Origin: Clostridia bacterium
GTDB taxonomy: Bacteria; Bacillota; Clostridia; Christensenellales; UBA3700
Assembly: GCA_029060025.1 (NCBI GenBank)
Contig: JAIDUV010000021.1
Coordinates: 1 to 58,357 of the forward strand
Length of the DNA: 58,357 bases
Direction of reading: 5' to 3'
In this document: positions 1 to 58,357 of the stretch, piece by piece
Position numbering within the stretch: the stretch's first letter is position 1
Layout of the letters: every line of letters starts with the position of its first letter
Notes under the pieces: model-generated
The model's input: the letters and a program-made list of their open reading frames with translations, nothing else
The model's database searches: none
Told to the model about the DNA's origin: nothing
Made by a program: the position numbers and the translations under genes

Positions 1-107
1 CAAATATATTATCATATTACTATACATAATTGCAAGGATTTTGTCGATATAATTCTTTGTATTTTTTCGGCTTAATTTTCTAAATATAGACTAAACGGTT
101 AATTGGT

Positions 108-285
108 TTATCAACATACCCAAAATGACGTAATTTCGCATATATACACGCATTTTTGCCACTTATCCACATACTTATCCACATCGCAGTTGAGTTATCC
201 ACACTGTTAAAAGTTTGAAAAAGTGGCGCTAGAGTTGATTTTTTGTTATTATTTTCCGTTTTAACGGCTATGTAAATATGGATAA
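108..285. promoter_or_regulatory. DnaA-box cluster
   Basis: Three perfect DnaA boxes (TTATCCACA) lie in direct orientation at 163-171, 175-183 and 195-203. An 8/9 match (TTATCAACA) is at 108-116 and a reverse-oriented 8/9 match (TATGGATAA) at 277-285. The surroundings are AT-rich and contain no convincing gene. Such clusters mark oriC, plasmid origins or DnaA-titration and regulation sites. No dnaA, dnaN, rpmH or other origin-linked gene is visible, and the neighbouring genes point toward the cluster, which is unusual beside an origin. The DnaA-binding reading is secure; the function is open. Confidence 0.7.
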
Positions 286-405
286 AATGGGATAAATTCA
301 CCCTCGATAATTTTCGACACAACGCCCAAGTTACTGCTCTTTTTAGCAATACAAAACGGCGCATTTTAAACTTGCGCCGTCGATAGTATTATATATCAGA
401 TATTA

Positions 406-1605
406 TCACAGTTTTTTTGCTATTTCTTTTAGGAAATCAACCGTGTTTAGTTTGCGTACTTGCTTATCTCCCTTGTAGATTGCCGCAAGGTCTCCGGTCA
501 TAAAGCCGTCTTCTATCGTATCTACCGTAGCCTTGTCAAGTCTGTCTGCAAAATCCTCAAGTGCCTTTATTCCGTCAAGTTGCCCTCTCTTTCTAAGTCC
601 GCCCGACCAAGCAAATATAGTAGCCACGGGATTTGTAGACGTCTCTTCACCCTTCAAGAACTTGTAATAATGTCTTGTTACCGTGCCGTGCGCCGCCTCG
701 TATTCGTAATTTCCGTCCGGCGAAACCAAAACCGACGTCATCATTGCAAGAGAGCCGAAAGCCGTCGCAACCATATCACTCATCACGTCGCCGTCATAGT
801 TTTTGCACGCCCAAATCATTCCGCCGCTGGAGCGCACTACCCTGGCAACAGCGTCGTCTATAAGCGTATAGAAATACTCTATACCGTCATTTTGGAATTT
901 TTCTTTGTATTCGCTGTCAAAAATCTCTTGGAATATATCCTTAAATCTGTGATCGTATGTCTTGGATATAGTATCTTTTGTCGCAAACCAAAGGTCTTGC
1001 TTGGTGTCCAAAGCGTAATTAAAACAACTGCGCGCAAAAGAAGATATGCTCTTGTCGGTATTGTGCATACCCATTACGACGCCAGAAGTCTTGGCATAAT
1101 CAAAAATTTCAATTTCCCTCTTGCCGTCTTCGTCCTCAATGACAAGTTTTGCATTTCCGCCCTTCTTGACGTAGCCTTCGACGTCCTTATAAATATCACC
1201 GTAAGCGTGACGCGCAATGGTGATTGGCGAAGTCCAAGTTGGTATATATGGAGTTATACCCTTGACCATTATCGGCGCTCTGAAGACCGTGCCGTCGAGA
1301 ATTGCTCTGACCGTGCCGTTGGGACTCTTCCACATTTGCGTAAGATTATATTCTTTTACTCTTTGCGCATTTGGGGTTATAGTCGCGCACTTTACGCCCA
1401 CGCCGTATTTCTTAATCGCATTTGCGGCGTCTACCGTCACTTTATCTTTTGTATTTTCTCTGTTGACAAGTCCTAAATCGTAGTATTCGCTGTTGAGATC
1501 CACGTAAGGCTTGATAAGTATATCCTTTATCCAAGCCCAAATATGTCTTGTCATTTCGTCGCCGTCAAGTTCCACTATAGGCGTAGTCATCTTGATTTTT
1601 TCCAT
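406..1605 (-). CDS. icd: NADP-dependent isocitrate dehydrogenase
   Basis: Oxidatively decarboxylates isocitrate to 2-oxoglutarate with NADP, supplying carbon skeletons for glutamate and NADPH. At 399 residues it matches the eukaryote-like homodimeric IDH family (type II), not the E. coli Icd type. Visible motifs are the N-terminal ELDGDEMTR, the substrate loop KSPNGT, the metal-binding YDGDVMSD and the NADP-binding [11 protein letters not shown] start at the ATG reading MEKIKM because GGAG sits six bases upstream; a TTG nine codons further upstream is open but has no such site. The gene is monocistronic, facing the DnaA-box region. Confidence 0.95.
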
Positions 1606-1639
1606 AACGTACTCCAAAAAGTATTTTCGCAATGACCTT

Positions 1640-1668
1640 ATAATAATATTGATATATTATGAAGTCAG
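1640..1668 (-). promoter_or_regulatory. Possible icd promoter
   Basis: On the minus strand CTGACT (-35, 1663-1668) is followed after 17 bases by TATTAT (-10, 1640-1645), placing the start point just ahead of icd. The -35 matches consensus at only four of six positions, so this is tentative. Confidence 0.4.
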
Positions 1669-1686
1669 CGAATAATTCGTTTTTGA

Positions 1687-2823
1687 TTATACATTTTTCA
1701 CAGACACTTTGCAAGCATTTGCCTTATTTTTAGAGTAATATTGCAAAACTTTGGACGAAAAACCTGTTGATTTGATGTCTTTGCTCTCTTTTATCGCGTC
1801 TTCTATAATAATATCGAGTATATCTTTGAGATAAAATCCCTTGTCTTCGTATAAATATCCTGCCATAGAGCCTGGTATGGTGTTGATTTCGTTGAGATAT
1901 ACGCACTCGCTTGCCTTATCTATAAGATAATCGCACCTCACTATACCTTTGCACCCCAACGCCTGATATATCTTTGTCGTAATACTCTGTATCTTTACCT
2001 TGTCAGATTCGCTTACTTGCGCAGGAAAAATTCGTTTCGCGCTTGTCTTTGTGACCTTTCCGCCCGACATATACTTGTCTTCAAACGTCAAAAACTCCTG
2101 CCAGCCCACAGGTTCTTCGAGTGTAGACGGATAAATATTGCCGTTTTTTCTTAAACAAGCGCAATTTATCTCCTTAAAGTCCGTCAAAGCCTTTTCTACA
2201 ACGACTTTGCTGTCGTAATAGAACGCTGTCTTGAGTTTTTCTTTCAATTCTTCTCTATCTTTGCTTACGCCAATGCCTATAGACGAGCCTTGATTTGCTG
2301 GCTTGACAATAAGCGGGAAGCCCAACCTCTCTATTATCCTCTCCAAAATTTCGTCACTGTCACATTCATTAACTACTCCGTAAGGCAAAACAGGCAAAGT
2401 CAACTTCTTGCAAATCATTTTAAACAGCGCTTTATCCATACCGATACCGCTTGCGATATGCGACGGAGACGTAAACGGTATGCCTTGCACTTCAAAGAAA
2501 CCTTGCAATGCGCCGTTTTCTCCTTTGCCGCCGTGAGTGCACAACAACGCGCAATGAATATCTCCCAATAGTTTAACTTTGTTTTTCTTCAACGCATATA
2601 AGTTGCCTTCTTGGAAAAATACTTTTTTACCTTTTGGCGCTCCGCCGTCAGTATACGCATTGACGTTTTTATATTCATCCAAAATATAAAAACTATCATT
2701 CCAATAGATTGGAAATACGTTATACTTCTTTTTGTCGATTGCCTCCAAAGCCTGCAACGCAGTGATGATAGATATGTCTCTTTCGCAAGAATTGCCGCCG
2801 TAAATAACCGCTATATTTTTCAA
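1687..2823 (-). CDS. ddl: D-alanine--D-alanine ligase family protein
   Basis: ATP-grasp ligase expected to join two D-alanines (or D-Ala with another D-residue) for the peptidoglycan stem. Visible features: N-terminal YGGNSCERDIS, the HGGKGENG..QG segment equivalent to the HGxxGEDGxxQG of Ddl, the ATP-grasp KPANQGSSIG and the metal site NEINTIPGS. The start is a TTG at 2823 with a perfect GGAGG seven bases upstream; the longer open frame overlaps the end of the preceding gene and lacks family homology. It lies 79 bases downstream of the membrane-anchored MurF-like gene. The family also contains Van-type D-Ala-D-X ligases, which the sequence alone does not exclude. Confidence 0.88.
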   Translation of the reverse strand: MKNIAVIYGGNSCERDISIITALQALEAIDKKKYNVFPIYWNDSFYILDEYKNVNAYTDGGAPKGKKVFFQEGNLYALKKNKVKLLGDIHCALLCTHGGKGENGALQGFFEVQGIPFTSPSHIASGIGMDKALFKMICKKLTLPVLPYGVVNECDSDEILERIIERLGFPLIVKPANQGSSIGIGVSKDREELKEKLKTAFYYDSKVVVEKALTDFKEINCACLRKNGNIYPSTLEEPVGWQEFLTFEDKYMSGGKVTKTSAKRIFPAQVSESDKVKIQSITTKIYQALGCKGIVRCDYLIDKASECVYLNEINTIPGSMAGYLYEDKGFYLKDILDIIIEDAIKESKDIKSTGFSSKVLQYYSKNKANACKVSVKNV

Positions 2824-2902
2824 TCTAAACCTCCGATAATATGTTTTGTCACTCAAAAAACTTAAATTAAATTTATCATTAGATAAGCAGATTGAACATC
2901 GT

Positions 2903-4516
2903 TCAATAATTGTCAGGCAGATCGTTTTGCAACAACAAAACGTCACCTCTCGTAAGTATTGCGCTAAACAATTCTTTAGCATTATCTAAATGCTCTACCA
3001 AATATATATTCTTATCGCAAAAGTTTTCGGAAATCATTCCAAGTCGTATATCTTCCCTGTTTACACCTATTAAAATGGCTATATCGGCTACTTTTGCTAT
3101 ACTTTCTCCCAATCCAAAATTGACACGTTGCTGCTCAGATCCCATCTCAACAATGCCTTGAGTAGCCACTATTTTTCGTCCTTTGAACATATTAAGCGTC
3201 TCGATTGCAAGTTTTGCGCCCTCTTCGTTGGAATTGTAACTATCGTCTATTATCGTGATGCCAGTAGGCAATTCTATCGTCTGCAATCTATGCTCTACAG
3301 GTGACACTTGAGATATACCCTCAGCAATTTGAACAATGTTCAATCCAAGATCAATACAAAGTTGAACACAGAGCAAAATATTTTCAAGGTTATGTCTGCC
3401 AATAAGTCTGCAACTGCAATTACTCTGCTCTTCTCCAATATGCAAAACAAACTTAAGCCCTTGACTGTCGCACTCCGCGTCGGTTACAAATACCTTTTTT
3501 GCATCTTCTTCAGAAGACAAAAATAATTCGCCGGATATTGCGCGCTTTTTATTACCCACGTATTCGTCATACATTTGACGAGTAAATTTATTTTCACCGT
3601 TGAGCACTATCACGCCGTCGACGCTTTGCAAAAAGTCGGCAAGTTCTTTTTTAGTATTGTAGATATTTTGTTGACTCTTAAAAGCGCCAAGGTGTTGAGA
3701 GCCAACTCCGGTAATTATACCGTAAGTCGGTTTGACGATATCGCACAGTTCTTTGATATCCCCCACTTTTCTTGCGCCCATTTCTGCGACAAAGATTTGA
3801 CATTCCTTGGGCAACTCGTTGACGGCTCTGCATATTCCAAGCGGCGTATTGTAGTTGCTCGGCGTGCAATAGGCGTTATATTTTTGATTGAGGATTGTCG
3901 TCAATATATTTTTTACAGTAGTCTTACCGTAACTTCCCGTAATTCCGATTTTTATAATATCGGAATCTTGCAGCGTCTGCGAACATTTTTTGATATACTT
4001 TTTTGCAATATTCTGCTCCATAGGCTTATTTACTACCAATGTCAGCGAGACAATTTCAGGCAACAGTGCAAATATAAATGGAATGAATATAAATGATAGA
4101 TTTACGCCGTCAATATTTATAATATGCCCGAGAAAACCAACGACAAGTATAAATATCGCTATCAATAGCGCATAAGACGCTATCAAACGTTTTGCTCTGG
4201 CAGTATACACTAAAGGTTGATGCGCGCATTTATCCCTCTCGTCCGTAAGACTTACCAACAACACTACTGCATAAAGCCCTTGAGATATAAGTTGAAGATA
4301 ATAATTACCAATATGTACGGATATAAAGGCAAAAATCGCGTTGCACAGCGTTATACATATTGCTGAACCATACAGTTTCAGACGAATATTTTTCATTTTT
4401 TTAGAATTTACTACTTTATACCCATCTAACTGAACGAGATTGATTATTCGCAATGACAGCACAACTGCCAAAATGCAATAAATCAACTCAGTTATTAAAA
4501 TTACCGCTATCTGCAT
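2903..4516 (-). CDS. Membrane-anchored MurF-like Mur ligase
   Basis: 537 residues. The C-terminal two thirds is a Mur ligase: ATP loop GITGSYGKTTVKN (about 191-203), VAEMGARKVGDI (about 243), ITGVGSQHLGAF (about 268) and the C-terminal DDSYNSNEEG expected of MurF, which adds D-Ala-D-Ala to the UDP-MurNAc-tripeptide. The first ~165 residues are not the usual MurF substrate-binding domain; they form four to five hydrophobic segments (about 3-22, 50-70, 78-92, 112-132, 138-160). The protein should therefore sit in the membrane. It overlaps the upstream hydrolase gene by 10 bases and precedes ddl, so the three are probably co-expressed. It may be a specialised paralogue and not the housekeeping MurF. 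Confidence 0.8.
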   Translation of the reverse strand: MQIAVILITELIYCILAVVLSLRIINLVQLDGYKVVNSKKMKNIRLKLYGSAICITLCNAIFAFISVHIGNYYLQLISQGLYAVVLLVSLTDERDKCAHQPLVYTARAKRLIASYALLIAIFILVVGFLGHIINIDGVNLSFIFIPFIFALLPEIVSLTLVVNKPMEQNIAKKYIKKCSQTLQDSDIIKIGITGSYGKTTVKNILTTILNQKYNAYCTPSNYNTPLGICRAVNELPKECQIFVAEMGARKVGDIKELCDIVKPTYGIITGVGSQHLGAFKSQQNIYNTKKELADFLQSVDGVIVLNGENKFTRQMYDEYVGNKKRAISGELFLSSEEDAKKVFVTDAECDSQGLKFVLHIGEEQSNCSCRLIGRHNLENILLCVQLCIDLGLNIVQIAEGISQVSPVEHRLQTIELPTGITIIDDSYNSNEEGAKLAIETLNMFKGRKIVATQGIVEMGSEQQRVNFGLGESIAKVADIAILIGVNREDIRLGMISENFCDKNIYLVEHLDNAKELFSAILTRGDVLLLQNDLPDNY

Positions 4517-5202
4517 ATATCACCAAAATAACTACTTAAAATTGCCAAAAACTGTCCATAGCAATCCAAATAACTATAATGTCCTCCCTTCAAAAATACA
4601 AGTCCACTATTATATATGCGTCTTCTAAGCCTTCTTGCCATATACGGCGGAGTATCTTTATCACGTTTTCCCCATATTATCAGCGTAGAACACCTTATAT
4701 CCTTAAGACAGTAATCGAGATGGAAATTGACGATATTTTTAAAAGTCTCTCGCATATCTCCGCTCAACTTGCGATAATCGGCAGATCCGCACTTGCTGAC
4801 ATCCATTTTTAGAGACTTTTTCAACCTATACGAGAATTTTTTGCAGAATTTTTTGAGTGAAAATCTAGGCTTAAGCCCTGCGCTATCTACCAACACAATG
4901 CTTTTAATATTATTGTTACGGCTAGCCAAAAGCATAGCAACACGCCCGCCAAAAGAATGTCCAACAAGAATAACTTCTTTCATTGAATAATTTTCAATGA
5001 TTTCTTCGATCCCATTGGCGTAGTCTTCAAGCGTCAACACACCTGGCAAAGGCGAATCGCCAAAACCGTAAAAATCAACGAGTGTACAACGATATTTAGT
5101 CGAAAAATACTCTCCTGCGCCTCTAAAACTATCAATACTTCCGCCCCAACCGTGCAAAAATATTATGTCTTGCCCCTGTCCAAGCATAACGTGATTGAGC
5201 AT
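4507..5202 (-). CDS. Alpha/beta hydrolase
   Basis: 231-residue serine hydrolase. Visible: the oxyanion motif FLHGWGG near the N-terminus, nucleophile elbow GHSFGG, an acid in the WGKRDKDTP region and the catalytic histidine in GGHYSY. The start chosen is the ATG at 5202 with GAGGTGG five bases upstream; a TTG six codons upstream is also open. The 3' end overlaps the MurF-like gene. The substrate is unknown; position at the head of a MurF/Ddl operon suggests an envelope-related ester or amide, but that is inference. Confidence 0.85.
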   Translation of the reverse strand: MLNHVMLGQGQDIIFLHGWGGSIDSFRGAGEYFSTKYRCTLVDFYGFGDSPLPGVLTLEDYANGIEEIIENYSMKEVILVGHSFGGRVAMLLASRNNNIKSIVLVDSAGLKPRFSLKKFCKKFSYRLKKSLKMDVSKCGSADYRKLSGDMRETFKNIVNFHLDYCLKDIRCSTLIIWGKRDKDTPPYMARRLRRRIYNSGLVFLKGGHYSYLDCYGQFLAILSSYFGDICR

Positions 5203-5323
5203 AATTACCACCTCAAACAAGCATTAAAATTGCTTATATGATATAAATATGCCTAATCGGTTAACAAAAACACAAAAATATCAAAAAATGTTGAAAAATG
5301 TAAAATAATACAACAATAATATA

Positions 5324-5767
5324 CTAAATATCCCTCTTCCACATAATAAGAGCGTCGTCTTTTCCGCCATAAAACTTAATTCGCTTACCTTCGGTTATAA
5401 AACCAAACTTATGATATAATGATATGGCTATAGTATTTTTTTCATTGACTTCCAGTGTAATCGCAGTTAATTTTTTCTCTTTTGCAATCTCAATCATATC
5501 TTCAATCAACAAAGCGCCTACGCCCTTGCCTCTATAATTTTCTTTGACCGCTAGATTATTGACATTGCCTTCATTACATATATTGTAAAAACTATAATAA
5601 CAGATTACTTCGCCGTCAACAATACCTACTCTTGCAACGGCATTTTTATCGGAAGCGAGAGCGCGAATTTGATCTAAAGTCCAAGGCTCGTCTATACTAG
5701 CCCTTTCAATATCAAAAACTTGATTGCAAAATACGTATGACAAATTTTGAAAATGTAAATTATCCAT
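5324..5767 (-). CDS. rimI: Ribosomal-protein-alanine N-acetyltransferase family (GNAT)
   Basis: 147-residue GNAT acetyltransferase. The acetyl-CoA loop is RGKGVGALL, preceded by the NNLAVKENY strand, and the C-terminal EVNEKNTIAISLYHKFGF is typical of RimI. RimI acetylates the N-terminus of ribosomal protein S18. The gene starts 5 bases after the tsaB stop with only a weak Shine-Dalgarno, suggesting translational coupling. tsaB-rimI linkage is common in Firmicutes and supports the name over a generic GNAT. Confidence 0.85.
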   Translation of the reverse strand: MDNLHFQNLSYVFCNQVFDIERASIDEPWTLDQIRALASDKNAVARVGIVDGEVICYYSFYNICNEGNVNNLAVKENYRGKGVGALLIEDMIEIAKEKKLTAITLEVNEKNTIAISLYHKFGFITEGKRIKFYGGKDDALIMWKRDI

Positions 5768-5772
5768 ACAAA

Positions 5773-6378
5773 TTATTTATCCGTTTTATCCATATTTTTT
5801 GCTTCATATTCTCTTTCTGCCTGCGACTTCTTGAGATACAGCGGTACCAAAGCACCGATTTCGCCTTTAGCAACTTTTGACTTGACTATCTCAATCAAAG
5901 CGTTGGGATCGGACGGCGAAGCCTTCTTTATCACTCGACAATTTACCTCGTCAAGTTCAGTCGCGGAAATCTCGCCCATACTTACCATATTGTCAAAACC
6001 GCCATTGAATTTTCCGTAATAATAACAATTATGCCTGCAATCTATCGCAGTATAAAATTCTTTATCAGTGCAAGAATACGCAAGTTCCTCAAGCGCATTT
6101 ATTGCCACGCAATTTTTATTGCGCGCAAAAGCCAACGCATTTACAGTCGACACACCAATTCGTATACCTGTAAAAGACCCGGGACCGACTACCGCAGCAA
6201 AGCAATCTACTTCGCTAATTTTTATGCCGGCTTTATCAAGCAATTTATCTATCATTGGGAGAATCAATGAATTATGTTTTTTTGCGCCGTCAAGACTTGT
6301 CTCACTGTACATCTTACCGTCTGCGCAAAGCGCCACAACCATATTATCCCAAGCGGTATCTACTGCCAAAATCTTCAT
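5773..6378 (-). CDS. tsaB: tRNA threonylcarbamoyladenosine biosynthesis protein TsaB
   Basis: Non-catalytic partner of TsaD in the t6A37 tRNA modification. ASKHA-fold N-terminus MKILAVDTAWDNMVVAL and the family signature VVGPGSFTGIRIGVSTVNALA (begins near residue 64) are clear. About 201 residues, normal for the family. I start at the second ATG (6378), where AAGGA is eight bases away; the ATG two codons earlier sits too close to it. Followed by rimI; tsaE is 300 bases upstream on the same strand. Confidence 0.93.
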   Translation of the reverse strand: MKILAVDTAWDNMVVALCADGKMYSETSLDGAKKHNSLILPMIDKLLDKAGIKISEVDCFAAVVGPGSFTGIRIGVSTVNALAFARNKNCVAINALEELAYSCTDKEFYTAIDCRHNCYYYGKFNGGFDNMVSMGEISATELDEVNCRVIKKASPSDPNALIEIVKSKVAKGEIGALVPLYLKKSQAEREYEAKNMDKTDK

Positions 6379-6384
6379 CGTCAT

Positions 6385-6678
6385 TTTCCTTATATATTGT
6401 TTTACTATATTTTCTTCATATTTTTACTCTAATTTAGTTAATTTTGTAGAATAATTCTAAAAATCAACTTAAATAAGAATACATTTCCGCTTAATTGAGA
6501 AGTATCGCATATTAAGCATTTCTTGCAGGTTTATACCAAGACAAGGATAAATCTCCATCTTGAATCGGCAAATCTGATTATATATTGACTTTGCCGCCCA
6601 CTTATCAATGCATACGCGTTGACTTCAAAGCCTTACACGTTCAAAACAAAACCTAACTGCCAACAAAGAAAACAGAGA
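6385..6678. other. Non-coding gap between tsaE and tsaB
   Basis: 294 bases with no supported gene on either strand. The longest minus-strand candidate is about 29 codons and has no ribosome binding site. I see no clear hairpin terminator or regulatory RNA. Such a gap inside a tsaE-tsaB-rimI cluster is long and may be a decayed gene. Confidence 0.5.
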
Positions 6679-7140
6679 CTATAAATTCAAATCAATTCCC
6701 TGCACTTTAAATAATCTATCGCAATCATTGAGAGAATCGTCAAGCGTAGATACGTCGATAATTATAGACTCAGGCACATCTTCAAACTTATTCCACTCTA
6801 TTACGCAGACGCCGTCCATATATAGATATTCATTTAATCCAAGTTCGTATAACTCATCCTCTTCGACGACTCTGTACAAATCAAAATGATATAGCGGAAG
6901 CCTTCCCTTGTACTCTTTCATAAAAGCAAACGTAGGAGACGTGACAATCTCATCTACTCCAAGACTCTTTGCAAGACACTTTGTAAAAGTCGTCTTACCC
7001 GCGCCGAGTTGACCGTTGAGCAATATCACTTCCCCGCCATTGAGCCGCTCGGCAATCTTTTGCGCAAGATAAGCGGTATCTTCCAAACCGTGTGAATAAT
7101 ACTCAACTATGCCCTTATTGTCATTTACCATTTTGTCCAT
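6679..7140 (-). CDS. tsaE: tRNA threonylcarbamoyladenosine biosynthesis ATPase TsaE
   Basis: 153-residue P-loop ATPase that cycles the TsaB-TsaD complex during t6A synthesis. Walker A is GQLGAGKTTFTK (about residues 43-54), followed by SPTFAFMKEY and the LYHFDLYR signature of the family. Ends with a short acidic tail. It is divergent from ribU; the intergenic region holds the ribU promoter and FMN riboswitch. The start site has only a weak Shine-Dalgarno, so a slightly internal ATG (MVNDNKG) is possible. Confidence 0.93.
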   Translation of the reverse strand: MDKMVNDNKGIVEYYSHGLEDTAYLAQKIAERLNGGEVILLNGQLGAGKTTFTKCLAKSLGVDEIVTSPTFAFMKEYKGRLPLYHFDLYRVVEEDELYELGLNEYLYMDGVCVIEWNKFEDVPESIIIDVSTLDDSLNDCDRLFKVQGIDLNL

Positions 7141-7202
7141 ATCAATTTAAAATTACTATTTTATGCTTCCCGATAGATTTTTGCATATTCATTATATATT
7201 AG

Positions 7203-7231
7203 TTGACAAGTTTTTGCAATAGATTTATAAT
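7203..7231 (+). promoter_or_regulatory. Consensus sigma-A promoter of ribU
   Basis: TTGACA at 7203-7208 and TATAAT at 7226-7231 with exactly 17 bases between them. Transcription should start near 7238, just ahead of the FMN riboswitch. Confidence 0.9.
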
Positions 7232-7243
7232 TGTCTCAACAAT

Positions 7244-7367
7244 AATTCTTTGAGGGTGGGTGAAATTCCTCACCGGCGGTAAAGTCCGCAAACGCTGCAA
7301 ATCTCATATACAGCGCCGAACAAGTGCAATTCTTGTACCGACAGTAAAGTCTGGATAGGAAAAGGAT
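7244..7367 (+). ncRNA. FMN riboswitch (RFN element)
   Basis: Conserved RFN blocks are present: AGGGTGGGTGAAATTCC, CACCGGCGGTAAAGTCCGC, a variable hairpin, ACCGACAGTAAAGTCTGG and ATAGGAAAAGGAT at the 3' end. The closing helix P1 pairs 7245-7251 with 7361-7367 (seven pairs, one G.U). The 3' strand of P1 contains AAAGGA, the ribU ribosome binding site. Binding of FMN should stabilise P1 and hide it, so control looks translational; I see no intrinsic terminator between aptamer and start codon. Confidence 0.95.
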
Positions 7368-7374
7368 AATTAAA

Positions 7375-7995
7375 ATGACAAAAACAGTTTCTAGAAGCAA
7401 GTGGCTTGCTCTCACTGCCATATTATCGGCAATGGCAAGCGTTCTGTACTTTTTGGAAATGCCAGTACCGCTTATGCCGGCATTTATCCAATTCGACTTC
7501 TCAATGCTCCCCATATTCATAGGCAATATTGCGCTTGGACCTTTGAGCGGCATTGTGATTACTATAGTAAAAGATTTGATTCACCTCATAATAAAAGGCG
7601 CAGGCGCAACCGGCGGTATAGGTGACTTGGCAGATTTCTTTACCTGTATGTGCTTTATTGTGCCGTCGGGATTGATTTACAAGAAATTTTCCAACTTCAA
7701 AGGTATGACTATAGGACTAATTGCAGGCTGCATATCCTCCGCATTGTTGTCGGGACTGGTATTCAACGCGCTCGTCGTATACCCCTTATATGACAAATTT
7801 ATACTGCCAATGACGGCAATAATAGGAATGTATCAGCAAATTCGTCCGTCGGCTAACGGCCTTTGGGAAATATTGGCTATGTTCAATATGCCGTATACCT
7901 TCTTAAAATGCGTAGTCATAAGTATAATTGCCGTGATAATAGCAAAACCTTTGAGTTCACTATTAAAAATAAACAGAGATACTAAACAGACTTGA
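7375..7995 (+). CDS. ribU: Riboflavin ECF transporter substrate-binding protein RibU
   Basis: 206-residue S-component of an energy-coupling-factor importer that captures riboflavin in the membrane. About six hydrophobic segments are visible, with the conserved FxMPxPLMPAFIQFDFSxLP region near residue 25-45 and the IKxLIHLI..G..T.GIGxLADF segment typical of RibU. The FMN riboswitch directly upstream confirms the substrate. The ATG at 7375 is eight bases after AAAGGA. The shared EcfA/A'/T module is not in this window. Convergent with the following minus-strand gene. Confidence 0.95.
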   Translation: MTKTVSRSKWLALTAILSAMASVLYFLEMPVPLMPAFIQFDFSMLPIFIGNIALGPLSGIVITIVKDLIHLIIKGAGATGGIGDLADFFTCMCFIVPSGLIYKKFSNFKGMTIGLIAGCISSALLSGLVFNALVVYPLYDKFILPMTAIIGMYQQIRPSANGLWEILAMFNMPYTFLKCVVISIIAVIIAKPLSSLLKINRDTKQT

Positions 7996-8031
7996 TAGCA
8001 AAATAAACTTTCAAAATCATTTAAATATAAA

Positions 8032-8084
8032 TACGGTCGATTATCCAAGGTTTTTCAAAGAATTTTACTTGACAATCGACCGTA
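8032..8084. terminator. Inverted repeat between convergent genes
   Basis: TACGGTCGATT (8032-8042) and its exact complement AATCGACCGTA (8074-8084) flank a 31-base loop, between the ends of ribU and the YhcN-like gene. An 11-bp stem in this position suggests a bidirectional terminator, although the loop is long and the T-tract is interrupted. Confidence 0.5.
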
Positions 8085-8093
8085 ATTATTTAT

Positions 8094-8450
8094 TTAATTT
8101 CTTCTTACTTTTACGGAATAAAATAATTTTGACAAATCTTCGTCTTTTGCAGAGTCACTTTTGTTCAACTTATTTATCTCGTAAAGTATATCCATATCAA
8201 ACGAAACTAATATTTCCTCAAAGCCGTAAACGTCGTTGATATCGGAAATTATACTAGTCTTAAGCGCTTCGCGTTGAGTTCTGCTGTAGAGCGGATGAGG
8301 CAATACCCCCACCAAAAGCCTATTGCCCCAAATCAACACACTGCAACTGTCTATCTGCTGATTTTGCGACAAAATCAGTTCTACACCTTGTTTTGCCAAA
8401 GCCGCGTCTTGCTGAACGTAATTTACGTACGGTACATCTTGATAAAACAT
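8094..8450 (-). CDS. Hypothetical protein, weakly YhcN/YlaJ-like
   Basis: 118 residues with no signal peptide or membrane segment. The central pattern (CSVLIWGNRLLVGVLPHPLY, a T/S-R-x-Q helix, then DVYGFEEILVSFD) resembles the alternating strand-helix layout of YhcN/YlaJ sporulation proteins, but those are lipoproteins and this has no lipobox. The start has an excellent AAGGAGG. Stands alone between ribU (convergent) and rsfS. Function not recognised. Confidence 0.7.
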   Translation of the reverse strand: MFYQDVPYVNYVQQDAALAKQGVELILSQNQQIDSCSVLIWGNRLLVGVLPHPLYSRTQREALKTSIISDINDVYGFEEILVSFDMDILYEINKLNKSDSAKDEDLSKLFYSVKVRRN

Positions 8451-8514
8451 ATCTCTCCTCCTTAATCGTATATAAGTATTTTGGACGAGATATATGAATT
8501 ATATTCTTGCACCC

Positions 8515-8901
8515 TTACACCGGCTTGTTGTCGTCAATCTTTTTAAAGCCATCCACAACTTCTTCTTCGCCGTAATGCGTGACGTTGGCGCCATTAGACC
8601 AAAGCGTCTCCAACGAATAAAGACGTCTTGTCTCCTCATAGAATATATGAACTATCACGTCACCGTAGTCAAGGACAGCCCAGCGTCCTTCTTGCTTTCC
8701 CTCAACTCTCAACGGTTCTACGCCTGCTTTTGACATTCCTTCTTCTACGATATCGGCGAGCGCTTTTACCTGCGTATTAGATCTTGCTGAACAGATAATA
8801 AAGCAATCTGCAATGATCGTCAAATTTTCCAAGTTGACAGTGACGATATCTTTTGCCTTTTTGTCGTCCAACAATTTGCATATAAATTCTACTTTTTCCA
8901 T
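8515..8901 (-). CDS. rsfS: Ribosome silencing factor RsfS
   Basis: 128-residue RsfS/YbeB/Iojap protein, which binds uL14 on the 50S subunit and blocks subunit joining during starvation. Family motifs visible: DCFIICSARSNTQVKALAD, VEGKQEGRWAVLDYGDVIVHIF and the Y-x-LExLW region (YSLETLW). The start is placed at the ATG reading MEKVEF (8901), which has AAGGAG four bases upstream; a GTG six codons earlier is open but not supported. It follows nadD-yqeK by 68 bases, the standard order. Confidence 0.95.
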   Translation of the reverse strand: MEKVEFICKLLDDKKAKDIVTVNLENLTIIADCFIICSARSNTQVKALADIVEEGMSKAGVEPLRVEGKQEGRWAVLDYGDVIVHIFYEETRRLYSLETLWSNGANVTHYGEEEVVDGFKKIDDNKPV

Positions 8902-8969
8902 TTTACTCCTTATTGCCACCTACTATAATAGCAGAGGTTTGATTCATTATGTATTATATTGAACATTGT

Positions 8970-10076
8970 TCAATTGATAAATTCTTCTATTGCTTCAAGC
9001 GTAAGCGGATATATTTCTCCGCCTTTTTGTTTTAAAAATTCATATTGAGCCAAGGCGCACTCTTTATAACCGTAATCCAACGATTTGGTTATGCAACTTC
9101 TCAAATATTCAACTTCGGGATACACTCTGCCAAGTTCTAACATATCGGCGCAAAAAATCAATTTTTGCAAATCATTCATAGATTTTTTGCCTGTGGTGTG
9201 GTATTTTATTGCCTCTAATACCTCTTTATCGTCAATTCCGTGTTGTTCCTTGGCAACCATTGCGCCCAAGAACTGATGCTCTATGGGCGTACCCACGCTA
9301 TCAGACGGCACGCCATCTGTCGAATGAGGAAAATGACACAATGCTTTTGCGCAATCGTGAAATAGCCCCGCCAGCAACACTTTGTCATAATCTAAACCTA
9401 AATCTAACGTATAATTGAGCCACAAGGCGTATTTTGCAGTCCTTGAACAATGTTCAAAAGTATTTTGCGGTATATTATTTTTAAGATTTGATATTTTATC
9501 TCTATACTTGACGTACAGTCCGTTGCGCTTGATATAATCCGCAACTTGAGGACAAAGATTGTCATACTCGCCTAATATCGCATTGTATCTGATAAGCGTA
9601 GAACTTACGTCCTCGGGATGATAGTCGCATACTACGATATCTGCGCCTTGTTCGCGCCAATATGCAAGCGCTTGATCAAACTTATCGCTTTGACCTCTGG
9701 TGAATACGTAAAGCCGACATATCTTGATTATCTCTTGCGGATTCTTCCAAGTTGCAAAATCTTCCAGACTGTCTCCGCCTATGACGAAAGCAATATCTCC
9801 GTATATTTTTTTTAACTTTGGCAGGACTTCGCAAGTATAATGCTTGCCGTCATCCTTGCTCTCCAAGTCGCATATCTCGATTCTATCTACGCCGTCTAAA
9901 GCAAGTTCTATCATCTCAACGCGTTGAGAAAACGACGTGTCGCATCTCTTGTGCGGCGGATTTGCCGACGGCAATATCACAACTCCGTCAAAGCCGTCTA
10001 TAGTAAGCAAATGCTTAATCATACTGACGTGTTGGTTATGAATAGGATTAAAGGCTCCGCCAAAGATTATCTTCAT
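8970..10076 (-). CDS. nadD: NadD-YqeK fusion: nicotinate-nucleotide adenylyltransferase plus HD phosphohydrolase
   Basis: 368 residues in two domains. Residues 1-190 are NadD (NAD synthesis, NaMN to NaAD): GGAFNPIHNQH at 6-16 and VSSTLIR at 157-163. Residues 195-368 are a YqeK HD-domain protein, a family that symmetrically cleaves Ap4A: EHCSR (H209), FHDCAK (HD 240-241), EHQFLGA (H267) and the C-terminal CADMLE. In most Firmicutes nadD, yqeK and rsfS are adjacent separate genes; here the first two are one open frame and rsfS follows. Divergent from the membrane protein gene at 10185. Confidence 0.93.
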   Translation of the reverse strand: MKIIFGGAFNPIHNQHVSMIKHLLTIDGFDGVVILPSANPPHKRCDTSFSQRVEMIELALDGVDRIEICDLESKDDGKHYTCEVLPKLKKIYGDIAFVIGGDSLEDFATWKNPQEIIKICRLYVFTRGQSDKFDQALAYWREQGADIVVCDYHPEDVSSTLIRYNAILGEYDNLCPQVADYIKRNGLYVKYRDKISNLKNNIPQNTFEHCSRTAKYALWLNYTLDLGLDYDKVLLAGLFHDCAKALCHFPHSTDGVPSDSVGTPIEHQFLGAMVAKEQHGIDDKEVLEAIKYHTTGKKSMNDLQKLIFCADMLELGRVYPEVEYLRSCITKSLDYGYKECALAQYEFLKQKGGEIYPLTLEAIEEFIN

Positions 10077-10184
10077 AAATACCTCGTATTTATTTTACAC
10101 AATAATAAAAAATTTAGCAACAAGATACAAGACTTTGGGATATATTTAGGTATATTAAAATTGTTTTTGGACAATAAACAAAAT

Positions 10185-10925
10185 ATGGCAATTATATTAG
10201 ATTTAATCCTGCTGACGTTGACAGTCTTCGTCACAGCATACATAGGCGCATACTTCTTACCGCTCAATTTGCCGCTCAGACTTATATTGAGCGCGCTTAT
10301 TTCCATAGTCGCGGTCTCTGCTATACGAAGAGCATTTTTTAAGCCTCGTAATAACAAAATGAGTTATCGCAAATACGTGACTTATCTGATATGGCAAGGC
10401 GAAGATTACGCAAAAGATATCATTGCAAAACTTTGCGAAGATAAAAAACAATTTCAAGATATGGGCGAATATATACTTATCGACAATACTCCGGTATTTC
10501 TTTGGACAAAGTACGGCGCCATTTCCGCCGATACGATGGTAAGATATTACAGGATTTGCAAAAAGAACGGCATTCAAAAGGCTTACATCCTCACGACCAA
10601 CGGTGATAAAAAAACCACGGCTTTTATAAAAAACTTCGGTGACGTAATGCTCGTCTATTCCAACTTTAGACAGATTTACAACGCCGTCAAAAAAACCGAC
10701 TTACTCCCTCAAGACAGCAAAACTAAAATACCTGCTAAACAAATGCTGTCAATGATTATTCAAACGGCTTTTACTCGCAAAAACGGCTTTAGATTTATAG
10801 GCGTAAGCCTGCTGCTGCTTTTGATAAGTTTTGTTACGCCTTTTGCCAACTATTATATCGCAATAGCAAGCATAAACCTTGCTTTGGCAATAGCCTGTAT
10901 GGCAGTGAGTTTGAAAAATAGTTGA
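10185..10925 (+). CDS. Membrane protein with possible restriction-endonuclease-like soluble domain
   Basis: 246 residues from the ATG at 10185; the open frame extends upstream but that part runs antisense to nadD. Two hydrophobic segments at the N-terminus (about 5-50), a soluble middle of about 120 residues, then two C-terminal segments (about 195-243). The soluble part has strands YILIDNTPVFLWTKYG and KAYILTTNGDKKTTAFIKNFG followed by a helix, reminiscent of degenerate Mrr-like folds anchored to membranes. No complete PD-(D/E)XK site is evident. Ribosome binding site weak. Function unknown. Confidence 0.7.
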   Translation: MAIILDLILLTLTVFVTAYIGAYFLPLNLPLRLILSALISIVAVSAIRRAFFKPRNNKMSYRKYVTYLIWQGEDYAKDIIAKLCEDKKQFQDMGEYILIDNTPVFLWTKYGAISADTMVRYYRICKKNGIQKAYILTTNGDKKTTAFIKNFGDVMLVYSNFRQIYNAVKKTDLLPQDSKTKIPAKQMLSMIIQTAFTRKNGFRFIGVSLLLLLISFVTPFANYYIAIASINLALAIACMAVSLKNS

Positions 10926-10934
10926 TAACAAATT

Positions 10935-11537
10935 TTATAATGAAAGATTTAAAAATACACCTCGCATAAACTCAACAAACAGAAATACAGTTAAGCCAAG
11001 CATAGTTCGACACAATATCTTATTTGCCTTTACGTCGTCTTGTTTTGATTTTTTAACAAGCAATGCCACTGACATTATAATAATTCCTACAAGCATCGCA
11101 ATTACAAATGTGACAGTGCAGGTACTAAATCTTATCAAATCCAAATTATCATCCGTTGCCCAAGAGTTTTGAGGATGAGATAGATCTCTATATTTCTCAA
11201 ACTGCATAATGAGCGGATAAATCCGAAGCGTGTTGACATCCGTGCTTGCACCAAAAAATGCGTTGGCTCCAAACTTAAAAAAATCAACCGCTATCGCGAA
11301 AAATATAACACTGCAAACCAGCATAGGAAATATACCAATTTTTTTGTATTGGGTTGCATATACTATTGCCAATACAAACAAACATACTGCCGACACTATT
11401 CTGCCTGTCGCATAGTAATAAGTGTATCTGACACACCAAGAGACTATCATTTCGCTTATACAATATAGCATAAAGGCAATAATTACGACGCTTGAGCAGA
11501 TTATTCCTTTTTTGAATTTCTCATTGACACGCTCCAT
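10935..11537 (-). CDS. Hypothetical multi-pass membrane protein
   Basis: 200 residues with five hydrophobic segments (about 12-34, 45-63, 69-88, 140-162, 176-196) and a soluble loop of about 45 residues between the third and fourth. No motif that I recognise. The start has GAGGTG four bases upstream. Convergent with the preceding plus-strand gene, whose end is only 9 bases away, and 50 bases downstream of the sensor kinase end, so it is not obviously part of that operon. Confidence 0.7.
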   Translation of the reverse strand: MERVNEKFKKGIICSSVVIIAFMLYCISEMIVSWCVRYTYYYATGRIVSAVCLFVLAIVYATQYKKIGIFPMLVCSVIFFAIAVDFFKFGANAFFGASTDVNTLRIYPLIMQFEKYRDLSHPQNSWATDDNLDLIRFSTCTVTFVIAMLVGIIIMSVALLVKKSKQDDVKANKILCRTMLGLTVFLFVEFMRGVFLNLSL

Positions 11538-11588
11538 TTATCACCTCAATGCAATACAATATGCGTTTATATTACTAAACAGTAACCT

Positions 11589-12635
11589 TTAGATTGGAAT
11601 ATGCACGGTAAAAGCAGTACCTACCCCTTCTTTGCTTTCGACCTCTATAAGGCAATGAGAATTGTCGAGTATCTTCTTGACAAGCGCAAGACCAAGTCCA
11701 TTGCCCTCTTTTGCGCGCGACGCGTCACCTTGATAGAACTTCTCAAAGATATGGCTCTTGACTTCGTCACTCATACCTATGCCATTGTCGCGAATGGTAA
11801 AAATTGCTTCGTCGTCATACTTTTTGAGCATAATATTGATAACACCTTCGTTATCCGTAAACTTAATAGCGTTGGAAATTAGGTTCTGCCATACCTGTCC
11901 AAAGAGCGCTTCGTCGTAGAAAATTGTCACTTCGTCAAGGTCGATATTGAGATTGATATCCTTTTCCGTCCACTTGTTTTCCAATACAATGATTGCCTGG
12001 CGAATTTGCTCGTCAAGACGGAAGTCGTTGGGCTGAAGTATCGCGTGATTTTCCAACTTACTCAATCTCAAAATATTGGACGTGAGCGTCGTCAAATCGG
12101 ATACCGCGTCAATAATATCGTCGCAATACTCGTCTACCTGCGCTTTGTCAGCGCAATTCTTGATGAGTTCGGCGTGTCCCTTGATATTGGCAAGCGGCGT
12201 CTTAAACTCGTGAGACACGTTGCTGACAAAATCGCTCTTGAGAGTCTTGTTCTTGTTAAGTTCGTTGACCATTACGTTGAAATGGTGCGTGAGCATAGCC
12301 ATTTCATTAGTCTTTATCTCACCGTTTTTCTTGGTCTTTTCTTTGAGTTGGACGGAAAAATCACCGTGCGCAACTCTATTGGTCACGTCAAGCAAATCTT
12401 TGATGGGATTGAAAAAATACATATTGACAATGATAGATAGCACTATACCCACAATTATACTTGCAACGCCGGCAACGATTATCGTCCACCAACTGTCGTC
12501 TATCTCAACTTGAAGATGCTCAAGTATATAATATGCACCCGAAAAAATACCCGACGCAGTCAAGATGGATATAAAACTTGCCAAACTCAATTTGACAAGC
12601 AAAGGCGTGTTGTTTTTCTTTTTTTCTTTGCTCAT
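11589..12635 (-). CDS. Sensor histidine kinase
   Basis: 348 residues: two transmembrane segments (about 12-36 and 49-72) with only about a dozen residues between them, a HAMP linker (about 72-130), HisKA with phospho-acceptor H142 in SHEFKTPLAN, then HATPase with N box NLISNAIKFT, G1 DNGIGM and G2 GNGLGLAL. The very short external loop is typical of kinases that sense within the membrane or through partner proteins, such as envelope-stress or peptide-responsive kinases. Starts 8 bases after the response regulator stop. Confidence 0.95.
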   Translation of the reverse strand: MSKEKKKNNTPLLVKLSLASFISILTASGIFSGAYYILEHLQVEIDDSWWTIIVAGVASIIVGIVLSIIVNMYFFNPIKDLLDVTNRVAHGDFSVQLKEKTKKNGEIKTNEMAMLTHHFNVMVNELNKNKTLKSDFVSNVSHEFKTPLANIKGHAELIKNCADKAQVDEYCDDIIDAVSDLTTLTSNILRLSKLENHAILQPNDFRLDEQIRQAIIVLENKWTEKDINLNIDLDEVTIFYDEALFGQVWQNLISNAIKFTDNEGVINIMLKKYDDEAIFTIRDNGIGMSDEVKSHIFEKFYQGDASRAKEGNGLGLALVKKILDNSHCLIEVESKEGVGTAFTVHIPI

Positions 12636-12643
12636 ATTTGCCC

Positions 12644-13321
12644 CTATTTCTGCTTTTTGATGGCTTTGTAGCCAAGTCCTCTAATCGTGACAATCTCAAA
12701 GTCCTCGCTTGACTTGAACTTGTCTCTTATCCTCGTGATATGCACGTCGACGGTACGCTCGACGGTATCGCTGTTTGCGCCCCAAAACTCCTCCATAAGT
12801 TGACTTCTCGTAAAAATCTTGCCGGGATATGAAAGAAGTTTGTACAAGATATAGAACTCTTTTTGAGGTAATTCTATTTCGCCGTCGGGAAGTTGAGCGG
12901 TAAGCGAGTCGTATATCAACGTCGTGTTGCCGACTACCAACTTTCTCTCGCTGACGATTTGCGAACGGCGCAATAGCGCGCCTATCTTGAGAGCAAGTTC
13001 TTCGACATCAATAGGCTTGACAACGTAGTCGTCAATGCCCAAAGCATACCCACGCTTCTTGGCGTCAAAGTCGTCTATCGCAGTCATAAACATAATCGGC
13101 ACGTTTGAATTTATCTTTCTTATATTCTCCGCCAGTTGATAGCCGTCCGCAACAGGCATCATTATGTCGGAGATTATCAAATCATAATGTTTTTCGCAAA
13201 ACATCTCGTAAGCGCTCTGACCGTCGAGCGCCATATCCGCTCTATAGCCGCTATTCTCAAGCACGGCGCGCACGAGTTTGTTGAGTTTTATATCGTCTTC
13301 TGCGACAAGTATATTTATCAC
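12644..13321 (-). CDS. OmpR-family response regulator
   Basis: 225 residues. Receiver domain with acidic pocket EDD (8-10), phospho-acceptor D52 in SDIMMP, T80 and K102 in VVKP. C-terminal winged-helix DNA-binding domain (about 125-222) ends with VDVHITRIRDKF and TIRGLGYK. The start is GTG with GAGGTG upstream. It is first in the two-gene operon with the kinase; promoter and a dyad lie directly upstream. Confidence 0.95.
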   Translation of the reverse strand: MINILVAEDDIKLNKLVRAVLENSGYRADMALDGQSAYEMFCEKHYDLIISDIMMPVADGYQLAENIRKINSNVPIMFMTAIDDFDAKKRGYALGIDDYVVKPIDVEELALKIGALLRRSQIVSERKLVVGNTTLIYDSLTAQLPDGEIELPQKEFYILYKLLSYPGKIFTRSQLMEEFWGANSDTVERTVDVHITRIRDKFKSSEDFEIVTIRGLGYKAIKKQK

Positions 13322-13341
13322 AAAATCACCTCAAATAAATT

Positions 13342-13382
13342 AGTTGCGTAATAATTATACCACGCAACTAAAATAAAGTAAA
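13342..13382 (-). promoter_or_regulatory. Promoter and dyad upstream of the two-component operon
   Basis: Minus-strand TTTACT (13377-13382), 17 bases, TATAAT (13354-13359). An 8-bp inverted repeat AGTTGCGT/ACGCAACT (13342-13349 and 13362-13369) encloses the -10 box, so a bound protein would block the promoter; autoregulation by the response regulator is a plausible but untested reading. Confidence 0.65.
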
Positions 13383-13430
13383 TAGTAATTTTGTCAAAGA
13401 TACTCGAGCCTTTGCTACGTTTGGCGCAAA

Positions 13431-13970
13431 TCAAACATTGAGACCGTATTGATACGCCTGCTCAACTGCCGGCGTCCCCTTGATTTCGCCTTTTTCGTAT
13501 ACGCCGGTTCCGTATACAACGCCAATTTCTTTGGCACCCTCAACGCAATCGGCATAGCCGCGGAAACATTCTAGCGTGGCGCGCATTGACTCTTTTGTAT
13601 CGTCGGCGGCAGTCATTATGTAATAAAACTCTTTATCTCTCACCTCAAGCCATCTGGCAACCGTGCGGTCTATCAAGGCTTTTAACTGCGCGTCAATTGA
13701 ATAGAAATAAACTGGACTGCTCAACACGATTACGTCTGCGTCTATCATTTTTTGCAAAACGTCCGCCATATCGTCTTTGATGACACACTTTCCGCCCGAC
13801 TGACGGCAATAATAACAAGCCTTGCAATATCCGATATTCTTTTCCGCAACGCGTATCTTCTCCACGTCGTTGCCGCTCTCTATTGCGCCTTTCATAAACG
13901 CATCGCACAGCAAGTCGGAATTTCCGCCCTTTCGGGGACTTCCCGATAAAATCAAAACTTTTTTACCCAT
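13431..13970 (-). CDS. NADPH-dependent FMN reductase / flavodoxin-family protein
   Basis: 179 residues. FMN-binding loop LSGSPRKGGNSDLL at the N-terminus, SSPVYFYSIDAQLKALIDR for the second flavin contact. CKACYYCRQSGGKC at about 50-63 resembles the cysteine motif of iron-sulfur flavoproteins, but the spacing is that of the common gut NAD(P)H-dependent oxidoreductases. Last gene of the redox operon, 43 bases after the flavodoxin lipoprotein. Substrate unknown. Confidence 0.85.
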   Translation of the reverse strand: MGKKVLILSGSPRKGGNSDLLCDAFMKGAIESGNDVEKIRVAEKNIGYCKACYYCRQSGGKCVIKDDMADVLQKMIDADVIVLSSPVYFYSIDAQLKALIDRTVARWLEVRDKEFYYIMTAADDTKESMRATLECFRGYADCVEGAKEIGVVYGTGVYEKGEIKGTPAVEQAYQYGLNV

Positions 13971-14013
13971 AATATCTTACTCCTTAGTAATATCAATTAT
14001 ATTTTATATACCA

Positions 14014-14661
14014 TTATGCAATCAAGCCGTTGCCGCGTAAGTACGTAGCAATAACACTCGTGCTCTTCGTACCCAATCCGCCATTCACTACAGGTCTGCC
14101 ATTCTTGCCCGCGCAAGTCGCGACAAATTCAAAAGACTGATTAAATTGCGCGCTGTCCATTGACGCAGACTGCGTGATGGGATAGATATTTACGCCGCTT
14201 AAATCGTAAGTCTCCAAAAACGTGCCTACCACCATTGGCGCAGTATGCCACCATATTGGATACATCAAGATAATAGTATCATATACTGCCATCTGCTGTG
14301 CGGAAAGCAAATTCTTCAAAGGAGGACGAGCATTGTTGTCGGCTTCGTCTTTGGCTTCTCCGTACGCAACCGTCGTATAATCGTCACTGTAAGGCGTCTC
14401 TCGCTCAATCTTATACAATGCTGCGCTTGGTATCTGCTCTTTGACGAACTCCGCAAGGCGCGTAGTCGTGCCAGACCAGGAAAAATACGCGATAAGGACG
14501 TTGCTATCAGTATTATCATTGCCGTTATCAGGCTTTCCAGATTCCAATCGATCGTCAGAAGGCGGATTTTCTCCGCCTTGATTATTATCGCAAGCAACTG
14601 CCGTCAACGTCAATATTACTGCCATCAATATGCAAATAAAATACTTATAAAACTTTTTCAT
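14014..14661 (-). CDS. Flavodoxin-domain lipoprotein
   Basis: 215 residues. Signal peptide with lipobox LTAVAC (Cys about residue 24), a 25-residue Asn/Asp-rich linker, then a flavodoxin fold: VLIAYFSWSGTTTRLAEFV (FMN phosphate loop) and MYPIWWHTAPMVVGTFLE (isoalloxazine-facing loop). It should be tethered outside the membrane, implying an extracytoplasmic flavin electron carrier or reductase. Lies 19 bases after the aldo/keto reductase gene and ahead of the cytoplasmic FMN reductase. Confidence 0.88.
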   Translation of the reverse strand: MKKFYKYFICILMAVILTLTAVACDNNQGGENPPSDDRLESGKPDNGNDNTDSNVLIAYFSWSGTTTRLAEFVKEQIPSAALYKIERETPYSDDYTTVAYGEAKDEADNNARPPLKNLLSAQQMAVYDTIILMYPIWWHTAPMVVGTFLETYDLSGVNIYPITQSASMDSAQFNQSFEFVATCAGKNGRPVVNGGLGTKSTSVIATYLRGNGLIA

Positions 14662-14680
14662 ATTTTTCTCCGCCTACTGA

Positions 14681-15568
14681 TTACCAATTCTTCTTTTCTT
14701 TTTTGTGGTCGTTGTTGCTCTTACGCTCTTCGACCATCTTGACAAACCACTCGACCATATTTGGGTCGGTATGCGAAAAGAATGAACTCTGCATTTTGTC
14801 AAGACTTGCCATCACCGCCATATCTTCGTCGGAAAGCGCAAAGTCGAAGACGTCAAAATTTTGCTCCATTCTTTCGATATGCGTAGACTTGGGAATAACG
14901 ACGATACCGCGTTGAATCTCCCAACGCAATATTACCTGTGCGACAGACTTGTCATACTTCTGGGCTATCTTTGCGATAGTCTCATTGGTAAACAAGCCGC
15001 CTCTGCCTTCGCCGAACGGCGCCCACGCTTCTATCTGCACGCCGTATTTCTTCATCCACTCTTGCGCTTCTATCTGCTGATTGAAAGGATGAGTCTCCAC
15101 TTGATTTACCATTGGTCTTATACGCGAAAAACTGCATATATCTACCATTCTGTCGGGATAAAAATTGGATATACCTATAGCGCGAATTTTGCCCTCGGCA
15201 TACATATCTTCAAGCGCGCGCCAAGCGCCGTAATAATCACCGAAAGGCTGATGCAACAATACCAGGTCGATATAATCGCATTTCAACTTTTGCATTGAAC
15301 GATAGACTGACTCTTTAGTCGTCTCGTAGCCGTAATGCTCTACCCATACTTTTGTCGTAATAAACAACTCTTCGCGCGGTATGCCAGACTTGACAATCGC
15401 ATTGCCTACTTCTTCTTCGTTGAAATAACTCTGCGCCGTGTCTATATGTCTATAGCCGACCTTCAACGCGTCGAGAACGCATCTCTCACATTCGTCTTTG
15501 CTCACTTGATACACTCCGTATCCGAGTTGCGGCATTTTTACGCCGTTGTGTAACGTCAAATATTCCAT
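14681..15568 (-). CDS. Aldo/keto reductase
   Basis: 295 residues, the size of AKR5-type 2,5-diketo-D-gluconate reductase-like enzymes. The full catalytic tetrad is visible: D43 and Y48 in HIDTAQSYFNEEEVG, K73 in ITTKVW and H106 in LVLLHQP. NADPH-binding PKSTHIERMEQNFDVFDF is near the C-terminus. The ATG at 15568 has GGAGGAG six bases upstream; the longer frame is unsupported. Part of the LysR-SDR-CMD/cupin-AKR-flavodoxin series. Substrate unknown. Confidence 0.93.
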   Translation of the reverse strand: MEYLTLHNGVKMPQLGYGVYQVSKDECERCVLDALKVGYRHIDTAQSYFNEEEVGNAIVKSGIPREELFITTKVWVEHYGYETTKESVYRSMQKLKCDYIDLVLLHQPFGDYYGAWRALEDMYAEGKIRAIGISNFYPDRMVDICSFSRIRPMVNQVETHPFNQQIEAQEWMKKYGVQIEAWAPFGEGRGGLFTNETIAKIAQKYDKSVAQVILRWEIQRGIVVIPKSTHIERMEQNFDVFDFALSDEDMAVMASLDKMQSSFFSHTDPNMVEWFVKMVEERKSNNDHKKEKKNW

Positions 15569-15693
15569 TGATAACTCCTCCAAAATATTTTTAACGATAT
15601 CAGTATAACACCGCATAAGTCAAAATGGAATTTCAACTTTGTTTATCGCATCAACTAAAAGTATATACAAAAACAAACGAGAATTTACGTCAA

Positions 15694-16461
15694 TTATTGT
15701 TTACCTACCGCTTTGTCGTAGTCTTCGTCAGACACACATTCAAGCCATTGCGTCTTCACATTTTCGGCGGGCACTTCTATCGCAAGGTGCGAAAACCAAC
15801 CGCCTTTCCCTGCGCCGTGCCAATGCTTGACACCTACAGGAATGTTGACTACGTCACCTGCTTGCATTTTGATTGCAGGTTTGCCCCATTCTTGATAATA
15901 ACCCTCTCCGCCTACGCATACGAGTATCTGTCCGCCGCCTTTCTCTGCCTCGTGGATATGCCAATTATTGCGACACTTAGGCTCGAAAGTCACGTTTGCG
16001 ATAAATACTTGGTCTTTTGATATGGGCGCAAGATAACTCTGTCCCTTAAAGTATTTTGCGTACGCGTCGTTGGGAGCGCCAATGGGGAAAAAGATAGAAT
16101 TTTGATATTCGTCTTTTGGGGTAAAAGCAGGCGTGTGTTCGTCCCATACCTCTTTTGCAAAATTGAACGTAGCCCAACCCTTTGGCCAACCTGCATAAAA
16201 TGCGGTATGCGTAATAGCCGCTGCGATTTCTTTTTTGGTAACTCCGTTGTTCTTTGCGTTTTGCAAATGATGCTTGAGCGAACTGTCGCAAATACCCTGC
16301 GACATAAGAGAAACGACGGTGATAATGCACCTTGTCTTTATGTCAATATCCGTGTTGTTCCAATTCTCACCGAATAAAATATCGTCATTGAAATGAGCAA
16401 AATCCGGCGCAAATTCGCCGAGCGCAGCCCTTCCTGCCGTCTGTACGATTTTCTTATCCAT
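15694..16461 (-). CDS. Carboxymuconolactone decarboxylase-like domain fused to cupin
   Basis: 255 residues. Residues 1-105 are a CMD/AhpD-like helical domain (GICDSSLKHHLQNAKNNGVTKKEI), residues about 130-245 a cupin with metal ligands in WHIHEAEKGGGQILV and NIPVGVKHWHGA. CMD-like domains act as peroxidases or thiol oxidoreductases and the C-x5-H arrangement here (C58 region) could be redox-active. Such CMD-cupin fusions are often found beside flavodoxin and aldo/keto reductase genes in gut bacteria. Strong AAAGGAGA ribosome binding site; 11 bases after the SDR gene. Confidence 0.9.
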   Translation of the reverse strand: MDKKIVQTAGRAALGEFAPDFAHFNDDILFGENWNNTDIDIKTRCIITVVSLMSQGICDSSLKHHLQNAKNNGVTKKEIAAAITHTAFYAGWPKGWATFNFAKEVWDEHTPAFTPKDEYQNSIFFPIGAPNDAYAKYFKGQSYLAPISKDQVFIANVTFEPKCRNNWHIHEAEKGGGQILVCVGGEGYYQEWGKPAIKMQAGDVVNIPVGVKHWHGAGKGGWFSHLAIEVPAENVKTQWLECVSDEDYDKAVGKQ

Positions 16462-16472
16462 AATATTCTCCT

Positions 16473-17303
16473 TTATTCGTTTGGTCTCAACTCTCCATAG
16501 TAATAAGAGGCAGTTGCTCCGCCGTCAATTAGAAAGTCTGCGCCAGTAATGAACGCGCCTTTATCACTCATCAAAAGTTCTGCCACGTTGGCAACTTCGT
16601 CTGCCGTGCCTGGACGGTGCGCAGGACACTTTGCAAACATATTCTTATAAAACTCTCCGCGCACGCCGTTGAACTCGTCTATCGCAAGCGGCGTAACAAT
16701 AATGCCGGGCGATATGGAATTTAGCCTTGCGCCACGCTCTCCCCATCTGACTGCTTCGTACATTACTCGTTTTTCATTACAGCGCTTTGCCATTTGATAA
16801 GCGTGCAAAGTATCGCGAATATTTTGAGGTTGCAATACGTCAAGTCCCAATAGATCTTCTGTGGGCGTCGTAGCAAGTTGTTCGTCTATATTATTACCTA
16901 AAGCAGGCATTCTGTGTCCCGACTGACTTGATATTGTCACACCAACGCCGCCGCGTTTTATTACTTTGCCTACTTCTTCCAAAAGTACTGCCGTACCATA
17001 TAAATCCACTTTTAAAATTGCCTCAATAGGCGCTTGGCTGGGAGATACTCCCGCGGCATTTACAAGATAGGCAATCTCGCCGTACTTCTTTCCTTCTGCT
17101 ATAAGTTTGATTATTGATTGGCGCGAAGAAATATCAGTCTCGACTGCAGTGCAGTCAAATCCGGCATCGTTCATAATTTTTGTTACGATTTGAGCATTTT
17201 CAAGTTTTTTGTCCCCAACGATTATCTTCTTTCCATAACCTATTCTGCGAACTATTGCCATACCTATTTGTCCTGCGCCAACAAGCAATACAACGTCTTT
17301 CAT
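16473..17303 (-). CDS. SDR-family oxidoreductase
   Basis: 276-residue short-chain dehydrogenase. Rossmann loop GAGQIGMA (9-16), NAAG at 82-85, catalytic S126, Y169 and K173 (YQMAK), and NSISPGIIVTPL after the active site. The glycine motif GAGQIG departs from the usual TGxxxGIG. The region around 130-165 is longer than usual and may shape the substrate pocket. Second gene of the LysR-led operon, 12 bases after lysR with GGAGGG. Substrate unknown. Confidence 0.9.
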   Translation of the reverse strand: MKDVVLLVGAGQIGMAIVRRIGYGKKIIVGDKKLENAQIVTKIMNDAGFDCTAVETDISSRQSIIKLIAEGKKYGEIAYLVNAAGVSPSQAPIEAILKVDLYGTAVLLEEVGKVIKRGGVGVTISSQSGHRMPALGNNIDEQLATTPTEDLLGLDVLQPQNIRDTLHAYQMAKRCNEKRVMYEAVRWGERGARLNSISPGIIVTPLAIDEFNGVRGEFYKNMFAKCPAHRPGTADEVANVAELLMSDKGAFITGADFLIDGGATASYYYGELRPNE

Positions 17304-17315
17304 TAGAGCCCTCCT

Positions 17316-18212
17316 TTATTTTCTGCCGATATTTATTGATTTTAAAATATTTATAAATTCTTTCACCTGCTTTGACGGCGTCGGAGAATACAATATCCCA
17401 AATGGAATACGATATTGCCAATTTGCTGGCACTATCTTGAGCAATGGATGCACGTCTTCCCAGCCATCAACAGTAATGATAGGCGTATTTTCCTGCGCCG
17501 CTTTGTTGAACGCCCCTAAATTAAACATATCAAAGTCTTTTACTTCAACGCCACTTGAAATCAAATCCTCGCGAAGTTCGTCAATATATTCATTCCAATC
17601 CTTGCGAATCAAATATACGCTCTTGCCCCTTAAGTCGTCTATGGATATTTCCGACTTGCCATAGAGAGAATGTGTAAGAGGTATTGCAAAAGATAGTTGT
17701 TTGTCATATAAATGCGCCGCTACGCAACCGCGCTCTTCCAAAAACTTATCGTCGTAAAGCCCTGCGACTACGTCGATATGCTTGCCGAGATTCTTAAGTA
17801 TCTCTACGGAATTTATAGGCGTATTGTCAAACGGTATGAGTTCTATCTTGAGGCGCGGATTGACCTTTTGAATCTCCGCCCACACATCAAGCAAAAACTT
17901 GGCGGGCGTCATTATCGACGTGCCAATGCGAATAGACTGCTCTTTGTCCTTATCTTCTATCTCTTGCGCCTTTTTGATAGCCTTGTCCGAATAATCGACT
18001 ATATACCTTGCATCCTGCAAAAAACTTTTGCCCGCCTCGGTAAGTTGCAAGCCGTGATTAGTACGCGCAAACAACGTAATACCCAGCCTTTCTTCCAGTG
18101 CGTTGATTTGTTTCATCACCGCCGTTGGCGTGATATACAAAGCGTCTGCAGCCTTTGTAAAACTGCCGTTCTCCGCCACTGATATAAACGTCGCAAGTTG
18201 TGAATTATACAT
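17316..18212 (-). CDS. LysR-family transcriptional regulator
   Basis: 298 residues. N-terminal winged helix: SQLATFISVAENGSFTKAADALYITPTAVMKQINALEERLG pattern, then a linker helix and a periplasmic-binding-like effector domain (about 90-298). It heads the operon of SDR, CMD-cupin, AKR and flavodoxin genes in the same direction, which is unusual since LysR genes are normally divergent from their targets. Start ATG at 18212 with GGAGGTG. Confidence 0.93.
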   Translation of the reverse strand: MYNSQLATFISVAENGSFTKAADALYITPTAVMKQINALEERLGITLFARTNHGLQLTEAGKSFLQDARYIVDYSDKAIKKAQEIEDKDKEQSIRIGTSIMTPAKFLLDVWAEIQKVNPRLKIELIPFDNTPINSVEILKNLGKHIDVVAGLYDDKFLEERGCVAAHLYDKQLSFAIPLTHSLYGKSEISIDDLRGKSVYLIRKDWNEYIDELREDLISSGVEVKDFDMFNLGAFNKAAQENTPIITVDGWEDVHPLLKIVPANWQYRIPFGILYSPTPSKQVKEFINILKSINIGRK

Positions 18213-18249
18213 TGATCACCTCCGTAGGCTTTGCTTTGCCGATAGCGCT

Positions 18250-18278
18250 ATTATACCAAATTTTGGCAGATAAATCAA
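18250..18278 (-). promoter_or_regulatory. Promoter of the LysR-led redox operon
   Basis: Minus-strand TTGATT (18273-18278), 17 bases, TATAAT (18250-18255). The spacer contains the small palindrome CCAAAATTTGG, a candidate LysR half-site overlapping the promoter. Confidence 0.65.
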
Positions 18279-18292
18279 GACGTAGATTTTTC

Positions 18293-19276
18293 CTACTTGG
18301 TATTGAAATATCTTGCGAAGAAATCTTCAAGTTTGTCAAAAGGAATTACGTCTGTCCTGTCATACAAATCTGTGTGAACTGCGTCGGGAATTATCAGCAA
18401 TTCTTTGTTGTCGCCCTTTAACTTCTTAAATGCGTCTTTGCTGAAATAACAAGAGTGAGCCTTTTCGCCGTGCACTAAAAGAACTGCGCTTCTTATCTCG
18501 TCGCTGTAGGCAAGTATAGGCATATTGATAAACGACAACGGCGAAGTCTTGTTCCAACCGCCGTTGGAGTTGAGCGAACGCTTGTGATAGCCCCTCGATG
18601 TTTTGTAATAATCATAATAATCTTTGACGAAGAACGGCGCGTCGTCGGGGAGCGGGTCTACTACTCCGCCGCCCAATTCGTAAAATCCGTTTTTGTAATC
18701 AACGATTCGTTGAGCATTGAGCGCCTTTTTCATTTCGTAGCGCGCCTGCGCGCTGTCAGCCTCGTCAAAATAGCCTTTGGCGTTTACTCTCGTCATATCG
18801 TACATAGTGGACGCAACTGCGGCTTTTATTCTTGTATCTATTGCCGCAGCATTTAAAGCAAAACCACCCCAACCGCAGATACCTATAATACCGATTTTCT
18901 CGGCGTCGACGTCCTCACGACAGCAAAGATAATCTACCGCCGCGCAAAAATCTTCGGTGTTTATATCTGGCGAAGCAACGTATCTGGGCTGTCCGCCGCT
19001 CTCGCCTGTGAAAGACGGATCAAACGCAATCGTCAAAAATCCGCGCTCAGCCATAGTCTGCGCATAAAGTCCCGAGCACTGTTCCTTTACAGCGCCAAAA
19101 GGTCCGCTGACGGCAATAGCAGGAAGTTTGCATTTTGCATTTTTAGGAATATATAAATCTGCCGCAAGCGTAATACCGTAACGGTTGTGAAAGGTAACTT
19201 TTTCGTGATTTACCTTTTGGCTTTTGGGAAAAGTTTTGTCCCACTCTTTCGTCAATGTCAAAACCTCGTCTTTCAT
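18293..19276 (-). CDS. Alpha/beta hydrolase, dienelactone-hydrolase/acyl-esterase type
   Basis: 327 residues. FHNRYGITLAADLYIPKN is the first strand pair of the family; nucleophile elbow GICGWGG (Cys/Gly arrangement GxCxG: I-G-I-C-G-W-G-G) suggests a cysteine in place of the usual serine; the histidine is in IPDAVHTDLYD. The start ATG at 19276 has GGAGGAA six bases upstream. A divergent LysR gene lies 151 bases away with a palindrome between, so this hydrolase is probably its target. Dienelactone hydrolases also use a nucleophilic cysteine in GxCxGG, supporting that relation. Confidence 0.87.
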   Translation of the reverse strand: MKDEVLTLTKEWDKTFPKSQKVNHEKVTFHNRYGITLAADLYIPKNAKCKLPAIAVSGPFGAVKEQCSGLYAQTMAERGFLTIAFDPSFTGESGGQPRYVASPDINTEDFCAAVDYLCCREDVDAEKIGIIGICGWGGFALNAAAIDTRIKAAVASTMYDMTRVNAKGYFDEADSAQARYEMKKALNAQRIVDYKNGFYELGGGVVDPLPDDAPFFVKDYYDYYKTSRGYHKRSLNSNGGWNKTSPLSFINMPILAYSDEIRSAVLLVHGEKAHSCYFSKDAFKKLKGDNKELLIIPDAVHTDLYDRTDVIPFDKLEDFFARYFNTK

Positions 19277-19316
19277 TTTAATTTCCTCCAATAGGCTACT
19301 AAATATATCCAATATT

Positions 19317-19345
19317 ATTTTAGAACATAAAAATAACGATAGCAA
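19317..19345 (-). promoter_or_regulatory. Promoter of the divergent hydrolase gene
   Basis: Minus-strand TTGCTA (19340-19345), 17 bases, TAAAAT (19317-19322). The -35 lies inside a 24-base palindrome. Confidence 0.65.
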
Positions 19346-19361
19346 ATACTTATTTTCTATC
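19338..19361. promoter_or_regulatory. Probable LysR operator palindrome
   Basis: Two half-sites GATAGNAAATA face each other around a 2-base centre, giving 20 of 24 symmetric positions. It lies between the divergent hydrolase and lysR promoters and covers the hydrolase -35, as expected of a LysR binding site. Confidence 0.7.
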
Positions 19362-19372
19362 ATTTATCATAG

Positions 19373-19401
19373 TTGACAGGAATAGTAAAAAATTATATAA
19401 T
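19373..19401 (+). promoter_or_regulatory. Consensus sigma-A promoter of the second lysR
   Basis: TTGACA (19373-19378), 17 bases, TATAAT (19396-19401). The start point would be near 19408, giving a 20-base leader with AAAGGCGG before the ATG. Confidence 0.85.
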
Positions 19402-19427
19402 ATTTAAAATACTAAAGGCGGTCAACT

Positions 19428-20300
19428 ATGGAACTTCGCGTATTGAAATACTTTCTTGCCGTTGCGCGAGAAAAAAATATTACGGCTGCGGCAGAAAGCC
19501 TGCACGTCACTCAACCTACTCTATCCAAACAACTGATGGACTTGGAAGACGAACTGGGTTGCAAGTTATTTGAGCGCGGAAAACGAAAAATAACCTTGAC
19601 GGAAGAAGGCACTTTCCTTCGTCAGCGCGCGCAAGAAATCGTCGACTTGGCGGACAAGACGCAAGCGTCCTTTAAGTCCGTAGACAAAACTGTCGCGGGA
19701 GATATTTTTATCGGCTGCGGCGAAACACAAGGTATGCGTGTAATCATAGGCGCAATGAAAAAGTTGACGGACGCTCACCCAGATATTAAATTTCATATAT
19801 ATAGCGGCAACGGCGAAGACGTGTCGGAAAGACTTGAAAAAGGATTGGTGGATTTTGGATTGTTTGTAGGAAATGCAAACCTCGAAAAATTCGATTACGT
19901 CAAATTGCCAGTATATGATACTTGGGGACTGCTTATGCGCAAAGACTCTCCTCTTGCCGATCGCGAAACTATACGCCCAAAAGACCTTGAAAACATCACT
20001 TTGCTATGCTCAAGGCAAGCGCTTACCAACAACGAACTGTCGGGCTGGCTCGGCAAAGATTTTTCCAAACTCAATATACTCTCTACTCATAACCTTTTGT
20101 ATAACGCTTCGCTTATGGTCGAAGAAGGTATGGGGTACGCTTTAGCAATAGACGGATTGCTAAATACGTCGGAGAGAAATTTAATCTTTCGTCCGTTTGA
20201 ACCAAAAATCAAAGCCGACTTGGTATTTGCTTGGAAAAAGTATCAAGTATTTTCCAAAGCCTCCGAATTGTTTTTGAATTATCTTCAAAAGAATTTGTAA
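19428..20300 (+). CDS. LysR-family transcriptional regulator
   Basis: 290 residues. Winged-helix N-terminus: LKYFLAVAREKNITAAAESLHVTQPTLSKQLMDLEDELG pattern; effector-binding domain about 90-290. Divergent from the cysteine/serine hydrolase gene with a 24-base palindrome between them, the classic LysR arrangement. Not closely similar to the other LysR in the island by eye. It is the last native gene before the AT-rich defence island. Confidence 0.94.
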   Translation: MELRVLKYFLAVAREKNITAAAESLHVTQPTLSKQLMDLEDELGCKLFERGKRKITLTEEGTFLRQRAQEIVDLADKTQASFKSVDKTVAGDIFIGCGETQGMRVIIGAMKKLTDAHPDIKFHIYSGNGEDVSERLEKGLVDFGLFVGNANLEKFDYVKLPVYDTWGLLMRKDSPLADRETIRPKDLENITLLCSRQALTNNELSGWLGKDFSKLNILSTHNLLYNASLMVEEGMGYALAIDGLLNTSERNLIFRPFEPKIKADLVFAWKKYQVFSKASELFLNYLQKNL

Positions 20301-20348
20301 ACTGTATTTATATATTTATTTGCGTTCTAAACAAACCAAGGACTCAAT

Positions 20349-20429
20349 ATGGCAGAAGACTACGAAAGGTATAGAAATGACCCAAAATTGATATGTGTAA
20401 CTACAAAAAGTCTTAATTGTTTAATTTAA
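20349..20429 (+). pseudogene. 26-codon open frame, possible gene remnant
   Basis: ATG to TAA encoding MAEDYERYRNDPKL and a further dozen residues, with GGA seven bases upstream. The beginning looks like a real N-terminus (charged, tyrosine-rich) but the frame stops at once at the edge of the defence island, so it may be the stub left when the island inserted. It could also be chance. Confidence 0.3.
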
Positions 20430-20839
20430 ACTAAAATTCCAACTAATACACCTGCTATACTTATAAGAGCAGCAACAACAAATGATACCCAACCAAAAAT
20501 TTTACTATGCTTAACATCTTGTTCACTTTTTTGAGTGACTTTAGCATTGTCTTCAGATTGCTTCTTCTCAGTTTCATATAACTCTTTCAGCAAACTACAT
20601 TGTTCCTTTAATTGTTCATTTTGTTCTTTTACGGCTTTTAGTTGCTCTTCTAATAGTTCCTTTTGAGCAATGTTTGTCTGCGCACCTTGGAGCAAAATAG
20701 CATCTTTCTTTGCATTTGATCTTGCCTGAGCCTCAGTTTTGCGTGTTTCTCTATCAATTTCCTCTTGTATACGCATAGCTTGCATAGCAGAACTAGCAGT
20801 ATTTAATTTCTGATATAATAAATCTAATGGTTCACCCAT
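20426..20839 (-). CDS. Coiled-coil protein with C-terminal membrane anchor, linked to restriction system
   Basis: 137 residues. Residues about 10-105 are strongly helical, rich in E, K and Q with heptad-like spacing (EEQLKAVKEQNEQLKEQC). The last ~28 residues (FGWVSFVVAALISIAGVLVGILV) form one transmembrane helix. No signal peptide, so the coiled coil should face the cytoplasm. It lies 19 bases after the LlaJI-like nuclease with its own AAGGAA, so it belongs to that operon. No known restriction subunit looks like this; function unknown. Confidence 0.8.
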   Translation of the reverse strand: MGEPLDLLYQKLNTASSAMQAMRIQEEIDRETRKTEAQARSNAKKDAILLQGAQTNIAQKELLEEQLKAVKEQNEQLKEQCSLLKELYETEKKQSEDNAKVTQKSEQDVKHSKIFGWVSFVVAALISIAGVLVGILV

Positions 20840-20858
20840 AATTATTCCTTCCGATAAC

Positions 20859-22139
20859 TTAATGTCTTAACTGCATATCTACAGTCTCATTTTGACGTTT
20901 TTTAATTTCTTCTACCAAGAATTGTATATCAACATCGTGATTGAATCGGTTCCAAGTCTTTACAACATGTTTAAGGTCAATCAAAAATGTATGCACATAC
21001 TCATGAGGCTTGCTATTATCTTTCCATGTAGATTTTGCAAAGCCTATATACTGAATATTATCTTTTGAGCAGAAAATCTCTCGCTCTTTATCATATGGTA
21101 ATAGAAAAGCATTATAGACATCCGTAATTTGGTATTTTTTACCACCAGCATTCTTTTTTATAAAATCACCATATGTAATTTGTTTCTGAATAGAGGTCGT
21201 TTCAGGCAAATCACTCTCTACACCAGTATAGCCAAAACGATAAAATTTTGAGTCTAACACAAATGCCGTTGTTCCTTGTAACAAAATGGTATCAGGGCGT
21301 AAGTCGCTACTTTTTGTTTCTCTGTAGTTATTACGTACCAACTGCCATTTCGCCGTCGGATTGAAATCTTTCATATCTCTTACATTGCTAAATATAGAAT
21401 CAATCATTCTTTCAAAAATATAAGAATAGTGATCAACCCCATATACAAATTCATTGCTCTTATCACTAGAGTCCAAACCGACAACCACATTCAGTAAATG
21501 CTTAAGGCGTAATTTTTTGTCATCATCAAAAGTCCTCTCCAATTCTTTTTTCAATGTAGAAATATATAGCTTTTTTACAGCCGAATTGAATAGTTTACTT
21601 TCAATAAAAGTAGAGTTAAGGCCAAATAGCCAACCAATGAAATCTATGCTTTTCTTAACACAGTATTTATGAATGTCAACTAGTATATTATCAACATTAC
21701 TCTTAACTTCTACCGTAATGTTAGGATATATAATGTTTCCATTAGAAACTATAGGCTGAGACTGCATAGTTCTTTTCCAATTTACTCGCCCCGATTGATT
21801 GACTTCATATCGTTTCTCACGGTTCACATAGAAACTATTGGCTAGGTAATCTTTTATCACCCACAGATACGACATTAAAGCAAATTCACCTTTATTTACC
21901 ATCTTATTATTCATTTGTGACGGTTCACTAGATGATGTTTTTGCTATATTTATTGTTCTTAATAAGTCAATTATATCTGCTCGCACACTTTCAGCATTCA
22001 CATCAAATCGATAGGTTTCTGGATAGTAGAAATGTATTTGGTTGCCAATTATCCTCAAACCAACAAATGAATCATCTGTCTTCCCCGTTACAGCATGCGG
22101 ATGGAAATTTTGTATTTGCTTATTCCTTATGTAAGACAT
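20859..22139 (-). CDS. LlaJI-family/McrC-like restriction endonuclease subunit
   Basis: 426 residues from the ATG at 22139. The C-terminal part carries a PD-(D/E)XK-type site: RPD at about residue 280 and VLDSKFY at about 295. Overall layout resembles the LlaJI R2 nuclease and McrC, the DNA-cleaving partners of McrB-type GTPases. It overlaps the 3' end of the McrB-like gene by 20 bases, showing coupled translation. A much longer frame is open upstream but is antisense-free only by overlapping the GTPase gene and lacks homology. Works with the GTPase at 22120-24651. Confidence 0.85.
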   Translation of the reverse strand: MSYIRNKQIQNFHPHAVTGKTDDSFVGLRIIGNQIHFYYPETYRFDVNAESVRADIIDLLRTINIAKTSSSEPSQMNNKMVNKGEFALMSYLWVIKDYLANSFYVNREKRYEVNQSGRVNWKRTMQSQPIVSNGNIIYPNITVEVKSNVDNILVDIHKYCVKKSIDFIGWLFGLNSTFIESKLFNSAVKKLYISTLKKELERTFDDDKKLRLKHLLNVVVGLDSSDKSNEFVYGVDHYSYIFERMIDSIFSNVRDMKDFNPTAKWQLVRNNYRETKSSDLRPDTILLQGTTAFVLDSKFYRFGYTGVESDLPETTSIQKQITYGDFIKKNAGGKKYQITDVYNAFLLPYDKEREIFCSKDNIQYIGFAKSTWKDNSKPHEYVHTFLIDLKHVVKTWNRFNHDVDIQFLVEEIKKRQNETVDMQLRH

Positions 22140-24651
22140 TTTCCAACACCTGTTTGCCATGCTCCATAAACTTATCAATAAGTTGATCGAGCGTCTTAAT
22201 ATCAGAACCGAACCACTCGGCATGGTTAAATTTTGCAACATCATCCCAAAGGTATTCAAATAGCTTATATGCAAACGCATTCTTCTTTGTTTCGTTGTTG
22301 CAGTCTTCTTGTGTAGCACATAGCAATTCTTCTCTGATAAAATAAACACCAAGCTGTTTGTCTTCAGCATTCAAATCATCAGGACTACTGATAATAAAGT
22401 TATTTATTGCGTCGACTAGCATTTGCCATGTAACAGCATCCATTCCGGGAACGTAGTAGTTTTTATACTTGTGGTCATCTTTGAACTCATTTCTTATTTT
22501 TTCAAACACCCAACGACGCTTAAATGCAGTATCAAGTGTAAATACATTTTGGTCACTAGTATTCATAGTTGCAACAATATAGAGATTTGACGGAATCCGA
22601 ATATTATCAAAAGTATATTGACCTGCAAAAACTTTGTTTAAGTAATTTTGCAAATTAACATTCGTAATGCCATATTCACTTTTACCATGTTTATCTCTGT
22701 CTAACAGTTGGAATATATCACCAAAAATACTCGGAGCGTTACCTCGATTCAACTCTTCAATAATCAGTGCTACAGACTCATCAGGATGCTCCAATGCCAT
22801 TTTTAGTGCTAAGGCAAATGGTCCAGGATTAAACTCATATGTAACAACCTGTTTATCGTCATCATCATACACTTTCGGCAGAATTTGTCCAACAAAGTCT
22901 GTATTCGTATAATCCATATAGAAAGTTGTGCGTATTCTATTTTCCTTAGCTACTCCACAAGAACTCAAAAACTCATTTTCCACATAATACGACTTGCCAC
23001 AACCGGGTGTACCATAAACTATTAGATTTTGTGAACCTCCTTTGTTAACATCAAATAAGCATTTAGTCGCTCCTTGCTCTTCTGCAGCATCTTCGCAATT
23101 ATTTTCATTTCTAACCCTGTGTATAATTTTTGAAAAAGCAACATTCGAAATACCACACTCTTTTACAAATAATGCTATTTGTCCCATTCGAATAAATGAA
23201 TGTTCCTTGGGCTCAATATTTAATTTTTGTAATACAATTTGCTGCCAATTACCGTTATAAAATACTGGTAATATATTTGGAAAAATCATATGCATATATT
23301 TCATTGCCCACATTTTTCCAGTTAAAGTAGGCATAGCCTTAAATAATTGAGCATATAACTCAGCGTAATCGTTAAGATCGTTTAATTCTCCAAAATTACC
23401 AATAACCGTAGCGCCAGCAACTAATTCGTCACGAATACTCGTGCCAAGTTCAATCGCCTCAGTCTCAGATAAATAGCGAATTTTTCTCGCTCCACCTGTC
23501 ACCCATGATGCGTGCTCTTTACTAAAGAATAACCCGTATTTATAAGAATTTCCTCCAGCTATACTTCCAAATATCTGATAGTGTGGATCGTATTCAAGCA
23601 TATAACACATATTATATTCAGCTTTTTTATCACTTAAAAATATTTTATCTAGAATTTCTCGTCCAGACATCCCACTTAAAATAGATGGAGAAAAATGAGT
23701 TTGAAATTCTTTATAAAGAGCATCTGCATCTTGATCAATCGTTGATATAGCCGCTGCTTGTGCTCTAAACCAATCTGGAGTAAGTTCATCAGGGACATCA
23801 TTAATAGGTTGATCAAGATAGCTCATCTTAACATCAGACAATGACAAATAATTCTGTACTCTCGTGCTGTAACGTTCTAACGAATCCTTGTCAACACCAT
23901 TACGCAATTTAACTGTTCCATTGGGTTGTTTTTCAAAATAATAGTTCAGCCCGTCGTTTATAATGTTATTTAATATGCGTAAAGTGCCTACCTGCTCTTT
24001 TGCATCTGCTGTACATACTTCTTCTCCTTCAAGAAGCGCATCGTAAATACCGTAGTTGCGAAATGTATATGTGCCATCCTCATTGGTTCTAATTCGGAAT
24101 ACACACTCTTCACTTAAGGCCGTCAATAATTGTGTAAGCTGACTTTCTTTTTCCCGCAAATTAACATCAATGGTTGCCTGAGTCAGCCAAGAATACAGAA
24201 TCTGTTTATTCTGTACATCTTGTCGAATGTAAAGCGAAACAATGTCTATATTTTTGGTGTAGGATATTTTTTTAGAATATCTCTTACCACCCGTTCTCTC
24301 TTTGCTAAATGGGAAATCTTGATTAACAAAATTAAATTTTGCCAATCTCCAACCTAACTCAAATGCTACTTGTAAAGCTTCCATTTGAGAAGTATAAAGT
24401 GGGTTATTTGCTATAACCTTTTTCAATGTCTCTGCTTCACATGCGAAATATTGGGAAAGATGAACAATTACCTCATTAACAGGTATAATTTTATCCCCTT
24501 CCTCCTGTGCATAAACAAATCCATCCCCCTGGATTCCACTCTCCCATATGGACAAAAGAAGTGCTAATGCCGCTTTTACATTTGGCAATGATGACTTTAT
24601 TCCTAATTTTAACTGAAGTTCCTGAAATTCAACTTCTTTCTTTGGATTCAT
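22120..24651 (-). CDS. McrB-like AAA+ GTPase restriction subunit
   Basis: 843 residues. The N-terminal ~500 residues probably recognise DNA; I recognise no domain there. The AAA+ motor follows: Walker A VYGTPGCGKS (about 545-552), Walker B IIEELNRGN (about 627), sensor region ATMNTSDQN (about 695), the last being the McrB NTxD signature that binds GTP. R-finger region DTAFKRRW follows. Together with the downstream nuclease it should translocate and cut DNA lacking the protective methylation. It begins 4 bases after the C5-methyltransferase stop with AGGAGA upstream. Confidence 0.9.
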   Translation of the reverse strand: MNPKKEVEFQELQLKLGIKSSLPNVKAALALLLSIWESGIQGDGFVYAQEEGDKIIPVNEVIVHLSQYFACEAETLKKVIANNPLYTSQMEALQVAFELGWRLAKFNFVNQDFPFSKERTGGKRYSKKISYTKNIDIVSLYIRQDVQNKQILYSWLTQATIDVNLREKESQLTQLLTALSEECVFRIRTNEDGTYTFRNYGIYDALLEGEEVCTADAKEQVGTLRILNNIINDGLNYYFEKQPNGTVKLRNGVDKDSLERYSTRVQNYLSLSDVKMSYLDQPINDVPDELTPDWFRAQAAAISTIDQDADALYKEFQTHFSPSILSGMSGREILDKIFLSDKKAEYNMCYMLEYDPHYQIFGSIAGGNSYKYGLFFSKEHASWVTGGARKIRYLSETEAIELGTSIRDELVAGATVIGNFGELNDLNDYAELYAQLFKAMPTLTGKMWAMKYMHMIFPNILPVFYNGNWQQIVLQKLNIEPKEHSFIRMGQIALFVKECGISNVAFSKIIHRVRNENNCEDAAEEQGATKCLFDVNKGGSQNLIVYGTPGCGKSYYVENEFLSSCGVAKENRIRTTFYMDYTNTDFVGQILPKVYDDDDKQVVTYEFNPGPFALALKMALEHPDESVALIIEELNRGNAPSIFGDIFQLLDRDKHGKSEYGITNVNLQNYLNKVFAGQYTFDNIRIPSNLYIVATMNTSDQNVFTLDTAFKRRWVFEKIRNEFKDDHKYKNYYVPGMDAVTWQMLVDAINNFIISSPDDLNAEDKQLGVYFIREELLCATQEDCNNETKKNAFAYKLFEYLWDDVAKFNHAEWFGSDIKTLDQLIDKFMEHGKQVLENVLHKE

Positions 24652-24655
24652 TTCT

Positions 24656-25714
24656 CTATTCTCCTAAATATGTTTTTATCTTTCTAGCAACTGCAAATGC
24701 TAAAAGAGGAGGCACTGCATTTCCCACTTGTTTCATTTGCGAGCCTTTATTCCCATAAAATATAAATTCATCAGGAAAACTTTGAATGCGTGCAGCTTCT
24801 CTAACAGTAATCGCACGATCTAAAAAAGGATGCGTAAACTGTCCTGATGAAGGTGTGTCAAATCGAGTTGTGATAGTAACAGACTGTGCATACGTTTGCA
24901 TCCGACACCAAGTGCCACTATATATTGATTTTGTCAACATTGATTTTGGTAAGGCACTTTTATTTCCCTCTGGCGGTATAAGTGCTAATTTTGCTAATGC
25001 CAGTGAAGAATGGTTAGTAGCTTGATGGTTATATAACATTTTTGCTCCTTTACGCAACTCTTTTTGATAAATCGTTTGTGACTCCAGTTGATATGCTGTA
25101 CAATGACTCCCCTCACCAGAATTTAAATAATTAAGATCACTTATAGCATCCCAAATTGTAACTTTATAATCAACCGGTTCAGGAAACTTAAAATCAACTC
25201 CTATTTCATTCCCAACAATAAAGGCTCTACATCTATTTTGTGGCACTCCATAATCGGAAGCATTTAATACCGTGGATGTTATATTGTACCCAATCCCTTT
25301 AAATAATTCTGCTATTTCTTGTTTAAAATAGCCATTCTCTGCAGTCAAAATTGAAGGAACATTTTCTATAACAAAAAATTTAGGCTTAACATATTTAACA
25401 ACCTCAAAAAAATATCTAAATAGGAAATTGCGTGGGTCGTTAATGCTTTTCCTTTTTCCTTTTTGCGAAAACCCTTGACATGGAGGTCCGCCAATAACAA
25501 CATCCACACTTCCTTCTAATGAACTAAATAAGTTTTTAATATCAATTTTTGTGATATCATCGTTAATCATTTTTGTTTCAGGATGGTTTTGGGTATATGA
25601 ATTTGCTATTGATTTATCTATTTCATTAGCTAATACAATATCAAAGCCTGCTTTTCTAAACCCTAATGAAAGTCCCCCCACCCCTGAAAATAAATCTATT
25701 ACCTTCTTATTCAT
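24656..25714 (-). CDS. DNA cytosine-5 methyltransferase
   Basis: 352 residues, complete. Motif I DLFSGVGGLSLGF (7-19), motif IV GGPPCQGFS with catalytic C79, motif VI ENVP, motif VIII QNRCRAF, motif X near VGNAVPPLLA. It methylates cytosine C5 in the site attacked by the neighbouring nuclease. Overlaps the upstream N-methyltransferase gene by 8 bases. LlaJI systems carry two C5 enzymes for an asymmetric site; here one C5 and one amino-methyltransferase are paired, so the target strands may be methylated differently. Confidence 0.95.
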   Translation of the reverse strand: MNKKVIDLFSGVGGLSLGFRKAGFDIVLANEIDKSIANSYTQNHPETKMINDDITKIDIKNLFSSLEGSVDVVIGGPPCQGFSQKGKRKSINDPRNFLFRYFFEVVKYVKPKFFVIENVPSILTAENGYFKQEIAELFKGIGYNITSTVLNASDYGVPQNRCRAFIVGNEIGVDFKFPEPVDYKVTIWDAISDLNYLNSGEGSHCTAYQLESQTIYQKELRKGAKMLYNHQATNHSSLALAKLALIPPEGNKSALPKSMLTKSIYSGTWCRMQTYAQSVTITTRFDTPSSGQFTHPFLDRAITVREAARIQSFPDEFIFYGNKGSQMKQVGNAVPPLLAFAVARKIKTYLGE

Positions 25715-26426
25715 TTATACTTAGTATCCTTTTCCTTGCATTATCAAAATACTTCTTGTCCAACTCTATGCCAATAAAATTTCTTTTTAACTTTACTGCT
25801 GCCGCACCAGTTGAACCGCTACCCATAAAAGTATCCATAATCGTATCCCCTTCGTTCGTAAGGACTTCTATAAAATGTCTTAAAATGACCTCAGGCTTTT
25901 GAGTAGGGTGCTTACCATAGCGTGTTTCAGATTGAGGGACAACTGACGACTCAATAAAATCATGCAATACTCTGCCATTATTATGAAATGTTCCTGTTCT
26001 CTTTTTATAAATAAAATATATCCAAGCTTCTGTAGAATTTACAAAATGTAAATTCATATTTCGCGGCATCGGATTAGTTTTATGCCATATTCCTGTTGTT
26101 TTATAATAAAATCCATGTTTTTCTGCCAAATTTATTATTGTTTCAACTTTTATAATCGACATAAAAATGATAACTGCACCACCTACTTTAACAACACGGC
26201 TTAATTCAGCAAAATAGTCGTCCATACATAGCTTCCATTTGTCAAACTCCATATCATCCCAGCCAGCTCCGCCAAAATAATTTTCTCTCATCGCTTTTAG
26301 ATTGGTTTCTCTTTTTTGCATAAAAAGCCCTAAATTGTATGGAGGATCAGTAAGAACTAAATCTACAGTTCTTTTTTCCAGGTTACGCATCTCTGTATTA
26401 CATTCGCCACATCTTATATCTATCAT
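25707..26426 (-). CDS. DNA amino-methyltransferase (beta class, N6-adenine or N4-cytosine)
   Basis: 239 residues. Motif IV TDPPYNLG at 26-33 comes before motif I FMGSGSTG at about 200, the order of beta-class enzymes. DPPY favours N6-adenine over N4-cytosine. Compact with no separate target-recognition extension beyond the central ~120 residues. Start ATG at 26426 overlaps the regulator stop by 4 bases; GGAAAAG precedes it. Part of the restriction operon. Confidence 0.92.
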   Translation of the reverse strand: MIDIRCGECNTEMRNLEKRTVDLVLTDPPYNLGLFMQKRETNLKAMRENYFGGAGWDDMEFDKWKLCMDDYFAELSRVVKVGGAVIIFMSIIKVETIINLAEKHGFYYKTTGIWHKTNPMPRNMNLHFVNSTEAWIYFIYKKRTGTFHNNGRVLHDFIESSVVPQSETRYGKHPTQKPEVILRHFIEVLTNEGDTIMDTFMGSGSTGAAAVKLKRNFIGIELDKKYFDNARKRILSINE

Positions 26427-26656
26427 CTTCTTTTCCTTTTGTCTTCGATATCACCACTTTCTTCAATTTCCATTATGTCAGAAATATCACAATGCAATGC
26501 TGTACAAATCCTCAATAATATATCTGTATTTACATTTTCATTCCTACCAAGTTTTGCGATAGAAGAACCGCTAATGTTTGCCATTGATTGCAAATCGCAT
26601 TTCTTAATATTTTTGTCAATAAGTAATTTCCAAAGCTTTTTATAACTAATCGCCAT
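26423..26656 (-). CDS. Small XRE/Cro-type HTH regulator of the restriction operon
   Basis: 77 residues. Helix-turn-helix: KLWKLLIDKNIKKCDLQSMANISGSSIAKLGRNENVN pattern, then LLRICTALHCDISDIMEI, typical of YozG/HTH_26 family. The start is the ATG at 26656 with AAGGAG six bases upstream. As first gene of the operon it is a good candidate control (C) protein that times nuclease expression behind methylation. Confidence 0.88.
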   Translation of the reverse strand: MAISYKKLWKLLIDKNIKKCDLQSMANISGSSIAKLGRNENVNTDILLRICTALHCDISDIMEIEESGDIEDKRKRR

Positions 26657-26682
26657 TGTAATCTCCTTTTCCATGTGCTATC

Positions 26683-26711
26683 ATTATAACACAAATACAA
26701 ATGAAATGCAA
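26683..26711 (-). promoter_or_regulatory. Promoter of the restriction operon
   Basis: Minus-strand TTGCAT (26706-26711), 17 bases, TATAAT (26683-26688). It gives a leader of about 20 bases before the regulator gene. Confidence 0.75.
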
Positions 26712-26767
26712 TAGGTTTTATAAGATTTCTCGCAATAAAATATGCGAACTCATATTTAACTGTTCAA

Positions 26768-27061
26768 TTACTTAGTTGCATTGTTATAAAATGCCATTAA
26801 TTTATCTATATGCCGTTTCACCTTATCTACAACTGTCGGTGGCTGAGTAACAACTAGATCATCATCAAATGAACAACTCCATGCAAGGAAAGCACGGCTG
26901 ACTTGCACCTCGGCCGCAAAACAAAACAATTCCTCATCAACGACATTCAATGAAATTTGTCTTTTTTGCCTTAAACTTACTATTTGCTCATCTCCTACTA
27001 CATTCCAAATACTTGCCATTTGTGCTTCTATATAACGAATTTTTTCGTTATGTTTCCGCAA
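26768..27061 (-). pseudogene. Apparently 5'-truncated gene fragment at island edge
   Basis: About 97 codons open. No ATG with a ribosome binding site: the frame begins at a TTG and stays open a further 11 codons upstream to a stop at about 27092-27094. The peptide (HNEKIRYIEAQMASIWNVVG at its start) reads like the interior of a protein. No recognised domain. Best explained as the 3' remnant of a gene cut off where the island joins the chromosome; an alternative is a small real protein starting at MASIW. Confidence 0.45.
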
Positions 27062-27128
27062 ACCGATGTTTTGCGTAGTCTTATGCAGATGTTAAAACTA
27101 TAATTTGTATTACTGCGTCAAGGCATAA

Positions 27129-27175
27129 AAAAATAAGCACCTACTCTCCGTTTTGGATTGTAAGTGCTTATTTTT
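27129..27175 (-). terminator. Intrinsic terminator after rlmD
   Basis: A 12-bp stem AAAAATAAGCAC/GTGCTTATTTTT (27129-27140 with 27164-27175). On the minus strand it is followed by a run of T, ending the rlmD transcript. Confidence 0.85.
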
Positions 27176-27213
27176 AGGTTTAGTCCATTATTTTGCCCTG
27201 AAAAGCCGTTATT

Positions 27214-28572
27214 CTACTCATTCCTCTTGAGACAAACTAGAGTTTCGATATGCTTTGTATTTGGGAACATATCGTAAGGCGTGATTGACGTAGGTTCGTA
27301 CCTGTCAAGAAGGACTTTGACGTCTCTTGCTAATGTCGCAGGATTGCAGGATACGTAAATAATTTTATCGGGCAAAGCCGATAAAAGCGCTTTTAGGACT
27401 GCTCCGTCGCAACCTTTGCGAGGCGGATCAAGCACGACAATAGACCTGTCGAGACGCGTTACGACCTTGGGAAGTTCTTGAGCGCAATCTCCGCAAATGT
27501 TGATTATCTTGTCGTCATTGCCGTTGAGTTTTGCCAAAACCTTGGAGTTGGCAATTGCCTGCGGCACTATTTCTATAGCGTAGACCTTGTCTGCGTACTT
27601 TGCAAATATATTGCTCATAATTCCTATGCCGCTGTATGCGTCGATTACGTTGGAAATACCGCTGTCTTTTATTATCTCGCCTACTTTGGAATATATCATA
27701 TCCCTTACGTCGTCGTTGATTTGCATAAAGGATTGAGGCGACACGAGATATTTTACGCCCAACGCTTCGCCTTGCAATGCGTCGTCTCCGTAAAGAGTAA
27801 TTACCTTTTCGCCCATAATGACGTTGGTGCGACGTGTATTGGGAGAAATATAAAGAGAAAACTCTATGTCAAGAGTATTAAGCATAGATATCAGACGGTT
27901 ACTTTTGGGCAAGCCGTTGCCATTGAGTACGGCGCATATCGCGTACTTGCCGTCGACCTTGCGTATCACAAGGTGCCTGACAAGTCCTTTGTGATTTATC
28001 TCGTCGTAAGCCGTCAGTCCCTCTTCTTTCATATAATCTAAAAACGCGTCCAATATAGCCTGCATACCCTCGCTGTTGAGAAGACAACTTCCGCCCTCTC
28101 CCTGCCTGCAGAACGGTACGACTTTGTGCGAATTGGGAGCAAAATATCCGACGACTAACTTGCCGTCTTGATAAGATATGGGAACTTGAATCTTGTTGCG
28201 GTAGCCTATCTGCTTTGGACTTGCAACTGTATTGTCGATCGCAAATTCTCGTTTGCACTCTCTTTCTAAACAGTTTTTGACGTGAAGCCGCTTGATCTCC
28301 AACTGCCTTGCATAATCTATATGCAACGTCTCGCAACCGCCGCACTTAAAGCATATCTTGCACGGAGGGTCTACTCTGTCACTGCTTGCGACGAGTATCT
28401 TGACGACCTTTGCAAAACAAAAAGACTTCTTGACTTGAGTAATCTGCACCTTGGCTGTCTCGCCTACCAGCGTACCCGGGACAAACAAAACGACGCCGTC
28501 TACTTTTGCAACGCCTTCGCCGTCCATACCCACTGAAGTAATGTCAACTGTCAAAATTTCGCCTACTTGCAT
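27214..28572 (-). CDS. rlmD: 23S rRNA (uracil-C5)-methyltransferase, RlmD/RlmCD family
   Basis: 452 residues. N-terminal TRAM domain (GEILTVDITSVGMDGEGVAKVDG, about 1-60), iron-sulfur cysteines CKICFKCGGCETLH, SAM-binding VIDAYSGIGIMSNIFA, catalytic VLDPPRKGCDGAVL and IIYVSCNPATLARD with the nucleophilic Cys. Methylates U1939 and/or U747 of 23S rRNA; in Firmicutes one RlmCD enzyme does both, so the exact name is uncertain. Monocistronic with its own promoter and terminator. Confidence 0.93.
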   Translation of the reverse strand: MQVGEILTVDITSVGMDGEGVAKVDGVVLFVPGTLVGETAKVQITQVKKSFCFAKVVKILVASSDRVDPPCKICFKCGGCETLHIDYARQLEIKRLHVKNCLERECKREFAIDNTVASPKQIGYRNKIQVPISYQDGKLVVGYFAPNSHKVVPFCRQGEGGSCLLNSEGMQAILDAFLDYMKEEGLTAYDEINHKGLVRHLVIRKVDGKYAICAVLNGNGLPKSNRLISMLNTLDIEFSLYISPNTRRTNVIMGEKVITLYGDDALQGEALGVKYLVSPQSFMQINDDVRDMIYSKVGEIIKDSGISNVIDAYSGIGIMSNIFAKYADKVYAIEIVPQAIANSKVLAKLNGNDDKIINICGDCAQELPKVVTRLDRSIVVLDPPRKGCDGAVLKALLSALPDKIIYVSCNPATLARDVKVLLDRYEPTSITPYDMFPNTKHIETLVCLKRNE

Positions 28573-28583
28573 AATACTCCTTC

Positions 28584-28641
28584 CGTACTTAAATATTTTA
28601 AAGCATAATTATGACAATGTCAAACGGCAAGTTTAAGTACG
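28584..28641. promoter_or_regulatory. rlmD promoter inside an inverted repeat
   Basis: Minus-strand TTGACA (28618-28623), 17 bases, TAAAAT (28595-28600). A perfect 10-bp inverted repeat CGTACTTAAA/TTTAAGTACG (28584-28593 and 28632-28641) brackets the promoter, suggesting an operator or overlapping divergent control with the small gene downstream. Confidence 0.65.
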
Positions 28642-28674
28642 AATAAATTAGTCATAATTTCTTTGGAGGGAATT

Positions 28675-28806
28675 ATGAAAAAACAATCTACAAAAAAAAG
28701 TAAACAACAAAAATCAAATCAAAGAGTAAAAATGCGCTCGATAGACGAAGCAAATATGAAAATGGCGCTTAAGGACGAGGCGGACGGCAACGGCAAACCG
28801 TATTAA
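28675..28806 (+). CDS. 43-residue lysine-rich small protein
   Basis: ATG to TAA with a strong GGAGGG four bases upstream. The first 20 residues are almost all K, Q, S, N and R (MKKQSTKKSKQQKSNQRVK), followed by an acidic half ending in DGNGKPY. No membrane segment. The ribosome binding site and the sharp change in composition argue that it is real. The basic head might bind RNA or DNA; that is a guess. Divergent from rlmD. Confidence 0.6.
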   Translation: MKKQSTKKSKQQKSNQRVKMRSIDEANMKMALKDEADGNGKPY

Positions 28807-28811
28807 CATTC

Positions 28812-28840
28812 TTGACATAGATACCGCAATAAGTTAAACT
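28812..28840 (+). promoter_or_regulatory. Promoter of the radical SAM gene, possibly leaderless
   Basis: TTGACA (28812-28817), 17 bases, TAAACT (28835-28840). The expected start point falls at about 28847, which is the A of the ATG. Confidence 0.55.
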
Positions 28841-28846
28841 TGTGGT

Positions 28847-29719
28847 ATGGAAAACTTATGCCGACTCTGTCCGAGAAAATGCGCCGTTGACAGAAGTAAA
28901 ACACGTGGATATTGCAACCAAGGCTCGCTCAAAATTGCGCGAGCGGCTTTGCATAAATGGGAAGAACCTATAATCTCGGGAACCAACGGAAGTGGAACGA
29001 TATTTTTTAGCGGCTGCAATCTCAAGTGCGTATACTGTCAAAATTTTGAGGTATCTCGCGGCAAGGGCAAGGATATGACGCCAAGCAGCCTTGTAGATAT
29101 ATTTAAAAAACTCGAAGACCTAAAGGCGCACAATATCAATTTGGTCACGCCTACTCACTTTGCAGACAATATAGTCGAGGCTTGCAAAATCTATAAGCCG
29201 AAAATTCCTGTCGTATATAATTGCGGAGGCTATGAAAGTCTTGACACTTTGGAAAAACTAAAAGACGTCGTCGATATCTTTATACCCGACTTTAAGTACA
29301 GCAACAATGCCCTTGCGACAAAATACAGCAACTGCAAAGATTATTTTGAAGTATGTACCGCCGTTCTGCTTAAAATGCGACAACTTCGCCCAAAAGATAT
29401 CGTCAAAGACGGCATAATGAAAAGAGGTATGATAATACGCCATCTCGTGCTGCCAAACGCAATCGACAATACTAAAGGCGTGCTTGACTGGATAGCAACC
29501 AATATGCCTAAAAATACCTACGTCTCTCTTATGGGACAGTACGTACCTGTAGGCATTGCGTATAAATTCCCCGAGATAAACAGAAAACTCAAGCCGTTGG
29601 AATATAAAATCGCGACGCAATACGCTTTGAAATTAGGTCTTGACAACACCTTTGTTCAAAGCCTTGACAGCGCAAACAAAGACTTTATCCCAGATTTTGA
29701 CGAAAAGTCATTGATATAA
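28847..29719 (+). CDS. Radical SAM protein, PflA-like (AmmeMemoRadiSam/YgiQ-type activase relative)
   Basis: 290 residues. Radical SAM cluster C57-x3-C61-x2-C64 (CNLKCVYC) and an extra N-terminal cysteine set at 5, 8, 12 and 23, as in the uncharacterised proteins annotated 'putative pyruvate formate-lyase activating enzyme'. YNCGGYESLDTLEKL follows. Nothing resembling a glycyl-radical enzyme lies nearby, so the substrate is unknown. There is no Shine-Dalgarno before the ATG. Confidence 0.85.
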   Translation: MENLCRLCPRKCAVDRSKTRGYCNQGSLKIARAALHKWEEPIISGTNGSGTIFFSGCNLKCVYCQNFEVSRGKGKDMTPSSLVDIFKKLEDLKAHNINLVTPTHFADNIVEACKIYKPKIPVVYNCGGYESLDTLEKLKDVVDIFIPDFKYSNNALATKYSNCKDYFEVCTAVLLKMRQLRPKDIVKDGIMKRGMIIRHLVLPNAIDNTKGVLDWIATNMPKNTYVSLMGQYVPVGIAYKFPEINRKLKPLEYKIATQYALKLGLDNTFVQSLDSANKDFIPDFDEKSLI

Positions 29720-29733
29720 TAATATAAGTTGTA

Positions 29734-32214
29734 TCAATTGTTTATAATATCTATCGGCTTTTTCTTCAAAAGGCGTTTGATTGGCAACATACTGCCCAGC
29801 GCGCAAGTGATAACAGCCACGCCGAATACTGCTAATGCAGACAACCAATTGGCTTCCATTCCCATAAAGATGTTATTACCGAAAAACATAATATAGTTGC
29901 ATAATGCTATCCACCCAACAGACAAGAGTATCGCAAGTACAAAACCTATCAATCCAATCAGCAAAGATTCTATCGAGAATATACTTATCAATTCTCTGTT
30001 CCCTGCGCCCAATGCTTTCAATATACCAATTTGCCTTTGAGACGAACTTATAGTCGCGCTTATATAATTGATTATCATTAAGATAGTAAAAATCAAGAAT
30101 ATTACGCCCGTGCCTACTCCGCAATACTTAATTATTTTTACAAACATATAACCGTTGTCCAAACCGTTCATTGCAGACCAATATATCGGGAAATAGAAGT
30201 TCTCGTCAATATCGTAACTTTGCGAAAGAGCAACCAACTGCTTATCTTTGTTTTTATCTCCGCTTAATGGCGTATACAACGCCCATATTATATCGTCTTT
30301 GTAGTCGTACTGACTTAAAAATGACTCTGACATTATTAAATGTCGAGCAACGTACGGAAAAGGATTAACACTATCGTCAATTATACCTACTATTTTGAAA
30401 TCTTTGGGTGCTTCGTCCTCTCCCAATTGCAACAACATTTTATTATTTAGGCAAAAATCAATCAACTCTTTATCTCCTGCGGTTTTATTATGACCATAAC
30501 AATTATAATACAACGTAACTAATCTTGTACGACTAAAGATAATTTCATCATCGGCAAGTGTGGTAAAGTCCCTAACTTTTGTTATTTTATAACCTTCTTC
30601 CTCCGTGTATAATTTTCCATAAGAACTCGCTGATAAATAGGATATATAACTGATATTTACCCCAGCCATTGAACCGCTTTTTACACTCGCCGTCGGTAAC
30701 GTATGATGATAATCGATGTAAAACTGCGAAACAAAAATGCAATTGTGAATTGAATGGCTTGTAGCATCACTTAACTCCATTTGCAAATTGCCATATTCAT
30801 TAAATTCTTTTTCCGTCATTGTCTCCGGAACGTTCTTTAATGGCTCATATTTTGCCATATCCAATCCAGTATCTACTACTCCGACTATTTTGTAATATTG
30901 TCCATACGATTTGCCAATAATAGCATTATATGAAACAATTAATTCTTGTATATCCTTCTCCCAATTGTACAGTCCGTATTCAAGATAAATGTCGCAAATA
31001 TACGCTGGAAGAGCAACTTCCATCTTGTCCTTTGGCAACCGACCTGCAAGCATCTTCAACCCCAATCTCGCCAAATTATCATCAGTCAAAGACGTTACCC
31101 CAAGTATACGACCTGTATGAAAGTTATCGTTCTCTCTATATTCGGGGATTTCGTCTACGCCGTCAAACCTTGTATCATAATATATTTTGTTGAACTTGAA
31201 GTCAGGCAATTCGTCGCAAATCTTTTTTACATTCTCATTGGATATTCTAGTTTCTCCGCCGACATTATGCAAATTAGAATCTGGTTGCAATTTCGACCCA
31301 AGATGTACTATCTTTTCGCCCTTTGCAATCAAATTACTATACTCAACGGTAACGTTGTTACTTTGCGCCATAGTTACGGCAACTGAAATAAACGACAGCG
31401 CAAATACAACCAAAATCAACGTCACAATCATACGGAATTTGTGCCTTAATGCAAAACCTAAACCTAGTTTTGCTATATTACGCGCGCTCATCCCCTTTGA
31501 AGGCAACGTAGATTTTATTTTTAATATAGGCTCTTTATCTTGCTTATTATTTTCGTTAAGCGTTGCTTCCCCATCGACACATTCAATTATTGTATCAGCA
31601 TATTTCTTCACCGACTCGCCGTCGTGAGATACTACTATCACAAGTCTTTCTTTGGATAATTCTTTTAACAATTCAAAAATAGTTTGGCTTGTCGCGCTGT
31701 CAAGATTTCCGGTTGGCTCGTCTGCCAAAATTATATCGGGAGACTTTACCAAAGCCCTTGCCATAGCCACTCTTTGCTTTTGTCCGCCCGACAATTTGGA
31801 TGCTTTTCGTTTTTCATACCCATCAAGGTCAACTGCCTTTAATGCTTGTTGTATCTTCTCTATATCAGTCTTTTCGCCTTTTAAGTCTAATGCCAAGGCA
31901 ATGTTTTCTCCTACTGAAAGTTCTTCAATAAGATTAAAATTCTGAAAGATAAAACCCACTTTATTCTTACGATATTCGTCAAGGTGATTGCACGATAGCG
32001 TGTCGAGACATTCGCCATCTACGATTACTTGTCCGTCGGATACGCTATCTAATCCGCCCAAAATATTCAACATCGTCGATTTTCCGCTTCCCGACTTGCC
32101 TGTAATAAAATAAAGCCCGCTGTCCTCAAACGTAATGTTGACATCTTTGAGCGCTTTGACTTCGTCTTCTTTATCTTTATTATAAATCTTTGTAACATCT
32201 TTTAACTCAATCAT
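29734..32214 (-). CDS. Fused ABC transporter, ATPase plus FtsX-type permease
   Basis: 826 residues. Residues 1-220 are the ATPase: Walker [10 protein letters not shown], signature [15 protein letters not shown], Walker [13 protein letters not shown]. One membrane segment at about 262-285, a large external region of about 400 residues, then three membrane segments at the C-terminus (about 685-710, 740-765, 785-810) of the FtsX/MacB fold. Such fusions usually act in peptide resistance or mechanotransmission, not import. Own AGAGG ribosome binding site; no two-component genes adjacent. Confidence 0.92.
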
Positions 32215-32260
32215 ACAAATAACCTCTTATATAAAAACTGCTATTTTTTGATTAAATACG

Positions 32261-32287
32261 TTAAGACGCCCTTTTGGGGCGTCTTAA
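32261..32287. terminator. Hairpin between membrane protein and ABC exporter genes
   Basis: An 11-bp perfect stem TTAAGACGCCC/GGGCGTCTTAA (32261-32271 and 32277-32287) with a 5-base loop. On the minus strand no good T-tract follows, so it may be a processing or attenuation hairpin more than a full terminator. Confidence 0.55.
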
Positions 32288-32293
32288 ATCTTG

Positions 32294-33634
32294 TCATTGT
32301 ATTGTATTAGCCTCTGACGATACGTCTGCTGTGGGAGTAGCGTCCGCCGCCGTGGTCGTATCTACCGCTTGTGCAGTCTCGGTTGCAGGCTGCGATTCTA
32401 CCGCAGGTTGAGGCTGGCTTGATGCGACTGTATCGGCTGTGGTTTGAGTTTCGGCAATCGGCTCTTCCGGAGGCGGTGTAATTCCGCCTGCGTCTGCAAC
32501 GCCTTCCGTCTGCTCTGCTTGCTTGTAATTGGACATAAGCAACGTATATTGGCAAAGCACTAGCCATACCGCGCCTACTATGGCGCAACCAATTGCGATA
32601 TACAGAATCATATAGGTCTGTCTTGTCATAAAGTATATCAAACCGCCTATAGTGACCATAAACATCATATACGGCATACAGTCAATTACGTTGGCTCTGC
32701 CTCTGACAATTCTAATAAATATACCTACTATCATAAGTATTGCCGCCAACGCCGCAAATACCATAGTCACGATCTTCTCCGTCTGCGTGGCAACAAATTC
32801 AAAATCTTCAAAGACATTAGACTTGCTGATTATGAGTATCAACAAAGCGCCTATTACGCAAAGCATAGAGATAAAGAAGCCGTATTTTGTGAATATAACT
32901 TTAAAATACATCGAAAGTTTGCTCTTTGCTTTGTACGATTTGTCATTATGATTGCGCTGCACACTGGGACTAAACATAATCAAACGTATTGTAAATAGCA
33001 CCAATACCGCAACCGTCACGGCAAGCGTAGCAATGGATATGCCGTCAAACGAAGCAAAGTTCTTGAATATAACACACTGCGCTATCATACTCGCGCATAT
33101 CATAAGCGCCATCAATAAAAACGCGTCAAATGAGCATACTCTTCTCTTTTTTACAGTAATGATAAACCAGGCTAACATTATTACTGCCGCAATGCCGAGT
33201 ATAATGCATATCCATACCAAGTTGGCTTTGAACAACTCGCCTTTATCGACTATGTATGAAGAAAAGAATATCGCGTACATCATCAACGCAAACGGTAATA
33301 GTGTGATAATATTAAAGTATCTAAAAAGCGCCACAATATATGCGCCCACCTTTTTCTCTTTCTTGGGCTTTTCCGGTTTTGCCGTAGCGTCGGGCTTTTT
33401 GCCCTTTTTCTTTCCCTTCTTTTTCTTCTTGTCTTGCGGCGCGTCAACTTGAGCGTCTTGGCTTTCAACGACAGGTTGCCCGACCACAGGCGCTTCCTGC
33501 GATTGAGCCGTATCAGCCTGCAAGTCTTCTTGCGGCTTATCTGTCAATACATCTTGCGCGCTTGGAGCAACTGATTCAGGATTTTCTGCAGCAACAGGTT
33601 GCTCGCTCAAAACCTCGTTTGTTTGTTCTTCCAT
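32294..33634 (-). CDS. Hypothetical membrane protein with low-complexity cytoplasmic tails
   Basis: 446 residues. The N-terminal ~70 residues are acidic and rich in Q, P and A, then a basic KKKKGKKKGKKP patch, then about eight transmembrane segments (about 105-365). The C-terminal ~80 residues are a disordered run rich in A, T, P and Q (ETAQAVDTTTAADATPTAD). No signal peptide, so both tails are probably cytoplasmic. No recognised family. Expressed ahead of the ABC exporter with a strong AGGGGGA site. Confidence 0.75.
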   Translation of the reverse strand: MEEQTNEVLSEQPVAAENPESVAPSAQDVLTDKPQEDLQADTAQSQEAPVVGQPVVESQDAQVDAPQDKKKKKGKKKGKKPDATAKPEKPKKEKKVGAYIVALFRYFNIITLLPFALMMYAIFFSSYIVDKGELFKANLVWICIILGIAAVIMLAWFIITVKKRRVCSFDAFLLMALMICASMIAQCVIFKNFASFDGISIATLAVTVAVLVLFTIRLIMFSPSVQRNHNDKSYKAKSKLSMYFKVIFTKYGFFISMLCVIGALLILIISKSNVFEDFEFVATQTEKIVTMVFAALAAILMIVGIFIRIVRGRANVIDCMPYMMFMVTIGGLIYFMTRQTYMILYIAIGCAIVGAVWLVLCQYTLLMSNYKQAEQTEGVADAGGITPPPEEPIAETQTTADTVASSQPQPAVESQPATETAQAVDTTTAADATPTADVSSEANTIQ

Positions 33635-33858
33635 ATTCTCCCCCTTTCAAATAATTTTACGCAAGAGCGCAAAAAGTATTTGAGAGTATCTTAAATATAT
33701 TATATTGTATAAAGAGCATTAAAATCAATATGTTTTTCAAAAAAAATTACAAAAACCAAAGTTTTTTTAATAAATTTTTAATTATTTGCCATTTAGACCC
33801 TTAGACTATGCCTTAAGAGACAGCGCGCAAATAAATCGGTACTTAAAATTGAAAGATA

Positions 33859-34242
33859 TCAAACTTTCTCAAAGCCCCTTTGGGTCATCATAATATCTAT
33901 GACGTCGCAAACCTTGCGAGCACACAACTCCGATTTGATGGGTATCATTGCAGGCACTTCTTTGTATGCCGAAGCCTTGGACATATCTCTAAAACGAATT
34001 TTCTTTTGAGCAATCTCTTCTTGAGAGGCGTCAATAGCAAGATAGATTTTGAGCGAATTGCCGCCAATCGTAATCTTTGCCAATAATTTTTTACCTGCTC
34101 TGTAACTGTCGCACCTAAGGCTTAATCTGCTCTTAACTCCTTTATAAGAAAGAAAACGCGAATGAAGCCTGTTGTAATACTCCATACTCTCTTCGTCAAT
34201 TTCATTGATTCTCTCTTCAAAACTCTGCCTCGGTTCCGCCAC
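33859..34242 (-). CDS. Small protein carrying a domain shared with the 1617-residue surface protein
   Basis: 127 residues from the GTG at 34242, which has GGGAGGT six bases upstream. A TTG further upstream is open but falls inside the promoter. Residues 23-124 align by eye with the last ~100 residues of the surface protein at 47586-52439: Y-x2-L, LS-x3-x-x-K, a strand pair (LLAKITIGGNSLKIYLAID against PLIKLTIKKDTTVALFKME) and a final helix with a cysteine (CARKVCDVID against ACKIAKNMID). Soluble, no signal peptide. Function unknown. Confidence 0.75.
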   Translation of the reverse strand: MAEPRQSFEERINEIDEESMEYYNRLHSRFLSYKGVKSRLSLRCDSYRAGKKLLAKITIGGNSLKIYLAIDASQEEIAQKKIRFRDMSKASAYKEVPAMIPIKSELCARKVCDVIDIMMTQRGFEKV

Positions 34243-34281
34243 AATTTTACCTCCCACTCGCATTTTAAGCGTTACTTTACC

Positions 34282-34310
34282 ATTATAATAATTATGTCTC
34301 AATTTGTCAA
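34282..34310 (-). promoter_or_regulatory. Consensus sigma-A promoter of the small shared-domain gene
   Basis: Minus-strand TTGACA (34305-34310), 17 bases, TATAAT (34282-34287). Transcription would start near 34275, which excludes the upstream TTG start and leaves about 33 bases before the GTG. Confidence 0.85.
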
Positions 34311-34419
34311 TACTTACAATTATAATTATTGCAAATTTTTTATTTTAGAGAAAATTGACTTAAAGCAATGCCAAGCAGGACGTTTTAGGTCAATTATAAA
34401 AAATTTAAATTATCAAATA

Positions 34420-34674
34420 TTACTTATTGTCGTTAAGATATTTTTCACAAGCCCTTGCAAGTTGGTCAGGACAAGAAGTCGGTCTTGCTCCGCAAGAAAT
34501 ACCCTTAAGTTTTGTCGCTACGTCTTGGACTCTCATTCCTTCGACTAATTTGCCGATACCCTTGAGATTGCCGTTGCAACCGCCTGTGAATTTTACGTTG
34601 GTGATTATTCCATCTTCTATGTCAAAATCAATAGCGCGCGAACACGTTCCGCTCGTATTGTATGTGTAATGCAT
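34420..34674 (-). CDS. TSCPD-domain protein (TIGR03905 family)
   Basis: 84 residues, complete. Conserved YNTSGTCSRAIDFDIEDGIITNVKFTGGCNGNLKGIGKLVEGM and the name-giving cysteine motif near the C-terminus (GISCGARPTSCPDQLA). The family resembles the C-terminal domain of class II ribonucleotide reductase (NrdJ); its free-standing role is unclear. Strong AAGGAGG site. Upstream lie two dispersed-repeat copies. Confidence 0.9.
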   Translation of the reverse strand: MHYTYNTSGTCSRAIDFDIEDGIITNVKFTGGCNGNLKGIGKLVEGMRVQDVATKLKGISCGARPTSCPDQLARACEKYLNDNK

Positions 34675-34706
34675 ATTGTCCTCCTTTAAGTTTTACTGTT
34701 TTTTAT

Positions 34707-34781
34707 GAGATTTCTCCACTTCGCTTTGCTACGGTCGAAATGACAATAGTAGTTTTGAGATTTCTCCACGGCGCTATAATC
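34707..34781. repeat. Dispersed REP-like repeat, two copies
   Basis: Copy 1 (34707-34745) reads GAGATTTCTCCACTTCGC, then a CGCTACGGTCGAAATGACA-like end. Copy 2 (34757-34781) keeps only the first half. Part of the family seen at six intergenic places in this window. Confidence 0.75.
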
Positions 34782-34811
34782 TAAATAACGCAATGTTCGA
34801 TTGACGCCAAA

Positions 34812-35726
34812 TCAGTATTTTATCTTTTTTATGCAATTATCGGTATAAAATTCTTTTATATACGCTTCTATATCCGCCTTCTTGCCCTTGTAAGGTCCCG
34901 GCGCTTCCATCTTGGTTGAAACCGTTGCAGTAGCCCACAATAGCGAATCAGCCAAACTGTGCGACTGTCTTTGCGTGATATACGCCGCAAACGTAGTGTC
35001 TCCGCGTCCGCTTCTGCCAGAGAGATTTCTCGCCTTGATAGGACAAGTATACATTTCGTTGCCATCAAAGGCAAGTACCTCGGCAGAATTTGTGATGACG
35101 ACTTCTTTTGCTCCCCACTCGCGCAACATTTGAGCCGCAACAACTCTGTCCGTCTGCCCTGTGAGAATCTCTGCCTCTGCTGTGTCCGTCTTGAGATAAT
35201 CTATATAGGGCAAAACGCGTTTTTTATCCGCCCAGTCTTCAAAATACATTTCGCCAGTATCTCTGTTGGCGTGTCTCAAAAGCGCCTGCACGTCTACGGC
35301 AATCTTGCCGCGCTTGGAAAGTTCTATCATCAAATCGCCGTCAAAGTCACCGTAAATAAGTCCGGCAAAGTGATAAACGTCGACGTCTACGTCGGGTATG
35401 TCTTGGATATAAAAACTGTCTCCCTGTCCGATACAGGTACAGGTACGTCTCTCCTTGTCCGCCGTGTGATACTTGTTGCGAATAGAAGTAGATTCTTTGC
35501 TGGGAATAAAGAATACGTCATCTTTGTCAATGACAAAGCAGTTGAGCCTGTCCTTATCCTGCGGCGCAAGTTTTGTTACGACTCCCACCTTATATCCGCC
35601 TGCATAAGCGGCTGCGGAAGAGTATATTACTGCTCCGCCTACCTCAATTATCTGATTGTCAAGATAGTCGATATTATAATCTAAAGATATGTGTCCTATC
35701 TCCAAAGTATCATAATGCTTTTTCAT
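34812..35726 (-). CDS. PfkB-family carbohydrate kinase
   Basis: 304 residues of the ribokinase/PfkB superfamily. N-terminal GHISLDYNIDY and GGAVIYSSAAAYAGG (the N-terminal PfkB glycine region), C-terminal catalytic GRGDTTFAAY with Asp as the base. The usual GAGD is GRGD here. Substrate unpredictable; possibly a nucleoside or sugar. No sugar transporter or catabolic gene is adjacent. Start has GGAGG six bases upstream. Confidence 0.88.
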   Translation of the reverse strand: MKKHYDTLEIGHISLDYNIDYLDNQIIEVGGAVIYSSAAAYAGGYKVGVVTKLAPQDKDRLNCFVIDKDDVFFIPSKESTSIRNKYHTADKERRTCTCIGQGDSFYIQDIPDVDVDVYHFAGLIYGDFDGDLMIELSKRGKIAVDVQALLRHANRDTGEMYFEDWADKKRVLPYIDYLKTDTAEAEILTGQTDRVVAAQMLREWGAKEVVITNSAEVLAFDGNEMYTCPIKARNLSGRSGRGDTTFAAYITQRQSHSLADSLLWATATVSTKMEAPGPYKGKKADIEAYIKEFYTDNCIKKIKY

Positions 35727-35747
35727 TCGTTACCTCCAATATGTTTT

Positions 35748-35809
35748 GCTTGCTTTGCAAGCAGTAATATTTTTGCCTTCGGCAAAAGTTTTGTTGTCGT
35801 TTTGCGACA
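35748..35809. promoter_or_regulatory. Three tandem mini-hairpins in the PfkB leader
   Basis: GCTTGC-TTT-GCAAGC (35748-35762), TTTTGCC-TTC-GGCAAAA (35771-35787) and TGTCG-5nt-CGACA (35795-35809), all perfect stems with 3-5 base loops, sit just upstream of the kinase ribosome binding site. Confidence 0.6.
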
Positions 35810-35856
35810 GTTATATTTTGATAATTTATCTTTTCATAATACTGATATACGGATTT

Positions 35857-35932
35857 AGATTTCTCCACTTCGCTTCGCTGCGGTCGAAATGACGCCAGAC
35901 TTGGATACGCTATGGTCGAAATGACAATAGCA
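35857..35932. repeat. Dispersed REP-like repeat, two copies
   Basis: A full copy at 35857-35893 (AGATTTCTCCACTTCGC start, GGTCGAAATGAC end) is followed by a partial copy at 35903-35932 (GGTCGAAATGACAATAGCA end). Same family as at 34707. Confidence 0.75.
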
Positions 35933-35969
35933 GCCTCTAGCGAACGAAGAAAATCGCAAACTCTTAGCA

Positions 35970-38900
35970 CTATATTTGGACGGTATAATCTACCACCATT
36001 GCGCCCATACCCAGTATAATATTGTTGTCTCTCTCGACTTGCTCCAACGCCTTGCTTATAGGCAATACTATGCCGCCGCTATGCAACAGATCTCCAAGCG
36101 TGACGGTGAAGGTATAACTTCCGACGTCTTCTCTAATGATCTCCATATCCATAATCTCCGACTTGACTGCGTCGGTGTTGCTCAAATCAAGACCGCCAAC
36201 GCCTTCGGGACGGCTCGTCTTGACAAGTCGCGAAAGTATTCCGCGCTGTCTGTCAGACATAGCGTTGTAAATTATAGATATTTCTTCGCTCGTCAAGTCC
36301 ATATACAAAGTCAAGTCCATTCGCTTTGGAAGTATAGACATCTCCATACCTGCCGCCGCAACCATATCCATATCAAGCGTGATAAGGAAGTACTCCTTGT
36401 CGAGAAGCGAACCTAACTTTTCTCTTATATCGTCAAAAGTACCGTCTCCGTTGACTTTCTTTGGTACCAACGCCGTATGCTTTAACTTCAAGACTTCTAC
36501 GCCGTCTTGAGCGCTATCTTCAAGTCCGAGAGGTCCTAGCAATCTGTCTGTATCTATCATCGACGCTATATTCCAACCTCCTATTGCACCGCTTATATTG
36601 AGACTGCGATTGAGAATATTTGACGTATCAAGCATAAGATTGGAAGAGCGCTCGTTCTCTTTATCTCTCGTGTATGTTATCTTCATATCGTCGGCGCTTA
36701 AGCCCGCAGGAGGAGTGTACGCCTCTATGTCAAGTCCGTCAAAGAGGGCTTCCAAAGTGTCTTTGACTTCTTGAGGGGCTACTTCGCCTTCATTGTCAAC
36801 TTCGTTTATCTTTTTAGCGGAGACTTCATAGATACTGTCAAGTATCATTGCTCCTCCGCCGGTGACGCCGTCAACTGTATCGTCGGCAACGTATCTTACC
36901 GTCATATTGTCCGTCAAAGACTTCATAGTCTCGCGCACACTGTCAGAACATTCTACATTCGCCTCTTCTAGGCTCTTGCTTTCTTTGCCTTCTTTTTGAT
37001 TGAGCGTATATACCATAGACTGAATTGCGTTGACTTCGCAATCAAGAAGGTCGTTGATGCTTATTTGAGTGCAAAGCCTGTCTTTCTCGTCAAGAGCGTC
37101 GACGTCTATATTGACTACCATTGACATAGTATCTGGCAACAATTCGACAAACTTGTCGTTTTCTTGCTCTATCTCAACAGGACTGTTGTAGACGATTAAC
37201 ATTTTGTCGTCGAGAATATACATTGCTTTCATTACTGCATTTTGATAACCGTCCGCGCTAAACGTCACGCTATTCTCCAGCATAAGCAAAAGTTCTTCTC
37301 CGTCGATAATCGGGCGGAGTTGCTCTACGCTCATATTTCTCTTTTGCTGACTTGTAAGCAACTGACCGTCGATATTTGTCGCATAGTCTTTTGCGTATTC
37401 GCCAAGTATGGAGAGTATTGCCGTTGTTCCGTCTTGCAAAGGCTTGGCAAGAGCGTACTTGTCGTTAATGTCGGCTATCGCTTTATTTGAATTATCCGCT
37501 CTGTTGCCATTTGCAAAATCAATAAATACGCCCTGCTCGTATTCAAACTTATCGGGCATATTGTTGACCTTGCAAAGTCCGTTGCGGAAATCTATCTCGT
37601 CGGGCATATCATCTTGTTTGCCATACTCATTTGCGGACGCGCCGTATACCGAGTTGAGCGCAATTTGATATACCGTCTCATTGAACATCAATCCGCCTTC
37701 AGCAAGGAAAGATACCGTAAATACGTTGTTGTGAATTTGCGCCTTAAACTCTTTGAGATTTTGCTCTATATCCTGCATAATGCCGTCAAGCGAAACTTCC
37801 TCGGCAGGCTCTTGAGACTCGTTGGAGTTGTTTTGAATCCTGTCTATAAGCATCAACAGCAATTGCAAATCCTGATTTTCGCCCTTATCTTCGACATATC
37901 TCACGGAATTGATATCCATTGCGTAGACGTTCATATCGCTGCGCGTACCGTCTATTTCAGAGATATATCCTAATTCTATAGTAACATTGACATAGAAATA
38001 ATCGGGCATAAGTCCCTTTGCATTTTCGTCTTCAAGATTATCTCTGCCTCGCAAAGTCAACGTCATAATATTTTCGTCATTGTCGGCGAAGACTACTTCT
38101 TGCTCTGTCATAAAGGACATATTGCCTGCGGAAGAAACGTGAGTGCGCAAGAGATGCGCCAATTCTTCTCTAGAGAATTTTGGTTTGAAATTTTGAGCAA
38201 TCTCTTGGTCTATTTGAACTTGACTCTTATTGCTCCTGTCTGTCAAATTGTTGAGTGACGTCAATCCGTATATGATTGAGCCGTCTTCTCTCAATACGTC
38301 TCTCAATCTGATTTTATCTACGCTGAAATTGTCTCCGCCTATGCCTGCAAAGCCGTCAAGCAACGTGTCATCCTTCTCACTTTCTTTCAACGTGTCTTTG
38401 AAGCCGTCGCTGATAAAATATTTGTCGTAGAGTTCTACGTCAATAAAATTGTCAAGATTCGACGCCGGCGTAAAGTTACCGCCGCTCACAGCGTCGTAAT
38501 CGTATCCGTAAAGTTGTTTGAGCAGTCTGCGTATCTCCTCGGGCTTGAATACGTAGTCGTCGGGGTTTTGACTTTTGATTATATCACTGTTTGCCATTAC
38601 GTTGAAGATATTGTCAAGCGTCAAGGCTCCGCCGGCGAACTTATAGTCAATGCCTTTGACATTGCTCATATAATCTTTGACTTGAACGTCAATCTTATCC
38701 TCTATCTCTCCCTCTGTCATACTCTTGCCTGTCAACTTGCGGACGATTGAGAAGAAGTCGGACATATCGTCGTCTTCCATACCGTCGATTATAATCTTTA
38801 CGGAATTTTCTTCGCTTCCCGACGTCATCTTGGGAGCGTCAATTATCACCGTGACGTAAGCGAGTTGAGGCAACAAATTGGAATATTTGCTTAAATCAAC

Positions 38901-41795
38901 TTCTTCGTCTTCCTCAGGCGCGTTGCCGTCCTCTTGCGGCGAATCGACATCCGCCTGAACGTTTTCTTGCGTCTCATATAGTTTTGCTTGGAGATACAAT
39001 ATTATTTCGTCGTCGTTTATTCTTGCGCCCAACACTTCTGCCGACTTGAGCGCTTCGCTCATATTGTTCATATCAATGTTGAGTTCCATTAGATATGCAA
39101 ACTCGCCTGCCGTCATCTTGGGATTTATTGCGCTTATGTCCCTATCGTCGTCTGCCAACGCCGACTTGTCTATTGAAGAGCCAAAATTCTCCTTTAAGCC
39201 CATTACGCTATGCAACAAATTACCCTCTCCGTCGTCAACGATCTTGCCTTCTTGCAAATAATACTTACCCTCGAGTTCGCCAATAAAACCGTCTGCGTTT
39301 GCCGTCTTGTTGATATCGGCGCTTGCCACCTCGTAGGTGTAAGTCTGTTTCATAATATTGTACAACTTCTCCGGCTCTATCTTATGTTCTTCGTCCTCGT
39401 TGAGAAGTCCCGTGCCGCATACCACTTCAAATAAGTCTGGTAAATACGCGCACTCGTCGGTAAAGAGAATTTCGCAGCCAATCTTTTCCTGCATTTGCGA
39501 AAGTCCGCTCTTGAGTCCTTCGTCTACTTTAGCGCATATATCGTCGTATGTCAAAGACGAAGTGTCCATTCCAAACTTACCCGCAAGAGCCGTCAAAGTC
39601 TGAAGATGCGCTTTGGAGTTTTCCGAGCCTGTCTTGTTGATCTCTATCTCTGTAGGGACATTCTTGTTGGCATTGGCGCATATATTGGCGCTGACATAAA
39701 TGTACTCGGGCACCAATTGCTTTATAAGCGAAGACATAACGCTATCGTCGTCATATCCCAACATTTGAGAGAGGTTTATTCTTATGTCTATTGAAAGAAT
39801 CTCCCCGCTTGAGGTATAACTCATTTTGACAATGTCTGCAACTATATCTTGCAACAAGCCTTCGTTTTTAACGTAGTCGGACAACATTCCCGCAAGCGCG
39901 TCGTATGAAGTGCGAACCTTGAGATGTTGGGAATATATACCGGAATAATCCATCTCCTTGAGATGTATTGCCTCAAGCGCATTGTCGCTACTTGCAAAGT
40001 TCATAACGTCTTTTATAGTATTGTCTTGGCTTATCTTACCGTCGGAATTGTCAAGGCAATACTTGACGCTTAATTCCGATACGAATACGCTAGTCTTTTT
40101 CTTTATCTCCTCCGGCGTAGGCATAACAAGCCCCAGCGTCTCGCCTGTAGGCAACTTGATATCTTTGAGCATATATAAGAACGCCTGCTCGCTGACGTCA
40201 ACGTCAAGCATACCCATAAGAGACTCTATGGGATATAAGTCAACGCTGCCGGTGGGCACAAAAGTGATAGGCAGTTTCTGCTGGGCTTTGTCAAGCACTT
40301 CGACGACTTTGCCGTTGACTTGAACAAGCAAATCACTTATCGAAGTGGTATTGCCGGACTTTTTGAGAATGACGTCGATTATACGCACTATCTTGTTGAC
40401 CTTTTCCTCCTCAAGTCGATTGATAGAAGCCTCGATAGGCTTTGTGACGTCGTATGGATATACTCTGACCGACGCGTATAACTTCTCCGGCAAAATTGCA
40501 TTGACTATAGACGGTATTCCGTATTGCGTCAAAAGATTGGACAACAAATCTTTTGCTTTAACTTCCAAAGTCAATTTTAAGTTGGTGTCGGTAGCGGTAA
40601 GTTCGTTGCCCGATATAATAACTTGTTTTATAGCAATGACTTCGTTGATGGATTTGCCGATAGACTTCTCTATCTCTTCCAACTCACCAAAAGAAGTTGC
40701 CAACTCGGAGAATGCGTCGTTGATAACTGCCGCAAGTTGTTTGTCTGAAATTTCGAGAATATTGCGTTCGCCCTCATATTGAGCAAGTGAAGAAAAGTCA
40801 AACTTCAATTCCTGCAAGAGTTGATCCAACTGCTCGTTGCCAGTCAAAGACGAATTAGTTTCGTCTTGATTACCTTCAGACTCGCCAAGATCGTCGGCAG
40901 TCGGTTTTTCGTCACTCGTCACCGTGTTGCCGTCTGCGTCGAGGTAAACGTACTGCAAGTCGTAGCCGTCAACTCCTATCGTAGTATATGACTGCTGACT
41001 TTCTTGCTCCTCTCCCGACGCGCTCATCACCGAACTTATGATTTGTCCGATTGACAAATTATAATCTTGAGCAAGAAACATTTTTCGCTTGAGATTGGAA
41101 TAAAATTCTTCAAGGTCTTGCTGGTTAAAGCCTTTGGTAACAATCTTGTCTTCGTTGGAGTCGACAACTCCGTTGAAAAGCGTAAAGAGTTCTTTAAACT
41201 CAACTCCTGCTTCCTCTCCGACGTTTTCCATCCAAAGTTTATCCGCAGCAGTATAGGCGCCTGCCGTGATACCTGCAATCGTACCTAGAAAAATGAATAC
41301 GAAAACGCAAGCCAACACCTTGCCTATAATCTTATTTCGGCGCTGACGCGCTATTGCATTTTTATCTTTTTCAATATTAAGTTTTTTGATTACTCTTACT
41401 TTTGACTGCTTTGACGGCTTTCTGTTGTTTTCAACGACCTGCTCTTGCGGCGGCATATTTTCGAAAGCAAAATTATCAAACTGGCCGTCGGGATAACCTT
41501 CGACCTGTCCGTCATAAAAATTGAGCGCGTCATTTTCATTAAATTGAAAATTTGGCTGACCTTCGCAATATTCAGCCTGCTCAACGACTATATTTTCCAT
41601 AGCCGCCGCGCCGTTTTCACCGTCGACTGCAACTCCTTCATCTGCAATCACAACGTCGGAATCGACAACTACGGCGTCCGCATACTCTGCCTCTGGAGCG
41701 TTGCAGTCAATGACTACTCCGTCCGACGCTGTCTCTACAGCCTCGTTGACTTGAGCGTCTTCGACATTGATATTCTTTTCTTCATTCTCTGCCAT
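35970..41795 (-). CDS. Giant membrane-anchored protein of six diverged repeat modules
   Basis: 1941 residues. Residues 1-150 are an acidic, Asn/Glu-rich cytoplasmic tail, a basic patch KQSKVRVIKK, then one transmembrane helix (about 155-185). The remaining ~1750 residues should lie outside. A strand-rich core recurs about every 250-290 residues: near 437 (EKLYASVRVYPYD), 694 (EYIYVSANI), 975 (LAYVTVIID), 1262 (DYFYVNVTIE), 1552 (MSMVVNID) and 1801 (YFLITLDMD). Between cores recur helical segments of the type 'xxEELAxLL'. No sortase motif, no known adhesin domain. Own leader; followed by repeats and the PfkB gene. Function unknown. Confidence 0.85.
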   Translation of the reverse strand: MAENEEKNINVEDAQVNEAVETASDGVVIDCNAPEAEYADAVVVDSDVVIADEGVAVDGENGAAAMENIVVEQAEYCEGQPNFQFNENDALNFYDGQVEGYPDGQFDNFAFENMPPQEQVVENNRKPSKQSKVRVIKKLNIEKDKNAIARQRRNKIIGKVLACVFVFIFLGTIAGITAGAYTAADKLWMENVGEEAGVEFKELFTLFNGVVDSNEDKIVTKGFNQQDLEEFYSNLKRKMFLAQDYNLSIGQIISSVMSASGEEQESQQSYTTIGVDGYDLQYVYLDADGNTVTSDEKPTADDLGESEGNQDETNSSLTGNEQLDQLLQELKFDFSSLAQYEGERNILEISDKQLAAVINDAFSELATSFGELEEIEKSIGKSINEVIAIKQVIISGNELTATDTNLKLTLEVKAKDLLSNLLTQYGIPSIVNAILPEKLYASVRVYPYDVTKPIEASINRLEEEKVNKIVRIIDVILKKSGNTTSISDLLVQVNGKVVEVLDKAQQKLPITFVPTGSVDLYPIESLMGMLDVDVSEQAFLYMLKDIKLPTGETLGLVMPTPEEIKKKTSVFVSELSVKYCLDNSDGKISQDNTIKDVMNFASSDNALEAIHLKEMDYSGIYSQHLKVRTSYDALAGMLSDYVKNEGLLQDIVADIVKMSYTSSGEILSIDIRINLSQMLGYDDDSVMSSLIKQLVPEYIYVSANICANANKNVPTEIEINKTGSENSKAHLQTLTALAGKFGMDTSSLTYDDICAKVDEGLKSGLSQMQEKIGCEILFTDECAYLPDLFEVVCGTGLLNEDEEHKIEPEKLYNIMKQTYTYEVASADINKTANADGFIGELEGKYYLQEGKIVDDGEGNLLHSVMGLKENFGSSIDKSALADDDRDISAINPKMTAGEFAYLMELNIDMNNMSEALKSAEVLGARINDDEIILYLQAKLYETQENVQADVDSPQEDGNAPEEDEEVDLSKYSNLLPQLAYVTVIIDAPKMTSGSEENSVKIIIDGMEDDDMSDFFSIVRKLTGKSMTEGEIEDKIDVQVKDYMSNVKGIDYKFAGGALTLDNIFNVMANSDIIKSQNPDDYVFKPEEIRRLLKQLYGYDYDAVSGGNFTPASNLDNFIDVELYDKYFISDGFKDTLKESEKDDTLLDGFAGIGGDNFSVDKIRLRDVLREDGSIIYGLTSLNNLTDRSNKSQVQIDQEIAQNFKPKFSREELAHLLRTHVSSAGNMSFMTEQEVVFADNDENIMTLTLRGRDNLEDENAKGLMPDYFYVNVTIELGYISEIDGTRSDMNVYAMDINSVRYVEDKGENQDLQLLLMLIDRIQNNSNESQEPAEEVSLDGIMQDIEQNLKEFKAQIHNNVFTVSFLAEGGLMFNETVYQIALNSVYGASANEYGKQDDMPDEIDFRNGLCKVNNMPDKFEYEQGVFIDFANGNRADNSNKAIADINDKYALAKPLQDGTTAILSILGEYAKDYATNIDGQLLTSQQKRNMSVEQLRPIIDGEELLLMLENSVTFSADGYQNAVMKAMYILDDKMLIVYNSPVEIEQENDKFVELLPDTMSMVVNIDVDALDEKDRLCTQISINDLLDCEVNAIQSMVYTLNQKEGKESKSLEEANVECSDSVRETMKSLTDNMTVRYVADDTVDGVTGGGAMILDSIYEVSAKKINEVDNEGEVAPQEVKDTLEALFDGLDIEAYTPPAGLSADDMKITYTRDKENERSSNLMLDTSNILNRSLNISGAIGGWNIASMIDTDRLLGPLGLEDSAQDGVEVLKLKHTALVPKKVNGDGTFDDIREKLGSLLDKEYFLITLDMDMVAAAGMEMSILPKRMDLTLYMDLTSEEISIIYNAMSDRQRGILSRLVKTSRPEGVGGLDLSNTDAVKSEIMDMEIIREDVGSYTFTVTLGDLLHSGGIVLPISKALEQVERDNNIILGMGAMVVDYTVQI

Positions 41796-41996
41796 ATTTC
41801 AACCTATATACTTATATATTATTAAGTAAATATAACTATACATATATATCATATTATTAAATAAAATATAAAGCAAGCCTTTTTGAAAACTTTGGAATAG
41901 AAATTTATGTTAAAACTCGTCTTATGAGTATCTAAGCCCAAAATTCGACTTGATTTTGCATATAATAACACTGTCTTCTTTTGTATCGCAAAATAT

Positions 41997-42025
41997 TTGC
42001 AAATTATTTTGCATTGATATATAAT
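41997..42025 (+). promoter_or_regulatory. ktrB promoter
   Basis: TTGCAA (41997-42002), 17 bases, TATAAT (42020-42025). The upstream 170 bases are AT-rich; I see no cyclic-di-AMP (ydaO) riboswitch. Confidence 0.65.
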
Positions 42026-42065
42026 ATAAAACAAGAACTTTGAAAAGGCTGACTGAATTTATAAG

Positions 42066-43466
42066 ATGCAACGCCAATTAAAGTTGAACGATTCAATTCT
42101 GACTCGTTCAAGTAAAAACAAAATAATTTCGCATTTGACAACTGCAAGGCTATTGCTGTTGGGTTTTTTAGTTATAATTTTAGTAGGCACTCTTTTGCTT
42201 CTTCTGCCATTCTCAACGAAAGAAGACACAAGTATCAATTTTATTGACGCGCTATTTACCGCCACTTCCGCTACTTGCGTAACTGGACTGTCAGTAGTCC
42301 CCACCGCAGGTACTTTTTCGGCGTTCGGTCAAGTCGTCATACTTATTCTTATTCAAATCGGCGGTCTTGGCTTTATGACCATAACATCTTTCTTTTACTG
42401 TATGCTGAGCAGAAAATTATCGTTAAGACGTAGATTAAGTATGAGTGAAGAAATGGCGCAAACGAGTATGCAGGGCTTGAGAAATATCGCAATCAAGATT
42501 ATGCTTTTGGCGCTTGGCTCGGAAATTCTCGGCGTAATATTCTTGACAATAGGCTTTTGTATTCAAGGAGTTTCATTCGGCACGGCGCTATGGTACGGAA
42601 TATTTCACAGCGTTTCGGCTTTTTGCAACGCAGGTTTTGATATAGTATCCGTCACAGGAGTGTCCTTGATAGATTACAACAACAACTATCTTATCCTCAT
42701 CACTCTTGCGCTTTTGATTGGCATAGGCGGCGTGGGCTTTATAGTGCTTGTGGATATATCCGAACACAAAGTATTTTCTAAATGGTCTTTGCATACAAAA
42801 GTCGTCGTAATAATGACGCTGGCTTTGACCTTCGGCGGCGCATTTCTCTTTTGGCTCGCCGAAAGAACCAACCCCGACACTATTGGAAATATGCCATTGC
42901 TGGGTCAATGGATAAATTGTTATTTTCATTCCGTTTCGTGCAGAACGGCTGGATTTGCAAGTATACCGGTAGACAAAATGCGCAACCTTTCTATATCGCT
43001 GTCAATGGGACTTATGTTTATAGGCGCTGCTCCCGGCTCGACAGGCGGAGGTATCAAAGTGACGACTTTGTATATACTCATAACCTACGTTATCGCGACG
43101 CTTAAGCAAAAAAAAGAATACGTCGTCGACAAAAAGGCTATCGGCACAAATACCCTTGCTAAAGCCGCAAGCACAGTTTTGCTTGCAATGTTCATATTAT
43201 TTATTAGCGCTATGCTGATTTTTGCGGCGGAAAACCGCAAAGACACTCAAAACTTGCTGATGCTTATCTTTGAACAGATAAGCGCCTACTCTACTTGCGG
43301 ACTGACTATGGGCGTAACTTCTTCTATTACGACGTTTAGCAAACTCGTGCTGATAATGGATATGTATCTCGGAAGAATAGGCGCGTTTACGTTCTTTATG
43401 TCTTTTGCAAGATCAAATAGAGAAATATCAAAAATCAAATACCCGGAGGCTAATATCAACGTTTAG
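42066..43466 (+). CDS. ktrB: Potassium uptake channel subunit KtrB
   Basis: 466 residues of the TrkH/KtrB family. The four pore loops with selectivity glycines are visible: SATCVTGLS, SAFCNAGFD, SCRTAGFAS and YSTCGLTMG, each between transmembrane pairs. It forms the Na+-coupled K+ channel with the ring of KtrA below. The ATG at 42066 lacks a strong Shine-Dalgarno, but an in-frame stop a few codons upstream rules out a longer protein. Followed by ktrA after 45 bases. Confidence 0.95.
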   Translation: MQRQLKLNDSILTRSSKNKIISHLTTARLLLLGFLVIILVGTLLLLLPFSTKEDTSINFIDALFTATSATCVTGLSVVPTAGTFSAFGQVVILILIQIGGLGFMTITSFFYCMLSRKLSLRRRLSMSEEMAQTSMQGLRNIAIKIMLLALGSEILGVIFLTIGFCIQGVSFGTALWYGIFHSVSAFCNAGFDIVSVTGVSLIDYNNNYLILITLALLIGIGGVGFIVLVDISEHKVFSKWSLHTKVVVIMTLALTFGGAFLFWLAERTNPDTIGNMPLLGQWINCYFHSVSCRTAGFASIPVDKMRNLSISLSMGLMFIGAAPGSTGGGIKVTTLYILITYVIATLKQKKEYVVDKKAIGTNTLAKAASTVLLAMFILFISAMLIFAAENRKDTQNLLMLIFEQISAYSTCGLTMGVTSSITTFSKLVLIMDMYLGRIGAFTFFMSFARSNREISKIKYPEANINV

Positions 43467-43511
43467 CCCTCAAAACACCTCGGTCGAAAACCGTCAATAG
43501 GAAGGATAAAA

Positions 43512-44201
43512 ATGAAAAGATTTAAACACACAAAAAAACAGCAATTCGCAGTCCTAGGTATGGGAAGATTCGGAGCGGAAATTACTAAGGCGCTGTATAA
43601 TTACGGCTATGAAGTTCTCGCTGTCGATATCGACGAAGAAAGAATACACGAAGTGTCTAATTTCAGCACTCACGCCATTGTTGCCGACGTGTCGGAAGAA
43701 AGTACGCTTAAGTCACTTGCTATAGAGAGTTTTGATACTGTCGTAATTGCCATCGGTAGTAATATCCAGTCATCTATCATCACTGCCCTTACCTGCAAAG
43801 AATTGGGATGCCCCAACGTAATTGCAAAAGCGCACAACGATAAGCACGGCAAACTATTAAGCAAAATCGGCGTAAACAACGTCATTTATCCCGAAGCGGC
43901 TATTGCAATTAAAATTGCAACCCAACTTATCAATCCCAATATCCAAAACCATATGGAGATTGTCTCGGGCTATTCTATTGCCGAAATAAATATCACCGAA
44001 AAATGGATAGACAAAAGTTTGAGCGAACTGGCTTTGCGTAATAGATACGCCGTCAACGTGCTTATAATCATAAGAGCCAACGACGAAGTAATCACCACCC
44101 CTTCGGGTGATACTATCTTGAAGCCCGACGATATTCTCGTAGTCGGCGGCAGCAACGAAGATATAGAAAGTTTGAGTTTTGCCGTAAATATTCAAAAATA
44201 A
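43512..44201 (+). CDS. ktrA: Potassium uptake regulatory subunit KtrA (RCK protein)
   Basis: 229 residues. RCK-N with the Rossmann loop VLGMGRFGAEITKAL and the acidic end of strand 2 (VDIDEE), then an RCK-C domain (about 140-225; DTILKPDDILVVGG) that in this family binds cyclic di-AMP. Gates KtrB according to ATP/ADP. GGAAGG site. Same operon as ktrB, ended by a hairpin at 44221-44252. Confidence 0.95.
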   Translation: MKRFKHTKKQQFAVLGMGRFGAEITKALYNYGYEVLAVDIDEERIHEVSNFSTHAIVADVSEESTLKSLAIESFDTVVIAIGSNIQSSIITALTCKELGCPNVIAKAHNDKHGKLLSKIGVNNVIYPEAAIAIKIATQLINPNIQNHMEIVSGYSIAEINITEKWIDKSLSELALRNRYAVNVLIIIRANDEVITTPSGDTILKPDDILVVGGSNEDIESLSFAVNIQK

Positions 44202-44220
44202 GAATTGCTTTGATAATAGA

Positions 44221-44252
44221 AAAACGGACAGGTCTTATTCCCTGTCCGTTTT
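44221..44252 (+). terminator. Terminator of the ktrBA operon
   Basis: A 12-bp stem AAAACGGACAGG/CCTGTCCGTTTT (44221-44232 with 44241-44252) followed by T. It overlaps the last codons of the convergent methyltransferase gene, so its 3' part is also coding. Confidence 0.9.
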
Positions 44253-44927
44253 TATTGCAAGAATTACTGAAAACTTTCCGCTCGAATACACGCATTTGAC
44301 TATTTTAAATCCGCTTGATTTGAGCATTGACACCTCTTGTTCTACACTACATTCTCTGTCCAACTTTCTTCTCTCTTTCCACATATCAATATCCTTTGAC
44401 GTCAAACCGCTCGTATGCAGTCCGCTCTCCCAATAAGAATCAAACCATTTGTTTAGAGTCGCGTTGCCAGCGCAAAATTGATCATAGTTGACAAATAATC
44501 CTCCATCAGGTAATTTATCGTATATACTCTTAAAGAGTCTCATTTTTCCATCGTCTTCCAAATGATGTATTGACAGCGCCGAAATAATGACGTCGCAATT
44601 CTCTATTGGCAAACTTTGAGAATAATCTTGCACTACGTAAGCAAAATTGTCCAATAAAGCAAATCTCTGCTTTGCCACGTTGAGCATCTCTTCTGCAATA
44701 TCCACAAGAATATACCTCGACTTTGGAAAGTGTCTATACCAGAAATATGATAAAAGTCCGGTGCCAGCGCCTAAGTCAACAACAGTACACGGATAAGAGA
44801 TATTTGACGCAATAAACTCAGTTGCAGCGCCATAAAAATCATCAAAACACGGAATAAACTTCTTTCTGTTGGCATCATACTCTTTTGCGACGATATTAAA
44901 TTGCTCTTGGATATTGTCTATTTTCAT
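44235..44927 (-). CDS. Class I SAM-dependent methyltransferase
   Basis: 230 residues. SAM-binding motif VVDLGAGTGLLSYFW (near residue 46), motif II region YILVDIAEEMLNVA, and VISALSIHHLEDDGK at motif IV. Resembles small-molecule methyltransferases of the UbiE/Tam type; target unknown. Start ATG with TAGGAAT. Its last 18 bases lie inside the terminator of the convergent ktrBA operon. Stands alone. Confidence 0.88.
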   Translation of the reverse strand: MKIDNIQEQFNIVAKEYDANRKKFIPCFDDFYGAATEFIASNISYPCTVVDLGAGTGLLSYFWYRHFPKSRYILVDIAEEMLNVAKQRFALLDNFAYVVQDYSQSLPIENCDVIISALSIHHLEDDGKMRLFKSIYDKLPDGGLFVNYDQFCAGNATLNKWFDSYWESGLHTSGLTSKDIDMWKERRKLDRECSVEQEVSMLKSSGFKIVKCVYSSGKFSVILAIKTDRE

Positions 44928-45057
44928 AACATTCCTATAATTATATTAGATTTTTGAATATTGTAACACAACGCTGTTAGAAACGCAAATATTCGTATAT
45001 TCATTTAAATTATTCAAAATATCGTCAAAATAAATATAAAAAATTGCTAAAAATCCC

Positions 45058-45086
45058 TTTACAAACATATTTTTTTTTGATATTAT
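45058..45086 (+). promoter_or_regulatory. Promoter of the tRNA cluster
   Basis: TTTACA (45058-45063), 17 bases, TATTAT (45081-45086), with the first tRNA starting 15 bases later. Confidence 0.75.
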
Positions 45087-45101
45087 ATATAAGCAATTTA
45101 T

Positions 45102-45177
45102 GGAAGTTTAGCTCAGTTGGGAGAGCATCTGCCTTACAAGCAGAGGGTCATAGGTTCGAGCCCTATAACTTCCACCA
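45102..45177 (+). tRNA. tRNA-Val (TAC)
   Basis: Seven-bp acceptor GGAAGTT/AACTTCC, D-arm GCTC/GAGC, anticodon loop CTTACAA, T-arm ATAGG/CCTAT with TTCGAGC. CCA is encoded (45175-45177). Confidence 0.97.
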
Positions 45178-45180
45178 AAT

Positions 45181-45255
<75 letters not shown>

Positions 45256-45303
45256 AAATTTTTGTCACGTTTATGTGATAAATTGCATACAATATCATGG
45301 AAT

Positions 45304-45377
45304 GGCACCATAGCCAAGTGGTAAGGCAGAGCTCTGCAAAAGCTTCACCCCCAGTTCAAATCTGGGTGGTGCCTCCA
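45304..45377 (+). tRNA. tRNA-Cys (GCA)
   Basis: Acceptor GGCACCA/TGGTGCC, anticodon loop CTGCAAA, T-loop TTCAAAT; encoded CCA. Followed by its own terminator hairpin. Confidence 0.97.
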
Positions 45378-45382
45378 AAAAA

Positions 45383-45412
45383 GCTCTTGCTAATCAAGGC
45401 AAGAGCATTTTT
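45383..45412 (+). terminator. Terminator after tRNA-Cys
   Basis: Stem GCTCTTGC/GCAAGAGC (45383-45390 with 45399-45406), loop of 8, then ATTTTTT. It separates the first three tRNAs from tRNA-Leu. Confidence 0.9.
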
Positions 45413-45427
45413 TATATCATTGTGTAC

Positions 45428-45514
45428 GCTGCTGTGGTGGAATAGGCAGACACAAGGGACTTAAAATCCCTCGAAGGCGACTTCGTACCGGTTCAAGTCC
45501 GGTCAGCAGCACCA
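45428..45514 (+). tRNA. tRNA-Leu (TAA)
   Basis: Type II tRNA with acceptor GCTGCTG/CAGCAGC, anticodon loop CTTAAAA and a long variable arm CGAAGGCGACTTCG. T-loop TTCAAGT; encoded CCA. Its last 21 bases are duplicated at 45632-45652. Confidence 0.97.
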
Positions 45515-45653
45515 AGGCAAGTATGCTTACGCAGACTTGCAAAAATGCACTGCGGACACGGACAGTCCGAAATAGTGACGCTCGCACAAGACGCTAAACG
45601 CTTGCTCGCTATTCCGTCACTCCGTTCCTTACAAGTCCGGTCAGCAGCACCAA
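45494..45653 (+). repeat. Duplicated tRNA-Leu 3' end flanking a small element
   Basis: The 22 bases from T-loop position C56 through CCA (45494-45515) recur exactly at 45632-45653. Between them lie ~116 bases whose right part (45563-45631: AGTCCGAAATAGTGACGCTC, then GCTCGCTATTCCGTCAC, ending TCCTTAC) is shared with the insert after tRNA-Pro. The second copy is only a tRNA fragment. Confidence 0.85.
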
Positions 45654-45675
45654 CACAAAAACACATAAAACAATT

Positions 45676-45752
45676 CGGGGTGTAGCGCAGTTTGGTAGCG
45701 CGCTTGGTTCGGGACCAAGAGGCCGTGGGTTCGAATCCCGCCACTCCGACCA
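45676..45752 (+). tRNA. tRNA-Pro (CGG)
   Basis: Acceptor CGGGGTG/CACTCCG, D-arm GCGC/GCGC, anticodon loop TTCGGGA, T-arm GTGGG/CCCGC with TTCGAAT; encoded CCA. 3' end duplicated at 45916-45936. Confidence 0.97.
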
Positions 45753-46017
45753 TCGTAAAGACTTGCAGTATAGCAAGCAACAGAAAAAGCGAGGTTCTTC
45801 CCTCGCTTTCTTCTTTTTCTTGGCTTTTAGGCAAGTCTTTTTATTATTTTACGTGTGCTAGACTGTCCGAAATTGTGACGCTCGCCGGCTCGCTATTCCG
45901 TCGTTTCTCTCCTTACGAATCCCGCCACTCCGACCATCGTAAAGACTTGCAGTATAGCAAGCAACAGAATAAGCGAGGTTTCCCCTCGCTTTCTTCTTTT
46001 TCTTGGCTTTTAGGCAA
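45732..46017 (+). repeat. Duplicated tRNA-Pro 3' end plus terminator flanking a small element
   Basis: About 102 bases from T-loop position C56 of tRNA-Pro through the downstream terminator (45732-45834) recur at 45916-46017 with one small gap and a few changes. The ~81 bases between end with 45861-45915, which matches the insert behind tRNA-Leu (CTGTCCGAAATTGTGACGCT, GCTCGCTATTCCGTC, TCCTTAC). In both tRNAs the duplicated piece begins at the same T-loop base. Confidence 0.85.
45786..45820 (+). terminator. Terminator after tRNA-Pro
   Basis: Stem AAAGCGAGG/CCTCGCTTT (45786-45794 with 45801-45809) then a T-rich tract. A second copy occurs at 45971-45991 in the downstream repeat. Confidence 0.88.
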
Positions 46018-46123
46018 TTATATACGTCAGTTTTTGTATTTCTAAAGGAGTTGAAAATTTTACAATTTTATGGTATAATTTATTTAATTTTAAATGATAA
46101 ACTGTGGTTTAGCAGAGGTGTTT

Positions 46124-46477
46124 ATGAAAATTGGCGAAGTAAGTTTGTTGACAAACGACGTACGAAGGCTTGCAACCTTTTATAAAGAATTACTCGAAAT
46201 TGAAAACGATAGTGAAGATGAAACCCATCAGTTTCTTATTTCCGAAGGAACCACACTTACAGTTTATAACGATGGAACAATAAAGAATAACCAAAATCAA
46301 AATATATGCTTGGCATTTACTGTAGATGATATTGAAAAAGCGTATAAAAAGGTATTAAGTATGGGGGTAAAAATTATTGAAGAGCCAACCAAACGACCTT
46401 GGGGTGCAATCAATATGAGTTTTTATGACCCTGACAATAATATGATTTTCTTTAGAAGTTTCCCTAAAAACAGATAA
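46124..46477 (+). CDS. VOC-superfamily (glyoxalase/bleomycin-resistance-like) protein
   Basis: 117 residues. Begins with the VOC strand-helix MKIGEVSLLTNDVRRLATFYKELLEI, and has the paired half INMSFYDPDNNMIFFRSF with the conserved metal-region Glu/His positions mostly replaced by other residues. The ATG at 46124 has AGAGGTG upstream; an earlier ATG at 46094 lacks one. Substrate unknown. GC-poor relative to neighbours; it may be recently acquired next to the tRNA cluster. Confidence 0.85.
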   Translation: MKIGEVSLLTNDVRRLATFYKELLEIENDSEDETHQFLISEGTTLTVYNDGTIKNNQNQNICLAFTVDDIEKAYKKVLSMGVKIIEEPTKRPWGAINMSFYDPDNNMIFFRSFPKNR

Positions 46478-46552
46478 ATTCAAGTTTATCGCGCTAAAGT
46501 TTAATAGCAAGTCTTTCTGGCGAAAATCCTAATTTTTGATAATAAAAAAGTA

Positions 46553-46581
46553 TTGACAAGCATTGAAATACATAATATAAT
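46553..46581 (+). promoter_or_regulatory. Consensus promoter of mntP
   Basis: TTGACA (46553-46558), 17 bases, TATAAT (46576-46581). The transcript should begin at the first bases of the Mn riboswitch P1 helix. Confidence 0.9.
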
Positions 46582-46584
46582 AAT

Positions 46585-46740
46585 ATCGTTAAGGGAGTAG
46601 TTGGCGCAATAGCGTGGCAAGTCAACATACTGATAGAAATATCTGGCTTGAATTAAATGACGAGACTTACGATTGGCATTGGATAACTTTGCTATGCGTC
46701 AAGTCTTTTAGAGGTATAGCAAATGGCTATACTTTTTTTA
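46585..46740 (+). ncRNA. yybP-ykoY manganese riboswitch with terminator
   Basis: Aptamer 46585-46674: P1 pairs ATCGTTAAG with CTTACGAT, then the conserved GGGAGTAG, a GTCAACATACTGATA segment and ATGACGAGACTTACG. The expression platform ends in a hairpin GTATAGC/GCTATAC (46714-46720 with 46726-46732) followed by seven T. Mn2+ binding should stop terminator formation and turn mntP on. mntP directly downstream supports the assignment. Confidence 0.88.
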
Positions 46741-46755
46741 TAAGGAGAAACTATT

Positions 46756-47316
46756 ATGTGGGAGACGGTGTTTTTGGCAATTGGACTTGCAATGGACGCG
46801 TCTTGCGTGTCTATGACCAACGCAATGACAGAAAAAAATATGCGTCCTATCAAAGCCGTTTTGATAACTCTGCTCTTTGGAATTTTTCAGATGCTTATGC
46901 CGCTGATAGGATACCTCATAGGCTCGGCTTTTTCTAAACAACTTCTTGCATTGATACCTCTGATTGCCCTGATACTTTTGAGTATACTTGGCTTAAAATC
47001 AATAATTGAAGTAATCGTCAATAAGAAAAAAGGCAAAGAAATTCAAGAAAAAAAGATTGGTATAGGCGAAATATTTATTCAAGCCGTCGCAACTTCAATT
47101 GACGCATTGAGCATAGGCGTACTTTTTATCGCAGATAATATCACGTCTGCTCTGCTCTCTTTTGGCATCATTGGTATAATAACTTGGGCTTTATCTTTGA
47201 TTGCCTTCTTCATAGGAAAAAAGTTTGGAAAGATTATGAAAAACGCCGCGCCCATTATCGGCGGTATTGTGCTTATTTTGGTAGGGCTAAAAATATTTAT
47301 TCCGTCAGTGATATAA
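46756..47316 (+). CDS. mntP: Manganese efflux pump MntP
   Basis: 186 residues, six transmembrane helices in two homologous halves; the conserved acidic motifs are LAMDASCVSM (helix 1) and SIDALSIG (helix 4). Exports Mn2+ when it is in excess. AAGGAGAA site. The riboswitch upstream senses the same metal. Followed by a block of dispersed repeats. Confidence 0.95.
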   Translation: MWETVFLAIGLAMDASCVSMTNAMTEKNMRPIKAVLITLLFGIFQMLMPLIGYLIGSAFSKQLLALIPLIALILLSILGLKSIIEVIVNKKKGKEIQEKKIGIGEIFIQAVATSIDALSIGVLFIADNITSALLSFGIIGIITWALSLIAFFIGKKFGKIMKNAAPIIGGIVLILVGLKIFIPSVI

Positions 47317-47319
47317 ATT

Positions 47320-47546
47320 AGATATTTCGACTACACTTCGTTCCGCTCAATATGACATAAAGTATTTGTCTTTTCGAGCGTAGTCGAGAAATCTAATCAG
47401 ATTATTATACTGTAGAGATTTCTCCACTTCGCTTCACTACGGTTGAAATGACATTATAACCGCTACGCTAAATATGATGCGTTAATGCGCAACTCTCGCT
47501 TAAATGCGTCACCCTGAGCGGAGCGTCAGCGTAGTCGAATGGATCT
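47320..47546. repeat. Cluster of dispersed REP-like repeats
   Basis: Three copies in one orientation or its variant (47320-47356, 47370-47396, 47415-47453; TTTCGACT-type ends and GAGATTTCTCCACTTCGC) and one in reverse (47508-47546; ACCCTGAGCGGAGCG to GTCGAATGGATCTC). No gene in this 270-base stretch. Confidence 0.7.
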
Positions 47547-47551
47547 CTAAT

Positions 47552-47585
47552 AGATAAATGGAACGCTTTTGCGTTCCATTTATCT
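47552..47585 (-). terminator. Hairpin at the end of the surface-protein gene
   Basis: A 15-bp perfect stem with a TTTT loop (47552-47566 with 47571-47585; core AAATGGAACGC/GCGTTCCATTT) abuts the stop codon. No T-run follows on the minus strand, so it may be a 3'-end-stabilising hairpin or a rho-independent terminator of weak type. Confidence 0.6.
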
Positions 47586-50500
47586 TTATTTCTTGCTTCT
47601 CATAGCGCGCTGCTCTTTGAGAAGTTCTTGATAGCGCTCTATCTGGTCTTCTCGCAAATCTATCATATTCTTTGCTATCTTACAAGCCTGCGCGTCGGAT
47701 ACTACGACTTCTGTCTCTTTTACTTTGACTTTTGTTCCATCATTCGTTGCGTCCTTGCGTATATCCTTGAGATACTCATCTTCCATCTTAAAAAGCGCTA
47801 CTGTCGTATCTTTCTTTATCGTGAGTTTGATAAGCGGATTGACAGAAGACTGTCCTAAGAGTATGAAGTAAGTCGACTTTTTCTCTTTGCATTTCTCTTT
47901 TGACAATGCGTATTCTCTAAGACTGTCAAAATACTTTTTCTGTTGCTTAGAGAGCAATGCGTATGCTTCTTCAAGTGTAAGTCTAGGCGCCTTTTCTATC
48001 TTTGGCTTTACAGGAGCAGTTATTTTAATATCTTTCTCAACTACCTTCTCAACCACTTTTTCTACAGGTACTTCGACTATTTTCTCAACTGGTACTTCTA
48101 CCTTGACTTCTTTCTCTACTACTTTCTCAACTTCGACTGGCACCTCTACTATTTTCTCTACAGGCACTTCAACGACTTTTTCCACTATCTTTTCGATAGG
48201 TACTTCTTTCTCAATTATTTGAGATTGATTAGCAAGTCTTTCCATAATAATTTTCTGTCCCTCAATCAAAGCCTTGATTGCCTCGTCGTTTGCATTGCTT
48301 GCTACGACTTCTTTCTCGACGACTCTTTCGACAGGCTGCTCTGCCATCTTCTTCATAAGCAATTCTTGATTATGCGCAAGATCTTCTTGCGTCTTCATAA
48401 TTTGCTTTATTACTTCGTCGTTACTTGACGCCTGTTGAGGCAACATCTGTTGCATACCCGGTAATAGCGCAGTCACAGTCTCGGAAATTAGTCCTCGCAC
48501 TTCCTCCATACCTAATGCAGGCTGTTGGGCATATACATATCCTTGTCCTTGTGACATTCCGCCATTGTTGCCCATACCCATAAACATCATTCGCAGATTT
48601 TCTTCTTTCTTCTGCTGATACTCTTCTAATATCTCTTCGTATTCTTCCTCTGCCTTATTGCATCTATTCTTGGCTATTATCATTATCACCAGACTTGCCA
48701 CCGCCAAGCCCATCAACGTACACGCTATTGCCGTCCAACCTGTAATCGCTAAGCCTAAGAACGCCCCTGCGTAGACTGTCGTCTCCAACTTATCGGCTTT
48801 CTTCTTATACTTCTTGCGCTTGCTCTCATAGCCCGCCGTCTTGGATAGGAATATAATAATCAATATTATAGATATAATACTTGCTATAATCTGCCACAAC
48901 GGTATCTCTTTAAGTTTGGCAAGTATCTCGTCCAGTGTTCCGCCACCGCCATTGTTACCGCTACTCGGGTCGTTGCCACTTTGCGTGTTATCGTCGGGAT
49001 TACTAGGATCCTCTTCGTCACCCTTTGGATAATGCGTATTATTCGGGTCGTTGGGGTCTTGCAAGTTTGGCATATCTTCTGCTCTCAACTCAAACTCTTC
49101 CCAACTCGTCTCGTACGTGCCGTCTGTAAACGAATAGTTGTTGCGCATATCCTCTTTTATTATAGCCTTGATCTGGTACTTATTTCCCGCGCTCAATTGG
49201 CTGTAATCTACCGGGTTGCCTTGCGCGTCAACTATCTCATACTCTATTCCGTCTATCTGTCCATACTTCAAATTGAGTACGTACGGCTTTGCGTCTTTGT
49301 TCCATTCTTTCTTTATAGTCGCCGCTATTATCTCAAACGTATACTGCGTCGTTCCGCTCAATACTACGCTTGTCTTATTCGACGTAATTACTACCAAGTA
49401 ATTTCCTCTCTCCGTAGGCGCGCCTTCCAACTTGTGCGCCTCGTCGGCTATATCTCCGCTGTAGTACGTCAAAGTGAAATCGTTGAGCGTCGCTCCGCTT
49501 CCGCTTATCACAAGTCTTACGTCCCTTGGCTTGCCGTTGTACTCCATCTTATTTGTCGCTATTGATACACTTACTTGGCTTGCGCCTCCGCCTACTGAGA
49601 AAAACGGCGAATAATACCTGTCTTCTGTCACTCCTGTAGCAAACGTATAATTTGCAGTATCTATTATCTTAGGCAACGCCCTGTAATACTTACGCTCCGT
49701 GACTGAATACTCTATCTCTTCCAATTCTATTGGCTGCGCTCCTGCCAAGATATTGCCGTGGCTGTCTGTCTCGTAGTAAACGTATTCTACCACTCCGTCT
49801 GCCATCTTATCCACAAGCGCAGGGATATCGTAAGTATTTCCGTCATTATCTGTGTGACTGATAGTAGTCCAGTCTGAGTCCTGTCCTATCTTTATCTCCG
49901 CTTTGACTACTTCCCATTGCTTAGTCCATTCAAAATCTTCGCTTCCGTTGAAGATATAATTGCTACCTTTTCCGCCTTGCGAAGGCAACTCATAATTGAT
50001 TGAGTAATCTCCCGAAAGCGTAAACCTAACCGTCGCTGTTCCGTCATTTCCTACAAACTTACCGTCATTGTTGGTGTAAGTTGCGGTAAGTCCTGTCGGC
50101 ACGTTCTCCAATTCTGCGTATACGGTGTCTCCAGTATATTGCAACTTTCCGTCATTCTTCCACTTGACGCCTGATAAGTCAAACTTGGCTTTGCTTATTG
50201 TCCAAGTTATCGTATACTCTTGCTCGGCTAAGGTCGTATCGTTGATTAAATTTATCTTTGTCGTGTACGTATCGGCATTCTTTCCAACTGCCGTATTATC
50301 CGAATTGCTCGGCGTGATTATGTACCCATCTTCTCCAAAGTCGGTATCTAGCGTATATCCATTAGGTACGCTTACCGTAAAACTGTATATCTTCCCATCG
50401 TACGTAAAATCGTCGAACTTCACGTTTGTTTCGTCTATCTCTGCGTCTTTAAATCTACCGCTCAACGGCGCATTGTTAGCATTGAGGTACCAAGTCAACA

Positions 50501-52439
50501 CTGTTCTTGCCGTCGGCTCTGTGACTGACAACGTCGTCGCTGTCGTGAAATTTACGTCATAGTTTCCGCCTGTTGCCTCCACACTCAACTTATAAGTCAC
50601 ACCTTCCACAAGCCAAGACAAATCCAGCGTTATCTCTTCTCGCCTGCTTGCCTGGGTGATGTCGAGATGGCATATCTCTTCAGTGTTGAGTCCGTTTGCG
50701 CTCGCTTTGATTACTATAGGCACGGTCTGCCCTGTGTGCGGACTATTGTTGGGATCAACTTCTAAATATGCCTTTACGCTACGACCTTGCGGCCCTGACA
50801 AATTTATGCCTCCAGAAGCGTCTACGATACTTATTCCAACCTCTGCTTTGGTAATTTCAAATTCCAACTTTGTTGGAGAGCCAGACTTCCAACCGTAGTT
50901 GTCCGAATCTTTTAATCTGACGTCCAACTGGTATACGCCTACCTCTTTCGCCGAAACTCTGCTACCTGTAATTTGCGTATCGTTGAAATATATTTCTATT
51001 GCTGAGGTATCATAAGCGCCTAGCGTAAACGTAACGTCATTACCGCCGTTATACGGTAATTTGTCTCTACCGTTGAAAAATGAAGGATAATCCAACAATA
51101 CTTTGTCAATAGTAAAAGTTATTTCTCTCTTATCATTCGTAACGTTTGCCCACATATAATCAGCCGACTTAATTTCGTAAACAATTTTATAAGTACCGGC
51201 ATCAGTGGGCACAGAAGACAATTTAGTGTCGCCCTTATAATAAACCTCATTAACGTAGCCTTTACTTATTGCGCTTTTCAACAACGAATTATGCCAACTC
51301 TGATCGCTTGCATCAAGCGGACTCCCGGTATAAGTCTTGTTAAAACTTTGTGGAAGCGCCAAGGCATTTACAACTGCGTCTCCGGCTTTTTTTAGATTTA
51401 AATGGAACGCAGGTCGAACTGTGTAATTTGATACTGTAGTGCTACCGTAACTAAAATCCGCGCCGTCACCACTGAACATATAAACATATCTACAATCATT
51501 TTCCCTAGTGGAGCGCAACCACGCATAACCTACACCGCTAGCCTGCTGATTGCTAGAAAGTCCCCACATTCCACCGCTACTAAGCGTACCCACTTCCGCT
51601 ACACTAGGCAACCATAGTTTATCATTTGCCCAATTGGCATACCCTGTCTTGCCTTCATATATATAAGAGCCGTAAAAATCACCCATACCACTATCCAATG
51701 CGTCATTATTACAATTGTAGGTCTGTCCTGCCGATAACTTTGCGCTTTGTACGTGTTGCCAAGACATATTATTAGGCACTTCTATAAACGACGTAAGACT
51801 ACCGTCTGCATTATCCATAGTATAGATTGCCCATTCATTGCTTATGCTTTGCGAAACAGGAGTAAGAGAACTTGCATTGTAAGTTGCTGCATAACTACCT
51901 CCGTTGTTGAGTATGCTTGCACGCATCCAACTCGTGCCATACATATTGTTAGGATAAGATCCAAGGACGTTTTCGCATTGCGGATTAAATATAGCGCCTG
52001 TTGAATCCGAAGCCAGCCAAAACGTAAGAATAGGATCACCGTTTGAATTAGTAGACAAATAAGTCGCGTTCCATTTCTTTCCGCCAATTGTGACTACCAC
52101 GTCTTTGCCATTATTTTGCCCCCTGATGTCATCCGAGGTCTTAATTTTCGGTAAAGCGGTCAAAGTATTCTTGTCAGGATTGGAAATACCGCTTACTTGC
52201 TGAACAAGTTTCCAAAATATTTCGCCTTTAAATATTTTACCGTTGCCAATTGGATCTTCTTGATAATCATCCAACAACATTTCGCCTAAATCCGTAGTTT
52301 GCAAAGGTATGTCTGTATCGACAAAGGCATCTGCAACCTTTCTTTCGCCTGATACGACTCCTATACAACTTAATATCATTAGCGAAATCATAACAATTAC
52401 AACACATATAGACTTCGATTTCTTTTTGCTAAAATTCAT
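47586..52439 (-). CDS. Giant surface protein with Ig-like repeats and conserved cytoplasmic tail domain
   Basis: 1617 residues. Signal peptide at 1-32 (a possible lipobox around ILSC at 22-25). About 60-350: a GTSWMRASILN-containing region resembling DUF6273. About 360-1160: repeated strand-rich segments of the YDG/MBG type (PYNGGNDVTFTLG, KTYTGSPLD, DDFTYDGKIYSFTV). One to three transmembrane segments near 1175-1260, then a cytoplasmic tail: coiled coil, a VEKIVEVPVEK repeat (about 1403-1473) and a C-terminal domain (about 1503-1605) shared with the 127-residue protein at 33859-34242. Likely an envelope adhesin or scaffold that signals or anchors inward. Strong GAGGAAG site. Confidence 0.88.
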   Translation of the reverse strand: MNFSKKKSKSICVVIVMISLMILSCIGVVSGERKVADAFVDTDIPLQTTDLGEMLLDDYQEDPIGNGKIFKGEIFWKLVQQVSGISNPDKNTLTALPKIKTSDDIRGQNNGKDVVVTIGGKKWNATYLSTNSNGDPILTFWLASDSTGAIFNPQCENVLGSYPNNMYGTSWMRASILNNGGSYAATYNASSLTPVSQSISNEWAIYTMDNADGSLTSFIEVPNNMSWQHVQSAKLSAGQTYNCNNDALDSGMGDFYGSYIYEGKTGYANWANDKLWLPSVAEVGTLSSGGMWGLSSNQQASGVGYAWLRSTRENDCRYVYMFSGDGADFSYGSTTVSNYTVRPAFHLNLKKAGDAVVNALALPQSFNKTYTGSPLDASDQSWHNSLLKSAISKGYVNEVYYKGDTKLSSVPTDAGTYKIVYEIKSADYMWANVTNDKREITFTIDKVLLDYPSFFNGRDKLPYNGGNDVTFTLGAYDTSAIEIYFNDTQITGSRVSAKEVGVYQLDVRLKDSDNYGWKSGSPTKLEFEITKAEVGISIVDASGGINLSGPQGRSVKAYLEVDPNNSPHTGQTVPIVIKASANGLNTEEICHLDITQASRREEITLDLSWLVEGVTYKLSVEATGGNYDVNFTTATTLSVTEPTARTVLTWYLNANNAPLSGRFKDAEIDETNVKFDDFTYDGKIYSFTVSVPNGYTLDTDFGEDGYIITPSNSDNTAVGKNADTYTTKINLINDTTLAEQEYTITWTISKAKFDLSGVKWKNDGKLQYTGDTVYAELENVPTGLTATYTNNDGKFVGNDGTATVRFTLSGDYSINYELPSQGGKGSNYIFNGSEDFEWTKQWEVVKAEIKIGQDSDWTTISHTDNDGNTYDIPALVDKMADGVVEYVYYETDSHGNILAGAQPIELEEIEYSVTERKYYRALPKIIDTANYTFATGVTEDRYYSPFFSVGGGASQVSVSIATNKMEYNGKPRDVRLVISGSGATLNDFTLTYYSGDIADEAHKLEGAPTERGNYLVVITSNKTSVVLSGTTQYTFEIIAATIKKEWNKDAKPYVLNLKYGQIDGIEYEIVDAQGNPVDYSQLSAGNKYQIKAIIKEDMRNNYSFTDGTYETSWEEFELRAEDMPNLQDPNDPNNTHYPKGDEEDPSNPDDNTQSGNDPSSGNNGGGGTLDEILAKLKEIPLWQIIASIISIILIIIFLSKTAGYESKRKKYKKKADKLETTVYAGAFLGLAITGWTAIACTLMGLAVASLVIMIIAKNRCNKAEEEYEEILEEYQQKKEENLRMMFMGMGNNGGMSQGQGYVYAQQPALGMEEVRGLISETVTALLPGMQQMLPQQASSNDEVIKQIMKTQEDLAHNQELLMKKMAEQPVERVVEKEVVASNANDEAIKALIEGQKIIMERLANQSQIIEKEVPIEKIVEKVVEVPVEKIVEVPVEVEKVVEKEVKVEVPVEKIVEVPVEKVVEKVVEKDIKITAPVKPKIEKAPRLTLEEAYALLSKQQKKYFDSLREYALSKEKCKEKKSTYFILLGQSSVNPLIKLTIKKDTTVALFKMEDEYLKDIRKDATNDGTKVKVKETEVVVSDAQACKIAKNMIDLREDQIERYQELLKEQRAMRSKK

Positions 52440-52499
52440 CGTTCTTCCTCTCTCTAGTACGACTTAATTGGAATAGATTTTTCGACTTCTCTAGGTCTT

Positions 52500-52531
52500 G
52501 AGATTTCTCCATTTCGCTTCGCTACGGTCGT
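52500..52531. repeat. Dispersed REP-like repeat
   Basis: Reads GAGATTTCTCCATTTCGC then CTACGGTCG; the usual GAAATGACA end is replaced by the start of another element. Confidence 0.7.
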
Positions 52532-52600
52532 AAAGAATGTAGTTACGGCATAGCGAGCAAGCAGATGCGTCTCGTAGCGTCAATGACATAAGTCAGTGTC
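52530..52600 (-). repeat. Degenerate third copy of the tRNA-associated element
   Basis: In inverse orientation it aligns with the insert after tRNA-Leu: the 12 bases TAGCGAGCAAGC (52551-52562) are identical and the preceding GTAARGAA..ACGG and following GTCT..GCGTCA blocks are recognisable. There is no tRNA here. Confidence 0.55.
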
Positions 52601-52752
52601 TATGACATCTCTACTCGTCTATTTCTCAATGTAAATTATACTTTTACCTTTTCTTTTACGCATTAGTTATAGAATTTTCTATACCCAAGGTTCTTCTATA
52701 CCAAAATTTGTATGTTTTTATAAATATTACAAACTTTGATTTATAGTCGAAA

Positions 52753-52874
52753 TTCCAAAAAAGGTATACTTTTACTGACCCAAATTATTGCAAAATTATT
52801 ATGCGCGAAGTATAATGTAATTGAAAAAATACGCCTTTTCGCAGGCAGTCAGTAAAAGTATACTTTTTTTGGAA
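52753..52874. mobile_element. MITE-like element with long terminal inverted repeats
   Basis: 122 bases. Both ends carry a 27-base inverted repeat with one or two differences; the inner 16 bases (GTATACTTTTACTGAC) are perfect (52764-52779 with 52848-52863). No coding capacity. A target duplication is not clear. Confidence 0.65.
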
Positions 52875-52960
52875 AAGTGAAAAATTGGCATTAAATTAGA
52901 ATTTAATTGAATAAATAAACAGACACGCAATATTACTTGCGTGTTATTTTAATAGGTTTG

Positions 52961-53073
52961 GGATATTTCGACTTCACTTCGTTTCGCTCAATATGACGTC
53001 ACAAGGTTTGGGATTTCTCCACTGCGGTCAAAATGACAATCAATCTTGTCACCTCAAGCGCAGTTGAGAGATC
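52961..53073. repeat. Dispersed REP-like repeats, three copies
   Basis: 52961-52997 (GATATTTCGACTTCACTTCG start), 53009-53038 (GGATTTCTCCACTGCGGTCA) and a reverse copy 53047-53073 (CACCTCAAGCGCAGTTGAGA). Confidence 0.7.
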
Positions 53074-53100
53074 TTTATCCTTTTTGTCATTGACATATTA

Positions 53101-53667
53101 CTACTTGACGTAAAGTTCTTGAAAGAGAAAAAAGTCGGGCGCGTGATAAGTGCAAGTCAAAAACAATACAACTATGACGAGTATGCCTAATATTGCGGCG
53201 TAGTTGAGCCATTTGTATTTGGGCATAAAGAATATGCGATATGCAGTAAGATAGCCAAATACAATTGCCAATATGAAAATAGTTATGTCAAGCGGTAAAA
53301 TAGATTTGCGAGTAAAGACGGTATACCCCATAAAGGCAAAGATTATGAAAAGCACCGTCACTGACAAGGCGCAAAATACGGCAAGAAAATAATTGTTGAC
53401 TTTCTTGGAAAACAAAAAGCCGCCTACCAAAAATATAACAAACATTGGTAAAAGCGCAAGTTTGATATGCTCCCAAATGCTTTCGTTGGTGGCAACGAAA
53501 AGTCCTATAAAAGCGTTACGTCCTGTCCAAGCATAGACAAAATGATTTATCGCGCCTATTATAATAGTCAATATCGCGCCTAAAGCAATAAAAAGTTTGA
53601 TTTTGTCAAGTTGAGTAAGTTGACTGTATTTCTTTATCATATACATAGTATACGCAAGCGCGCGCAA
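53101..53667 (-). CDS. DUF6512-like membrane protein
   Basis: 188 residues (or ~178 from MIKKYS). Five to six transmembrane segments. The signature HFVYAWTGRNAFIGLFVATNESIWEHIKL (near residue 43-72) is typical of DUF6512, a family of uncharacterised integral membrane proteins. There is no good Shine-Dalgarno and the start is uncertain among three codons. Ends in APDFFLFQE. Function unknown. Confidence 0.8.
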   Translation of the reverse strand: MRALAYTMYMIKKYSQLTQLDKIKLFIALGAILTIIIGAINHFVYAWTGRNAFIGLFVATNESIWEHIKLALLPMFVIFLVGGFLFSKKVNNYFLAVFCALSVTVLFIIFAFMGYTVFTRKSILPLDITIFILAIVFGYLTAYRIFFMPKYKWLNYAAILGILVIVVLFLTCTYHAPDFFLFQELYVK

Positions 53668-53700
53668 TATTATCTAATGAATAATAAATACTTATAATAA

Positions 53701-53728
53701 AAAAACGCAACGATTGTTGCGTTTTTTT
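53701..53728 (-). terminator. Terminator of the hydrogenase operon
   Basis: Perfect 11-bp stem AAAAACGCAAC/GTTGCGTTTTT (53701-53711 with 53716-53726), A-run on one side and T-run on the other. Confidence 0.9.
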
Positions 53729-53752
53729 ATTGCTATGAGATGACAACCGTCA

Positions 53753-55171
53753 TTATTTTTTCAAACTTTCGTGATACATTTCCACTGCGCTGTCGATACC
53801 CTTGTGGGTTGCATTGCTGGAATACTTGTCTATCTCGGCAGCATTCTTTACGTCGTGATGTAACGATAGCGCGCCGTTGAGACAACCGCCGTCGCAAGCC
53901 ATACCCTCAAAGAAGTTGGCAGTCGTCTTGTTGAATTTGAGTTTGAGAAGATTGGCTCTACACTCGTCAATACCGCTCATTGCCACAGGCTCTACGCCCT
54001 CTGCAAGTTTTGCTATATCTGCGGAAATACCGCCGCACTTTGCAAATACTCTGCCCATATCCGAAGCGTCGTCGATATTCATTTCTTCCTGCACGAGCAA
54101 ATCTACGTTACGCGCATCCAAAAGCGCTTGCAACTCCTCGAAAGAAATCACGCTGTCGATTGCGCCTTGCGTCTTCTCCATTCTAAACTCAAGTTTTTTG
54201 CTTGTGCAAGGTCCGATAAATACAGTCTTGATACCTGGATATTTGCGCTTGAGCAACATTGCCGTCTCCACCATAGGCGAAGGCGAGGAAGATATGTATT
54301 TGACGAGTTCTGGGAAATTCTTCTCAATAAACATAACGAACGAAGGACAGCAAGAAGTCGTCATTATCTTCTTTTCTTCAAATTCTTTAGCCTCTTTATA
54401 CAGCGTGATGTCTGCGCCCAAAGCCGCTTCGTATACTCTGTCGAAGCCCAATTTCTTGATACCAGTGACGAGTTGTCCGAAAGTAGCAGGCTTGAACTGC
54501 GACGCTATAGCGGGGGCTATGATTGCAAATACTCTGCCGTTGTTTTCCTTGGCGTCCTTGAGTATATCCAAGGTGTCGATAAGGAATGATTTGTCGACGA
54601 TTGCGCCAAAAGGACAGTTGTATACGCACGCTCCGCAAGCAATGCACTTGTCATTGTCAATCTTTGCTCTGTCGTATTCGTCCATAGACAGCGCCTTGAC
54701 CTTGCAACTTTTTATGCAAGGACGCGACTGCTCTATTATCGCGTCGTAAGGACACGACTTGGCGCATCTGCCGCACTTGATACACTTTTCCATATCAATG
54801 ACAGGCTTGTTGTCAACAATAGTGATTGCGTCCTTTGGACAAGCCTCTTGGCATTTGTGGACTATACAGCCTCTGCAAGCGGGAGTGATATACATACCGC
54901 TGATAGGACAGGAGTCGCACGCCGCTTCGATTACTTCCACGATATTGGGATTGCTCTTGTCACCGCCGAGCGCCAACTTGATTCTCTCTTGAACGATTGC
55001 GCGCTCTTTGTAAATACAACATCTAAAACTTGGCTTTGGTCCGGGAGAAATCGCCTTGGGAATATCCATATATATCTGCGACATATCCCCTTTGTCGTAC
55101 GCCTCTACCAATTGTTTGAGAACTTCGTATTTGAGTACCTGCACCCTTGTGTCAAACTTACTTTTACTCAT
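53753..55171 (-). CDS. Monomeric [FeFe] hydrogenase (ferredoxin-domain containing)
   Basis: 472 residues. Ferredoxin-type [4Fe-4S] motifs at 99-112 (CRGCIVHKCQEACP), 130-141 and 176-187, then the H-cluster: L1 TSCCPS (272-277), L2 GPCTSKKLE (320-328), L3 GMACDGGC (423-430). These variants fit the group B monomeric enzymes of anaerobic Firmicutes, with partner electron carrier unknown. The maturases HydE, HydF and HydG are not in this window. CGAGG site. 12 bases downstream of the yfcE gene, so they may share a transcript. Confidence 0.94.
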   Translation of the reverse strand: MSKSKFDTRVQVLKYEVLKQLVEAYDKGDMSQIYMDIPKAISPGPKPSFRCCIYKERAIVQERIKLALGGDKSNPNIVEVIEAACDSCPISGMYITPACRGCIVHKCQEACPKDAITIVDNKPVIDMEKCIKCGRCAKSCPYDAIIEQSRPCIKSCKVKALSMDEYDRAKIDNDKCIACGACVYNCPFGAIVDKSFLIDTLDILKDAKENNGRVFAIIAPAIASQFKPATFGQLVTGIKKLGFDRVYEAALGADITLYKEAKEFEEKKIMTTSCCPSFVMFIEKNFPELVKYISSSPSPMVETAMLLKRKYPGIKTVFIGPCTSKKLEFRMEKTQGAIDSVISFEELQALLDARNVDLLVQEEMNIDDASDMGRVFAKCGGISADIAKLAEGVEPVAMSGIDECRANLLKLKFNKTTANFFEGMACDGGCLNGALSLHHDVKNAAEIDKYSSNATHKGIDSAVEMYHESLKK

Positions 55172-55183
55172 AATTACCTCGAT

Positions 55184-55723
55184 TTATTTTATCTTTTTGC
55201 TATCCAATATATTACCGTCAACGTCTTTGAGTGTAATAATATTGTCTTGTATTGTCAAATAACTGTGCGCCGTGCCGTCTTTAGGCAAAGACAGCGAACC
55301 TGCATTTGCTACTACTACGCCGCCCACGGTATCAATAAAACCTGTGTGGAAATGTCCGTAACACATCACGTCTCCCGCATTGACTGGCATATTGTCTTTG
55401 TTGAACTTATGTCCGTGCGTAAGCGTGATCTTTAGCCCATCTGCAAAGATCTGCGAAAACTCGCTGAAATCAAACTCGCTGATAAGCGTGTCAACTTCGC
55501 TGTCGCAATTGCCCTTGATCACCAAAAGCCTGTCTTTGAGAGAATTGAGTGTCTCCGCCACTTGCAATGGAGCATAGTCTTTTGGAAAAGGATTACGCGG
55601 TCCGTGATTGTAGATATCCCCCAAAAGCACGAGTAAGTCTCCCTGCTCTTTTGCAAATATCTCTTTTATCTTTTGAGCGTAATAACTTGAGCCGTGCAAA
55701 TCGGACGCTATTATTATCTTCAT
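55184..55723 (-). CDS. yfcE: YfcE-family metallophosphoesterase
   Basis: 179 residues. Calcineurin-like motifs: D-x-H in ASDLHGSSYY, GD in LLGDIYNHGP, GNCDSE, and H in THGHKFNK and YGHFHTGF. MJ0936/YfcE-type phosphodiesterase, broad in vitro activity; the cellular substrate is unclear. AAAGGAG site. Ahead of the hydrogenase. Confidence 0.92.
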   Translation of the reverse strand: MKIIIASDLHGSSYYAQKIKEIFAKEQGDLLVLLGDIYNHGPRNPFPKDYAPLQVAETLNSLKDRLLVIKGNCDSEVDTLISEFDFSEFSQIFADGLKITLTHGHKFNKDNMPVNAGDVMCYGHFHTGFIDTVGGVVVANAGSLSLPKDGTAHSYLTIQDNIITLKDVDGNILDSKKIK

Positions 55724-55767
55724 ATATTCTCCTTTTCCGCTATATTCGCCTACGGCGAGTTATGGAT

Positions 55768-55806
55768 GAGATTTCTCCATTCCACTTCGTTTCAGTCGAA
55801 ATGACA
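55768..55806. repeat. Dispersed REP-like repeat
   Basis: GAGATTTCTCCATTCCAC start and GTCGAAATGACAAAAAAT end. Confidence 0.7.
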
Positions 55807-55942
55807 AAAAATCATTTCATTATATTACAATGTTTGCGCGAGAGCGGAGAGTGCTGTTATTTTTGTCCGTGCGCCGACAACCGAGCGGTGAGCGTACTTG
55901 CCGTACGTGACCCCGAGGGCGTATCAGGCGTTAGGGCAAAAA

Positions 55943-55962
55943 GAGCGGCGCTATACGCGCTC
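55943..55962 (-). terminator. Terminator of the aminotransferase gene
   Basis: A GAGCG/CGCTC stem with a short inner stem, just past the aminotransferase stop. On the minus strand five T follow. Confidence 0.7.
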
Positions 55963-55969
55963 GCCTTTA

Positions 55970-57232
55970 TTACTTCTCAAGCAGTTTTTCGACGCAAGCA
56001 AGTTTAACACAGCAAGTAAGAATTTGCGTTGCGACAATAAGGTCACTATCCGACGTAAAGGTCGGAGCAATTCTCAAAGTTCTGTCGTTGACGTCTCTGC
56101 CGTATGGGAAGGGAGCGCCTGCCGCCGTCAAAGTCAAACCTGCCGTCTTGCAAAGCATACATACTCTTTTTGCGCAACCGTCAAGCACATCCAACGTGAT
56201 AAAGTATCCGCCGTTGGGATTTGTCCAAGTTGCTATACCGCTATCTTCGCCAAAACTGTCTTCAAAGGCTCTCAAGAGCGTGTCAAACTTGGGTTTGATA
56301 ATCTCCCTTTGTTTTTTCATTATCTCGCGTACGTTGTCCATATCTTTCAAGAAAAGGTAATGGATATACTGCCATACTTTGTTGTAACTGATAGTCTGCA
56401 TAGTCATATGTGAAAGAATGTCTTTGACGTTGTTGACACTCGTCGCGATACAACTTACGCCCGCGCCAGCCATCGTGACTTTTGACGTAGATGCAAATTG
56501 ATATACCCTGTCTTCCGTGCCTGCTTCTTTGCAAAGTTCCATTATATTTGCCAAGGTGTCGGGAGTGTCAGTCAAATCGTGCACAACGTAGGCGTTGTCC
56601 CAGAAAATTCTAAAGTCCTTTGCCTTTGTCTTCATACTTGCAAGACGCTTGACGACCTCGTCGGAATAAGTTACGCCGGTGGGGTTGGAATACTTTGGTA
56701 CGCACCATATACCCTTGATACTTTCGTCGTTGGCAACAAGTTGCTCTACGAGATCCATATTGGGTCCGTGGTCGTCCATAGGTACGTTTATCATTTCAAT
56801 ACCGAAATGCTCGCATATCGCAAAGTGACGGTCATATCCCGGTACCGGACAGAGAAACTTGACTGCCGTCTTATTCCAAGGCGCGCCACCCATTATGCCA
56901 AACTGCAACGCTCTTTGAATCGTGTCATACATAAGGTTGAGCGAACTGCTACCGCCCAAAATAACTTCGTTGGTATTTACGCCCAACATTTGAGCAAAGA
57001 TTTTTTTCAACTCGGGTATACCGTCGAGCATACCGTAATTGCGGTAACTCTTAGGCATATTCTCTATGCCTTCCATATTCAACATTGGCATAGCAATATC
57101 AAGTTGCTCGTTGCAAGGCTTACCTCTTGCGATATCCACGCTGTAGCCCTGCGATACGAGATTGTCGTATTCGTTCTTTTGCAAATCGTAAATCTGTTGA
57201 AGTTCTTCTTTTGACAACTGACTGTAGTTCAT
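55970..57232 (-). CDS. PLP-dependent aminotransferase, aspartate-aminotransferase-like (PF12897 type)
   Basis: 420 residues. N-terminal NYSQLSKEELQQIYDLQKNEYDN and DIARGKPCNEQLD, PLP-contacting GGSSSLNLMYD, NPTG in KYSNPTGVTYS and the Schiff-base lysine in FASTSKVTMAGAGVS. This layout is that of the unusual Asp/Ala aminotransferase family, distinct from AspC. Donor probably aspartate or alanine. The ATG at 57232 follows GGAGAG by five bases. Own terminator; no obvious operon partner. Confidence 0.88.
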   Translation of the reverse strand: MNYSQLSKEELQQIYDLQKNEYDNLVSQGYSVDIARGKPCNEQLDIAMPMLNMEGIENMPKSYRNYGMLDGIPELKKIFAQMLGVNTNEVILGGSSSLNLMYDTIQRALQFGIMGGAPWNKTAVKFLCPVPGYDRHFAICEHFGIEMINVPMDDHGPNMDLVEQLVANDESIKGIWCVPKYSNPTGVTYSDEVVKRLASMKTKAKDFRIFWDNAYVVHDLTDTPDTLANIMELCKEAGTEDRVYQFASTSKVTMAGAGVSCIATSVNNVKDILSHMTMQTISYNKVWQYIHYLFLKDMDNVREIMKKQREIIKPKFDTLLRAFEDSFGEDSGIATWTNPNGGYFITLDVLDGCAKRVCMLCKTAGLTLTAAGAPFPYGRDVNDRTLRIAPTFTSDSDLIVATQILTCCVKLACVEKLLEK

Positions 57233-57341
57233 AAACACTCTCCATATTTTTTTATTATTTTAGCATATCAATGCAACTCTTGCAAGGTTTTTGAATATTT
57301 TCCTTTATTTCCTAATGGATTAGACCTCTCGACTGCGACGT

Positions 57342-58357
57342 TTAGTTTTCCTCTTTGCGATTGCGGAATATCAATCTTATAGGACTGCCTTTAAATTCAA
57401 AGGTCTTGCGAAGCGTATTTTCCAAGTATCTCTCGTAACTGAAGTGCATAAGATTGCTGTCGTTGACGAAAAATACGAAAGTCGGCGGCTGGATGCCCCC
57501 TTGCGTGACGTAGTATATCTTAAGCCTCTTACCGTTGTGCGACGGCGGTTCAACTGCGACGACTGCGTCTGCAATAATATCGTTGAGCAATCCCGTCTGC
57601 ACTCGGCGCACAGACTGCTCGTATACCTCGCTTGCCAACGCAAGTATCTTGTCTACGCGCTGTCCTGTCAACGCAGATACGTAAATTGATTGGAAATAAT
57701 CCATAAATTTGAGATCGCCCTGCATCTTTTTGTTGAACGTGTTGATGGTGAAAGTATCTTTCTCTACGGCGTCCCATTTGTTCATAACTATCACAGACGG
57801 CTTGCCTTGCTCGTGAACGTAACCGCATATCTTGATGTCTTGCTCGCTCATTCCCGCCTCGGCGTCTATGACAATGAGCACTATGTCCGCCCGCCTGATT
57901 GCCGCCAACGAACGCAATACGGAATACTGCTCAATTCCCTCGTCTACGGCGCTCTTCTTGCGAATACCCGCAGTGTCGATAAGATTGAATTTCTTTCCGT
58001 TCCATTCAAACGCAGTGTCGATGGCGTCTCTTGTCGTGCCTGCTATATCGCTGACGATAACTCTCTCGTACCCCAAAAGTTTGTTGGTGATAGAACTCTT
58101 GCCGGCATTGGGCTTGCCTACTATGGCAATGTTGATTATCTCTTCTTCCTCGTCGGGATTGCTCTTTGGCAGATTTTCCGTCACGATATCCAATAAGTCT
58201 CCTATGCCCTTGGACTGCTCGGCAGATACTCCCACGACGTCTCCCACACCCAAGGAATAAAAATCGTAAATCGCGTCTTGCTCATTGTTGTCAAGTTTGT
58301 TGACGGCAATCGTGACCGGCTTGTTGCTCGTACGCAAAAACTCGGCAACTTCAATAT
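57342..58357 (-). CDS. der: Ribosome-biogenesis GTPase Der (EngA), 3' part, continues beyond window
   Basis: About 338 codons; the 5' end runs off the right edge. The end of the first GTPase domain (SNKPVTIAVNKLDN: NKxD), the whole second domain (GKPNAGKSSITNKLLG, DTAGIRKK, NKWD) and the C-terminal KH-like domain (about 240-330) are present. Der has two tandem GTPase domains and is needed for 50S assembly. The reading IEVAEFLRTSNKP continues to the edge. Confidence 0.95.
   Translation of the reverse strand, partial: IEVAEFLRTSNKPVTIAVNKLDNNEQDAIYDFYSLGVGDVVGVSAEQSKGIGDLLDIVTENLPKSNPDEEEEIINIAIVGKPNAGKSSITNKLLGYERVIVSDIAGTTRDAIDTAFEWNGKKFNLIDTAGIRKKSAVDEGIEQYSVLRSLAAIRRADIVLIVIDAEAGMSEQDIKICGYVHEQGKPSVIVMNKWDAVEKDTFTINTFNKKMQGDLKFMDYFQSIYVSALTGQRVDKILALASEVYEQSVRRVQTGLLNDIIADAVVAVEPPSHNGKRLKIYYVTQGGIQPPTFVFFVNDSNLMHFSYERYLENTLRKTFEFKGSPIRLIFRNRKEEN

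Follow-up and report, generated by a model that had tools for sequence, protein, structure and literature searches.

What lies behind the tRNA-Leu and tRNA-Pro genes of this Clostridia genome, and how did the end of each tRNA come to be repeated after a short insert? In the window (the whole stretch of DNA that was analysed, 58,357 nucleotides, belonging to genome G000), ARAGORN identified a tRNA cluster in the order Val-Gly-Cys-Leu-Pro, whose last two members are each followed by an insertion.

Two insertions behind tRNA-Leu and tRNA-Pro

The intact tRNA-Leu(taa) (45428..45514, + strand, as are all features of the locus; ARAGORN and Rfam tRNA), with C56 at 45494, is followed by a trailer (45515..45542) which, by its sequence and the trailers of other copies, holds a GCAAGT...ACTTGC hairpin that terminator scoring did not pick up; by an arm recognised from pairing (45545..45566), an imperfect reverse complement of the tRNA-Leu 3' part with one extra stem base; by a conserved core delimited by repeats and alignment (45567..45631), with two hairpins and a TTA end before C56 of the displaced copy; and by the displaced tRNA-Leu positions 56-76 (45632..45652; repeat D5). 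The intact tRNA-Pro(cgg) (45676..45752; ARAGORN), with C56 at 45732, is followed by a trailer (45753..45842; sequence and terminator scoring) with a terminator-like stem at 45786-45809, an arm (45845..45866) whose pairing with the tRNA-Pro 3' part is weak in the window copy, a short form of the conserved core (45867..45915; repeats and alignment) and the displaced tRNA-Pro positions 56-76 (45916-45936), after which a trailer copy with terminator-like stem completes the duplication (45916..46017; repeats D1 and D3).

The sequence-only reading had described this locus (45494..46017) as two tRNA 3' parts repeated from C56 of the T-loop, two inserts with a common core and a longer Pro duplication that includes the terminator, and both its coordinates and its description were correct: the 3' part recurs at 45632 (Leu) and 45916 (Pro), 23 of 25 nt are common to the two inserts (45561-45585 against 45861-45885), and the Pro duplication extends about 80 bases beyond the tRNA, as repeats of 65 nt at 98% and 35 nt at 100%. 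The displaced Leu copy lies in a 27-nt repeat (93%), with the tRNA part and one further base identical. No Rfam family covered the element at the gathering threshold within the window; an FMN riboswitch was detected elsewhere in it (7242-7370, + strand, 97.6 bits).

The order after CCA (trailer, arm of about 20 nt, core) also describes the other copies, in many of which the trailer is intrinsic-terminator-like within a longer stem; terminator scoring called one in the window Pro copy and none in the window Leu copy, and the others were judged by eye. The distances from A76 to the core fall into two groups, 51-60 and 94-123 nt, and element lengths are 109-122 nt in 12 of 54 copies and 143-189 nt in 42. 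The core holds three near-fixed stretches, CGAAATNGTGACG, TCGCTANNC and TCCTTAC. No clear terminal inverted repeats were seen in the elements; a weak likeness between some left ends (CAAGG) and the right end (GTAAGGAGCG) was noted by eye only. Near-perfect antisense of the tRNA-Ala 3' end was also observed after a terminator-like hairpin behind tRNA-Ala(ggc) in L265 and L271, with no recognisable core adjoining, and in L271 a stretch resembling the core's right half follows about 80 nt further on; these sites are possibly a second, diverged subfamily.

Occurrence of the element and its target in tRNA genes

A 21-base core pattern (up to 3 mismatches, with the reversed pattern as control) matched six sites in G000, the window's two and four more, against none for the reversed pattern. 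Counting G000, matches were obtained in 20 of 40 genomes and in 15 of the 17 of the genus, G003 and G012 being the two genus genomes without one; a search of related genomes for the core beside tRNAs had been proposed in the sequence-only reading. At the level of the family a shorter pattern was found in 29 of 46 genomes and in three of six genera. Outside the genus, 20 stretches were inspected, holding 22 cores; 15 of these were preceded by a tRNA at a distance below 320 nt, one was chance-like and one was cut by a contig end. A two-part pattern scanned across genome_contigs (84,980 species) returned 48 stretches, every one from an assembly with Christensenellaceae, Christensenella, Clostridiales or Clostridia in its title, and viral contigs gave no core-pattern matches; the family thus appears lineage-bound at the sensitivity of the patterns used. 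Four places in genomes of other families (G027, G028 and G038, three of the 20) were rejected as members because they were chance-like, the two inspected (L010 and L011; L028 and L029 were left out) having no remaining core and no tRNA. The members of the family, tiny DNA elements that lack genes, occupy a fixed point in several different tRNA genes within a single group of Clostridia. No paper on such an element was among the top-ranked matches of a literature search whose coverage excluded most subscription journals and all bioRxiv preprints.

The target was counted over 99 distinct cores from 113 of 277 loci (G000, its relatives and sister genera; duplicates, recombinase loci, motif loci and genome_contigs loci were omitted). 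The core occupied non-random positions, as T-arm targeting had implied: 83 of the 99 lay before T-loop-like bases (RANYN after TTRC, the T-loop/T-stem start) and 55 directly behind an intact same-strand tRNA ending less than 160 nt upstream, the number rising to 68 within 1500 nt. The remaining cores were, among others, cut at contig ends, truncated, diverged at the right end or matched by chance. The 51 distinct tRNA-adjacent copies (loci L098-L147 left out), from searches that covered only the orientation of the tRNA, span 18 isoacceptors of Leu (taa, gag, caa, cag), Ser (cga, tga, gga, gct), Pro (cgg, ggg), Val (tac, gac), Thr (ggt, cgt), Arg (ccg, acg), Tyr and Ala.

The insertion falls between nucleotides 55 and 56, with the element pointing as the tRNA does and positions 56-76 present on both sides. 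In the genus and its near kin, base 55 differed between the two copies in 42 of 42 cases and base 56 agreed in 41. The displaced part was identical at 20 of 20 bases in 25 of the 42 copies and diverged in the other 17, several of which match over the first 7-13 bases only. Among the 25 intact duplicates, identity past A76 was nil in 14, 1-3 nt in six and longer in five, where it reached 6, 8, 33, 56 and 102 nt to the first mismatch (the 33-nt case is the window Pro copy and the 102-nt case a tandem copy). Host tRNAs were left intact, as had been read from the window, with T-stem mismatches in 0 of 54 and an acceptor mismatch in 3 of 54. An acceptor C-A mismatch was observed in tRNA-Arg(ccg) of G063, G067 and G068 (L263, L274 and L271), with the same bases in the displaced copy; it is absent from the tRNA copy of tRNA-Arg(ccg) in L265 (G064).

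The same tRNA cluster in two sister species provides an empty and a filled site, the comparison that the sequence-only reading had called for: the Leu-Pro spacer is 21 nt in G002 and 204 nt in G005, the latter being the sum of a 162-nt element and twice 21 nt, and the flank after the displaced copy is nearly the same as in G002, i.e. a clean insertion with a 21-nt duplication. Behind tRNA-Pro, G000, G002, G008 and G016 have an element and G007 lacks one; no element was recognisable in G005, where the GTCCAAAATAGT found behind that tRNA may be a remnant of one. Head-to-tail arrays were also found, with cores 124 nt apart and Pro 3' parts in G016:C82 (L060) and with cores 132 nt apart behind Thr(ggt) in G044:C2 (L258), the inspected stretches holding three cores each. 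With many copies, an empty site and identical elements behind different tRNAs, the proposed T-loop-targeted insertion of a tiny non-coding element was borne out, and the mobility and tRNA target of the element are well supported.

The duplicated tRNA end, the core hairpins and the arm

The elements were compared with one another (n=54, L098-L147 excluded). Those behind Leu(cag) and Leu(taa) in G008 are identical at 167 of 167 positions, each being flanked by its own 3' part, and these 3' parts differ at 3 of 20 bases; the elements at Leu(cag) of L075 (G010) and Leu(caa) of L242 (G008) share 163 of 175 positions and their 3' parts differ at 4 of 20, while for Ser(cga)/Ser(tga) pairs the figure is at most 154 of 172. 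Since the identical elements each carry the 3' part of the local tRNA, that part seems to be derived from the target, and a 3' part carried by the element would have given a chimeric tRNA in the identical-element pairs. Duplication of the 21-nt tRNA end from the target is favoured over a carried part, with about an even chance of being right; a carried part is a possibility that we hold to be rather unlikely. The identical G008 elements could also reflect gene conversion between older copies, and at Arg(ccg) of L265, where the two copies of the 3' part disagree and the arm matches the one in the tRNA, either tRNA and arm may have co-evolved or the 3' part may have been carried.

The two hairpins of the core vary in sequence and length with the pairing kept. 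In H2, 37 distinct segments had a mean of 2.65 outer pairs against 0.65 when shuffled (maximum 1.14 of 2000), and in L1, 58 distinct loops had a mean of 2.36 against 0.57 (maximum 1.02), the shuffles preserving composition only. The clearest hairpin changes, at one place in the sister genus, were GCACC/GGTGC, GTGCG/CGCAC and GCATAC/GTATGC; on the genus alignment RNAalifold returned only a 6-pair GTGACG/CGTCRC stem, with no double changes. By raw folding energy the bottom strand was favoured in 61 of 73 copies (DNA parameters) or 66 of 73 (RNA parameters); relative to dinucleotide shuffles, however, the strands did not differ and the whole-fold energies were unremarkable, and folding energy was accordingly rejected as a guide to strand choice.

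Conserved hairpins and loops, an arm antisense to the tRNA 3' part and tRNA-adjacent copies all oriented as the tRNA (the sole orientation searched) would also be expected if core, arm and displaced 3' part formed a cis-acting structured RNA linked to read-through or to the maturation of the tRNA that had spread through duplication and gene conversion, with mobility incidental. This we consider improbable, as many copies, including the window Pro copy, lie behind a terminator-like stem, presence and number differ between sister species at the same tRNA, tandem and cross-tRNA copies occur, and the window yielded no Rfam family over the element.

Pairing between the arm and its own tRNA was assessed in 42 of 75 core loci, those whose right end could be recognised and whose distance from an intact upstream tRNA was below 150 nt, representing 16 isoacceptors. 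The mean for the own tRNA was -8.36 kcal/mol, compared with -5.89 (sd 0.36) when isoacceptors were permuted, and none of 10,000 permutations was as good, either for the whole arm or for its outer part alone; for the 23 nt before the arm, taken as control, 5842 of 10,000 were as good. The own tRNA was the better partner in 13 of the 16 isoacceptors, and the arms of Ser(gct), Ser(tga) and Val(tac) showed no preference for their own tRNA over others. The stem between arm and tRNA is imperfect, and in several copies an extra base interrupts it about 5 pairs below its top. The tRNA copy differed from the displaced copy in 22 of 51 cases, and in these the arm fitted the tRNA copy better in 15 and the displaced copy in 4, with 3 ties (sign test p=0.0096, kinship of the copies being ignored). 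The preference for the tRNA copy indicates that the arm pairs not with the displaced copy but with the target or with the circle of the element itself.

We therefore read the elements as a non-autonomous mobile family of about 110-190 bp, gene-free, with a folded-strand, arm-guided and target-duplicating mechanism that we infer from these patterns, and give this reading a probability of roughly 50%. The active form would be a single strand, folded so that the arm and the tRNA 3' part pair as a stem beneath the core; pairing of arm and tRNA would select the tRNA, an enzyme acting in trans would cut at the T-loop, and the 21-nt tRNA end would be copied from the target during insertion. The folded form may be RNA or DNA. 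That this amounts to a new kind of mobile element, in which pairing between arm and tRNA gene finds the target, the element acts as a folded single strand, the tRNA is rebuilt from the target and the enzyme is that of the host, is put forward only tentatively.

The principal alternative is ordinary site-specific integration, in which the element is a remnant mini-island with an attachment site in the T-loop, moved by a tyrosine integrase in trans, and carries its own tRNA 3' part that restores the gene, the displaced fragment being the old one; we regard this explanation as possible if doubtful. The available parts of two sources describe a restored tRNA at one end and a displaced 3' fragment at the other, a mark present here, as standard for tRNA islands (PMC4383910), and a T-loop crossover for phage Ms6 (PMC1762012). 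The agreement of tRNA copy and arm against the displaced copy at Arg(ccg) of L265, and the 15 to 4 preference for the tRNA copy with 3 ties, would likewise be expected. Against it stand the 167/167 and 163/175 elements behind different tRNAs, where a carried part would be foreign, the lack of an integrase in such small elements, and the variation in core length and loops, which fits a folded strand and not a duplex arm. One integrase usually serves far fewer than 18 isoacceptors, the number counted here. Moreover, Ms6 requires a fully identical 26-base core, according to the portion of the paper at hand (PMC1762012).

Candidate mobilisers, neighbouring genes and known systems

No mobiliser linked to the element was found among the enzyme classes scanned (serine and tyrosine recombinases, reverse transcriptase, Y1 transposase and Cas1). 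A larger integrase-bearing element with the same junction, which the sequence-only reading had suggested looking for, was not found, two serine-recombinase candidates proving to be separate elements. In G000:C78 and G009:C115 a serine recombinase frame lies directly before the arm, the order being the recombinase-alignable part, a tRNA 3' end (..CTCTGCCA and ..GCACCA) with trailer, then arm and core; the C78 open frame continues through the tRNA 3' end, trailer and arm into the core. As the recombinase part ends at the tRNA 3' end before the arm, it belongs to another element inserted in front, and the core was found at only 2 of 30 recombinase loci scanned. Serine recombinases were thus rejected as the mobiliser, having their own crossover at the tRNA 3' end and being later neighbours. 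In G000:C78 (17458-41071; L078, L109) tRNA-Ser(gga) and a core lie about 23.5 kb apart, separated by a segment with a large serine recombinase; in G001 (L079) the interval from tRNA to core measures 5.8 kb and holds other genes.

Among tyrosine recombinases, a single PF00589 match was present in each of G006, G007, G008, G012 and G014, four of which carry elements, and a protein alike in length and profile span, the two measures used, occurs in 15 of the 17 genus genomes. The G000 member of that group, an XerS-like protein of 355 aa, was nearest to XerS (178 bits, below the cut-off of 267). These observations favour the mini-island explanation, in which the integrase would possibly be a host XerS-like protein and might act on a folded strand, as happens with integron cassettes.

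Reverse transcriptase, Y1 transposase and Cas1 were each rejected as required resident partners because each had no match in several element-carrying genomes: PF00078 had no match in G002, G006, G008, G010 and G015; Y1 transposase had none in 10 of the 17 genus genomes, including the element-carrying G000, G004, G008 and G016; and Cas1 was found in only 5 of 17, being absent, for example, from the element-carrying G006, G007, G014 and G016. A visiting enzyme of the reverse transcriptase, Y1 or Cas1 type may be the partner. A Type II Cas9 gene was observed beside tRNA-Ser(cga) in G000:C66 (L110, 1092-5330, - strand, 754 bits), and the downstream side of tRNA-Ser(cga) is an insertion hot spot in these genomes. 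Arm plus core as a Cas9 guide was considered and set aside as unlikely, since the arms look too mismatched and Cas1 is not general.

Behind Ser(cga) and Val(tac) several successive elements occur with genes between them. The genes between cores were GNAT, CAT-family, RibD_C and DUF5131 in G004:C41, DUF5131 in G013:C65 and, in G000:C66 (451-1816; L007), a short-chain dehydrogenase between two elements behind tRNA-Val(tac), whose block ends in ATTCGTTTTAGATTA plus a tRNA-like 3' end. The dehydrogenase, GNAT and 113-aa (G016:C65) blocks end in an attR-like motif, ATTCGTTTTAGRTTA, followed by a tRNA-like 3' end, and both DUF5131 blocks run directly into arm and core without that motif. In the loci examined the motif had 20 contexts (1 mismatch allowed) and was followed by YTCCRCCA in 9; loci with this combination included L003, L025, L062, L067, L111, L203, L205 and L219, some of the preceding blocks having single genes. 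Given how they end, the dehydrogenase, GNAT and 113-aa blocks were probably brought by a second integrative system at tRNA 3' ends, with ATTCGTTTTAGRTTA best read as its attR; the small elements would then have inserted again in front of these blocks.

The genes between successive cores (GNAT, CAT-family, RibD_C, DUF5131 and short-chain dehydrogenase), together with the two DUF5131 blocks that lack the motif, could also be taken as integron-like gene cassettes anchored at tRNA genes, with arm and core as an attC-like folded site. We judge this very improbable, given the separate attR-like ends of the other three blocks and the scores of two of the six PF00589 matches of G000 against the integron integrase (57.8 and 117 bits, cut-off 265).

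Returning to the non-autonomous family as the favoured reading, insertion should cost the host little, since the tRNA is left whole and a terminator is often supplied; tRNA genes would in this way be safe harbours at many places, and the same T-loop spot is reusable, as the tandem copies show. Because the arm follows the identity of the tRNA, target choice by pairing is directly testable and, if true, would make this a compact programmable insertion system. Partial tRNA fragments left by integration are described, in the accessible part of one source, as a known cause of annotation error (PMC9897764), and the element family accounts for such fragments in these genomes.

Of known systems, tRNA islands of the Islander type and phage Ms6 resemble the element, as far as the source portions go, in the intact tRNA with a displaced 3' fragment and in the T-loop crossover. 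The islands described there carry an integrase, whereas the present elements (110-190 bp) are too short for one, use 18 isoacceptors, have a 3' part apparently taken from the target and possess an arm matched to the tRNA.

The core boxes of integron attC sites read GTTRRRY / RYYYAAC. These boxes are absent from the alignment, where the junction, judged by eye, reads CTTAC/RANTCC (CTTAC then RANTCC). The likeness to attC lies, on the available part of the source, in a hairpin site with an extra unpaired stem base, a variable tip and recombination beside a short motif (PMC3053210); in contrast to integron cassettes, no attI was found and no integron integrase among the two G000 tyrosine recombinases scored, the core sequence is conserved and the target is a tRNA gene.

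Casposons duplicate their target upon insertion (14 nt in M. mazei) and one integration site is related to a tRNA-Leu gene, in the part of the paper accessible to us (PMC10359463), which are their points of likeness. They are described there as about 10 kb long, with cas1 and inverted repeats, whereas the present element is gene-free and Cas1 had no match in 12 of the 17 genus genomes.

MITEs and small repeats such as Correia and REP are short, gene-free and multicopy and presumably moved in trans, all of which is shared by the present element; unlike MITEs, it has no clear terminal inverted repeats, a fixed tRNA target and a 21-nt duplication ending at the CCA end. The element fails, or leaves open, one defining feature of each of the known systems compared.
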